A DNA stretch of 47,359 nt from Alphaproteobacteria bacterium (GTDB lineage Bacteria > Pseudomonadota > Alphaproteobacteria > Micropepsales > Micropepsaceae), in NCBI GenBank assembly GCA_947445215.1, contig CANFDA010000003.1:1-47359 (forward strand), written 5' to 3'. Below are positions 1 through 47,359 of this stretch, in pieces. Position numbers and translations under genes: made by a program. Under the pieces are notes generated by a model. It made no database searches and had not been told where the DNA came from. It worked only from the letters and a program-made list of their open reading frames with translations. Every line of letters begins with the position of its first letter. Position 1 is the first letter of the stretch.

Positions 1-354
1 CCGCCGCCGCCTCCGCCGCCGGCTAGGACCTTCATCGTGTTCTTCGACTTTGATAAGTCGAACCTCACGGCTGAAGCGCAGGCCACTGTCACGGAGGCCG
101 TCGCGGCCGCCAAGACGCTCGGCTCGGTGCGCGTGATGGTGACGGGTCACACCGACACCGCCGGTTCGCAGACCTATAACCAGGCTCTGTCGATCCGCCG
201 CGCCACGGCTGTGAAGGACGAGATGGTTCGTCAGGGCATTGGCCAGGATGGCATCGCCGTCGAGGGCAAGAGCTTCAACGATCCGCTGGTCCCCACGGGC
301 CCGGGTGTCCGTGAGCCGAAGAATCGCCGCGCTGTCATCGATCTCGGTGGCTAA
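1..354 (+). CDS. OmpA-family outer membrane protein, C-terminal peptidoglycan-binding domain (5' truncated by window edge)
   Basis: Frame 1 is open from base 1 (Pro-rich linker) into FDFDKSNLTAEAQ...VTGHTDTAGSQTYNQALSIRRA...EPKNRRAVI, a typical OmpA C-terminal domain. Confidence 0.9.
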   Translation, partial: PPPPPPPARTFIVFFDFDKSNLTAEAQATVTEAVAAAKTLGSVRVMVTGHTDTAGSQTYNQALSIRRATAVKDEMVRQGIGQDGIAVEGKSFNDPLVPTGPGVREPKNRRAVIDLGG

Positions 355-382
355 GCGTCAGGTTCTTTCCTGAAAAAGATCA

Positions 383-412
383 GGGCCGGTCGAAAGACCG
401 GCCCTTTTCTTT
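383..412 (+). terminator. Rho-independent terminator after the OmpA gene
   Basis: GGGCCGGTC-GAAA-GACCGGCCC followed by TTTTCTTTT. Confidence 0.85.
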
Positions 413-426
413 TGAAGTCTGATGAA

Positions 427-575
427 CCCCCATCCGTCGCAACTCGGGTCTACCAAGAGGCAGACACCTCGCTGCAACACCTTCCCCCTTCAGGGCGCGC
501 TGCCACGCGCGAAGGGGGAAGGGATCTGGCGCTAGTGGATGGTCGCCCGGCGGAATGCCGGGCTCGAGCCTAGAA
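427..575. repeat. Dispersed intergenic repeat, copy 1
   Basis: Shares CCCCCATCCGTCGCAACTCGGGTC (24/24 nt) and further blocks (GACACCTCG.TGC.ACA, TTCCCC, GGTCGCCCGG...GCCGGGCT) with 20917-21057. Confidence 0.7.
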
Positions 576-578
576 AAA

Positions 579-608
579 GAAAAGGCGCGGAGAGCATCCG
601 CGCCTTTT
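579..608. terminator. Terminator, probably for the minus-strand gene 629-1258 (bidirectional)
   Basis: AAAAGGCGCGGA-GAGCA-TCCGCGCCTTTTT. Confidence 0.75.
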
Positions 609-628
609 TCGTTCAATGAATTCCGGCC

Positions 629-1258
629 TTAAAACTTCGGAACGCCCGCACCGCTGGGGACGGCAGCCACCGGCACCATGGCGTCGGCCGCGACATCGCC
701 GGGGCGGTCGGGGCGCGGCGTCGGCGCGATCTCGGGTCCCGCCTTTATGCCCTGCAGGTTCATCGCCACGGTGATGGCGCAGCTATCGAGCGGGTTCTTT
801 TCATAGACCGGCACGCCGGAGACGAAGTCTTCCAGCACCGGCTTGTCGGGGGCCAGGGCCGACTCGAACACCAGCTCGGCGGTGGCGCAGAAGCCGGCAT
901 GGGCGCCGGGCTTGATACGGCGGCGCTCGGCATTGGCGATAGCGCGGGTCTTGAAGGAATCATGCTCGCGCGTGCCCGCCGCCCTGCCATGCATGCGCTT
1001 GAACATGGCCAGCAGCAAATTGTCGGACTTGCGCAGCTCGCCCTGGAAGCTCCTCACGAAGCGGTTGAAGTTGGCGACCGCCGAGGGGCCGCAGGTCAGC
1101 GCGGCATCGGTCAGCTCCTGCTGCACCGCCGCCACCTGGATGGCATGGATTTCGGCGGCGCTGGCGCAAAGGCGGCGGGATTGAGCTTCCGCCGCTGTAC
1201 TGGCCATGATTCCCGCCATCGCGAGCACGGCGCCTGATTGACGCATCTTCTTCGCCAT
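629..1258 (-). CDS. Hypothetical secreted protein (signal peptide)
   Basis: 209-aa ORF with Ala-rich N-terminal signal (MAKKMRQSGAVLAMAGIMASTAAEAQ) and a downstream terminator. Confidence 0.65.
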   Translation of the reverse strand: MAKKMRQSGAVLAMAGIMASTAAEAQSRRLCASAAEIHAIQVAAVQQELTDAALTCGPSAVANFNRFVRSFQGELRKSDNLLLAMFKRMHGRAAGTREHDSFKTRAIANAERRRIKPGAHAGFCATAELVFESALAPDKPVLEDFVSGVPVYEKNPLDSCAITVAMNLQGIKAGPEIAPTPRPDRPGDVAADAMVPVAAVPSGAGVPKF

Positions 1259-1404
1259 AAGTGATCCTGAATTCGACAGCGGGGTAGGAGATTAGGTTTA
1301 AGCGGGGGCCCCGCCAAGTCATTCCCGCACAAAGGAACTTTGAAGGGTTGCAACGAACCGCGGCCACCCGGCGTTGTAGCAAATGAGGAACTGGGCTTTT
1401 TCCC

Positions 1405-1720
1405 ATGACGCGCCTAGATACCTTTACCCTTGCGATTGCCGCCCTCTCCCTCATGGCTGTCCCCGCCATGGCGGCGGGCAATGTCCCCGGCGGCGGCGGG
1501 GCTGCCGCCCCTGCCAAATCCCCAGTTGCAGATGCAGCGCCAGATGAACACGGCGCGGGTCGAGCGTGGGCCCTACCCCATGACCTATTCGGAGCAGGTG
1601 GCCCAGAGCCTGGGGGTGCGAAAGGGCCGGTTCGATCTGATCGCGCCGCAGACAAGCTCGCCCTATACCCCCAGCCTGAGTGTGGGCGGCGGCATGATCC
1701 GGCTGCGCTGGGCCCAGTAG
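1405..1720 (+). pseudogene. Small secreted protein with apparent frameshift (signal peptide in frame 1, C-terminus in frame 2)
   Basis: MTRLDTFTLAIAALSLMAVPAMAAGNVPGGGG in frame 1; GLPPLPNPQLQMQRQMNTARVERGPYPMTYSEQVAQSLGVRKGRFDLIAPQ... in frame 2; switch at GGCGGCGGCGGGG. Confidence 0.5.
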
Positions 1721-1846
1721 TCCTTTTCCTTCCCCGCCCGCTTTAGTATTGCTCTGCCCCACGGGCGGCCAGCAAAAGTTGCAGACTTTTGCGTGGGCCG
1801 CGCGACAATAAAAAATGGGCCGCGGCCCAAAAGGGGTATTTCAGGC

Positions 1847-1963
1847 ATGGCCTATAAAGTTGCCGTAGTAAGCGCGACCGGGAGCGACGGCCAGAAAAAG
1901 TGCGAAGCGGTTTTGCGTCCGGCCGCGCGACCCAACAAAAGAGAGATTCAACTTGGCTTATAA
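1847..1963 (+). other. 38-aa upstream ORF mimicking the Asd N-terminus; overlaps the asd start by 11 nt
   Basis: MAYKVAVVSATGSDGQKKCEAVLRPAARPNKREIQLGL* versus Asd MAYKVAVVGATGNVG; AAGGGG SD-like sequence upstream; TAA at 1961-1963 lies inside the asd start region. Confidence 0.55.
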
Positions 1964-2975
1964 AGTTGCCGTAGTAGGCGCGACGGGAAATGTCGGGCGC
2001 GAGATGCTGCGGGTGCTGGCCGAGCGCCAATTTCCCTTCAGCGAAGTGGTGGCCCTGGCTTCGACCCGCTCGGTCGGCACCGAGGTCTCGTTCGGCGATG
2101 ACGCCATCCTCAAGGTCAAGGCGCTGGATTATTACGATTGGAAGGGGACCGATCTCTGCCTGATGTCGGCTGGCGGCGACATCGCCAAGGAATGGGCCCC
2201 CAAGATCGCCGCCACCGGCTGCATCGTGATCGACAATTCCAGCGCCTGGCGCATGGACCGGGCCGTGCCGCTGGTGGTGCCCGAGGTTAACGCCGACGCC
2301 CTGCTGGAAATCAAGAAGGGCATCGTCGCCAATCCTAACTGCTCCACCGCCCAGCTGGTGGTCGCCCTGAAGCCGCTGCACGACCTGGCGAAGATCAAGC
2401 GGGTGGTGGTCTCGACCTATCAATCCGTCTCGGGCGCGGGCAAGGACGCGATGGACGAACTCTTCCGCCAGACCCGCGCCGTCTTCGTCGCCGATCCGGT
2501 GGAAGTGGGCGTGTTCACCAAGCAGATTGCCTTCAACGTCATTCCGCACATCGACGTCTTCCTGGACGGCGGCAGCACCAAGGAAGAGTGGAAGATGGCG
2601 GTAGAGACTCAGAAGATCCTGGATCCCGACATCCAGATCACCGCCACTTGCGTGCGCGTGCCGGTCTTTATCGGCCATAGCGAAGCGGTGAATATCGAGT
2701 TCGAGAACCCCATCACCGCCGAGCAGGCGCGCATTGCGCTGCGCGCCGCGCCGGGCATCCTGGTGGTCGACAAGCGCGAGGATGGCGGCTACGCCACGCC
2801 ACTGGAATGCGCCGGCGAGGATGCCACCTATGTCAGCCGCATCCGCAAGGACCCGACCGTGGACCATGGCCTGTCGCTGTGGATCGTCGCCGACAATCTG
2901 CGCAAGGGCGCGGCGACCAACGCCGTGCAGATCGCCGAAGCCCTCATCAAACGCAAACTGCTCAGGAGCGCCTAA
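1953..2975 (+). CDS. asd: Aspartate-semialdehyde dehydrogenase (TTG start)
   Basis: VAVVGATGNVGREMLRVLAERQFP, NPNCSTAQLVVALKPLHD, VSTYQSVSGAGKDAMDEL are characteristic motifs. Confidence 0.95.
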   Translation: MAYKVAVVGATGNVGREMLRVLAERQFPFSEVVALASTRSVGTEVSFGDDAILKVKALDYYDWKGTDLCLMSAGGDIAKEWAPKIAATGCIVIDNSSAWRMDRAVPLVVPEVNADALLEIKKGIVANPNCSTAQLVVALKPLHDLAKIKRVVVSTYQSVSGAGKDAMDELFRQTRAVFVADPVEVGVFTKQIAFNVIPHIDVFLDGGSTKEEWKMAVETQKILDPDIQITATCVRVPVFIGHSEAVNIEFENPITAEQARIALRAAPGILVVDKREDGGYATPLECAGEDATYVSRIRKDPTVDHGLSLWIVADNLRKGAATNAVQIAEALIKRKLLRSA

Positions 2976-3265
2976 TGCCGAAAGTCTATTGGATTGGCCG
3001 CGTCGATGTCCGCGACGCCGAGGCCTACAAGGAATATGTCGCGATCGGCCGCCCGGCCTATGAACGCAACGGCGCCAAGTTCCTGGCGCGCGGCGGCAAG
3101 ATCGAAGTGCTGGAAGGCCAGGCCCGCGCCCGCAACGTGGTGGTGGAATTCCCGTCGATGGAAGCGGCGCTGGCCTGTTACAATTCGCCGGAATACACCG
3201 AGGCCCGCAAGATTCGCCAGTCGATCAGCGACGGCGAATTCATTGTGGTCGAAGGGATCGAGTAA
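2975..3265 (+). CDS. DUF1330 family protein
   Basis: MPKVYWIGRVDVRDAEAYKEYV...GGKIEVLEGQARARNVVVEFPSMEAALACYNSPEYTEARKIR; TAATG overlap with asd. Confidence 0.85.
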   Translation: MPKVYWIGRVDVRDAEAYKEYVAIGRPAYERNGAKFLARGGKIEVLEGQARARNVVVEFPSMEAALACYNSPEYTEARKIRQSISDGEFIVVEGIE

Positions 3266-4083
3266 TTCCGCCGCGCCCGCTCCGCACCGCTCTGTTTGTC
3301 CCGGGCAGCAATGCCCGGGCCATCGGGAAGGCGCGCGAACTGGCTTGCGACGCCGTCATACTCGATCTGGAAGATGCAGTGGGCGCTGGCGAGAAAGAAG
3401 TGGCCCGCGCGGCGGCGGCGGACGCCATCAGGGCCCGCGCCTTTGGCCAACGCACCACGGTTGTGCGGATCAATGCCCTGACCAGCGCGTGGAGCGTGGA
3501 TGATCTGAAAGCCGCGCGCGGCGCCGACGCCATCCTGCTGCCCAAGGTGGACAGCGTTGCTGATTTGGCGGCGGCGCGATTGCTGGGGGGTACGACGCCC
3601 CTCTGGGCCATGATCGAAACCCCGGCCGCCGTGCTGGCGCTGCCCGCCATCGCACAGGGCGCCGCGGCGCTGGTGCTGGGGGCCAATGATCTGCTGAAAG
3701 ACATGGGCGCTCGCCATGTCGCGGGCCGCGCCAACCTCACTTATGCCATGAGCGCAATAGTGACAGCGGCGCGGGCCCATGGCGCGCTGGCGCTGGACAG
3801 CGTCCACAACGACATCTCCGACATCGCCGGTTTTGAAAGTGCCTGTACCCTGGCGCGCGATTTCGGCTTTGACGGCAAGACGCTCATTCACCCTGCCCAG
3901 ATCGCACCGGCGCGCACCGCCTTCGCGCCGTCGCCAGACGATGTAGAACGGGCCCGACGCCTGCTGGCCGCGTTTGAACTGCCGGAGAATCGCGGGCGTG
4001 GCGTGATCGCCTTTGAAGGCCGCAAGGTCGAGCGGCTGGACGCGCAGATGGCGCAAGCCGTGCTGGACGAGGCTGCTGGATGA
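3265..4083 (+). CDS. HpcH/HpaI aldolase / citrate lyase beta-like (CoA ester lyase); candidate ATT start
   Basis: RTALFVPGSNARAIGKARELACDAVILDLEDAVGAGEKEVAR...ILLPKVDS...MIETPAAVLALPAIA; domain starts upstream of the first M in the ORF track (3379). Confidence 0.8.
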   Translation: MPPRPLRTALFVPGSNARAIGKARELACDAVILDLEDAVGAGEKEVARAAAADAIRARAFGQRTTVVRINALTSAWSVDDLKAARGADAILLPKVDSVADLAAARLLGGTTPLWAMIETPAAVLALPAIAQGAAALVLGANDLLKDMGARHVAGRANLTYAMSAIVTAARAHGALALDSVHNDISDIAGFESACTLARDFGFDGKTLIHPAQIAPARTAFAPSPDDVERARRLLAAFELPENRGRGVIAFEGRKVERLDAQMAQAVLDEAAG

Positions 4084-5168
4084 GTTCGTCCTCTTATACC
4101 CGCGCCCTGGCAGCGGGTGAACTGAAAGCCGATCCGGCACAGGAAGCGGCAGCGGCGCAACTGGACGCGCTGGCGGCGGCGCTGAGGCCCACAAGTTTTT
4201 CCCTGTTCCGCGCGCGCGCGGTGCCGAACGGCCTCTACATCTGGGGCGATGTCGGGCGCGGCAAGACCATGTTGATGGACCTGTTCTTTGCCGACGCGCC
4301 GGAGCCGAAAAAGCGCCGCCTGCACTTCAACGCCTTCATGCGCGATGTCCATGCCCGCATCCATGCATTGCGCAGCCAGCCGGGCATGGACGATCCCATC
4401 GCACCCCTGGCGCGCGAAATCGCCAAAGAGGCGCGGCTGCTGTGCTTCGACGAATTCCAGGTCACCGACGTGGCCGACGCCATGATCCTGGGCCGCCTGT
4501 TCGAACAATTCTTCGCCGCCGGCATGGTGATCGTGGCGACCAGCAACACACCGCCCAAGCGTCTTTATGAAGGGGGCCTCAACCGCCAGCTCTTCCTGCC
4601 ATTCATCGCGCAGATCAAGGCGAAGGTGGCGGTGGTGACGCTGAACGGTCCTACCGATTACCGGCTGCAGAACCTGAAAGACCTGAACGTTTACATGACG
4701 CCGCTTTCGCCCGCCGCCGATGCCGCGATGGACGCGGCCTGGGCTAAGGTGGCGGGCGGGCCCGGCAGGTCGGCCAGCCTGGCGGTGCTGGGCCGCAGTG
4801 TGGCGGTGCCGCGCGCGGGCCGGGGCGCGGCGCGCTTTGATTTCGAAGAATTGTGCGGCAGGCCGCTGGGCGGGGCGGACTATCTCGCCATCGCGCAGGA
4901 TTTCCACACCGTCTTCATCGACCATATCCCAGTCCTGACGCCGGAAATGCGCAACTGGGCCCAGCGCTTCACGCTGCTGATCGACACGCTGTATGACGAA
5001 GGCGTGAAGCTGGTCTGCTCCGCCGCCGCCCCGCCGGACGCGTTGCTGGCCGACAAATTCGGGACCGAAGCCTTCCGCCGAACGGTGTCGCGCCTTGTCG
5101 AAATGCGCAGCGAGACCTATTTGCAGCGTGGACACGGGCATCGAGCGGAAACGGGGGGCGGCCAATGA
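4080..5168 (+). CDS. zapE: AFG1-like ATPase, cell division protein ZapE
   Basis: GLYIWGDVGRGKTMLMDLFF, LHFNAFMRDVHARIH, LLCFDEFQVTDVADAMILGRLF. Confidence 0.9.
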   Translation: MSSSSYTRALAAGELKADPAQEAAAAQLDALAAALRPTSFSLFRARAVPNGLYIWGDVGRGKTMLMDLFFADAPEPKKRRLHFNAFMRDVHARIHALRSQPGMDDPIAPLAREIAKEARLLCFDEFQVTDVADAMILGRLFEQFFAAGMVIVATSNTPPKRLYEGGLNRQLFLPFIAQIKAKVAVVTLNGPTDYRLQNLKDLNVYMTPLSPAADAAMDAAWAKVAGGPGRSASLAVLGRSVAVPRAGRGAARFDFEELCGRPLGGADYLAIAQDFHTVFIDHIPVLTPEMRNWAQRFTLLIDTLYDEGVKLVCSAAAPPDALLADKFGTEAFRRTVSRLVEMRSETYLQRGHGHRAETGGGQ

Positions 5169-5572
5169 CGAATATTCTCTGGATGAGCGGCTTCATTATC
5201 GCCTGCCTGCTGTTTTACCGCTTCGCCCTGCCGCGGCTGAAGAAGTTCGACGAAAACAATATCGAGCGCATCAACCAGCAGGCGCAGGATCGCCACGATC
5301 CCAACGCGCATATCCGCCACGCCCTCGATGTCGCCGCGCAGCAGGTGGAAGAGGTGCAGGAAATCAAGACCGGACCCGCGTCCCATTACCTGTTCGAGGC
5401 CCAGGTCTATGCCAGCCGCGACGAAGCCGAGGAAATGCGTGCCCGCAGCGTCGCCGTGGTGGCGCACCGCTTCTATGAAGACCTGCCCGCCGCCCTTATG
5501 GGGCGCGAAAAGCCCAGCAATTTGTCGGCGCGTGAACGCGCCAGCTCACACTGGAAGAGTAAGATACATTGA
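5165..5572 (+). CDS. Hypothetical protein with N-terminal TM segment
   Basis: 135-aa ORF, ATGA overlap with zapE, hydrophobic N-terminus. Confidence 0.6.
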   Translation: MTNILWMSGFIIACLLFYRFALPRLKKFDENNIERINQQAQDRHDPNAHIRHALDVAAQQVEEVQEIKTGPASHYLFEAQVYASRDEAEEMRARSVAVVAHRFYEDLPAALMGREKPSNLSARERASSHWKSKIH

Positions 5573-5883
5573 GCCCGATTGTCCTGGTCGTGATGGGCGT
5601 GGTGACGGCCAGCGTGATGGCACTGGCCGTGTGGCTGGGCGCGTCGTTCCTGGCCCCGGCGGACAAGGCGCGGCGCGCGGCGCTGGCGGCGCTGATCGGC
5701 GGCTCCATCGGCTTCACCACCACCGCGCTGGTGCAAAGCCCGTTCTATCATGATCCGAACGCGGCAAGCGCCCCGCTGACGCCGCTGGTGCTGGCGGTGC
5801 TGGCCTGCATCAGCATGGCGCTGCTGGCGGCGTGGATGATCCTGAAAGCGCCGGTACCGCCGCCGCAAGGGCCTGAAGCCTAA
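5569..5883 (+). CDS. Hypothetical small membrane protein
   Basis: 104-aa ORF (TTG start) overlapping the upstream stop; three hydrophobic segments. Confidence 0.55.
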   Translation: MSPIVLVVMGVVTASVMALAVWLGASFLAPADKARRAALAALIGGSIGFTTTALVQSPFYHDPNAASAPLTPLVLAVLACISMALLAAWMILKAPVPPPQGPEA

Positions 5884-7103
5884 GCGGCTCCGCCCTTCAT
5901 CAGCTTCGGCAATTTTCCGACATCACCGCCCGCATGGCGCATGAAGAAGCGCCTTGCAGGCCCGATGGTATCGACGATCCCCATGCCGACATTGCGCAGC
6001 AGCCGCAGCGGCGCGATGTCGTTGGAGAAGAGCCGGTTGAGCGCATCGGTAGACGCCGCCAGCGCCACGGAATCAAACCGCCGCCAGCGTTCATAGCGTT
6101 TCAGAACATCTAGCGCGCCGATATCCTGGCCCAGCCGCGCCGCATCCAGCAGCACTTCCGCCAACGCGGCGGCGTCCTTCAAACCAAGGTTGAGGCCCTG
6201 CCCGGCGATGGGATGAATGCCATGGGCGCAATCGCCCGCCAGTGCGAAGCGCGGCTTCACGAAATCGCGGGCGATGTGGAAAGACAAGGGAAAGGACCAG
6301 CGCGGGCCAACTGCTTTCACTGCGCCCAGATGCGCCCCGAACCGCTTGGCCAGTTCGGCGTTGAAGCGCGCTTCGTCCAGCGCCAGCAGCGCGAGCGCTT
6401 TTGTCTTCTCTTCCGTCCACACCAGCGAGGCGCGGTTGCCCGTCATGGGAAGAATGGCGAACGGCCCGGCGGGCAGGAAATGTTCGTAAGCGACGCCATT
6501 GTGCGGCATCTCATGTTCCACCGTCGCCACGATGCCGATCTGCGGATAGGACCAGCCGATGGTCTTGATGCCCATAGCTTCGCGCAACGGCGAGACCCGG
6601 CCATCGGCGGCGACGGAAAGCGCCGCCGACACGGTTTCGCCATCGCCCAGTATGGCGGTGACGCCGCTGCCCGTGGCAGTGACGCTCTGCACAGCAGCGG
6701 GCGAAATCAATGTCAGGTTCTTTTCTACCGCCGCCCGTCCGGCCAGCGCGGCGCGGATATGGCGGTTCTCGACGATGGCGCCCAGCTGGGGGGCGCCCAC
6801 TTCGGTGGAATCGAAATGCAGCGAGAAGGGCGAGGTGGCGCGGCCAGGCGCGCCATCGGTCACCAGAATTTCGCGGATGGGCTGGGCGTCCTTCTCCAGC
6901 GCCTCCCACACACCCAGCGCCCGATACATGCGGATGGTGGCATAGGCCAGGGCCGAAACCCGGCCATCGAATTTCGGGTCCAGCTGCGCCGACATCGGCG
7001 CGGCATCGGCCACCACGGTGCGGAAACCGCCCTGCGCCAGGGCGAGGCCGAGGCTGAGACCGACCATCCCGCCACCACTGACGATGATATCGGCCTTATG
7101 CAT
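5880..7103 (-). CDS. UbiH/UbiF/VisC/COQ6-family FAD-dependent hydroxylase (ubiquinone biosynthesis)
   Basis: MHKADIIVSGGGMVGLSLGLALAQGGFRTVVAD ... FALAGDCAHGIHPIAGQGLNLGLKDAAALAEVL. Confidence 0.92.
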   Translation of the reverse strand: MHKADIIVSGGGMVGLSLGLALAQGGFRTVVADAAPMSAQLDPKFDGRVSALAYATIRMYRALGVWEALEKDAQPIREILVTDGAPGRATSPFSLHFDSTEVGAPQLGAIVENRHIRAALAGRAAVEKNLTLISPAAVQSVTATGSGVTAILGDGETVSAALSVAADGRVSPLREAMGIKTIGWSYPQIGIVATVEHEMPHNGVAYEHFLPAGPFAILPMTGNRASLVWTEEKTKALALLALDEARFNAELAKRFGAHLGAVKAVGPRWSFPLSFHIARDFVKPRFALAGDCAHGIHPIAGQGLNLGLKDAAALAEVLLDAARLGQDIGALDVLKRYERWRRFDSVALAASTDALNRLFSNDIAPLRLLRNVGMGIVDTIGPARRFFMRHAGGDVGKLPKLMKGGAA

Positions 7104-7170
7104 TCTCATTCTCGCTTGTTGCCGTCCCAGCCTCGCGCCGCGCTTGGGCACGCGCAGCTGAGGCGCTCAG

Positions 7171-7216
7171 CCGGGCAAAAGGTCCACTGGACCTTTTGTT
7201 AGCTCGGCTTCGCCCG
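7171..7216. repeat. Intergenic palindromic element
   Basis: CCGGGC-[AAAAGGTCCA-C-TGGACCTTTT]-...-GCCCGG; perfect 10-bp inner palindrome. Confidence 0.6.
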
Positions 7217-7267
7217 GAAATGACGATGTCAGCCTGCTTCACAGGCAGCCTCCAAAGTTCGCCCAGT

Positions 7268-7322
7268 AAACAGGCAACATACGGCTTCTGCCGTATATTT
7301 AGGCGGAATCAGCTTGCCTGTT
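7268..7322. other. Nested inverted repeats upstream of glnK
   Basis: Outer arms CAGGCAA...TTGCCTG enclosing ATACGGC-TTCT-GCCGTAT. Confidence 0.5.
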
Positions 7323-7391
7323 TTGCGTCACTGACGGCCAAAATTCGCACTTTTCTAATCTTAACAACTACTTGAGCAAAAAGCCAAAAGT

Positions 7392-7406
7392 TGGCCCGCT
7401 TCTTGA
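7392..7406 (+). promoter_or_regulatory. Candidate sigma-54 (-24/-12) promoter for glnK-amtB
   Basis: TGGCCC-GCTTC-TTGA fits TGGCAC-N5-TTGC spacing; -12 element is GA rather than GC; 58 bp upstream of glnK. Confidence 0.5.
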
Positions 7407-7802
<396 letters not shown>

Positions 7803-7816
7803 TCAAGGGGACAAAG

Positions 7817-9241
7817 ATGAAATTTGAACAACTCAAGAAAGCGGGCCTTGGCCTGGTTGCCGGTTTCGGCACCCTCGCGCTGACCGCTGGCGTTGCGCTG
7901 GCCCAGGCGCCTGCCGCCGCGCCGACGCCCGACAAGGGTGACACGGCCTGGATGCTCGTTTCGACCATCCTGGTCCTTCTGATGATCGTGCCGGGCCTGG
8001 CCCTGTTCTATGGCGGTCTGGTCCGCGCGAAGAACATGCTGTCGGTCCTGACCCAGACCCTAGTCATCACCTGCATCGTGATGGTGGTTTGGGCGCTGTG
8101 GGGCTACTCCATGGCCTTCACCGATGGCGGCTCGCTGAACTCCTATGTCGGCGGCTTCTCCAAGATGTTCCTCAAGGGCGTGGATACCGCCGCCAATGTG
8201 GAAACCTTCAGCCGCGGCGTTGTGATCCCTGAGATCGTCTTCGTCGCCTTCCAGATGACTTTCGCGGCGATCACCACCGCGCTCGTCATTGGCGGCTTCG
8301 CCGAACGCATCAAGTTCAGCGCCGTCGTGGCCTTCTCGATCCTCTGGCCCACCCTGGTCTACTTCCCCATGGCGCACATGGTGTGGTTCTGGGCCGGTCC
8401 GGAGTTCGCCTCGACCAACCCGGCTGATGCCACGGTTGCCGGTGCGGGCCTGATCTGGGGCTTCGGCGCGCTCGACTTCGCGGGCGGCACCGTGGTGCAC
8501 ATCAACGCCGGTATCGCTGCTCTGGTGGGCGCGCTGCTGGTAGGCAAGCGCGTGGGTTACCACTCCGAGCCGATGGCGCCGCACTCCCTGACGCTCACCA
8601 TGGTCGGCGCTGCGCTGCTTTGGGTTGGCTGGTTCGGCTTCAATGCCGGCTCCAACCTGGAAGCCAACGGCTATGCCGGTCTGGCGATGGTCAACACCTT
8701 CCTGGCCACCGCTGCTGCTGGCTTCACATGGCCGCTGGTCGAGTGGATCCTGAAGGGCAAGCCCAGCCTGCTGGGTGCGGCCTCCGGCGTCGTTGCCGGT
8801 CTGGTTGCGATTACCCCCGCCGCCGGCTTCGCCGGTCCGATGGGTGCGATCGTGCTGGGTCTGATCGTCAGCCCGATCTGCCTGTTCTTCGTCTCCGTGG
8901 TGAAGAACGCCCTGAAGTACGACGACAGCCTGGATGTCTTCGGCGTCCATGCCATCGGCGGCATCGTCGGCGCCATCGCCACCGGCATCCTGGTGGATCC
9001 GGCGCTGGGCGGCGCGGGCATTGTCGACTACACGGCCGGCGGCGCCGCTGTTTACCCGGGTCTCGCGACCCAGGTGATGGCGCAGGCCAAGGGCGTGCTA
9101 GTCACGCTGCTCTGGTCGGGCATCGGCAGCACCATCGTCTTCCTGATCATCAAGCTGGTCTTCGGCCTGCGCGTGACGGAAGAGAAGGAACGCGAAGGCC
9201 TGGACATCACCGAGCATGGCGAGCGCGCCTACAATCACTAA
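7817..9241 (+). CDS. amtB: Ammonium transporter AmtB
   Basis: DTAWMLVSTILVLLMIVPGLALFYGGLVRAKNMLSVL ... DDSLDVFGVHAIGGIVGAIATG; signal-like N-terminus. Confidence 0.95.
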   Translation: MKFEQLKKAGLGLVAGFGTLALTAGVALAQAPAAAPTPDKGDTAWMLVSTILVLLMIVPGLALFYGGLVRAKNMLSVLTQTLVITCIVMVVWALWGYSMAFTDGGSLNSYVGGFSKMFLKGVDTAANVETFSRGVVIPEIVFVAFQMTFAAITTALVIGGFAERIKFSAVVAFSILWPTLVYFPMAHMVWFWAGPEFASTNPADATVAGAGLIWGFGALDFAGGTVVHINAGIAALVGALLVGKRVGYHSEPMAPHSLTLTMVGAALLWVGWFGFNAGSNLEANGYAGLAMVNTFLATAAAGFTWPLVEWILKGKPSLLGAASGVVAGLVAITPAAGFAGPMGAIVLGLIVSPICLFFVSVVKNALKYDDSLDVFGVHAIGGIVGAIATGILVDPALGGAGIVDYTAGGAAVYPGLATQVMAQAKGVLVTLLWSGIGSTIVFLIIKLVFGLRVTEEKEREGLDITEHGERAYNH

Positions 9242-9267
9242 GCGCTCACCCATCGGGTGAAACAGTC

Positions 9268-9298
9268 AAAGGGGCGCGGAGCAATCCGCGCCCCTTTC
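9268..9298 (+). terminator. Rho-independent terminator after amtB
   Basis: AAAGGGGCGCGGA-GCAA-TCCGCGCCCCTTT. Confidence 0.85.
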
Positions 9299-9308
9299 TG
9301 CTATAAGG

Positions 9309-9400
9309 ATTCCCCCCCCAAGGCGCTTCGCGCCATGATTGGGGAGGATGCAAGTAGCTGGCGAGCGAAGCGGTTAAGCCAGCGAAAGGCGGAGGGGGAA
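9309..9400. repeat. Palindromic intergenic element between amtB and amtB2
   Basis: TTCCCCCC...GGAGGGGGAA ends, GCGCTTCGCGCC hairpin, GCTGGC...GCCAGC arms. Confidence 0.55.
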
Positions 9401-9404
9401 ACTC

Positions 9405-10623
9405 CTGAACAGCGGCGACACCGCCTGGGTGCTCACCGCCACCGCGCTGGTGCTGCTGATGACCCTGCCCGGCCCGGCCCTGTTTTATGAAGGCATGGTG
9501 CGCAGGAAGAACGTGCTGGCGACGCTAGCGCAGAGCTTCGCCGCCGCCGCGCTCATGACAGTGCTGTGGATGGTGATCGGCTACAGCCTCGCCTTTAAGG
9601 CTAATGCCAGCCCCGGCATGGACCGCTTCATCGGCGGGCTGTCGCATCTTTTCCTGGGGCCGCTGGAGACCGGCTCGCTGATCGGCACCATCCGGGAATC
9701 GCTGTTCATGATGTTCCAGATGACCTTCGCCATCATCACGCCCGCATTGATCGCGGGCGCCTTCGCCGACCGGATGAAATTCTCCGCCTATCTCTGGTTC
9801 AGCCGGCTGTGGCTGATCATGGTCTATTGCCCCATCTCGCACTGGGTCTGGGGTGGCGGCTGGCTCTTCACGATGGTCGCGCTGGATTATGCCAGTAGTT
9901 CGGTGGTGTACCTAAGCGCCGGCACCGCCGCGCTGGTCGCCACGCTGGTTCTGGGCAAGCGCATCGGCCACGGCTCCGAGAACATGGCGCCGCACAATCT
10001 GGTGCTGTCGGTGATCGGCGCTTCGCTCCTGTGGGTTGGCTGGTTCGGTTTTAACGCCGGTTCTGCGCTGACGGCGGGCGGCAGCGCCGCCATGGCGATA
10101 ACCGCCACACAAATTGCCGCTGCGGCTGCAGCCTTGGCGTGGATGTTCGCCGAATGGCTGATCGCGCAGAAACCGTCGGTGCTGGGCATGATCTCCGGCG
10201 CGTTGTCGGGCCTGGTCGCCATCACCCCCTGCGGCGGGCTTTGTCGATCCGGTCGGCGCGCTCTTCATCGGGCTGGCGGCGGGCATCGTCTGCTATTTGG
10301 CGGCGGTCTGGATGAAGAAATTCTTCGGTTATGACGACAGCCTGGATGCCTGGGGCGTGCATGGCGTGGGCGGCGCCTTGGGCGGGCTGCTCACCGGCCT
10401 GTTCGCCTCCAGCGCCATCAATCCTGCCGGCAAGGGCTGGGCGGCGGACGGCAATGCCTGGCAAATGCTGATCCAGCTCTATGCCGTGGTTGGCGTCTTC
10501 GCCTATTCCGCCCTTGTCACCTATCTCATCCTCAAACTGGTGGATGTTATGATGGGCCTGCGGGTATCAGCCGAAGTCGAGGGCCTGGACATCAATCTGC
10601 ACAGCGAGCGCGTCGGGCACTGA
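9405..10623 (+). pseudogene. Second ammonium transporter (AmtB paralog), single-base frameshift at ~10230; candidate CTG start
   Basis: NSGDTAWVLTATALVLLMTLPGPALFYEGMVRRKNVLA... to SGLVAITP, then other frame VDPVGALFIGLAAGIVCYLAAVWMKKFFGYDDSLDAWGVHGVGG; removing one base in ACCCCCTGCGGCGGG restores the frame. Confidence 0.85.
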
Positions 10624-10626
10624 CGC

Positions 10627-11595
10627 CTAGGTTTCCGGCTGGTGGATAACCACGCCCTTGTTGCCCAACAGGTCCAGCACGCCACCCTTGCGGGTCAGCG
10701 GACCCAGCGGGATCAAAGCCACGCTCTTGCCTGGTGTGCGCAGCGCCACATCGATGGCGTTGGCCAGCATGGTGTTGTGCGCGACCTCCACCTTCGCGGC
10801 ACTGCTGGACAACGACGTGGCGCAATCGATGATCCGCGTTTCGGAATAGTGCGGCTGCGCCGCCAGAATCCGTCCGTCGGCCCATTCGTTGGCGGCGCGT
10901 TCGGCGTCGCGCGCCACGCGCTCTGTGTCGGCCACCACCTGCTCCAGACAAATGCGCTGCTTGTCGTGGCTGAGATTGAGCAGCTCACGCACGGCGGGCA
11001 TCACTTCAAAGCTGCCGACATTGGCGATCTTCACCTTGGCCTCGCGCGCCAGGCGTTCGACGGTGCGGCGGGGCTCGCGCCGCGTAAGATCGAGGGCGCG
11101 GGCGAAATCTCTGCCCAGCCGGATCGCGGCCACCGCCGGAATATCGCTGGCATAGCGGTCGGTCTCACGCTCGGCCAGTGCGCGCGCCGCAGCAAAGCGG
11201 GTGCGCAGAGGTTCCGGCAGCGAGCCTTCCAGCGTCTGGCCGCGCGGCTGGCGGATCAGGCTGCTGTTCCAGAGATAGAACCAGCCGATATCGATCAGGT
11301 TGAGATCAGGCTGCGGCGGCAGCATCACCTGCTTGGCGCTGGTGATGATCTTCTGCAGACTCGCCTTGTTCCAAGCCAAGTCTTCGGGCATCAGCCCGAC
11401 CGTGGGGAGAATCCAGACTTCGGCATTGCCGCGCGTGACGCGCCAGATGGCGGGGCCGCGCGAGTCGGCGGTGACCGAGACTTCCTCGAACTGCAGCACT
11501 TCAGGCGCAGGCGCTTGTGCCGGTGCGGGCAGCACGCCAGTCAGAAACGCCACAAGCGACACAATAAGTATGCCGATGGGAAATCGCATAACCAC
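10627..11595 (-). CDS. TraB/GumN family protein (secreted)
   Basis: PAIWRVTRGNAEVWILPTVGLMPEDLAWNKASLQKIITSAKQVMLPPQ; signal peptide. Confidence 0.85.
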   Translation of the reverse strand: MVMRFPIGILIVSLVAFLTGVLPAPAQAPAPEVLQFEEVSVTADSRGPAIWRVTRGNAEVWILPTVGLMPEDLAWNKASLQKIITSAKQVMLPPQPDLNLIDIGWFYLWNSSLIRQPRGQTLEGSLPEPLRTRFAAARALAERETDRYASDIPAVAAIRLGRDFARALDLTRREPRRTVERLAREAKVKIANVGSFEVMPAVRELLNLSHDKQRICLEQVVADTERVARDAERAANEWADGRILAAQPHYSETRIIDCATSLSSSAAKVEVAHNTMLANAIDVALRTPGKSVALIPLGPLTRKGGVLDLLGNKGVVIHQPET

Positions 11596-11732
11596 CCCGT
11601 TTCAGGCAGCGCATGCTGCCACACTAGTTCAAGCCACGCAGCGGTGTTTTTGGGGGGGGCGGCGACAATTTCGTGGCCGAAAACACGCCATCCGGTTAGT
11701 TTCGGCTGCTCCAATCTGACGGAATCATCAGT

Positions 11733-12932
11733 TTGACCCTTTCGCCACGCCTTGCCGCCCTGCCCGATGGCCCGTTCGGCAGATTGGCCGCCCTGTTGGG
11801 CAATGTGCCGCCGGGCAAGGAGGCCATCAGCCTGGCGCTGGGCGATCCATCCGGCGCGGTGCCGGATTTCGTGCGCGAAGCCTTGGCGCGGGACACGGCG
11901 CGCTTCGGAAATTATCCGCAGATCGCGGGCACACCGGAATGGCGCAACGCCGCCGCGGGCTGGGTGACGCGGCGCTTCGCGCTGCCCGAAGGGCGCATCG
12001 ATCCGGAGCGACATGTGCTGCCACTAAACGGCACGCGCGACGGCTTGTTCTCGGTGCTGTTTCCGTTTGTGCCAGAAAAAAAAGCCGGTCAGCAGCCCAT
12101 CGTGGCGATGCCCAATCCCTTTTATCAGGTCTATGCCGCCGGCGCGCTGGCCTGCGGCGCCGAGCCACTCTATGTGCCCGCGCTGGCGGCGAACGGCTTC
12201 CTACCCGACTATGCGTCGCTGCCGCCCGCTACGCTGGATCGCATCGCCGCCGTCTATGTCTGTTCGCCGTCCAATCCCGAAGGCGCGTTGGCGACGCAAG
12301 CCTATTGGGACACGCTGTTCGTGTTGGCCGAACGCCACGACTTCATCGTGCTGGCGGACGAATGCTATGCCGACATTTATTTCGACGCGCCGCCGGTCTG
12401 CGCACTCACCGCCCGCTTTGCCCAGTCGAACGGCTTTTCGCGGCTGCTGACCTTCCATTCGCTATCCAAGCGCTCCGGCTTGCCGGGCCTGCGCAGCGGC
12501 ATGGTGGCGGGCTGTGCCAATCTGATCACCAGGTTCCGCGCCTTCCGCAACGTGGCGGGGCCGCAGGTGCCGACGCCGATCCTGGCTGCCAGCGCCGCCT
12601 GCTGGTCGGACGAAGCGCATGTCGAAGCCCATCGCGCGACCTATCAGGCGAAGATGGCGGCGGCGGAACGCGTCCTGGGCAACCAGATGAAGCGGCCCAG
12701 TGGCGGCTTCTTCCTCTGGCTGGAGGTCGAGAATGGCGAGGATGCGGCCCTGGGGCTCTGGCGGGAGCAAGGCATCCGAGTCCTGCCCGGCGCGTATATG
12801 GGACGGGAAATTGAAGCCGGAAAAACCCAGACAAACCCTGGCTTTTCCTATGTCCGGCTCGCCCTCGTTAGTGATTTGTCAACCATTCTTAGCGCACTCG
12901 AAAGGGTACGGAATTTTCTCGAACGGGCGTAA
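11733..12932 (+). CDS. PLP-dependent class I/II aminotransferase (DapC-like)
   Basis: ISLALGDPSGAVPDFV, YVCSPSNPEG, FIVLADECYADIYFD, LLTFHSLSKRSGLPGLRSG. Confidence 0.88.
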   Translation: MTLSPRLAALPDGPFGRLAALLGNVPPGKEAISLALGDPSGAVPDFVREALARDTARFGNYPQIAGTPEWRNAAAGWVTRRFALPEGRIDPERHVLPLNGTRDGLFSVLFPFVPEKKAGQQPIVAMPNPFYQVYAAGALACGAEPLYVPALAANGFLPDYASLPPATLDRIAAVYVCSPSNPEGALATQAYWDTLFVLAERHDFIVLADECYADIYFDAPPVCALTARFAQSNGFSRLLTFHSLSKRSGLPGLRSGMVAGCANLITRFRAFRNVAGPQVPTPILAASAACWSDEAHVEAHRATYQAKMAAAERVLGNQMKRPSGGFFLWLEVENGEDAALGLWREQGIRVLPGAYMGREIEAGKTQTNPGFSYVRLALVSDLSTILSALERVRNFLERA

Positions 12933-12950
12933 CGGCCCGAGGGGCTGAGC

Positions 12951-15377
12951 ATGGCGAAAGCGACAAGCGTTTATTCTCCCCGCGCGCGCGGCGGCGTCAT
13001 GCGGGACGCGATGGCCGAAGCCCGTCAGGCGATGAGCCGCCTGGCGCGCATCCTGGTCTATCGCGGCGCGGGCCTGATCATGATCGCGGCGGCGCTGGCG
13101 GCGCTGATCGCGCTGGCCGGGTATCATTCCGCCGATCCCAGCATCAACAACGCCAATGGCCGCGAGGCGCTCAACTGGATGGGCCCCTTCGGCGCGGTGG
13201 CCGGCGACCTGCTGCTGCAAAGCTTCGGCTTCGCCGCGCTCTGCGCTTTGGCGCCGCTTCTGGTGTGGGGCACCCGCGCCATGATGGGCCGCTCGCTGAA
13301 ATACGCCATGTGGCGCGCCGTGGCCTGGCCGCTTTCCACCGTGATCGTGGCGGCGGGTCTGGGCATGATCCCGGCGCCGGCCTCGCTGCCCGCAGGCGCG
13401 GGCGGGCTGATCGGCATCGCCGCGCGCGGTCTTTCCGCCCATGCCGGACAGGTGTGGGGCGCCCCCTGGCTGACCTATGTGCTGCCGCTACTGCTGTTGC
13501 TGGTGGGGCTGCCGCTGGCCTTCCTCGCCACCGGCCTGAAGTGGAAGCCGCTGCTGCGCGCCGCTTCCGATCTTCCGGGCACCGCCGCCTGGCTGGGCGG
13601 GATGCTGAAGATTTCCAATTTCCGCCGCCCCCGCGCCGAGGATGATGACGATCGTCACGAGCCGCATGACGACGAAGATGATGAAGGCTATCACTTCGGC
13701 GACGATGATGACGGCGTCGATGCACCGCGCGAGCCCATCGCGGCGCAGCGCCTGGCCGAGCGGCGGGAAAGCCGCGAGGGCCGCGTCAAGCGCGACGCCG
13801 CCAAGAAAACCGTGACCGCCGAGAAGCGCAAGCAGACCGCGCTCAATCTCGATAGCGGCGAATACCAGCTTCCGGCGCTGGACCTGCTGGCCGAGCCGGT
13901 GGCGGTGAAGGACACCGCGCATCTCACCGACGAGGCGCTGGAAGAAAATGCCCGCATGCTGGAAGCGGTGCTGTCCGATTTCGGCGTCAAGGGCCGCATC
14001 ACCGCCGTGCGCCCCGGCCCCGTCGTGACACTGTATGAGTTCGAACCGGCGGCGGGCGTGAAGTCCAGCCGCGTGATCTCGCTGTCCGACGACGTCGCCC
14101 GCAACATGTCAGCGGTGTCGGCGCGCATCGCCACCATCTCGGGCCGCAACGTCATCGGCATCGAGCTGCCCAACCAGACCCGCGAGACCATCTATCTGCG
14201 CGACATGTTCGCATCCGGCGAATATGAAAAGGCCCGCGCGCCGCTCACCCTGGCGCTGGGCAAGACCATCGGCGGCGAGCCGGTGATGGCAGACCTGGCC
14301 AAGATGCCCCATCTGCTCGTTGCCGGTACGACGGGTTCGGGCAAGTCGGTCGGCCTCAACACCATGATCCTGTCACTGCTCTACCGCATGTCGCCGCAGC
14401 AGTGCCGCCTGATCATGATCGATCCCAAGATGCTGGAATTGTCGGTCTATGACGGCATTCCGCATTTGCTGTCGCCGGTCGTCACCGATCCGCGCAAGGC
14501 CATCGTCGCCCTGAAATGGGCGGTGCGCGAGATGGAAGAACGCTATCGCAAGATGTCCAAGATGGGCGTGCGCGGCGTCGAAGCCTTCAACGAGCGCGTC
14601 GCCAAGGCCAAGGACAAAGGCGAGATTCTCAAGCGCACCGTCCAGACCGGCTTCGACCGCGAAACCGGCAAGCCGGTCTATGAGGACGAGACGCTGGAAT
14701 TCGAAGCCATGCCCTACATCGTGGTGGTGGTGGACGAAGTCGCCGATCTGATGATGGTCTCGGGCAAGGAGATCGAAGGCGCGGTGCAGCGCCTGGCGCA
14801 GATGGCGCGCGCGGCGGGCATCCACTTGATCGCGGCGACGCAGCGCCCATCTGTGGACGTCATCACCGGCACCATCAAGGCCAACTTCCCCACCCGCATC
14901 TCCTTCCAAGTGACGAGCAAGATCGACAGCCGCACCATCCTGGGCGAGCAGGGCGCCGAGCAGCTGCTAGGCCAGGGCGACATGCTCTACATGGCGGCGG
15001 GCGGGCGCATCCGCCGCGTCCATGGTCCGTTTGTCAGCGATCACGAAGTCGAGGATGTGGTGCGCTTCCTCAAGAGCCAGGGCGCGCCGGAATATCTCGA
15101 CGCGATCACCGAGGAACCGGACGAGGATGGCGAAGGCGATCCGTATGCCCAGTTCGGCCAGGGCAATGGCGACAGCGGCGACGATCTCTATGACAAGGCG
15201 CTGGCCGTGGTGGCGCGCGACCGCAAGGCTTCGACCAGCTATATCCAGCGCCGCCTGCAGATCGGCTACAACCGCGCCGCCACGCTGATCGAGCGGATGG
15301 AACAGGAAGGCGTCGTTTCAAGCCCGAACCATAAGGGTGTGCGGGAAGTTCTTCTCCCGGATCACGCCGACCGCTGA
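12951..15377 (+). CDS. ftsK: DNA translocase FtsK
   Basis: Four N-terminal TM segments, acidic linker, [19 protein letters not shown] Walker [13 protein letters not shown]-terminal gamma winged helix ([29 protein letters not shown]). Confidence 0.96.
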
Positions 15378-15395
15378 TCATCCCATAGCGCAAAC

Positions 15396-15426
15396 AAAAA
15401 GCCCGGCTCGCGAGAGCCGGGCTTTT
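15396..15426. terminator. Bidirectional terminator between ftsK and the lectin-like gene
   Basis: AAAAAGCCCGGCTC-GCGA-GAGCCGGGCTTTT. Confidence 0.85.
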
Positions 15427-15446
15427 GCATGTCAGAGCTTCGCGCT

Positions 15447-16127
15447 CTAGTTAGGCGAGAAGCAGTAGAACTGGCCCTGGCCGCCGGTGGCGACCAGATC
15501 GGCCTGGCTGCAACTGCGCGAGACATACGCCGAATTCCAGCCCGAGAAGGCGCGCTTGGCGGTGGGGTTGGGGCCGTCATGATGGCCCAGCACGGCGGCG
15601 CCTGCGCCATTGCTCGTCCAGTTCTTGCAGGTGGTGTCGGTGGTGGCGACCGGAATGAACCGCCCGGCGAAATCCGAGCCGGTGAGCATGTCATGGGAAT
15701 TGGGCGTATCGCCGCGTCCGTTCACCACGCCGCCCTTCTCGTTCAGCAGGGTCTGCTTGGTCACATTGGCGGCGGCGCTGTGCAGCTCGTCCACGGTGCG
15801 GGCGATGGTGACGCCCCGCGCATTGACGAACGGCCCGGCGCCGATGCGGTCGCGCGCGTCGATCCCTTCGGCGGTATTGGGAGCGGGTACGGCGCTGGCG
15901 CTGAGATAGGCGCGCCAGGTGGTGCGGGTGGAGCCCGCCGCCTTGGCCAGCGCCGTGCAATGCGCATCCGCGCCCGCCAGCCCGCCCAGATTGGCGCCGT
16001 CGCCCTTGCCGACGCTGGTGATGAAGAAGGTCATGGTGCTGTTCGCCTGCTGCGCTTGGGCCACCAGCGATCCGGCAATGGCGGTGGACAGGGCGGCGGC
16101 GATAAGAAGGGAAAAGTTCTTGTGCAT
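15447..16127 (-). CDS. Secreted lectin-like protein, paralog 2
   Basis: Signal peptide; TFFITSVGKGDGANLGGLAGADAHCTALAKAAG ... GRGDTPNSHDMLTGSD ... GHHDG ... WNSAYVSRSCSQADLVATGGQGQFYCFSPN. Confidence 0.75.
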   Translation of the reverse strand: MHKNFSLLIAAALSTAIAGSLVAQAQQANSTMTFFITSVGKGDGANLGGLAGADAHCTALAKAAGSTRTTWRAYLSASAVPAPNTAEGIDARDRIGAGPFVNARGVTIARTVDELHSAAANVTKQTLLNEKGGVVNGRGDTPNSHDMLTGSDFAGRFIPVATTDTTCKNWTSNGAGAAVLGHHDGPNPTAKRAFSGWNSAYVSRSCSQADLVATGGQGQFYCFSPN

Positions 16128-16153
16128 CTCTGTCTCCTCAAGAAATTTGGTTC

Positions 16154-16188
16154 AAAAAAAAGCCCGGCTCTATCGAACCGGGCTTTTT
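16154..16188. terminator. Terminator between lectin-like paralogs
   Basis: AAAAAAAAGCCCGG-CTCTATCGAA-CCGGGCTTTTT. Confidence 0.75.
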
Positions 16189-16208
16189 CGCTTTTCAGGT
16201 CTTCGCGA

Positions 16209-16901
16209 TCAGTTCGGCGCGAAGCAGTAGATCTGGCCCGCGCCGCCGGTGGCGACCAGGTCAGGCTGGCTGCACGAACGGGACATGTGCGACGAATTCC
16301 ACGAGGTAAAATTGCGGTTGGCGTTGGGGCCGCGGCCGTCATGATGGCCGAGCATCGCCTGGCCTTCGGCGCCGCTGGTCCAGTTGGAGCAGGTGTTGTT
16401 GCCGCCGGTGGCCAGATAGCGGCCCGCCGTATCCGAACCCGTCAGGATGTCGTGGGTGTTGGGCGTGTCGCCCATGCCGTTGTTGGGCGTGCCCTTCTCG
16501 GTGAGCAGCACGTCCTTGGTCAGCTTGCGCGCATGCAGGTCGTCAACGGTGTTGGCGACCAGCACACCACGGGCATTGTACCAGGGGCCAGCGCCGATGC
16601 GGTCACGCGCATCCACCGGCGCGCCAGCGGGCTGGCCGTTGGCGGCAGGCGTGGCGGTGATGCTGAGATAGGCGCGCCAGTTGGTCTTGGCCGAACCGGC
16701 CGCCTTGGCCAGCGCCGTGCAATGCGCGTCCGCGCCCGCGAGACCACCGAGATTGCCGCCATTGCCGGAGCCGACGCTGGAAATGAAGAAGGACATGTTG
16801 GCGTTCGCCGCCGTGCCCTGCGCGTTCACCGCAACGATGCTGCCGGTGACCGCGGCGACCAGGCCGAGGGTTACGAGAGAACTGGTGATGCTGCGCTTCA
16901 T
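16209..16901 (-). CDS. Secreted lectin-like protein, paralog 1
   Basis: Signal peptide; SFFISSVGSGNGGNLGGLAGADAHCTALAKAAG ... GMGDTPNTHDILTGSD ... WNSSHMSRSCSQPDLVATGGAGQIYCFAPN. Confidence 0.75.
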   Translation of the reverse strand: MKRSITSSLVTLGLVAAVTGSIVAVNAQGTAANANMSFFISSVGSGNGGNLGGLAGADAHCTALAKAAGSAKTNWRAYLSITATPAANGQPAGAPVDARDRIGAGPWYNARGVLVANTVDDLHARKLTKDVLLTEKGTPNNGMGDTPNTHDILTGSDTAGRYLATGGNNTCSNWTSGAEGQAMLGHHDGRGPNANRNFTSWNSSHMSRSCSQPDLVATGGAGQIYCFAPN

Positions 16902-17083
16902 GGAAGGCTCCCCTATATTTTAATATTACGGATACTGTGGGCCGCAATCTGGCGATGGATCAAGGCATTTTCCGGGCATTTCTCGACCCCGGCCAATGTC
17001 CCATGGACGCCGATGCCGCACTTGCGAAGGTTTCAACCGTCATACCGCCCCGCTAAGCTGAGGCCGTTGGCGGGGCCCTGATA

Positions 17084-18304
17084 ATGAAACGGCTGGCGAC
17101 GGCGTTGCTTCTGGCGGTGGCGGGGTTGATCCCGGTCCAGGCCCAGCCGCTCAAGCCCACCCCGCCCCTGATCGTCATCTCGATCGACGCCTTCCGGGCC
17201 GACTTTCTGGACCGGGGCCTGACCCCCAACCTTTCCGCCCTGGCGCGGGAAGGGGCGCGCGCCACCGCCATGCATCCCAGCTTTCCGGCGCACACTTTTC
17301 CCAACCACTTCACCCTGGTGACGGGGCTGCGGCCGGACCATCACGGCCTGGTCGCCAACAGCATGCTGGACCCCACAGTGGCGGCGGACCCCTTCACCAA
17401 GACCACCAATTCCTATGCCGATCCCCGCTGGTGGAACGGGGGCACGCCCCTGTGGGTGACGGCGCAGAAGGCGGGCAAGCCGGCCGCCAGCTTTGCCTGG
17501 CCGGGATCGGACGTCACCATCCAGGGCGGCAAGGCGGCCTATCTCTCGCCCTGGCGCGCCGACCACACCGCCGCCGAAGGCGCGGCGATGGCGCTGAACT
17601 GGCTGGACCTGCCCGCCCGCCTGCGGCCCGCCATCACCTTCCTCTATCTCGATGAGGTGGACGAAGCCGGACACAGCTTCGGCCCCAATTCGGCGGAAGT
17701 GAACGCGGCGCTGCGCAAGGTCGATGCCGCCATCGGCACGCTGGTGGCGGGGCTGAAGAAGCGCGGCCTTTATGGGCGCACCAACCTGATCGTGCTGTCG
17801 GACCATGGCCTGGCCGACATGAAGAAGGGCCAGATGGTGGTGCTGGATGAGCTGGTCGATACCAGCCGCTTCCGCCTGCTCTATTACGGCCCCACCGCCG
17901 GGATCGCGCCGCTGCCCGGCCAGGAAGAGGCTGTCACCAAGGCGCTGGCGGGGCGTCATGCCCACGCCACCTGCTGGCGCAAGACCGAGATTCCGCCGTA
18001 CCTGCATTTCGGCGCCCATCCGCGCGTGCCCGCCATCGTCTGCGCCGCCGATGAAGGCTGGCGTCTGGTGACGCGCCAGGCGGTGGCAACATGGGCCAAG
18101 GAAAATCCCGGCGACCATGGCTATGGCCCGGATGCCGCCAGTATGGATGCGCTGTTCCTGGCCCGCGGCCCGGCCTTCCGCCGCGGCGTGACGCTGAAGC
18201 CGTTCGACAATGTCGATGTCTATCCGCTGCTGGCGAATCTCGCAGGGTTGCGGCCAGAGAAGAATGATGGCGACCTGGCGACCTTCAAACCCGCTTTGAA
18301 GTGA
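17084..18304 (+). CDS. Type I phosphodiesterase / nucleotide pyrophosphatase family (alkaline phosphatase superfamily)
   Basis: LIVISIDAFRADFLDRGLTPNLSALAREGARATAMHPSFPAHTFPNHFTLVTGLRPDHHG ... LSDHGLADM. Confidence 0.9.
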   Translation: MKRLATALLLAVAGLIPVQAQPLKPTPPLIVISIDAFRADFLDRGLTPNLSALAREGARATAMHPSFPAHTFPNHFTLVTGLRPDHHGLVANSMLDPTVAADPFTKTTNSYADPRWWNGGTPLWVTAQKAGKPAASFAWPGSDVTIQGGKAAYLSPWRADHTAAEGAAMALNWLDLPARLRPAITFLYLDEVDEAGHSFGPNSAEVNAALRKVDAAIGTLVAGLKKRGLYGRTNLIVLSDHGLADMKKGQMVVLDELVDTSRFRLLYYGPTAGIAPLPGQEEAVTKALAGRHAHATCWRKTEIPPYLHFGAHPRVPAIVCAADEGWRLVTRQAVATWAKENPGDHGYGPDAASMDALFLARGPAFRRGVTLKPFDNVDVYPLLANLAGLRPEKNDGDLATFKPALK

Positions 18305-18334
18305 CCTGAGCTGCCCGCCAACGCGGGAGGCTCC

Positions 18335-18526
18335 ATGTCCTATATCGACAAGTCGCTGGGCAAAAGCGAAACCGTGATCGTGCGGGCTCGCTTCTATTGG
18401 CTTTATGATTTCGCCGCCTGGGGCAGTGTGCTGGTGCCGGGCTTAGCGCTGCTGCTGTTCGCCGCCCGCGCCCAGCAGGGCGGCGGCAAGGCCCGCGCCC
18501 AAAACATGCATACGCAACATTCGTAA
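18335..18526 (+). CDS. 63-aa ORF resembling only the N-terminus of bacterial PH-domain (YdbT/bPH2-like) membrane proteins; possible gene fragment
   Basis: MSYIDKSLGKSETVIVRARFYWLYDFAAW... resembles N-termini of PH-domain proteins, then an unrelated short tail. Confidence 0.45.
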   Translation: MSYIDKSLGKSETVIVRARFYWLYDFAAWGSVLVPGLALLLFAARAQQGGGKARAQNMHTQHS

Positions 18527-18671
18527 ATCCCCGGCACGTAACTATTCCTTTCTAGCGGGGGTCTGGTTAAAGCCCTGTGAAGCATCGAAAATCCGGCCTA
18601 GATGGCAGGGGTGGACACCGGTTTGGGCTTGGCCTATACCCGCCCGCCTTGGGCGCAAGTCCAAGCCATGC

Positions 18672-18748
<77 letters not shown>

Positions 18749-18755
18749 TCGTAAG

Positions 18756-18792
18756 CACACGGCTTAGGTCCTTTTCGGACCTAAGCCGTGTG
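18756..18792. other. 16-bp perfect hairpin just after tRNA-fMet (no U-tract)
   Basis: CACACGGCTTAGGTCC-TTTTC-GGACCTAAGCCGTGTG. Confidence 0.7.
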
Positions 18793-18859
18793 TGCAAACG
18801 AAGTCCCCGCCAAAGCGGGACCCAGTTGTGGAAGCACCTCTGCCGCAGGAAGAGCATCG

Positions 18860-19264
18860 ATGACCGCCACGCCCATGGCCCCGGTTTCCTGGGGCGAGCT
18901 GATCGACAAGATCACGATTCTCGAAATCAAGGCCGAGCGCCTCACCGACGCGGCCAAGCGCGACAGTGTCGTCACCGAACTGACGCTGCTTTCCGAGATC
19001 GCGGCCGCCGCGCAGCAAAAGCCGGACGTGGCCGCGCTGACGGCGCAGTTGAAGGCCGTCAACGAAGCGCTGTGGGAGATCGAGGACCATATCCGCGACA
19101 AGGAAGCGGCCCAGGAATTCGACGCCCGCTTCATCGAACTGGCCCGTGCGGTCTATGTCACCAACGACCGGCGGGCGGCGCTGAAGCGCGATCTCAACCG
19201 CGTGCTAGGCTCCGGCCTGGTGGAAGAGAAGAGCTACAAGCCCTATACTGCGGGTGCGAAATAG
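18860..19264 (+). CDS. DUF6165 family protein
   Basis: VSWGELIDKITILEIKAERL ... ALWEIEDHIRDKEAAQEFDARFIELARAVYVTNDRRAALKRDLN. Confidence 0.8.
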   Translation: MTATPMAPVSWGELIDKITILEIKAERLTDAAKRDSVVTELTLLSEIAAAAQQKPDVAALTAQLKAVNEALWEIEDHIRDKEAAQEFDARFIELARAVYVTNDRRAALKRDLNRVLGSGLVEEKSYKPYTAGAK

Positions 19265-19440
19265 CACGGAATTCCAGGCATTTCAGTACCGTTCCGGACC
19301 GGAGCCGCCTCTTTTCTGGGCATGCTTTCCGGCGTAACAGGATAGCGATTGCTTCGGGCCGGTGGGCCGCCATATAACCCCGGCCCGCACGGCACTAAAA
19401 TTCACCTACTGGCGCAATTCGACTGGTCGAAGGGATATGC

Positions 19441-19857
19441 ATGGCAGTCCATATTTCACCCGAATACCGGCCCTTGGAATCCGAGCCCTTCATGAATGAG
19501 AAGCAGCGGGAATATTTCCGCCGCAAGCTCAACGGCATGAAGGACGAGATCCTGCGCGAAAGCCGCGAGACCATCCAGAATTTGCAGGCCGAGACGGTGC
19601 CGCATGCCGACCTGGCCGACCGTGCTTCGACAGAAGCCGAGCGCCAACTGGAACTGCGCACCCGCGACCGACAGCGCAAGCTGATCGCCAAGATCGACGC
19701 GGCGCTGCGCCGGATCGACGACGGCTCCTACGGCTTCTGCGAGGAAGGCGGCGAGCCGATCAGCCTCAAGCGCCTGGATGCCCGCCCGATCGCCACCCTG
19801 TCGATTGAAGCGCAGGAGCGCCATGAAAGACGCGAAAAAGTCTATCGCGACGACTAG
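19441..19857 (+). CDS. dksA: RNA polymerase-binding protein DksA
   Basis: MNEKQREYFRRKLNGMKDEILRESRETIQNLQ ... YGFCEEGGEPISLKRLDARPIATLSIEAQERHERREKVYRDD. Confidence 0.93.
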   Translation: MAVHISPEYRPLESEPFMNEKQREYFRRKLNGMKDEILRESRETIQNLQAETVPHADLADRASTEAERQLELRTRDRQRKLIAKIDAALRRIDDGSYGFCEEGGEPISLKRLDARPIATLSIEAQERHERREKVYRDD

Positions 19858-19878
19858 CTTCGTCTGGCATCAAAGAAT

Positions 19879-19909
19879 AAAGCCCGCGTCTTGCGGCGCG
19901 GGCTTTTTT
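19879..19909 (+). terminator. Rho-independent terminator after dksA
   Basis: AAAGCCCGCG-TCTTGCGG-CGCGGGCTTTTTT. Confidence 0.85.
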
Positions 19910-19993
19910 GTCTCACGGGCGTCCCCGCATTTTGCCGGGCGTGAGAATTTTAGAAATCAGATTTCGAAATGGACGTCTCCACTTACCAAGACA

Positions 19994-20446
19994 TCAGGAT
20001 GTCGGAGAGATTCGGGCTTCGGCGATCTGGGCCAGGTTGACGGTGTATGCCTGGGTGATGTCCTCGGCGCGGACGATGCCCGTCACCTTGAGATCGCGCA
20101 GTTCGTTGTTCAGGCGCACCGGCTGGCGGCCATCGATGACGAAATTGCCGTTGGGCAGAACCAGCGCCACCAGCGCGGCCAGTGTCAGGTTGATGGATTC
20201 GGAGCGGTTGATCGAACCATTGCCGGTGTTGGAGCTATCCGAGCCCAGATCGACCAGGCTGCCGGGCGTGATGGCGCTGGGCAGCAGGGTTTCCACGCCG
20301 AAGAAATTGCCCAGGCTGGCGCTGTCGGAATTGGCGCGCGAGCGGGCCGTGGAGTTCTGCATCTGGGCGGCGTCGGCCACGGTGATGTTCACCGTGATGA
20401 TGTCGCCGACATTGGAGGCGCGCGGATCGCGGAAGAAGCTACGGGC
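19994..20446 (-). pseudogene. flgH: flgH (flagellar L-ring protein) fragment, truncated at both ends
   Basis: ARSFFRDPRASNVGDIITVNITVADAAQMQNSTARSRAN...NGSINRSESINLTLAALVALVLPNGNFVIDGRQPVRLNNELRDLKVTGIVRAEDI...LAQIAEARISPTS*. Confidence 0.8.
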
Positions 20447-20908
20447 ACCCGCCTGCTGGTCGAGGCGCGTTCGCTGGCGGCCCTGAAGCAGTATGACAAT
20501 GCGCTGGACCTGATCGGTGTGGACGAAAGCGCCGAAGTGAAGCAGCTGCGCGCCGACATCTGTTGGGACAGCGGCGATTGGGCCGTGGCGGCGCAGAAGC
20601 TGGAAGAAATGCTGGCCCCAGCAATGGCCGAGCCCACCCTGGGCGCGGAAGACCGCATGAGGGCGCTGCGCGCCGCGGTGGCCTATTCGCTGGCCAATGA
20701 CGAAAAGAGCCTGGATCGGCTGCGCACCACGCTAACGCCAAAGCTCAAGGGCAGCAGCGAAGCCAACCTGTTCGCCGTGCTGTCGCAGCCCATCGAGATG
20801 CACGGCCGGGCCTTCCGCGAAGTGGCGGCGCGGATGGCGTCGGTGGATACGCTGAAGACGTTCATGAGCGACTTCCAGAAGAAGTTCGCGGCGCCAAAGG
20901 GTAGCTAG
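20443..20908 (+). pseudogene. C-terminal fragment of a TPR-like protein
   Basis: TRLLVEARSLAALKQYDNALDLIGVDESAEVKQLRADICWDSGDWAVAAQKLEEML...; no independent start; joins the flgH fragment directly. Confidence 0.6.
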
Positions 20909-20916
20909 TTTAATTT

Positions 20917-21057
20917 CCCCCATCCGTCGCAACTCGGGTCGGCGAAGTGCCGACACCTCGTTGCGACAGCTTCCCCCGCTCGTCGCTTCACTCGCGGGGC
21001 AAGGAGGCTGGCGGATGCTGCGGGTCGCCCGGTGGCTCCGCTGCCGGGCTGGCGCTA
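20917..21057. repeat. Dispersed intergenic repeat, copy 2
   Basis: Shares a 24-nt identical block and further blocks with 427-575; fills the gap between two convergent stop codons. Confidence 0.7.
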
Positions 21058-21528
21058 ATGCTTCGTCACCAAGGCGCGAAAACCCTCAACCACCGCCTCA
21101 TACGTCGGCTTCTTGAACGGCACGATCACGCTGGTGATGTCGTCCAGATCGAACCATTTCCAGTCCGAGAATTCCGGCTCGTGCAGGGAGAGGTCGATAT
21201 CGGTGTCATGGCCGGTGAAGCGCATCAGGAACCATTTCTGCTTCTGGCCCCGGAATTTGCCGTGAAAGGCGATGCCGACCAGATACGCCGGCAGGTCATA
21301 GGTGATCCAGTCCGGCATTTCGGCGATGATCTCGGCCTTGTCCGTGCCGGTCTCTTCCATCAGCTCGCGCAGCGCGGCCTGGCGCGGCTCCTCGCCGTCA
21401 TCGATGCCACCCTGCGGCATCTGCCAGCCCTCCACTGTCTGGTCGATGCGTTTGCCCGCAAAGACCCTGCCCTCGTCATTGATGAGCATGATGCCGACAC
21501 AGGGCCGGTACGGAAGATCGGAAGACAT
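21055..21528 (-). CDS. rppH: RNA pyrophosphohydrolase (Nudix)
   Basis: LPYRPCVGIMLINDEGRVFAGKRID...WQMPQGGIDDGEEPRQAALRELMEETGTDKAEII. Confidence 0.93.
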   Translation of the reverse strand: MSSDLPYRPCVGIMLINDEGRVFAGKRIDQTVEGWQMPQGGIDDGEEPRQAALRELMEETGTDKAEIIAEMPDWITYDLPAYLVGIAFHGKFRGQKQKWFLMRFTGHDTDIDLSLHEPEFSDWKWFDLDDITSVIVPFKKPTYEAVVEGFRALVTKH

Positions 21529-21539
21529 GAAGGACGCGC

Positions 21540-22586
21540 CTATTGAGGAGCGGTCACTATCGCGGAGACGGGGACCAAATCAAACCCCCGGGACTGCAAA
21601 CCCTTCGCCCCCAGCGCGATGCGCTCGACCGACACCGGATAGAGGAACGCGGTGCCCACGGCGCTGCCATGGGTGCGGGCAGTGTTTTCCAGTTCCGCCA
21701 GGCGACGGTCGATTTCCAGCGCGCTCTGGATGGTGTCGAGGCTCTGTGCGCCTTGCGCGAAGGGCGCGCCCAGGCTGCCCGCCACGGTGGGTGCTACCGA
21801 GCGCGAAGTGCCGCCCGTGTCATAAAAATAAAGGCCGCGCCGCGACAGGGTGGTTAGGATGGGGGCGAGCGCTTCGGAATCCGACAGGAGGCGGTCGCCC
21901 AGAAGATTGGTGACGCCGGCATAGCCGGTGAAGCGGGTCAGCGCCCAGTTCAGGCGCTCGGCGTTGACCGAGCTCATGCTTCCGACGCGCAGTGTGTAAG
22001 GTCCCGGATCGCAGTCCGGAAAATCGAACGGCTCCATCGGCACTTGCAGCACCAATTCATGACCGGCGGCGCGCGCCGCCGACAGCCATCGCGGCACATC
22101 GGATGCATAGGGCAACAGTCCCACCGTCACCGCAGGCGGCAATCCGGTGATCGCGGCCTGCGTCGCCTTGGCGGAGAGGCCCAAGCCCGTCATCACGATG
22201 GGGATCTTCAACTTTCCGGCAGCAGCAGGCGCGGCGTAAGCGATCATGGGCTTGCGCCCGTCATCGGCGAGGCGCGGCAAGGGCCCCACGAGAATTCTCG
22301 ATCAGCGCCGGGTCTGCGATCAGGGCGCGGCCCGCATGATGGGTCGCGGTCACGGCGGGCATGGCGGTATCGGGCGTGGGTTCGGCGCGCATAGCGTGCG
22401 CGGGCTGTTCGCGCATGGCTGGCGGCAGAAGCGTAAGACGGACCGAAGCCCGCTGCGCCCCGCCCAAAAGCATGATGGTGGCGGCGGTGCCGGCCAGGGC
22501 GCAGGCCAGCGCCGCGCCGACAAGGGCAAGCGAACGCGCCGCCTTGGATGCGGCGCCGAATCCTGGCTGTCGGCATAGACGGTCAT
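21540..22586 (-). pseudogene. Divergent polysaccharide deacetylase (YibQ/DUF610-like), frameshifted
   Basis: 21540-22289 encodes GPLPRLADDGRKPMIAYA...KIPIVMTGLGLSAKATQAAI...; upstream TM/linker (LALVGAALACALAGTAATIMLLGG...ALIADPALIENSRG) is in another frame; switch at GTGGGGCCC. Confidence 0.7.
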
Positions 22587-22620
22587 GCCGCCATGAAAGC
22601 GCGGCGTGGTTTAAGGATGA

Positions 22621-23091
22621 TTAACGCGGGGCCGGATTGGTCGGATTTCCGCGCCCGGCGGGCAGGCAATTGGCAGGCAGGCCCCAGCCACCCCGGCCAC
22701 GCCCCGCGAACGCACCCCGGCCTTCACCGCCACGGCCCGCACTGAAGCCACGGCCCTGGCCGCGTCCAAACCCGCCCCGCGCCCCGGGCGCGGGGCAATC
22801 CGCCTGCGCCGCTGCCGGGCGGCCGGGCGTAGCTGTGTCCGCTAATGCAGGCGCTTCGCTGCTGCCGGGAAAATTGGGCTGGGGCGGCGCTTGCGGCGCG
22901 GGCAGCGTTGCCCCGCCCAGATTCGGCGTGGCCACAGCGCAGGGATTTAACGGGGTGCAGCCGCTGGAATTGGTCTGCACGGAACTGAGCGGCGGCGACA
23001 CAGCCGCCACCGTGCCCGTGATGCCCTGCGCCAGCGCCGGTAAGGCGACAAGCACGGCAAGGGCGGCGGCAAGGCAGGCGGAACGGCGCAC
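22621..23091 (-). CDS. Secreted hypothetical protein with RG/RGG-rich C-terminus
   Basis: Signal peptide MRRSACLAAALAVLVALPALAQG; GARGGFGRGQGRGFSAGRGGEGRGAFAGRGRGGWG. Confidence 0.55.
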   Translation of the reverse strand: MRRSACLAAALAVLVALPALAQGITGTVAAVSPPLSSVQTNSSGCTPLNPCAVATPNLGGATLPAPQAPPQPNFPGSSEAPALADTATPGRPAAAQADCPAPGARGGFGRGQGRGFSAGRGGEGRGAFAGRGRGGWGLPANCLPAGRGNPTNPAPR

Positions 23092-23231
23092 GGTGTCTAT
23101 CCCGGAGATTTCGAGCTGATTGATGTAGGGAGCTTTCCCCCGCCGCGCAAATATCCCGCGAATGTCACCAAGTGTCTCAAACGCAAAGGGCCGCCCGAAG
23201 GGAGCGCCCCCGCGTTTCGTCTGTGTGAGGA

Positions 23232-24551
23232 TTAGTTCCTGGCCGCCGCCGTGTTGGTCGGCGCTTCGGTGGCCGAAGCGACGGTCATGGTGCCGTTGAC
23301 CAGATCCAGCGCATAGGCGAGCTGGAAGTCGTCATACTTCTTGCCCGGCGCGGGCTTGATCACCGGCGCGTTGATGCGCTGCTTCGGCACCGGCTCGCCC
23401 GCCAGATGGCCGCGCAGATCGGCTTCCGAGCCGCGCTGCAACAGCTTAGGGACCGCGCTCTCGTCGCCCTGCGCCACCTGGATGTCGGGCACGATGCCCT
23501 GCGCCTGGATCGAATGGCCCGACGGCGTGTAGTAGCGCGCCGTGGTCAGGCGCAGCGCGCCGCCGCCTTGACCCAAAGGAATAATCGTCTGCACCGAACC
23601 CTTGCCGAAGCTGGTCATACCGATGATCGTGGCGCGCTTGTGATCCTGCAACGCGCCCGCGACGATCTCCGAGGCGGAAGCGCTGCCGGCATTGACCAGC
23701 ACGATGATCTTCTTGCCTTCGGCGATGTCGCCCGACTTGGCGTCATAGCGCTGGGTGTCGTCATTCTGGCGGCCGCGCGTCGAGACGATCTCGCCGGTGG
23801 CGAGCAGATCGTCCGACACCTGGATCGCCTGGTCGAGCAGGCCGCCCGGATTGTTGCGCAGGTCGAGCACATAACCCTTGATGCCCGGGCCGATCTGGCG
23901 CTTCAGCTCGCGCACCGCGCGCTCCAGGCCCGCGGCGGTCTGCTGGTTGAAACCGGGCATGCGGATGTAACCGACATTGCCTTCGCGACGGAAATTGATC
24001 GCGCCCACCTGCACGATCGCGCGCTGCAGTTGCACGTCGAAAGGCTTCTTCTCGCCTTCACGGATCACGGTGAGGGTAATGCGCGAACCGGCGGGACCGC
24101 GCATCTTGTCGATGGCGTCGTTCATAGGCAGGCCCATGATCGAGACGCCGTCGATGGCGCCGATCTTGTCGCCCGACTTGATGCCGGCCTTGGCTGCGGG
24201 CGTGCCGTCGATGGGCGAGATTACCTTGATCAGGCCCTCTTCCTGCGTCACCTCGATGCCGACACCCCCGAACTGGCCGCGGGTCGTGATCTGCATGTCG
24301 CCATAGCTCTTGGGATCCATGTAGGCGGAATGCGGATCGAGATCGGAGACCATACCCTGGATGGCGGCGCTGATGAGGTCGCGGTCCTGAACCGGGCGCA
24401 CATAGTTGGCGCGCACGCGCTCAAAGGCGTCGGAGAAGAGATCCAGCTGGCGATAGGCGGAGGCGTCGTCGGCCCCTTTGGCGCTCATCACGCCCAGGGC
24501 GGCGCCGAAGCCCACCACAACACCCAAACCGGCCAGCGCGACGCGTTTCAT
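23232..24551 (-). CDS. ctpA: S41 family C-terminal processing peptidase
   Basis: PDZ domain GVGIEVTQEEGLIKVISPIDGTPAAKAGIKSGDKI; YVLDLRNNPGGLLDQAI; VLVNAGSASASEIVAGALQDHKRATIIG. Confidence 0.93.
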   Translation of the reverse strand: MKRVALAGLGVVVGFGAALGVMSAKGADDASAYRQLDLFSDAFERVRANYVRPVQDRDLISAAIQGMVSDLDPHSAYMDPKSYGDMQITTRGQFGGVGIEVTQEEGLIKVISPIDGTPAAKAGIKSGDKIGAIDGVSIMGLPMNDAIDKMRGPAGSRITLTVIREGEKKPFDVQLQRAIVQVGAINFRREGNVGYIRMPGFNQQTAAGLERAVRELKRQIGPGIKGYVLDLRNNPGGLLDQAIQVSDDLLATGEIVSTRGRQNDDTQRYDAKSGDIAEGKKIIVLVNAGSASASEIVAGALQDHKRATIIGMTSFGKGSVQTIIPLGQGGGALRLTTARYYTPSGHSIQAQGIVPDIQVAQGDESAVPKLLQRGSEADLRGHLAGEPVPKQRINAPVIKPAPGKKYDDFQLAYALDLVNGTMTVASATEAPTNTAAARN

Positions 24552-25846
24552 TTCTTTGCCTTCCTCAAATCGATGCTGAGCCATGGCGCGGGGTCTTGCC
24601 ATTTGCCGTCACTTCGAAGTTCGAAGTAGAGCCTGCCATCACCGTCTTTACCCGGCATGGTTCCGACGGGTTCACCCGCCAGCAGCTCGTCGTTCGGACG
24701 CACCGTAACCTGTCCCAGCCCCGCCAAGACCAGATCGTAGCCGGTGCTGATTTCCAGGATCAAGACATATCCGGACTTATGGTAAGGACCGGCGAACAAA
24801 ACCTTGCCGTCGGCCGGCGCAATCACCTGCGCGCCCGGCAGCACGGCGAAGCTGGATCCCGGTCCGAAACCGGAACCCGGCGGCAGCAGGGTCCCCACCA
24901 CCGGCGGCAAAAGCGAGCCTTTGGCGATGGAAAAGCCGCCGCCAGCGCGGGATTCCACCGTCACCACCCCATCCGGCGCATCGGCGCGGCGCAGGCGAGC
25001 GATGCGGGCCAGAAGCATCCGGAAGTCCGCCGCCTGGGCGGCGATGCCCGCCAGTTCCTTTTGCAGGGTTCCGTACGTTCCGGCAGCGTCCTGCGCCTCG
25101 CGTTCCTTTTCCGCCAGCAGCAGCACCAGTTCGCCCCGCGCCGTCGTCAGCGATTTTTCCGTGACGTCGGCCTGCTGGCGCTTCGATGCCAGTTCGGCGC
25201 GGGTGCGCGCCAGCTCTTCCAGCCGCCGCGACAACGCCGCCGCCCGCGCATAGACCGGCGGCAGCGACGCCCCGATCAGCATGGAGCCCCGCGCCGCGCC
25301 CAGCGCATCATCCGGCTTCAGCGCCAGCGCCGGCGGCATGTCGTGCTGCAGCCGTTGCAGCACCGCCAGCAATTGCGTCACCGCGACACGGTCGCGGGCA
25401 AAGCCCGCGCCAAGACGCGCATCCTCCGCCACCAGCGTCCCGACAGCCTGCGTCTGCGCTTCGCGGTCGATTTCCAATTGTCCGATCTGCGACGCGGTGG
25501 CGATCAGTCTTTTGCGCACATTGGCGGCCTGCGCCGACAGCGCGTCGCGCTTTTCCCGCGCCGCCGTCACTTGCGGTGTGCCCTGCTCGATGCGGCTGTT
25601 GAGCGCCTGCAACTGCTGCGCACTGGACGGCATCTGCGACAGGGTGCGGGCGGGCACGGCGCGGGAAAGATCGAGTGGCTGTTCCAGTGGCGCATCCTGG
25701 CGAAAAGCCGGGCGCGGTAGCGGCCGCATGATGTTGACGATCTTGGGCCGCGGCTTCGCGGCGGGCTTGCGCGTTTGCGCGGCGCTCTCCCGCGCTGGCG
25801 CCAGCAGCGCCGCCGAGAGAAGAAGTAAGAGCGCTGTCCGCGTCAG
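24548..25846 (-). CDS. envC: Murein hydrolase activator EnvC / M23-type LytM-domain protein; candidate CTG start
   Basis: Coiled-coil N-terminal half, degenerate M23 C-terminus (APADGKVLFAGPYHKSGYVLILEISTGYDLVLAGL); signal peptide LTRTALLLLLSAALLAPARESAAQ lies upstream of the first ATG (25729). Confidence 0.85.
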   Translation of the reverse strand: MTRTALLLLLSAALLAPARESAAQTRKPAAKPRPKIVNIMRPLPRPAFRQDAPLEQPLDLSRAVPARTLSQMPSSAQQLQALNSRIEQGTPQVTAAREKRDALSAQAANVRKRLIATASQIGQLEIDREAQTQAVGTLVAEDARLGAGFARDRVAVTQLLAVLQRLQHDMPPALALKPDDALGAARGSMLIGASLPPVYARAAALSRRLEELARTRAELASKRQQADVTEKSLTTARGELVLLLAEKEREAQDAAGTYGTLQKELAGIAAQAADFRMLLARIARLRRADAPDGVVTVESRAGGGFSIAKGSLLPPVVGTLLPPGSGFGPGSSFAVLPGAQVIAPADGKVLFAGPYHKSGYVLILEISTGYDLVLAGLGQVTVRPNDELLAGEPVGTMPGKDGDGRLYFELRSDGKWQDPAPWLSIDLRKAKK

Positions 25847-25847
25847 A

Positions 25848-27377
25848 TCAGGCCTCGCGCTTGAGCAGGGAGTGTCCGGTCATCGCGGCGGGCGCGGGCA
25901 GGCCCATCAGGTCGAGCATGGTGGGCGCGACATCCGCCAGCCGCCCATTCTGCAGCGATCCGCGCGGGCCGTTCACCACGATCACCGGCACATCCAGTGT
26001 GGTGTGGGCGGTGAAAGGTTCCTTGGTGTGCGGGTCTTCCATCATCTCGATATTGCCGTGATCGGCGGTGACCAGCATGACGCCGCCCATCTTTTCGATG
26101 GCGATGCGCAAGCGGCCCAGCGCCCCGTCGATGGTCTCCACCGCCGTCAGCGCCGCTGCCATGATACCGGTATGGCCCACCATGTCGGGATTGGCGTAGT
26201 TGCAGACGATAAGATCGTATTTGCCGGACAGGATCGCCGCTTCCAGCTTGTCAGTGACTTCGGGCGCACTCATGGCGGGCTGGAGATCATAGGTCGCCAC
26301 CCGGGGGCTGGGGACCAGGATACGGTCCTCGCCATCGAACTGTGTTTCACGTCCGCCATTCAGGAAGAAGGTGACATGGGCGTATTTCTCGGTCTCGGCG
26401 ATGCGCAGCTGCTTCAGGCCGCGGCCCGCAATCACCTCGCCCAATGTCTCGCGCACATCTTCCGGCGGAAACACGGACGCCATCAGCGCATTCAGCTTTT
26501 CCGAATATTCGGTCAGGCCGGCGGCGGCGGCGAATTTCACCATCCGTCCGCGCGCGAAGCCTTCAAAGGCGGAATCGAGCAGCGAGGCGGAAATCTCGCG
26601 GGCGCGGTCGGCGCGGAAATTTCCGAACAGCAGCACATCGCCGTCTTGCGCCCCGGCATATTCTTCCAGCACCACGGGCAACAGGAATTCATCAGTGACA
26701 TCGGCGGCATAGGAAGCGTCAATCGCCGCCAGCGGATCGGCGAAGCGGGCGGCCTCGCCATTGACGATGGCGGCATAGGCCTTCTCCACCCGGTCCCACC
26801 GCTTGTCGCGGTCCATGCCATAAAAGCGGCCGCACAGCGTCGCCAGCCGTACGCCCGAAATGCCCGCGATGTCGCCCAGGAATTTCTCGACAAAACCGCG
26901 CGCGCTTTTCGGCGGCGTGTCACGGCCATCGAGGAACGCATGAATGAAGACTGGCAGGCCTGCCGCCGCCTTCACCAGCGCCGCGATGTGATCCTGGTGT
27001 GAATGCACGCCGCCCGGAGACATCAGTCCCATGATATGCAACGCCCCGCCTGTACTTTTCGCTTTGTTGATGAGATCGACCAGCACCGGGCGCGAGGCCA
27101 GCTCGCCTTCCTCGATGGCGACATCGATACGCGGCAGGTCCTGCGCCACGACGCGGCCGGAACCGATATTCATGTGGCCGACTTCGGAATTTCCCATCTG
27201 GCCGCGCGGCAACCCGACCGCTGCGCCGGAGGTGGCCAGCAGCGCATAGGGGCTGTCGGTCAGCATGCGGGTGAAATTGGGCGTCCGCGCTTTGGCGATG
27301 GCGTTGTCTGCGGCGTCTTCCGGACGCCAACCCCAGCCATCGAGAATGCAAAGCAAGGCAGGGCGCGGACGAGTCAC
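25848..27377 (-). CDS. gpmI: 2,3-bisphosphoglycerate-independent phosphoglycerate mutase (GTG start)
   Basis: RPALLCILDGWGWRPEDAADNAIAKARTPNF ... GNSEVGHMNIGSGRVVAQDLPRID ... VTADHGNIEMM. Confidence 0.96.
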   Translation of the reverse strand: MTRPRPALLCILDGWGWRPEDAADNAIAKARTPNFTRMLTDSPYALLATSGAAVGLPRGQMGNSEVGHMNIGSGRVVAQDLPRIDVAIEEGELASRPVLVDLINKAKSTGGALHIMGLMSPGGVHSHQDHIAALVKAAAGLPVFIHAFLDGRDTPPKSARGFVEKFLGDIAGISGVRLATLCGRFYGMDRDKRWDRVEKAYAAIVNGEAARFADPLAAIDASYAADVTDEFLLPVVLEEYAGAQDGDVLLFGNFRADRAREISASLLDSAFEGFARGRMVKFAAAAGLTEYSEKLNALMASVFPPEDVRETLGEVIAGRGLKQLRIAETEKYAHVTFFLNGGRETQFDGEDRILVPSPRVATYDLQPAMSAPEVTDKLEAAILSGKYDLIVCNYANPDMVGHTGIMAAALTAVETIDGALGRLRIAIEKMGGVMLVTADHGNIEMMEDPHTKEPFTAHTTLDVPVIVVNGPRGSLQNGRLADVAPTMLDLMGLPAPAAMTGHSLLKREA

Positions 27378-27478
27378 AGGATCACCAGGTTGCTGGGGTT
27401 GACGCTATTGGATTGGCGGCCTTCGCCGCCGGGGCCCCATTCATCGAGAATACAGAGCAAAACAGGGCGCGAAGTCAT
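27374..27478 (-). other. 34-aa upstream ORF mimicking the GpmI N-terminus; overlaps the gpmI GTG start by 4 nt (GTGA)
   Basis: MTSRPVLLCILDEWGPGGEGRQSNSVNPSNLVIL* versus GpmI MTRPRPALLCILDGWGWRPED; TATAAT box at 27494-27499 (-). Confidence 0.6.
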
Positions 27479-27545
27479 AACAGTCGAATCCCGATTATAA
27501 GGTGGGGCGAAAATAGGGGGCCTGCCCGCCCCTGTCTATGCGGCG

Positions 27546-28126
27546 TTAGCGGAACCTGGGTCCGTTGACCCAGCAGACCAATGACCTGCGGGTGCCTGCT
27601 GTTACTGGCGTGACGCGATGCAAATTGTAGGACGGGAAAACGATGACCGTGCCAAACGTGTTGGGCGCCACAGAGATTTTGTTGGCGGCACGGATCTGCA
27701 GTTCGCCGCCTTCATAGTCGGAAGGCTCGGACAACCGCACCGAGAAGGTGAGCTGGCGCTCCTCAGGCAGGCCCCTGCCCCGATCGACATGCCAGTCATA
27801 ATGACCGCCTTCATTGCCGTGATAGACCGTGCATTGGAACGGTTCAGAAAAGCAGGTGATGTCGAACTGGTAGATGCGCTCGTTGAAAGCCAGCGCCGCC
27901 TGCTCTATCCGCATGTAAAGCCACTCTGTTTCCGGCGTCCACGCGATCTAGGCATGCTGGGTGATGCGGACCTTGTTGTTGATGTTGTTTATGGGGCGCC
28001 TGCCATGAAGCCCGCCTGGGCCGTGCCCAGCGCTTTGCCATGCGCGATGATGTTCGCCACTTCCTTTGCCGTGAAGACATTGGGGAAGCTTGCGAAAGCG
28101 TCGGTGAAATGGGCTGCGAGTACCAT
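27546..28126 (-). pseudogene. 2OG-Fe(II) oxygenase (PiuC/prolyl 4-hydroxylase-like), frameshift plus in-frame TAG
   Basis: MVLAAHFTDAFASFPNVFTAKEVANIIAHGKALGTAQAGFMAGAP / frameshift / NNKVRITQHA*IAWTPETEWLYMRIEQAALAFNERIYQFDITCFSEPFQ...; paralog of 28138-28716. Confidence 0.8.
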
Positions 28127-28137
28127 TGTCCGGGAAC

Positions 28138-28716
28138 TTAGCGGAAGGCAGGACCGGCCGTCCAGCAGACCAGCGCTTTGCGCGTTCCGCTGCGGATGGG
28201 GGTGACCCGGTGGATGACATAGGCCGGAAAAGCCACCACTGCGCCCTTAGCGCGCGTCACCTTTTCGATCCGGGTTCCGGCGTGGATTTCCAGGTCGCAG
28301 CCTTCATAGGCAGACGGGTCGGAAAGCTGGACGGAAAAGGACAGCTTGCGCAGCGCCGGTTGGGGAATCTGGTCGATGTGCCAGTCGAAATGTCCGCCTT
28401 CATCGCCGTGATAGACCGTGTACTGGAGCAGGTCGGAAAAGCCGGTGAGGTCGAACCGGTAGACATCGTTGTTGATGGTGCGCGCGATGCGCTCCATCCG
28501 CTCATAGAGCCAGGCCGTCTCCGCGACCTGCGCCACCCAGGCGGTGCGGGTGATACGGGTGGGATTCTCGGTGGTCTCGCCCGTGCGATAGGCGATGGTG
28601 GCCTTTTCCAGCCGCAGGCGGTCGCCCAGCGCCACGATGGTGTCGACCTCCGCCGCCGAGAAGGCATTCTCCCAGACGACATAGGGCCGCAAGTGCGAAT
28701 AGGGATCTGGGGTCAT
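28138..28716 (-). CDS. 2OG-Fe(II) oxygenase family protein (intact paralog)
   Basis: YTVYHGDEGGHFDWHIDQIPQPALRKLSFSVQLSDPSAYEGCDLEIHAGTR...AFPAYVIHRVTPIRSGTRKALVCW; HxD...H and R motifs present. Confidence 0.88.
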   Translation of the reverse strand: MTPDPYSHLRPYVVWENAFSAAEVDTIVALGDRLRLEKATIAYRTGETTENPTRITRTAWVAQVAETAWLYERMERIARTINNDVYRFDLTGFSDLLQYTVYHGDEGGHFDWHIDQIPQPALRKLSFSVQLSDPSAYEGCDLEIHAGTRIEKVTRAKGAVVAFPAYVIHRVTPIRSGTRKALVCWTAGPAFR

Positions 28717-28909
28717 ACAAGGACGGAAGTTAGGACACTTTTTGCCTCTGTTGAACCGCCCCCGGAGAATTTTGCGGCGTGGGCAGAAGGTCGCACGGAG
28801 CGTGCGTGAGTACGGCCGACGAACCCGCGACGCAAAAGGATCGGCGGCGGCATACGAAAATTTTCAAACCTGCTAGGGTGCCAAGCAAATCGGTCTGAGA
28901 ACCGGGGGC

Positions 28910-30172
28910 ATGGGGAAGCGTCGCTTTTTCGGGCGTCACTACGCGCTGGCCGTCACCGCGCTGATCTTCTGCGCGCTGCTGGCGGCGGCGGGCCTGCGCT
29001 CCACCCCCGGCGTGCTGATGGTACCCTGGGAACAGGCCTTTGGCTGGACGCGCAGCAGCATCAGCTTTGCGGCGGCCACCGGCATCCTGCTGTTCGGCAT
29101 CACCGGCCCCTTTGCGGCTGCCGCGATGCAGCGATTCGGCATCCGCGACACCATGATCACGGCGCTGGCGATGATGAGCCTGTCCACCGCCGCCAGCCTG
29201 TTCATGACGCAGACTTGGCAACTGGTCGTGACCTGGGGCCTGGTGTCGGGCATCGGTTCGGGCTGCATCACCAATGTGCTGTCCGCCACCATCGTCAATC
29301 GCTGGTTCGTCACCAATCGCGGCCTGGTGATGGGACTTTTCGCGGCGTCCACCTCCACCGGCACGCTGATCTTCATCCCGGTGCTGGCGATGCTGGCCGA
29401 GGCTGAGGGCTGGCAGCCCGTGGTGGCCACGGTGGCCATCGTGATGGCGCTGCTGATCCCGGTGATCTTCTTCTTCCTGCCGGAATGGCCGCAAGATATC
29501 GATGAGCAGCCTTTTGGCGCCGGCGAAAATCACCCCGTGCCGCCGCGTGAAAAGACCAATCCCATCCGCACCGCCTTCAGCGCCCTGGGTGAAGGCGTGC
29601 GCCACCGCGATTTCTGGCTTCTGGCGGGCACCTTCTTCGTTTGCGGCTTCACCACCAATGGCCTGATCGGCACCCACATGATCGCCTTCTGCGCCGACAA
29701 TGGCATGGCGGTGACGGCGGCGGGCGGGCTGCTCGCCATCATGGGATTTTTCGACCTGGTCGGCACCACCGGTAGCGGTTGGCTCACCGACCGCTACGAT
29801 CCGCGCAAGCTGCTGTTCTACTATTACGGCCTGCGCGGGCTGTCGCTGATCTTCCTGCCCTTCGCCGATTTCAGCTTCTACGGCCTGTCGCTGTTCGCGG
29901 TGATCTATGGCCTGGACTGGATCGCCACCGTGCCGCCCACCGTGGCCATCGCCACCCGCACCTTTGGACCCAAGCGCGGTCCCATCCTGTTCGGCTGGAT
30001 CTCGGCCAGCCACCAGATCGGCGCGGCCAGCGCCGCCTATCTGGCCGGCATCAGCCGGACCTATTTCGGCACCTATCTCGATGCCTTCGTGCTGGCCGGG
30101 ATCGCGGCGGTGGTGGCGGCCTTCGCCTCGCTGGCGATAGGGTCCAGGCAGCGCCGCTACGCCAATATTTAG
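28910..30172 (+). CDS. MFS transporter
   Basis: ~12 hydrophobic segments, GSGWLTDRYDPRK loop motif. Confidence 0.9.
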   Translation: MGKRRFFGRHYALAVTALIFCALLAAAGLRSTPGVLMVPWEQAFGWTRSSISFAAATGILLFGITGPFAAAAMQRFGIRDTMITALAMMSLSTAASLFMTQTWQLVVTWGLVSGIGSGCITNVLSATIVNRWFVTNRGLVMGLFAASTSTGTLIFIPVLAMLAEAEGWQPVVATVAIVMALLIPVIFFFLPEWPQDIDEQPFGAGENHPVPPREKTNPIRTAFSALGEGVRHRDFWLLAGTFFVCGFTTNGLIGTHMIAFCADNGMAVTAAGGLLAIMGFFDLVGTTGSGWLTDRYDPRKLLFYYYGLRGLSLIFLPFADFSFYGLSLFAVIYGLDWIATVPPTVAIATRTFGPKRGPILFGWISASHQIGAASAAYLAGISRTYFGTYLDAFVLAGIAAVVAAFASLAIGSRQRRYANI

Positions 30173-30214
30173 CGTTCATTAACCATGGCGATTTGACTCG
30201 GCAGGGCTTGCCGG

Positions 30215-31216
30215 GTGGCGTTTTCGGCTGCCGCGGCTACAAATCAAGCCATTGTTTTTATTGGTATTATTCCGCGTTTTGGGCGGCACGCTTCTGGCAA
30301 GGCGCTTGCCGAACCAAAGACAGAAGCCTCATGCGACGCGCTCCTTATTATACTCATCGTGGGCGAGCAGGGCCTGGGCGATGAATTCATGTTCGCCAAC
30401 ATCCTGCCGGACGTGGCGGAAGCCGTGGGCGATGATGGCAAGCTGATGATCGCGGTGGACCCGCGTCTGGTGCCGCTGTTCCAGCGCTCCTACCCCAAGG
30501 CAGAGGTCGGCACCTATGACGACCGCAGCCTGATCGATGCCGACGGCAACAAGGCGCTGCGTCTGATCCCTTTCGCCGCCGGCGCGAACAAACCTGACCT
30601 ATGGGCGCCGATGGGCACGGCCCTGCAGCACTACCGCAAGTCGCTGGCCGATTTCCCACATAAGCCCTTCCTGACCCCCGATCCCGCCCGCGTGGCGGAT
30701 TTCCGCGCCAGGCTGGCTGCGCTGCCGGGCAAGAAGATCGGCCTGTGCTGGCGCTCCATGATGCTGGCGGCCAAGCGCGCCAAGTATTTTTCGCCCATCG
30801 AAGGCTGGGCGGCCGTGCTGCAAACGCCCGGCGTCACCTTCGTGAACCTGCAATATGGCGATTGCGCCGAGGAACTGGCGCAGGCCGCCGAGCAGTTCGG
30901 CGTCACCGTGCATGTCATGGACGGGCTGGACCTGAAGCAGGACATTGACGGCGCAGCCGCGCTTTGCGCCGCGCTCGACCTGGTGATCTCCGCGCCCACC
31001 GCTGCCGCGGCCACCGCTGCCAGCGTCGGTACCGAAACCTGGTTCGTCACCGCCGGCCGCACCTGGCCGCAGATGGGCACCGCCGAATACCCCTGGTATG
31101 CGAAGACCATGGCGTTCTGGCCGGAAAATTTTGGCGAGTGGGATACGCTGATGCCGAATGTCTCGGACGAACTCGAAGTCTGGGCATCCGGCGCCGAGCG
31201 GAAACCGCTGTTCTAA
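30215..31216 (+). CDS. Glycosyltransferase-like domain usually found C-terminal to TPRs (FlmG-like); probably N-terminally truncated
   Basis: IVGEQGLGDEFMFANILPDVAEAVGDDGKLMIAVDPRLVPLFQRSYPKAEV...VTFVNLQYGDCAEELAQA...DGLDLKQDIDGAAALCAALDLVIS; no TPRs upstream. Confidence 0.7.
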   Translation: MAFSAAAATNQAIVFIGIIPRFGRHASGKALAEPKTEASCDALLIILIVGEQGLGDEFMFANILPDVAEAVGDDGKLMIAVDPRLVPLFQRSYPKAEVGTYDDRSLIDADGNKALRLIPFAAGANKPDLWAPMGTALQHYRKSLADFPHKPFLTPDPARVADFRARLAALPGKKIGLCWRSMMLAAKRAKYFSPIEGWAAVLQTPGVTFVNLQYGDCAEELAQAAEQFGVTVHVMDGLDLKQDIDGAAALCAALDLVISAPTAAAATAASVGTETWFVTAGRTWPQMGTAEYPWYAKTMAFWPENFGEWDTLMPNVSDELEVWASGAERKPLF

Positions 31217-31234
31217 CCCCTCCGCGAGCAATTC

Positions 31235-31588
31235 TCAGATATCGCCCTCTTCCAGGATCAGCTCCATCGCGCGGCCGCGCGAATGCGGCTCCCAGCCCGC
31301 TTCCATCGCGATGCTGATGGCCGCCGTCAGCTTCTCGGGCGTGACGTCGGGCCGTTCCGGAAAGCGCGAGGCATGCTTTGGCTTCTCGAAGGGAAACTGC
31401 AGGATCAGCTCGCGCCAGGCTTTTGGCGTACCGTGACGGGTCAGCGTTTCATCATGCCGCACCACGCTGAGGCGCAGACCGATATCGCCATCGGTGGATT
31501 TCCAGATCGGCTCGCTTTTCACCGACCAGCGCAGCGGAAATTCGCCGATCTTTATGATCCCGCCGATGTCTCTTTTCTTTCCCCGCAT
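31235..31588 (-). CDS. Hypothetical protein
   Basis: 117-aa ORF with protein-like composition. Confidence 0.5.
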   Translation of the reverse strand: MRGKKRDIGGIIKIGEFPLRWSVKSEPIWKSTDGDIGLRLSVVRHDETLTRHGTPKAWRELILQFPFEKPKHASRFPERPDVTPEKLTAAISIAMEAGWEPHSRGRAMELILEEGDI

Positions 31589-31699
31589 CTCAGTCTTCCA
31601 GGCGCGTCGATTTTATGACCTGAGCAGGAGCGCCGAGCAATGTGTACGAATAGTACATGAGCGAAGGCGCGACGAACTCAGGGCGCAAAAGACCGCGCC

Positions 31700-32464
31700 C
31701 TATTGTTGTTGCTGTTGTTGCTGGTGATAGAGCCGTTCCGGCATGGACGGCGTCGGCGTCTGCGCCGCCATGGGCCGCGCCACTTTCAGGAAATCCTCGT
31801 GCCGCACCGGCGCCGCGGTCGGCTCCAGCGAGACGGCGATGCTGAGTTCGGAATCCGCGCCACCCTTGTACGTGCCCCGCGTCGACGGCACGTCGGCATA
31901 GGCGCCGTGCGGCACGGGCAACCCGCGCATCTCGCGGCGGTAATGCTTGGGGCCGAAAATCATGGAGCGCGGCACCACGCCATCCTTCAGCACGCGGCCA
32001 TCGCTGTAGATGTCGCGCAGGAACAGGTTCAGCGCCATGATACGCTGGGTCAGGCCCGCCTCGATGCGGGCCCATTCCGCCGCCGTGACGATGCGCGGCA
32101 GCAGGTCGGTGGGAATGATCCGCTCGGTGGCGCGGTTGTCGTTGTAAACGGTAAAGGTGATGCCCTCGTGCAGGAAGCTCTGCTCACAGGCCTGCTGGCG
32201 GCGCGACAGCTCTTCCAGCGACAGGGTGGAGAGGCGCGAATCAAGCGCCGTGTAGGGCGGCCGCACCGTGCCATCGCTTTCGAACATCTCGTCATAGGCC
32301 CGCGCCAGTTCATAGCGGGCATAAGGGGCGCCCTGACCGGGGCGGGCGGGTTTGCCGGGCGCGGCGACGAGGTCGGGCGCACCGAAATCCTCGATATTGG
32401 CAAAGGCCTCTTGCTGCATAAGCGAAGAGTGACGTTCCCGTTGCAAATCCGTCAAGGGCGGCAA
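31700..32464 (-). CDS. N-terminal portion of a circularly permuted ATP-grasp (DUF404/407-like) protein with divergent poly-Gln tail
   Basis: RAYDEMFESDGTVRPPYTALDSRLSTLSLEELSRRQQACEQSFLHEGITFTVYNDNRATERIIPTDLLPRIV...LNLFLRDIYSDGRVLKDGVVPRSMIFGPKHYRREMRGLPVPHGAYADV then ...ERLYHQQQQQQQ*. Confidence 0.7.
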   Translation of the reverse strand: MPPLTDLQRERHSSLMQQEAFANIEDFGAPDLVAAPGKPARPGQGAPYARYELARAYDEMFESDGTVRPPYTALDSRLSTLSLEELSRRQQACEQSFLHEGITFTVYNDNRATERIIPTDLLPRIVTAAEWARIEAGLTQRIMALNLFLRDIYSDGRVLKDGVVPRSMIFGPKHYRREMRGLPVPHGAYADVPSTRGTYKGGADSELSIAVSLEPTAAPVRHEDFLKVARPMAAQTPTPSMPERLYHQQQQQQQ

Positions 32465-32768
32465 GGCGGCGCAACGTCGAAAAGGTCAGATGGGGCAATG
32501 ATTTTGGGAATGTGAAGGGGGCGGCCGCCTGCGAATGCGAAGCGCCGCCCCCTCCGTTCGTGGCCGGGTCGGATGGCGCCGGGGAAGGCCGTCCTGCCGG
32601 ACCAGGAACTCGTCCTGGGGATGTAGCAACGTTCGTCGTTACAATTAAAGGTTGTATATTGGATGGGTAAAACCCAGGTTAACGGCCAGGCCCGCCCTCC
32701 CCTAATGAGAGGAGATTTCGGCGGCGCGGGGAAATCTAGGATGCGCGTATCCGGAGGGCAGTTGCACG

Positions 32769-33178
32769 ATGCCGAGCCTGCTGACGCCTGCCGATCAAGT
32801 GCTTTTCGACAGCCTGCCAGGCCTGTGTCTGGTGCTGGACCCGTCGCTCAACATCGTGGCGCAGAACGAGGCCCATGCCCGGGCCACCCTGACACGGCGC
32901 GCCGACACGCTGGGCAAATTCTTGTTCGAGGTTTTTCCCGACAATCCCAACAGCAACGCCGCGCAAGGCGTCTCGGTTTTGCGCCAGTCGCTGTTGAATG
33001 TGCTGAAGACGGGGCCGCCGACATCATCCCCAGTTTCCAGTTCGATGTCGCGCCGGCGGATGGCGGCCGCTATGTGCCGCGCTTCTGGCGGGTGATGAAC
33101 ACGCCGCTGCTGGATGACGAAGGCTTTGTAAGGCTGATCATCAACCAGGTCGAAGATCTGACCGTCGAAGTGGAATAG
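32769..33178 (+). pseudogene. PAS-domain protein with single-base frameshift at ~33011-33016
   Basis: DQVLFDSLPGLCLVLDPSLNIVAQNEAHARATLTRRADTLGKFLFEVFPDNP...LRQSLLNVLKTG / AADIIPSFQFDVAPADGGRYVPRFWRVMNTPLLDDEGFVRLIINQVEDLT in the other frame. Confidence 0.75.
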
Positions 33179-33238
33179 AAGCCCATTTTGTTCGCGGTTC
33201 CGGACCGAAAACCGGAAGGTCACTTTTCCAGGAGCCGC

Positions 33239-33928
33239 TTAGGCCAACGCCAGCAGCGCATCCTGGTTGGGTTTCGCAGCGATGCGGACCTCGCGGAAAA
33301 GCCCGTGCGGCAGTGCTTTCGCTGTCGCCGGGCTGATGCAGAGCGCGATCACACCGGACGGCGGCAAGCCTTGCGCCTGCTCCACGAAGATGCGGGCGCT
33401 GCGCGGCGAGAAGAAGATCGCCGCATCCACGTCGCCATCGCGTAGTGCCATCATCGCCTCGGGCGACAATGGGCGTGGTTCGACGACATAGAGAATTTCG
33501 CGCCGCACGGCATAGCCGTGTCTCGTCAACCGCTCTGCTAGGGCGCCTTCATTCTGTTCGCCGCAGACATGCAGCAGCGCGCCCGCACCCGGCGTCGTCC
33601 AGTGCGGCACCGCTTCGGCCAGAGTCGCGGCATCGCCATCGGCATTTTCCACACGCGCAAAACCGGCAGCCTGCGCTTCCTGTGTGGTCTGCGGCCCGAT
33701 CGCGAAGATGGGTACATCGCGGCGCGACGTTCTGCGGATCAGGGCGCGCACGCCATTGGCGCTGGTGGCGAGGATGGCGGCGATACCGGCCAGATCGAGC
33801 TGCGGCCCATCGAACCAGCGCGTTTCCAGCAGGGGCGACAGAAGGGCGTCATGCCCGCGCGCCGCCAGCAAGGCGGCGGTTTCCGCACCATCTTCCCGGG
33901 GCCGCGTCACTAGAATACGCATCGTCAT
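33239..33928 (-). CDS. hemD: Uroporphyrinogen-III synthase
   Basis: MTMRILVTRPREDGAETAALLAARGHDALLSPLLETRW ... AILATSANGVRAL ... DAAIFFSPRSARIFVE; divergent from tsaD as is common. Confidence 0.88.
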   Translation of the reverse strand: MTMRILVTRPREDGAETAALLAARGHDALLSPLLETRWFDGPQLDLAGIAAILATSANGVRALIRRTSRRDVPIFAIGPQTTQEAQAAGFARVENADGDAATLAEAVPHWTTPGAGALLHVCGEQNEGALAERLTRHGYAVRREILYVVEPRPLSPEAMMALRDGDVDAAIFFSPRSARIFVEQAQGLPPSGVIALCISPATAKALPHGLFREVRIAAKPNQDALLALA

Positions 33929-33947
33929 GGGGGTAAAGGACCGCCCT

Positions 33948-35024
33948 ATGACAGGCAAGAGCCTCACCATGCCGCTTACAATTTTGGGCATCGAAACCAG
34001 CTGCGACGAGACCGCGGCGGCGATCGTGCGCGGCACGGCACCCGGGCCCGGCGAGATTCTTTCCAATGTCGTGGCCAGCCAGATCGAAGCGCACGCGCCG
34101 TATGGCGGCGTGGTGCCGGAAATCGCCTCCAGGGCCCATCTGGAATTCCTGGATTCGGTAATCGCGCGCGCCATCGCCGAGGCCGGGATAGCGCCGGGGG
34201 CGATTGACGGCGTCGCCGCCACGGCAGGACCGGGCCTGATCGGCGGCGTGATGGTGGGATTGACCACTGCCAAGGGCGTGGCGCTTGGCCTGAGCAAGCC
34301 GCTGATCGCGGTCAATCACCTGATGGGCCATGCCCTCACCGGCCGGCTGACGGAAGGCGTGGAATTTCCCTTCCTGCTGCTGCTGGTGTCGGGGGGGCAT
34401 TGCCAGCTGCTGGGCGTGGGCGGACTGGATGATTTCCGCCTCTATGGCACCACCATTGATGACGCGGTGGGCGAAGCGTTTGACAAGGTTGCGAAGTTGC
34501 TGGGCCTGCCCTACCCCGGCGGCCCCGAAGTGGAAAAGCGCGCCGCGCTGGGCAATCCACGCGCTTTCGAACTGCCGCGGCCGCTGGTCACCGGCCACAA
34601 TGTCCGCAAGACCGCCGATTTCTCTTTCAGTGGATTGAAGACGGCGGTGCGGCAGCTGACCGAGCGGCAGACGGTGAAGGTGGAAGATGTCTGCGCCAGC
34701 TTTCAGGCGGCGGTGATCGATATTCTCACCAATCGCACGGCATGGGCGATGGAGAGCTTCGCGCGGGACTTCCCGCAGGCGGCGGAGAAAACGCTGGTCG
34801 TGGCGGGCGGCGTCGCTTCCAATCGCGCCATTGGCGGGGCGCTGGCGCAGCTTTGCGCCACAAAAGCCTTTCGCCTTGCTGTCCCGCCGCCGAAGCTTTG
34901 TACCGACAATGCGGCGATGATCGCCTGGGCGGGACTCGAAAAGCTGGCGCTTCAGGGCGGAGACAAGCTCGGGATTGCTCCCAGGGCCCGTTGGCCGCTC
35001 AGTGCCAGCATCGGGACCGGCTGA
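33948..35024 (+). CDS. tsaD: tRNA N6-adenosine threonylcarbamoyltransferase
   Basis: LGIETSCDETAAAIV, PEIASRAHLEFLDSVI, HLMGHALTGRL, LLLVSGGHCQLL. Confidence 0.96.
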   Translation: MTGKSLTMPLTILGIETSCDETAAAIVRGTAPGPGEILSNVVASQIEAHAPYGGVVPEIASRAHLEFLDSVIARAIAEAGIAPGAIDGVAATAGPGLIGGVMVGLTTAKGVALGLSKPLIAVNHLMGHALTGRLTEGVEFPFLLLLVSGGHCQLLGVGGLDDFRLYGTTIDDAVGEAFDKVAKLLGLPYPGGPEVEKRAALGNPRAFELPRPLVTGHNVRKTADFSFSGLKTAVRQLTERQTVKVEDVCASFQAAVIDILTNRTAWAMESFARDFPQAAEKTLVVAGGVASNRAIGGALAQLCATKAFRLAVPPPKLCTDNAAMIAWAGLEKLALQGGDKLGIAPRARWPLSASIGTG

Positions 35025-35057
35025 AGGGCGGCTTGGGCGCCGCCGCTCCAGGCCGGA

Positions 35058-35186
35058 TCAGAGGGCGATGGCGAAGGCGACGTAGAAGATGCCGGCGCTG
35101 AGGACGGCCGAAACGGCGCCGAGAACCGAAGAGACCTGCTCGGAGACGGCAGCGGCTTCGTGAAGGCGGATAAGGGACTGGGACAT
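35058..35186 (-). CDS. Putative 42-aa membrane microprotein
   Basis: MSQSLIRLHEAAAVSEQVSSVLGAVSAVLSAGIFYVAFAIAL*; AGGAG SD 6-9 nt upstream; promoter at 35213-35240 (-). Confidence 0.6.
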   Translation of the reverse strand: MSQSLIRLHEAAAVSEQVSSVLGAVSAVLSAGIFYVAFAIAL

Positions 35187-35212
35187 GGGGAACTCCTGCG
35201 TTGTTGCAGTGC

Positions 35213-35240
35213 AATATACTACTCTTGTCACGCGTTTCAA
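35213..35240 (-). promoter_or_regulatory. Sigma70-like promoter TTGAAA-N16-TATATT
   Basis: Minus strand TTGAAACGCGTGACAAGAGTAGTATATT, ahead of the 42-aa ORF in an AT-rich gap. Confidence 0.6.
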
Positions 35241-35376
35241 GCATGGATTTCTGGCGTAATAATTCATAACAAATTAAACAAGTGACTGTATTTGCTATGG
35301 TAATAACAAAATTTCGTGCTGTTAACGCGATGTGCAAGTGCAGCATGGGAGCGTTGCGAAAGGTGACGTGCGGGGC

Positions 35377-36168
35377 ATGAAAATCGCCACTTGGAACATC
35401 AATTCCGTGCGCCACCGCATCCAGCTGGTGAGCCGGTTTTTGCGGGAAAAGCAGCCGGATGTGCTGTGCCTGCAGGAAACCAAGGTCACCGACGATCTTT
35501 TCCCCGGCGGTGCGCTGGCCAAGCTGGGCTATGTCCACCAGGCCATCCATGGCCAGAAGGCCTATCACGGGGTTGCGGTGCTCTCGCGCATCCCGTTCAA
35601 GAAGACAGGGACGCAGGATTTCTGCCGCGAAGGCCATGCCCGCCACATGGGCGTGACGCTGGAGGGCGGCGTCGAGCTGCACAATTTCTATGTGCCGGCG
35701 GGCGGCGACATTCCCGATCCCGTGCTGAACGGAAAGTTCGCGCACAAGCTGCACTTCCTCGAAGGCATGGAGCGCTTCTTCGCCAAGCGGAAAGACCGCA
35801 GCAATCCGGTGCTGCTGCTGGGTGATCTCAATGTCGCGCCGCTGGAAACCGATGTCTGGTCGCACAAGCAGCTTCTGGATGTGGTCAGCCATACGCCGGT
35901 GGAAACCAAGCTGTTCGGCGAAGCGCAGGCCGCGTTCGACTGGACCGATGTGACCCGCCACTTCGTGCCGCCGCAGGAAAAGATCTACAGCTGGTGGAGC
36001 TATCGCGCCGCCGACTGGGAAGCGTCCGATCGGGGCCGGCGCCTGGATCATGTCTGGGCCAGTCCCGGTGCGAAGGGCGCGCTCAGGTCACAGGTGATCT
36101 TCAAGAAGATGCGCGGCTGGCAGAAGGCCAGCGATCATGTCCCGATCATGATCGAGTTGGACGTGTAA
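35377..36168 (+). CDS. xthA: Exodeoxyribonuclease III
   Basis: MKIATWNINSVRHR...DVLCLQETKV...LLLGDLNVAP...RRLDHVWAS...ASDHVPIMIEL. Confidence 0.94.
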   Translation: MKIATWNINSVRHRIQLVSRFLREKQPDVLCLQETKVTDDLFPGGALAKLGYVHQAIHGQKAYHGVAVLSRIPFKKTGTQDFCREGHARHMGVTLEGGVELHNFYVPAGGDIPDPVLNGKFAHKLHFLEGMERFFAKRKDRSNPVLLLGDLNVAPLETDVWSHKQLLDVVSHTPVETKLFGEAQAAFDWTDVTRHFVPPQEKIYSWWSYRAADWEASDRGRRLDHVWASPGAKGALRSQVIFKKMRGWQKASDHVPIMIELDV

Positions 36169-36169
36169 C

Positions 36170-36760
36170 GTGAAAATCGCTTTTCTCCGTCACGGTCCCA
36201 CCGGATGGAATGCGCAAGACCGCATCCAGGGCCATACCGACATTCCCCTCAGCAGCGAGGGCCTGGCAAAGATGCGGGCGCTGCGGCTGCCCGACGAGTT
36301 CGCCGGCGCGCGGCTATATTGCAGCCCGCTGACCCGCGCCCGCCAGACGGTGGAAGCAATTGGCCTTGGCAATCCCGTGCTGGATGCGCGGCTGATGGAA
36401 CAGCATTGGGGCCAGTGGGAAGGCCTGACCAATGCGGAAATTCGCGCCCGCGACGGCGATGATTGCTTCGCCCGCGCCGGGCTGGCCCGCGACTTCCGCC
36501 CCTTTGGCGGTGAATCCACGCACGCGCTGATGGCGCGGGTGCAGGATTTTTTGACAGAGATCGCGCGGGACCCGCGCGACACGGTGGCGGTGGCGCATCT
36601 GGGCGTGCTGCGCGCCGCCTATACGCTGGCCACCGGCTGGGCGATGGACGCGATCATGCCCGCCGAACTCGATGTGTCGCAGATTCTGGTGCTGAAACTG
36701 GACGGCGCAGGCCGCTCCGGCGTGCACGAACTCAACCGCGCTTTTTCCAGAAAGGCGTAA
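36170..36760 (+). CDS. Histidine phosphatase family protein (GTG start)
   Basis: MKIAFLRHGPTGWNAQDRIQGHTDIPLSSEG...YCSPLTRARQT. Confidence 0.9.
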   Translation: MKIAFLRHGPTGWNAQDRIQGHTDIPLSSEGLAKMRALRLPDEFAGARLYCSPLTRARQTVEAIGLGNPVLDARLMEQHWGQWEGLTNAEIRARDGDDCFARAGLARDFRPFGGESTHALMARVQDFLTEIARDPRDTVAVAHLGVLRAAYTLATGWAMDAIMPAELDVSQILVLKLDGAGRSGVHELNRAFSRKA

Positions 36761-37697
36761 GTTCGCGAAAATCACGATAGCGCTTCAGCGCCTGTTTCAC
36801 GGCGCGCTCGCGGCCTGCGCCATAATGGCCCGCGATCTGTCCTGCGGCGTAACCGATGGCAGCGGCATCGCCGCCCTGCATAAGGCCGGCAATGGTGGTG
36901 CGGACATGGGCGATGTCGTTGAGATGACCCAGCTCTTCCTGCATCCGTTTCAGCGACTTCAAATAGGGCTTCACCTTGCAGGGGCGATGCAGGGCCGCAA
37001 ACATCTGGGTGAGATAGCGCAACTTCTTGAGCGCGATGCGCAGGCGGTGCAGATCGACCTCGTCGCGGCCCCGCGCGTCGCGGCCGCGCTTTTCCATCCT
37101 CCTGGCCGCCGTCTTCAGCAATTCGCGCGCCACCGGCTTTATCTTCTCGCCCTGGCCCAGCGGCAGGCGCGATTGCGACAGGGCCGCGATATCGTCCAGG
37201 AAGTGCCCAAAATCCTCCGAGGCAATCACGTCTGTCACCGTTGCCCAGGCGGTGGCGCGGGCTTCCTCCGCACTGCGCCGCAGCGGCGTGAAGTCACCGC
37301 CGGCCCGCACGGCTTCCGGCCAAAGATCTTCCAGGAAAACATCCAGGTCGCGCGCCGGGCCCAGCTTGGCCGAGATCGCCTTGGCGCGGCCGCGCAGATC
37401 CTCGAACCAGTCCTGGTCGAAGGCCTTGCCGAACGCGGCCAGCATGACTTCCAGCCGCCGCAGCGCCACCCGCAGGTGATGCAGCGCCTCTACCGAGCGC
37501 CCGGCCTTCAGAACACCGGCCTGGGTCGAAGCGGCGCCAAGACAGTCGGCGAGAATGGCGCGGAAGGCCTCGTCGGCCTGCATCTGCTTGTTCAGGCGCA
37601 GCCGCTTGGGCTTGCCGCGCGCGGCGCTGCGCAGCAGGCGTTGGCCCGCGCCGGTGGAGCGGGCACTGGAACGGCGAAGGGCGACGAGATCTCCCAT
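36732..37697 (-). CDS. CHAD domain-containing protein
   Basis: EALHHLRVALRRLEVMLAAF ... DLHRLRIALKKLRYLTQMF. Confidence 0.88.
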   Translation of the reverse strand: MGDLVALRRSSARSTGAGQRLLRSAARGKPKRLRLNKQMQADEAFRAILADCLGAASTQAGVLKAGRSVEALHHLRVALRRLEVMLAAFGKAFDQDWFEDLRGRAKAISAKLGPARDLDVFLEDLWPEAVRAGGDFTPLRRSAEEARATAWATVTDVIASEDFGHFLDDIAALSQSRLPLGQGEKIKPVARELLKTAARRMEKRGRDARGRDEVDLHRLRIALKKLRYLTQMFAALHRPCKVKPYLKSLKRMQEELGHLNDIAHVRTTIAGLMQGGDAAAIGYAAGQIAGHYGAGRERAVKQALKRYRDFRELTPFWKKRG

Positions 37698-37716
37698 GCG
37701 TCCAGCTAAACAGAGA

Positions 37717-38535
37717 TCAGATGGGCCGTACAGGAATTCCGGCATCGGCCAGCGCCGCTTTTGCCTGGGCGAGGCTGACTTCGCCGAAATGGAAGATGGA
37801 CGCGGCCAGCACGGCAGATGCATGGCCTTTTGTGACACCGTCCACCAGGTCCTGCACATTGCCGACGCCGCCCGAGGCGATCACCGGCACCGGCACCGCA
37901 TCGGCCACGGCGCGCGTGAGCGCCAGGTCATAGCCGGACTTGACGCCGTCGCGGTCCATCGAGGTGAGCAGCACTTCGCCCGCACCGAAGCCGACCAGCC
38001 TACGGGCATGTTCCACCGCATCGATGCCGGTCTCGCGGCGGCCGCCATGGGTGTAGATTTCATAGCGCCCCTTTTCGTTGGTCGCACGGCCGGACGGCGA
38101 ACCGCTGCGCGCTTCGCCTGGCCGATGCTCCGGGCGCCACTTGGCGTCGATGGCAGCGACGATGCACTGGCTGCCGAATTTCTCCGCCGCTTCGGCGACG
38201 AACTCAGGCCGGGCCACGGCGGCGGAATTGATCGAGACCTTGTCGGCCCCCGCCAACAGCAGGGCGCGGATGTCTTTCAGTTCGCGCACGCCGCCGCCCA
38301 CGGTCAGCGGCATGAAGCAGACTTCCGCCGTGCGCCGCACCACATCCAGGATGGTGCCACGATTTTCATGGGTGGCCGTGATGTCGAGAAAGCAGAGTTC
38401 ATCGGCCCCGGCGGCGTCATAGATGATCGCCTGCTCCACCGGATCACCGGCATCGCGCAGGCCTTCGAAATTGATGCCCTTGACAACGCGGCCATCCTTC
38501 ACGTCGAGGCAGGTAATGATGCGGACCTTAAGCAT
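37717..38535 (-). CDS. hisF: Imidazole glycerol phosphate synthase subunit HisF
   Basis: [34 protein letters not shown] ... [14 protein letters not shown] ... [16 protein letters not shown]. Confidence 0.96.
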
Positions 38536-38544
38536 GACTGCTTC

Positions 38545-39567
38545 TTATCTTGATTTCGCAAGTGCGGCGATGGTGAAAAGCGCGCGGCCGGTGATCGCCT
38601 CGGCCGGCATGGCGGTGGTGCGGGTCATGCCTTCCGCTTCCAGCAGCAGATCGAGCGCGTCGGCCAGCTTTTCCGCATTCCAGTTGCGCGCCTGGGCCTT
38701 GAAGCTGTCGGCACGGGAAAAATGGATCGGCGGGAAGAATTTGCGCATGACAGTGTCGAGCTGCTCGCCCCGCGCCATGCCTTCCTTGGCCAGCATCAGG
38801 CGCTGGAAATGCCCCAGCGCGCCGCGCAGGACCTGCGCCGGAGCGGTGTCGGCCACCCATAGCCGCTCCAGCTCCAGGTCCAGCCGCACCATGTCGCCGC
38901 TGCCCGCCGCATCAAAGGCGCTTTCGCTGCGGGCCTGAGACTCGTCGCCCATCACGGCGCGGACATCTTCCGCCGTGATCTGCTTAGCGCCATGGGCATA
39001 GAGCGCCAGCTTTTCCAGTTCGCGCCGCGTCACGCCGCGATCCGATCCCAGCCGCGACACCGCTTCTTCCACCGCGCCGGGGACCAGCGCGAAGCCCTGG
39101 GCCTTCAATTCGTCGCGCACGACATCGGCCAGGTCACGGGCATTGTCGGCATAGCAGGCGATGGCGGCGGCGGATTTGTCGCCTTCGAACAGCTTGCGCA
39201 GGGCAGACGATTTGTTGAGATCGCCCGCCTCGATCACCACCAGCGCGTCGCCAACATGCTCATCCAGAAAGGATTCGAACAGCGCCGCCAATTCGTTGCC
39301 GCCGCCGCGAATGCGGATCACGCGCCGCCCGCCCATCATCGAGATGGCGGCGGCTTCGTCGAACAGGCGCGCTTTGTCGTCCAGCAGCGCCGCTTCCGAC
39401 ATGTCCACGGAATTGAAGGGGTCGGTGAGGTCGGGCACCACGGTCTTGAGCAACTTCTCGGCCCGTTCCTGCACCAGACCGGCATCGGGACCGAAGACCA
39501 GCGCCGCCTGCAGCGCTTTGGGCGGCGTGGCAACGAACCGGTCGGCCTCGTGGCTCTTGACGATCAT
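38545..39567 (-). CDS. holA: DNA polymerase III subunit delta
   Basis: AALVFGPDAGLVQERAEKLLKTVVPDLTDPFN ... RRVIRIRGGGNEL; next to the LptE lipoprotein and leuS. Confidence 0.9.
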   Translation of the reverse strand: MIVKSHEADRFVATPPKALQAALVFGPDAGLVQERAEKLLKTVVPDLTDPFNSVDMSEAALLDDKARLFDEAAAISMMGGRRVIRIRGGGNELAALFESFLDEHVGDALVVIEAGDLNKSSALRKLFEGDKSAAAIACYADNARDLADVVRDELKAQGFALVPGAVEEAVSRLGSDRGVTRRELEKLALYAHGAKQITAEDVRAVMGDESQARSESAFDAAGSGDMVRLDLELERLWVADTAPAQVLRGALGHFQRLMLAKEGMARGEQLDTVMRKFFPPIHFSRADSFKAQARNWNAEKLADALDLLLEAEGMTRTTAMPAEAITGRALFTIAALAKSR

Positions 39568-40019
39568 CGGCGCTTGCGAAAATAGGCCGCGAGGTCGAGA
39601 CGGATGTGCTCTGCGATGGCCATGGCGGCGCGCCGGGAGGAATCGCGCTGCGCCGCCAGCGTGGCATAGGGCGAGATCGCGACATTGTAGGCCGAGAGGC
39701 TGGTATGGCTGCCGCTGGTGACGGTGCCGCCCACCATGTCGGTGAGGGTGTATTCGGCATCCAGCGTGTCGTTGTAGCGGGTGATGGCAGCGTCGTTCTG
39801 CAACGCCACGCCGCGGCTGGTCTGGCGCAGATTGATGGCAAGGCGATAGCGCTTGCCGGTGGTGAGGCCGTTGGAGCCCAGCAGGTCGATCAGGGTGTTG
39901 CGCAGTTCATAGCCGTCGCGCTCTGGCATCGGCTCGACATAGATCGCGGCCAGTTGCGGCGACAGGCTGGGGCCATACATCGGGCTGAAACCGCACCCTG
40001 CCAAAGCAACCACAACCAT
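39564..40019 (-). CDS. lptE: LPS assembly lipoprotein LptE
   Basis: MVVVALAGCGFSPMYGPS lipobox; gene order leuS-lptE-holA; ORF stays open to 40121 through a palindromic repeat. Confidence 0.85.
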   Translation of the reverse strand: MVVVALAGCGFSPMYGPSLSPQLAAIYVEPMPERDGYELRNTLIDLLGSNGLTTGKRYRLAINLRQTSRGVALQNDAAITRYNDTLDAEYTLTDMVGGTVTSGSHTSLSAYNVAISPYATLAAQRDSSRRAAMAIAEHIRLDLAAYFRKRR

Positions 40020-40029
40020 GGCGAATGCA

Positions 40030-40112
40030 AACACCCCTCCCTGCGCGCGCGTGAGCGCGCTCAAAGCGTGGAGGTGGCCGTAGCAGCGCTTGCGATGCGA
40101 AGGCCGGAGGGG
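40030..40112. repeat. Palindromic intergenic element between leuS and lptE
   Basis: ACACCCCTCC ... GCGCGCGTGAGCGCGC ... GGAGGGGAGGTGT. Confidence 0.55.
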
Positions 40113-40117
40113 AGGTG

Positions 40118-42661
40118 TCATGGGACTATGTTAACGATGCGTCCGGGAACGACAATGATCTTCTTGGGCGCCACGCCGTTCAGGAAACGCTGCACATCCG
40201 GCAGCGCCAGCGCCGCGGCTTCCACCGCGGCCTTGTCGGCGCTCTTGGCGATCTGGAAAGTGCCGCGCACCTTGCCGTTGACCTGCACCGGATAGGTGAA
40301 ACTGTCGGATGCCAGCAAGGCGGGATCGTGCTTGGGCCAGGCGGCTTCCACCACTAGGCCGGTTTGGCCCAGCGCCGTCCAGCAGGTCTCGGCCAGATGC
40401 GGCATCATCGGCGCGGACAGCAGCACCAGAGCCTCCAGCGCCTCGCGGCGGATGGACGGGTTGGCACCCAGGCCATCCTGCACCGCATTGGCGAGTGTGT
40501 AGAGCTGGGCCACGGCACTGTTGAAGCGCAGGCCCGAAAGGTGGCCGGTCACGGCCGCGATCGCCTTGTGGGTGGCGGTGCGCAGGGTCTTCGAGGCTTC
40601 GTCATCAGCCGATGGCACGGTGCCGGGCGGGGCCAAGCCTTCCGCTTCCGCCGCCAGGCGATAGACACGCTGCACGAAACGCCAGCAGCCTTCGGCGCCG
40701 GCATCGGTCCATTCGATGTCGCGTTCCGGCGGCGTATCCGACAGCATGAACCAGCGAATCGTGTCGGCGCCGTAATCCTCGATGATCGTCTCCGGTGCGA
40801 TGACGTTCTTCTTGGACTTGGACATCTTCTCGGACGCGCCCACGGCGATTTCCGTGTTGGTGCCGGTGAGGAAGGCCTTGCCGTCGCGTTTTTCGATCTC
40901 GTCCGGCGTCACCCATTCGCCCGCCGCGTTCTTGTAGGTCTCGTGGCAGACCATGCCTTGCGTGAACAGGCCAGCGAAGGGCTCTGGCACCGAGACCAAG
41001 TTCAGCTTGTGCATGGCGCGGGTGAAGAATCGGGCATAGAGCAGATGCAGGATCGCGTGTTCGATGCCGCCGATATATTGATCCACCGGCAGCCAGTAAT
41101 CCGCCGCCGCCTTGTCCACTGGCTCTGCGGCATGCGGGGCGCAGAAGCGGGCGAAGTACCAGGAGGAATCCGCGAAGGTGTCGAGCGTGTCGGTATCGCG
41201 CACGGCCGCGCCGCCGCAAGCGGGACAGGTGGTGGTCTTCCAGGCGGTGTCGCGGTCCAGCGGATTGCCGGTGCGCGAGAAATCGATCTGGTCCGGCAGC
41301 TTCACCGGCAGTGCACCTTCCGGCAGCGCCACCACGCCGCATTTGGCGCAGTGCACGACCGGAATCGGACAGCCCCAGGGACGCTGGCGCGACACCAGCC
41401 AGTCGCGCAGACGGAAATTCACCGTGCGTTCGCCGATGCCCGCCTTTTCCAGCCGCGCGGCGATTTCCTTCTTGGCGTCGTCGACCGACATGCCATCGAG
41501 GAAGCGCGAATTCGCCAGCTTGCCGGGGCCGGTATAGGCCTCGGTGCCGACGGTGAAGCTGGCGGCGTCGGCCTGTTCCGGCAGCACCACGGGCGTCACG
41601 GTCAGATCATATTTGTGGGCGAAATCTAGGTCGCGCTGGTCGTGCGCGGGGCAGCCGAAGATGGCGCCGGTGCCGTAACCCATCAGCACGAAATTCGCCA
41701 CCATCACCGGCAGCTTCCACGCTGGATCGAACGGGTGCGCGGCGGTCAGGCCGGTGTCGAAGCCCAGCTTCTCGGCCTTCTCGATCTCCGCTTCCGCCGT
41801 GCCGGTCTTGCGGCATTCGGCGATGAAGTCCTGCAATTTCGGATTGTTCGCCGCCAATTCCTGCGTCAGCGGATGGTCGGGCGACAGCGCCACGAAGGAC
41901 GCGCCGAACAGCGTGTCGGGGCGCGTGGTGAAGACTTCGAGCTTGCGCGTATCGGAAAGCGTGAACTGGAATTTCAAACCTTCGCTGCGGCCGATCCAGT
42001 TCTTCTGCATCAGCCGGACTTTTTCCGGCCAGCGATCCAGCGTGTCCAACGCGTCCAGCAATTCCTGGGCGAAGTCGGTGATCTTGAAGAACCACTGGCT
42101 CAGCTTGCGCCGTTCCACCACCGCGCCGCTGCGCCAGCCCTTGCCGTCAATCACCTGCTCGTTGGCGAGCACGGTCATGTCTACCGGGTCCCAGTTCACA
42201 TCGGCTTCGCCGCGATAGACGAACCCGGCCTGGTAGAATTTCAGGAACAGCTTCTGCTGCTGGTGATAATATTCCGGATCGCAGGTGGCGAATTCACGCG
42301 ACCAGTCGATGGACAGGCCCATCATCTTCAGCTGGGCCCGCATCGCCGCGATGTTTTCGTAGGTCCATTCGCGCGGGCTGACCTTCTTTTCGCGCGCCGC
42401 ATTCTCGGCGGGAAGACCAAACGCATCCCAGCCCATCGGATGCAGCACGCTGTAGCCCTGGGCGCGGCGGAACCGGGCCAGGCAATCGCCCATCGTGTAG
42501 TTGCGCACATGGCCCATGTGGATGCGCCCCGACGGATAGGGGAACATCTCCAGCACATAGCATTTGGGGCGGTCGGAATGCTCCGGCGTCAGGAAGGACT
42601 TTTTCTCGTCCCAGACCTGCTGCCAGTGCTTTTCCGCTTCCTTGGCGTTGTAGCGCGCCAT
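40118..42661 (-). CDS. leuS: Leucyl-tRNA synthetase
   Basis: [21 protein letters not shown] (HIGH), MSKSKKNV (KMSKS). Confidence 0.98.
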
Positions 42662-42668
42662 GAATGTT

Positions 42669-43118
42669 CTAGTTGGCGGTGCTCAGGCTGCCCAGGCGCA
42701 GTTCGCGCGCGCGCGTCAGCACCACATCTTCCAGCTTGTGCGCGGTGTCGGGGCTGGGCTGGGCATCGCTCCACACGCCACCGGCCCGGGTCTGGCGGAA
42801 CACGACCAGGCGCAGGCCATCGGCGCGCAGCTCGCGGTCGGTGATGTAGGCCGTCACCTTCAGCCGCTCATCGGGTGCGGCGGGGCTGGTGTACCAGTCG
42901 GTGATGACGACGCCGCCAAAGGGATCGGCGGAAAGCAGCGGCAGGGTGGACAGCGTGTCCAGCGTGGCGCGCCACAGATAGGTGTTCACGCCCAGGGTCA
43001 GGCGGCCGGAGGTGCCGGAGATGACGCTGGTGCCGGTATCGAGATAGCGGTCGGTGTCGTTGGACGAGCCGCAGCTGGCCAGCAGGCCCAAGCATAGCAA
43101 GACAGGCAGAATACGCAT
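42669..43118 (-). CDS. DUF3576 family lipoprotein
   Basis: [18 protein letters not shown] ... [35 protein letters not shown]. Confidence 0.88.
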
Positions 43119-43306
43119 CGGCTCGACTTAACCCTTGTTTTGACCGGCTTTGTCGCGCTTTTGACGGCCCGGCACTGCCGGACTGGCGCCCCGCCTGACA
43201 GGGCTTATAGCGGCGGCCCTTCACCTTCGCAACGTCCGGGCCTTGCGCCCCGGGCGCAAGTTCAGCTTATTTTGTAAGGACTTAAGAACAAATCCAGGGA
43301 GCTGGG

Positions 43307-44488
43307 GTGCGCACGCATAATATCATGGCCTGGCTTGGGTTAAGCTTGGGGCTGGGCCTGGCCCTTGTCCTGGCCACCCGGGCCCCCGCCATGGCGGAGG
43401 TGGCGCCACTGGCGCTGCCGGTGGGCAGCGCCGAACTTTTCCTGGGCGGCGCGGTGGAAGGGGCGCTGTTTTCCGCCAACCAGCCCGGCAGCGATACCAA
43501 TGCGTCGGGCATCGCCCGTTTCAACGCCTCGCTGCGGCGCATGTATGACAGCGGCTTCTTCTGGTCGCTGAATGGCACCCTGTCCGCCTCCGATCCGCTG
43601 TCGCGCGGCCGCTATGACGGCGATGTGCTGGAAAAAGCCTATGTCGAGACCAAGCTTCTGCTGGTCACCATCCGGGCGGGCATGGTGGACGGTGCCGCCG
43701 CCAACCTGCAGGTGACGGGCCCGCGTGCCGGGCAGGCGCTGGATGATGCCCAGACCAGTTTCTTCCGCGATCCTGCCGGGCGCACCGCGACCAATGTGTT
43801 CGCGCCACGCACGGCGCTAACTGCCAGCGCCAACTACGCCAAGATTTCGCTGGAGACGCCCGACCTGTTCGGCGTGACGCTGGGCTTCTCCTTCACGCCA
43901 TCGGAAGGCAAGAACGTGCTGCCCTGGCTGGCGGCGGGACCGCAGGTGAACGGGCGGCAGAGCACGATCTGGGAAGGGGCACTGCGCTATTCCGACGATT
44001 TCGGGCCTCTGACCATGTCGGGCTATTTCGGCGGCGCCTTCGGCGCGGCCGAACGCAAGCTGCCCGGACAGCAGGGCGTTTCGGAATTCGGGCTGGGTGC
44101 GCGCATGGATTACCATGCCGATGACCTGCTCACCTTCTCGCTGGGCGGTTCGTGGCGCAAATCCAACGCCCATGGCTTCGACAATCATCGCGCCTATACC
44201 AGCTCCGACACGCGGCAGGGCGATGTCAGTGCCGGTGTGAGCTATGGCAAATGGTCGGCAGCGTTGGAATATACCAACGGCGTCGCGCACGCCGTGGCGG
44301 GGCTGCCGCGCCTGGCGTTTAACGGAAGCCAGGCTTCGGTGCGCTATGCCTTCGACGAATCCATCGCCGTCAGCGCGGGCTGGCAGCGGCTGGGCTACAG
44401 CCGCAGCGCAGGCACCTTCTTCAACGGCGCGCCCAAGCTTGAAATGGATGCGATCTTCGTGAAGCTGTATCTCACGACAGTGCCGTGA
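43307..44488 (+). CDS. Outer membrane porin-like protein (GTG start)
   Basis: Signal peptide; Gly/aromatic beta-barrel pattern ending LEMDAIFVKLYLTTVP. Confidence 0.75.
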   Translation: MRTHNIMAWLGLSLGLGLALVLATRAPAMAEVAPLALPVGSAELFLGGAVEGALFSANQPGSDTNASGIARFNASLRRMYDSGFFWSLNGTLSASDPLSRGRYDGDVLEKAYVETKLLLVTIRAGMVDGAAANLQVTGPRAGQALDDAQTSFFRDPAGRTATNVFAPRTALTASANYAKISLETPDLFGVTLGFSFTPSEGKNVLPWLAAGPQVNGRQSTIWEGALRYSDDFGPLTMSGYFGGAFGAAERKLPGQQGVSEFGLGARMDYHADDLLTFSLGGSWRKSNAHGFDNHRAYTSSDTRQGDVSAGVSYGKWSAALEYTNGVAHAVAGLPRLAFNGSQASVRYAFDESIAVSAGWQRLGYSRSAGTFFNGAPKLEMDAIFVKLYLTTVP

Positions 44489-45014
44489 TCGCCGCGATGC
44501 CGCTGAAGCTGGGCGCCAGGCGCGCGGCGCGGCGCGCATCGACGCCGCCCAGGGCATAGACCGGCACCATGGCATGCGCCGCGATGAAGGCGGCGCGCAC
44601 GGGCGTCAGCGGCTTCGCACCGGGATGGCTGGCGGTGGAAAATACCGGCGACAGGAACACGGCATCGACATGCTGGAGCGTCAGCAGCGCCCGCAGCGAA
44701 TGGACCGATGCGGTGATGATCCAGCCAGGATGGCGCACCCGCCAATGTGCCGCTTCGCGCGCCCACTTTTCGGGCAAATGCAGGCCGTCGGCCTCTGCGG
44801 CCAATACCGGATCGTCGGCCACCAGCAGCCGCAACGGCAACGTCCTCAATTTGTTCAGCAGCGCGGTGCGGTGCGCCCCCCGCAGGATCACGATACTCCC
44901 GCGCGGCAGGCGGCGGGCCGCAGCCAGCCAGTCGCGGCCGCTGTCGTCGGTGAACAGCACCAGCGGCATATCCGGATTGAGGCGTCGCTGCTGACTTGCT
45001 AGAAGCATGACCAA
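44472..45014 (-). CDS. Thiamine phosphate synthase-like (ThiE/TenI) protein
   Basis: ADGLHLPEKW...ITASVHSLRAL...DAVFLSPVFSTASHPGAKPL...VPVYALGGVDARRA. Confidence 0.88.
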   Translation of the reverse strand: MVMLLASQQRRLNPDMPLVLFTDDSGRDWLAAARRLPRGSIVILRGAHRTALLNKLRTLPLRLLVADDPVLAAEADGLHLPEKWAREAAHWRVRHPGWIITASVHSLRALLTLQHVDAVFLSPVFSTASHPGAKPLTPVRAAFIAAHAMVPVYALGGVDARRAARLAPSFSGIAAITALS

Positions 45015-45664
45015 TGAGCATTCCTGAAAATCTGGCGGACATTCTGGCGCGCCTCAGCGCCGCGCGAAAGGCCGCAATTCTGCCCGCGCCCGCCATACAT
45101 CTGATTGCCATCTCCAAGACGGTGGACGAAAGCGGCATCCGCGCGGCGCTGGCGGCGGGTCAGCGCGGCTTTGGCGAGAATCGGGTACAGGAAGCGCAGG
45201 CCAAGTTTCCCGCGCTGAAGACCGAATTCCCCGACCTTGAACTGCATCTGGTCGGTCTCTTGCAGAGCAACAAGGTGAAGGAAGCGATGTCGCTGTTCGA
45301 CGTTATCGTGTCGCTGGATCGCATCAAGTTGGCCGACGCGCTGGCGGCGGAGCGCGACAAGGGCGCAACATGCCCCCGCCTTTTCATCCAGGTGAACACC
45401 GGCGAGGAAGAACAGAAGGCCGGCGTGCTGCCCGCCAATCTGGAAGCGCTGCTGGCGCATGCGCGCAGTCTCAAGCTTCCGGTCGAGGGCCTGATGTGCA
45501 TTCCCCCAGCAGGGGATGATGCCGCGCCGCATTTCGCCTTCCTGCTCCAGCGCGCCCGCGATCTTGGCCTGTCGCAACTCAGCATGGGGATGAGCGGCGA
45601 TTTCGAACTGGCGATCAAGTTCGGCGCGACGCATGTGCGCGTCGGAAGTGCCATTTTCGGCTAA
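45014..45664 (+). CDS. yggS: YggS family PLP-binding protein
   Basis: IHLIAISKTVDESGIRAALAAGQRGFGENRVQEAQAKF ... LHLVGLLQSNKVKEA ... LSMGMSGDFELAIKFGATHVRVGSAIFG. Confidence 0.95.
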   Translation: MSIPENLADILARLSAARKAAILPAPAIHLIAISKTVDESGIRAALAAGQRGFGENRVQEAQAKFPALKTEFPDLELHLVGLLQSNKVKEAMSLFDVIVSLDRIKLADALAAERDKGATCPRLFIQVNTGEEEQKAGVLPANLEALLAHARSLKLPVEGLMCIPPAGDDAAPHFAFLLQRARDLGLSQLSMGMSGDFELAIKFGATHVRVGSAIFG

Positions 45665-45668
45665 CGCG

Positions 45669-46172
45669 CTAAGTAATAATCACCGTTTCGCCTGGTAGCA
45701 GCTGTTCCAGCGCCGCCAGCACATCGGCAAAGGCCAGCGCGACGCAGCCAAGGGTGTTGGCATAATCCAGCTTGGCGAGATGCAGGAAGATGGCGCTGCC
45801 CGCACCCGGCATCACTGGATCGTCGTTGAAGCCCAGTACCGCCACCAGATCGTAGAGATGATCCTCGCGCCACATGGTTTCGGCGCTGGCGGGATAGGGC
45901 AGCTTGACCAGCTTGTTGTAGTGGGGATCGTCCGGCGCATCGCACCAGCCATCGTCGCGCTGGATCACGCGCAGCGGCAACTGCACATCCGGTTTCGCGA
46001 TGCGGTCGGCGCGGTAGAAAATCTCGCGCACCGGCCACGCACCTTTCGGCGTGATGCCGTCGCCCTCGCCGCCCTTGACGGCGATGCCGCCCGGCCCGAT
46101 GGCGGCGCGGCGTGCGCCTACGCCCCAGTCCAGCACGGCGGTATCGCCCTGCATTGTCACGTGCAAATCCAT
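45669..46172 (-). CDS. L,D-transpeptidase (YkuD) family protein
   Basis: GDGITPKGAWPVREIFYRADR ... DDPHYNKLVKLP ... GSAIFLHLAKLDYANTLGCVAL. Confidence 0.9.
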   Translation of the reverse strand: MDLHVTMQGDTAVLDWGVGARRAAIGPGGIAVKGGEGDGITPKGAWPVREIFYRADRIAKPDVQLPLRVIQRDDGWCDAPDDPHYNKLVKLPYPASAETMWREDHLYDLVAVLGFNDDPVMPGAGSAIFLHLAKLDYANTLGCVALAFADVLAALEQLLPGETVIIT

Positions 46173-46186
46173 GGGAGGCTTATAGC

Positions 46187-46756
46187 CTAATTGAGGCCGA
46201 CGGGGACGAGCCCCTGGCTGCGGCGATAGGCGTACATCGCCCGCGCCGCCAGTTCGCTGTCCATGCCCCTGGCGGTCATGGCGCTGCCCAGGGCCAGCAT
46301 ATCCGCGCCATCATGGGCGACAGCGGCGGGCGTGGCGGCTGCGACCTGTACCGGCGTCTTTTCGTCATCGTCCAGGCCCAGCGCATCCGTGGCCAGCGCC
46401 AGGACGGTCGAACCGAAATCCTTGCCGGTGATCGCTTAGAAAGCGCTATCGGCAACAGCGCCGACCGCGCCCCACAGCCCGCCATAAAGCGCATCACCCG
46501 CAACCTTGGCCACCGTGCCGATCTTGTCGTCGGTCAGGTCGCGATAGAGGGTACCCACCACGGGCAGGTGTTGCAGCGGATTGACGATGTCGAGCAGGTC
46601 TTCAAAGGCGGTGTCGAGGAAACCTTCACCCTCGCTCTTGGATGTCGCCGCCTTGCTCACGGCATGAGACGCAGCCACGCTTTCGCGCGAGCGAAGCTGC
46701 GCGGGGTCCATGTGACGCATGATGTCGAGAGCGGGAATCGCCTGAAACCCAAGCAA
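46187..46756 (-). pseudogene. Hypothetical protein interrupted by an in-frame TAA (46438-46436)
   Basis: MLGFQAIPALDIMRHMDP...LYGGLWGAVGAVADSAF*AITGKDFGSTVLALATDALGLDDDEKTPVQVA...RAMYAYRRSQGLVPVGLN*; 82 open codons follow the stop in the same frame. Confidence 0.6.
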
Positions 46757-46864
46757 GCGCTGCCCCAGAACGGAAGCGGCGGATTTGCAGGCTTTTCAAC
46801 GCCTGCGGAGGCGGCAGCCCGGCAGAAATTGCCGCCACATCGTCCCTTGGACTAGAGTTGCCCC

Positions 46865-47359
46865 ATGCCCAAGCCCAAGGCCCTTCTGATTGCCGCGCCG
46901 GGAATCTTCCGCGACCAGCTCGCCCAGCAGCTGGCGGGCAAGGATGGCAACGACATCGTCGCAGCGGCAGGAAGCGCCGAGGCGTGCAGCGTCAGCGCCG
47001 AAACACTGTTCAGCTTTGCGGTGATCGACGATGCCCTGGCGGATGAAGACGCCGCCGCCGCCGCGCAGGCGCTGAAGGAAGACGGCTTCGGCGCGCCCAT
47101 GCTGCTGCTGGTGCCGGCGGAAAAATCCGAAGGCGCGGACGGGCTGGTCCGGCTGGCCAAGCCGTTTCGCTTAACTGCGCTGCTGCAGGAACTGGGCAAG
47201 CTGCTGGCGCATCCTTCGGGTGACGCGGCAGGCCGCATCGGGCCTTACGACTTTCATCCTTCGGCCAAGCTGCTGGTGGAGGGCGAGCGCCGCATCCGCC
47301 TGACCGAGAAGGAAACCGATATCCTGCGCTATCTCAAAAGCGCCAGCGGGATCGTGCCG
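46865..47359 (+). CDS. Response regulator-like protein with winged-helix C-terminus (3' truncated by window edge)
   Basis: MPKPKALLIAAPGIFRDQLAQQLAGKDG... MLLLVPAEKSEGADGLVRLAKPFRLTALLQEL ... RRIRLTEKETDILRYLKSASG. Confidence 0.75.
   Translation, partial: MPKPKALLIAAPGIFRDQLAQQLAGKDGNDIVAAAGSAEACSVSAETLFSFAVIDDALADEDAAAAAQALKEDGFGAPMLLLVPAEKSEGADGLVRLAKPFRLTALLQELGKLLAHPSGDAAGRIGPYDFHPSAKLLVEGERRIRLTEKETDILRYLKSASGIVP

Follow-up and report, generated by a model that had tools for sequence, protein, structure and literature searches.

Why should gpmI be preceded by a short open reading frame that repeats its own N-terminus and ends exactly on its start codon? The question is raised by the window, a stretch of 47,359 nucleotides analysed over its whole length. 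Coordinates below are window positions; the window's own genome is denoted G000, and the other genomes with G numbers belong to the same genus of uncultured alphaproteobacteria.

The gpmI leader and its ancestral position

The mimic leader (27374..27478, minus strand; 34 aa plus TGA) starts with the ATG at 27478-27476 and encodes MTSRPVLLCILDEWGPGGEGRQSNSVNPSNLVIL. Its TGA stop (27376-27374) overlaps, as GTGA, the GTG (27377-27375) that starts gpmI (25848..27377, minus strand; 509 aa; TIGR01307, 656 bits against a cutoff of 331). The initial annotation described this 34-codon frame and its overlap with gpmI, and both descriptions hold to the base; it was equally right that a second gene has the same layout. 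This gene is asd, with a mimic ATG at 1847 and an overlap with the TTG at 1953. When upstream translations across the window were compared with the first 30 aa of each ORF, gpmI (score 62) and asd (58) gave the top two matches, the best unrelated one scoring 45. The resemblance of the gpmI mimic to the gene is not a chance one.

Two copies of the N-terminal coding sequence are present on the minus strand. The native copy, X (27435..27471, 37 nt), ends exactly at the CCCC of an insert and is offset by 104 from the second copy, X' (27331..27367), which lies inside the working gene. The insert consists of an F-type hairpin, CCCCGGCGGCGAAGGCCGCC (27415..27434, minus strand), situated between X and X', and of a remainder (27378..27414, minus strand) which, judging from the sequence and its alignment with G006, contains an SD-like GGTGAT and the context of the new GTG start. 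The insert with its palindrome is placed after codon ~14 of the native gpmI start, and a second complete gene start follows. We consider it likely that the mimic is the native 5' end of gpmI, displaced by a palindromic insert together with a second gene start and supplied with an insert-encoded tail.

The promoter points to the same position. The form TRGACA-N17-TATKTT (here TAGACA-N17-TATTTT, 27510..27538, minus strand) is kept in 21 of 28 gpmI loci against a background of 8e-5 per 200 bp. From its -35 box to the CILDGWG codons there are 62-107 nt in loci without a leader and 181-188 nt in those with one (in G031 the promoter was not recognised). The mimic keeps the ancestral promoter spacing and hence sits at the former position of the gene start; the native copy also retains the ribosome-binding region. 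The TATAAT that the initial annotation took for the promoter of the leader is present (27499-27494, 15 nt 5' of the mimic ATG); however, it occurs at that position in G000 only, which rules it out in favour of the conserved promoter. Upstream of gpmI we also observed two adjacent genes similar to PKHD-type Fe2+-dependent dioxygenases (27546-27914 and 28138-28716, minus strand; NF003974, below cutoff), and in several relatives a similar gene ends immediately 5' of gpmI.

A match to gpmI was found in 59 of 100 related genomes. Equivalents of the leader are present in G006, G031 and G051 in addition to G000, and the remaining same-genus loci that were read have none. All four leaders continue from CIL.xWG into CCCCGGCGGCG..GCCGCC and end in an overlap with the real start (GTGA in three, ATGA in one); each is a single open frame up to that start, though the offset between the copies varies by genome. 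In the gpmI tree the carriers fall into three lineages (G000 with G006; G031; G051). Either the insert originated here several times, or it is old and has often disappeared again when the repeats recombined.

The same layout at other genes, and the inserted elements

At asd (all coordinates on the plus strand), the mimic ORF (1847..1963) encodes MAYKVAVVSATGSDGQKKCEAVLRPAARPNKREIQLGL, and its stop at 1963 lies beyond the TTG start of the working copy (1953..2975; NF011456, 512 bits). A copy of a dispersed repeat, element E, is found between the two starts (1881..1933). Another E copy, older or diverged, precedes the native start (1766..1807), and because of it the region can also be read as a tandem repeat of E plus the gene start. 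G006, whose Asd is 96% identical, has an empty site here, and the native RBS is retained in the G000 mimic copy. Many genomes of the genus also contain a second asd homolog, 40-47% identical (G000:C35:5245-6231 and paralogs), in which the matched stretch often has an internal stop codon.

An unbiased search for spaced direct repeats covered 2.39 Mb from three genomes (G000 sampled to 41%). It recovered asd and gpmI, added four more genes duplicated at the 5' end and also picked up a case at a 3' end. The layout is therefore not confined to the two loci of the initial annotation, and the proposal made there, that 5' ends are recurrently duplicated and then diverge, has the support of six or more genes from three genomes, gpmI being affected in four genomes. 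The order at each duplicated gene is the native start, a short palindrome-containing insert and the working gene. In pheA of G031 the insert is E-like and the overlap is TAATG; the second pheA N-terminal match beside the gene occurs in this genome only. The rutA-like gene of G006 has an ATGA overlap and a third kind of palindrome. In ettA of G000 the insert is E, read in frame through the element. In a gene of G031 the palindromes are composite and the leader stops early; this gene, presumably DUF486-like judging from its sequence, has no overlap, and ettA has none either, which leaves four of the six genes with one. The rutA and DUF486 inserts are not assigned to a counted repeat family.

In the 2.39-Mb run the distant-offset control yielded 0-1 hits for each set; an earlier, smaller run at a different offset had given four control hits in G031, owing to sequences repeated there at longer range. 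Other Alphaproteobacteria (0.46 Mb) gave nine scan hits, within long ORFs and mostly low-complexity coding repeats; other bacteria (0.91 Mb) gave 16, several of which resemble tRNA or intergenic repeats.

Mirror cases occur at 3' ends, where the gene end is present twice, F lies between, and one copy abuts the CCCC end exactly (L226, L231, L235). The carriers are one gene present in both G031 (where the repeat is 91 nt long) and G055, and a gene of G025 that we take, again from its sequence, to be AhcY-like. At 5' and 3' ends alike, the architecture is X-element-X', with the native stub outside and the working gene inside. The palindromes between the copies and the 3'-end versions indicate an event in the DNA itself, at the ends of genes, and not a leader-peptide system.

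E has a consensus near GGAGCGNCGGCC-stem/loop-GTCNGGCCGCGCGACC, a length of 52-60 nt and imperfect ends (GGAGCGNCGGCC/GGCCGCGCGACC). It is present in 24 copies per 787 kb of G000 (~30 copies/Mb) and in 11 per 800 kb of G006; the same profile found none in 800 kb of G031 and none in other bacteria. The inserts of asd, ettA and pheA are E or E-like. A flanking duplication bounded by the element is seen at just two of the 24 G000 copies, which means that E is not generally accompanied by a target duplication. One copy lies in frame inside hisF (38071-38131, minus strand) and adds ~20 residues, like a Rickettsia palindromic element. In 69 genus genomes the F hairpin, counted with the stricter family pattern CCCCGGCGGCGGAN{0,1}GCCGCC, occurs at 17 sites spread over 12 genomes, against 0 for a backward control; the insert at gpmI, with few copies, is not an abundant repeat. 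A number of F sites are simple hairpins between or within genes, and in several genomes F hairpins occupy the short interval that separates an SDR-like gene from the one after it (L229, L232, L237, L238), the hairpin unit of L238 being in tandem repeat. With E and F inserts, at most ~2 nt separate the end of the native copy from the left end of the element; the distance from X to the CCCC end is 0 in every duplicated F case.

Divergence of the copies and the origin of the stubs

Over nine pairs of mimic and real copies, 35 of 83.5 synonymous sites (42%) and 13 of 249.5 nonsynonymous sites (5%) differ, giving a dN/dS of 0.09. A neutral local duplicate predicts ~64 nonsynonymous changes (P<0.0005). 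The copies have diverged as orthologs do, and a local duplication that was simply neutral can be rejected; gene conversion does not explain the nonsynonymous deficit, since it resets both classes. This divergence suggests either that the leader is constrained or that each copy acquired its changes as a working gene, in a lineage of its own, before the two were joined. The 3'-end stubs, which follow the stop codon, differ at 17 of 40.7 synonymous and 17 of 142 nonsynonymous sites, a similar but weaker deficit in a small set. Two of the three carry a synonymous stop-codon swap, and the 91-nt core of L226 is nearer to neutral. The deficit in these stubs modestly favours divergence before joining over a constrained leader.

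We tentatively prefer, at somewhat less than even odds, an origin in which an element-flanked allele of the same gene recombined with the resident one. This allele, homologous on its gene side, would have been joined to the resident gene where the element ends, and the 5' (or 3') end of the resident would have remained as a stub; stubs would appear at gene ends because an event persists only if one complete gene is left. A rather less probable course is that an element inserted and duplicated a long local stretch of its target (35-91 bp), after which the mimic evolves neutrally. It agrees with the native copy ending at the element, with the asd X' starting at most 2 nt from the other end of E, with the asd copies being most alike each other (27/30, against 24-25/30 to G006, counted by eye) and with the 91 nt of L226 at ~95% identity. 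The nonsynonymous count given above is against it, and so is the ettA copy, which begins 65 nt beyond E. That the whole pattern is an assembly chimera or a chance resemblance is hardly credible: many of the genomes are fragmented MAGs, but the gpmI leader occurs in four separately assembled genomes, E occurs in dozens of copies, and the scan controls are near zero.

It is also tempting to see the mimic peptide as a regulatory or coupling upstream ORF maintained for its amino-acid sequence. The low dN/dS could mean such a constraint, the stop/start overlap is found at four of six genes (gpmI in all four cases, asd, pheA and rutA), and one open frame is kept to the real gpmI start despite the variable offset. 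We nevertheless find this unlikely. Six unrelated genes are affected, two of them without an overlap; at gpmI, conserved residues are lost (the metal-ligand Asp is Ala in G006, and the neighbouring Gly is Glu in G000); the 3'-end stubs, apparently untranslated, are also short of nonsynonymous changes. The gpmI leader is not conserved with its gene, being missing from most same-genus gpmI loci; the asd leader was not found in ~20 relatives readable at the locus, and the pheA match is limited to one genome. A conserved RNA switch was rejected on z-scores of +0.65, -0.37, -4.05 and +0.64 for the four gpmI leaders, i.e., there is no folding signal in three of them, and an Rfam search of the window gave no match apart from one tRNA. 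Still more doubtful is a novel process in this genus by which an element-flanked second start or end of a gene is repeatedly joined to the resident gene at the palindrome, and by which mimic leaders arise that are under constraint and regulate essential metabolic genes through translational coupling. Translational bypassing, in which ribosomes hop from X to X' across the hairpin and both copies feed one protein, is very improbable: the take-off and landing sequences are near-identical with a hairpin between them, but the working gene has its own GTG or ATG start and an SD-like site, one copy would be expected to relax while both appear constrained, and the frame offsets differ among genes.

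If the mimic is the displaced native 5' end, ribosomes would load at the native RBS and translate the mimic with its element-encoded tail, and the working gene would be reached by termination-reinitiation at the GTGA, ATGA or TAATG overlaps or via its own SD. The coupling or feedback proposed in the initial annotation can be retained in its first half as plausible though not universal; feedback finds no support in the residue losses and the folding scores. A regulatory role of the mimic leaders is hypothetical.

Comparison with known systems

Palindromic repeats tagged with CGTC (REP) or GTAG are abundant in Alphaproteobacteria; they lie mostly just 3' of genes and in some cases inside ORFs, many at N-termini and some at C-termini, and the CGTC-REP design is a CGTC tag, an 8-9 bp stem with AT pairs first, and a CCA tail (PMC3733652, Di Nocera et al. 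2013). E and F are likewise short palindromes near or inside alphaproteobacterial genes; however, E (52-60 nt) has another layout and F has no tag, so neither shows this design. No gene-end duplication is described in PMC3733652, and the stem "duplicat" is missing from its text. With MITEs the elements share a short, non-autonomous form between direct repeats and a dispersed multicopy occurrence (24 copies of E, 17 sites of F). They differ in that the repeats here are not short and of fixed length (35-91 nt, variable, missing at 22 of the 24 E copies in G000) and in that the copies have diverged like orthologs. Rickettsia palindromic elements (RPE) are inserted in unrelated metabolic genes in a manner compatible with gene function (review PMC10969869). 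The E copy in hisF is such an in-gene insertion, and the inserts at gpmI and asd are not; RPEs lengthen the protein in frame, whereas here the gene end occurs twice around the element.

Neither recurrent gene-end duplication nor long target duplication at palindromic elements is described in the literature searched, to which many subscription papers do not belong. If confirmed, the ortholog-like divergence of the copies would be the trace of recombination with relatives at such elements, and no description of this was found in that literature either. Stubs of a gene's own end at palindromes are a concrete and testable source of new bacterial upstream ORFs and non-ATG starts. They are also a warning for annotation, since a start site or a "leader peptide" called close to one of these elements may be a stub.

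The upstream ORF of iraD (PMC5574718) mediates CsrA repression and is a short ORF coupled to its gene by termination-reinitiation. The leaders described here are likewise short upstream ORFs, and their stop/start overlaps suggest a similar coupling. They differ from iraD in copying the N-terminus of the very gene that they precede.
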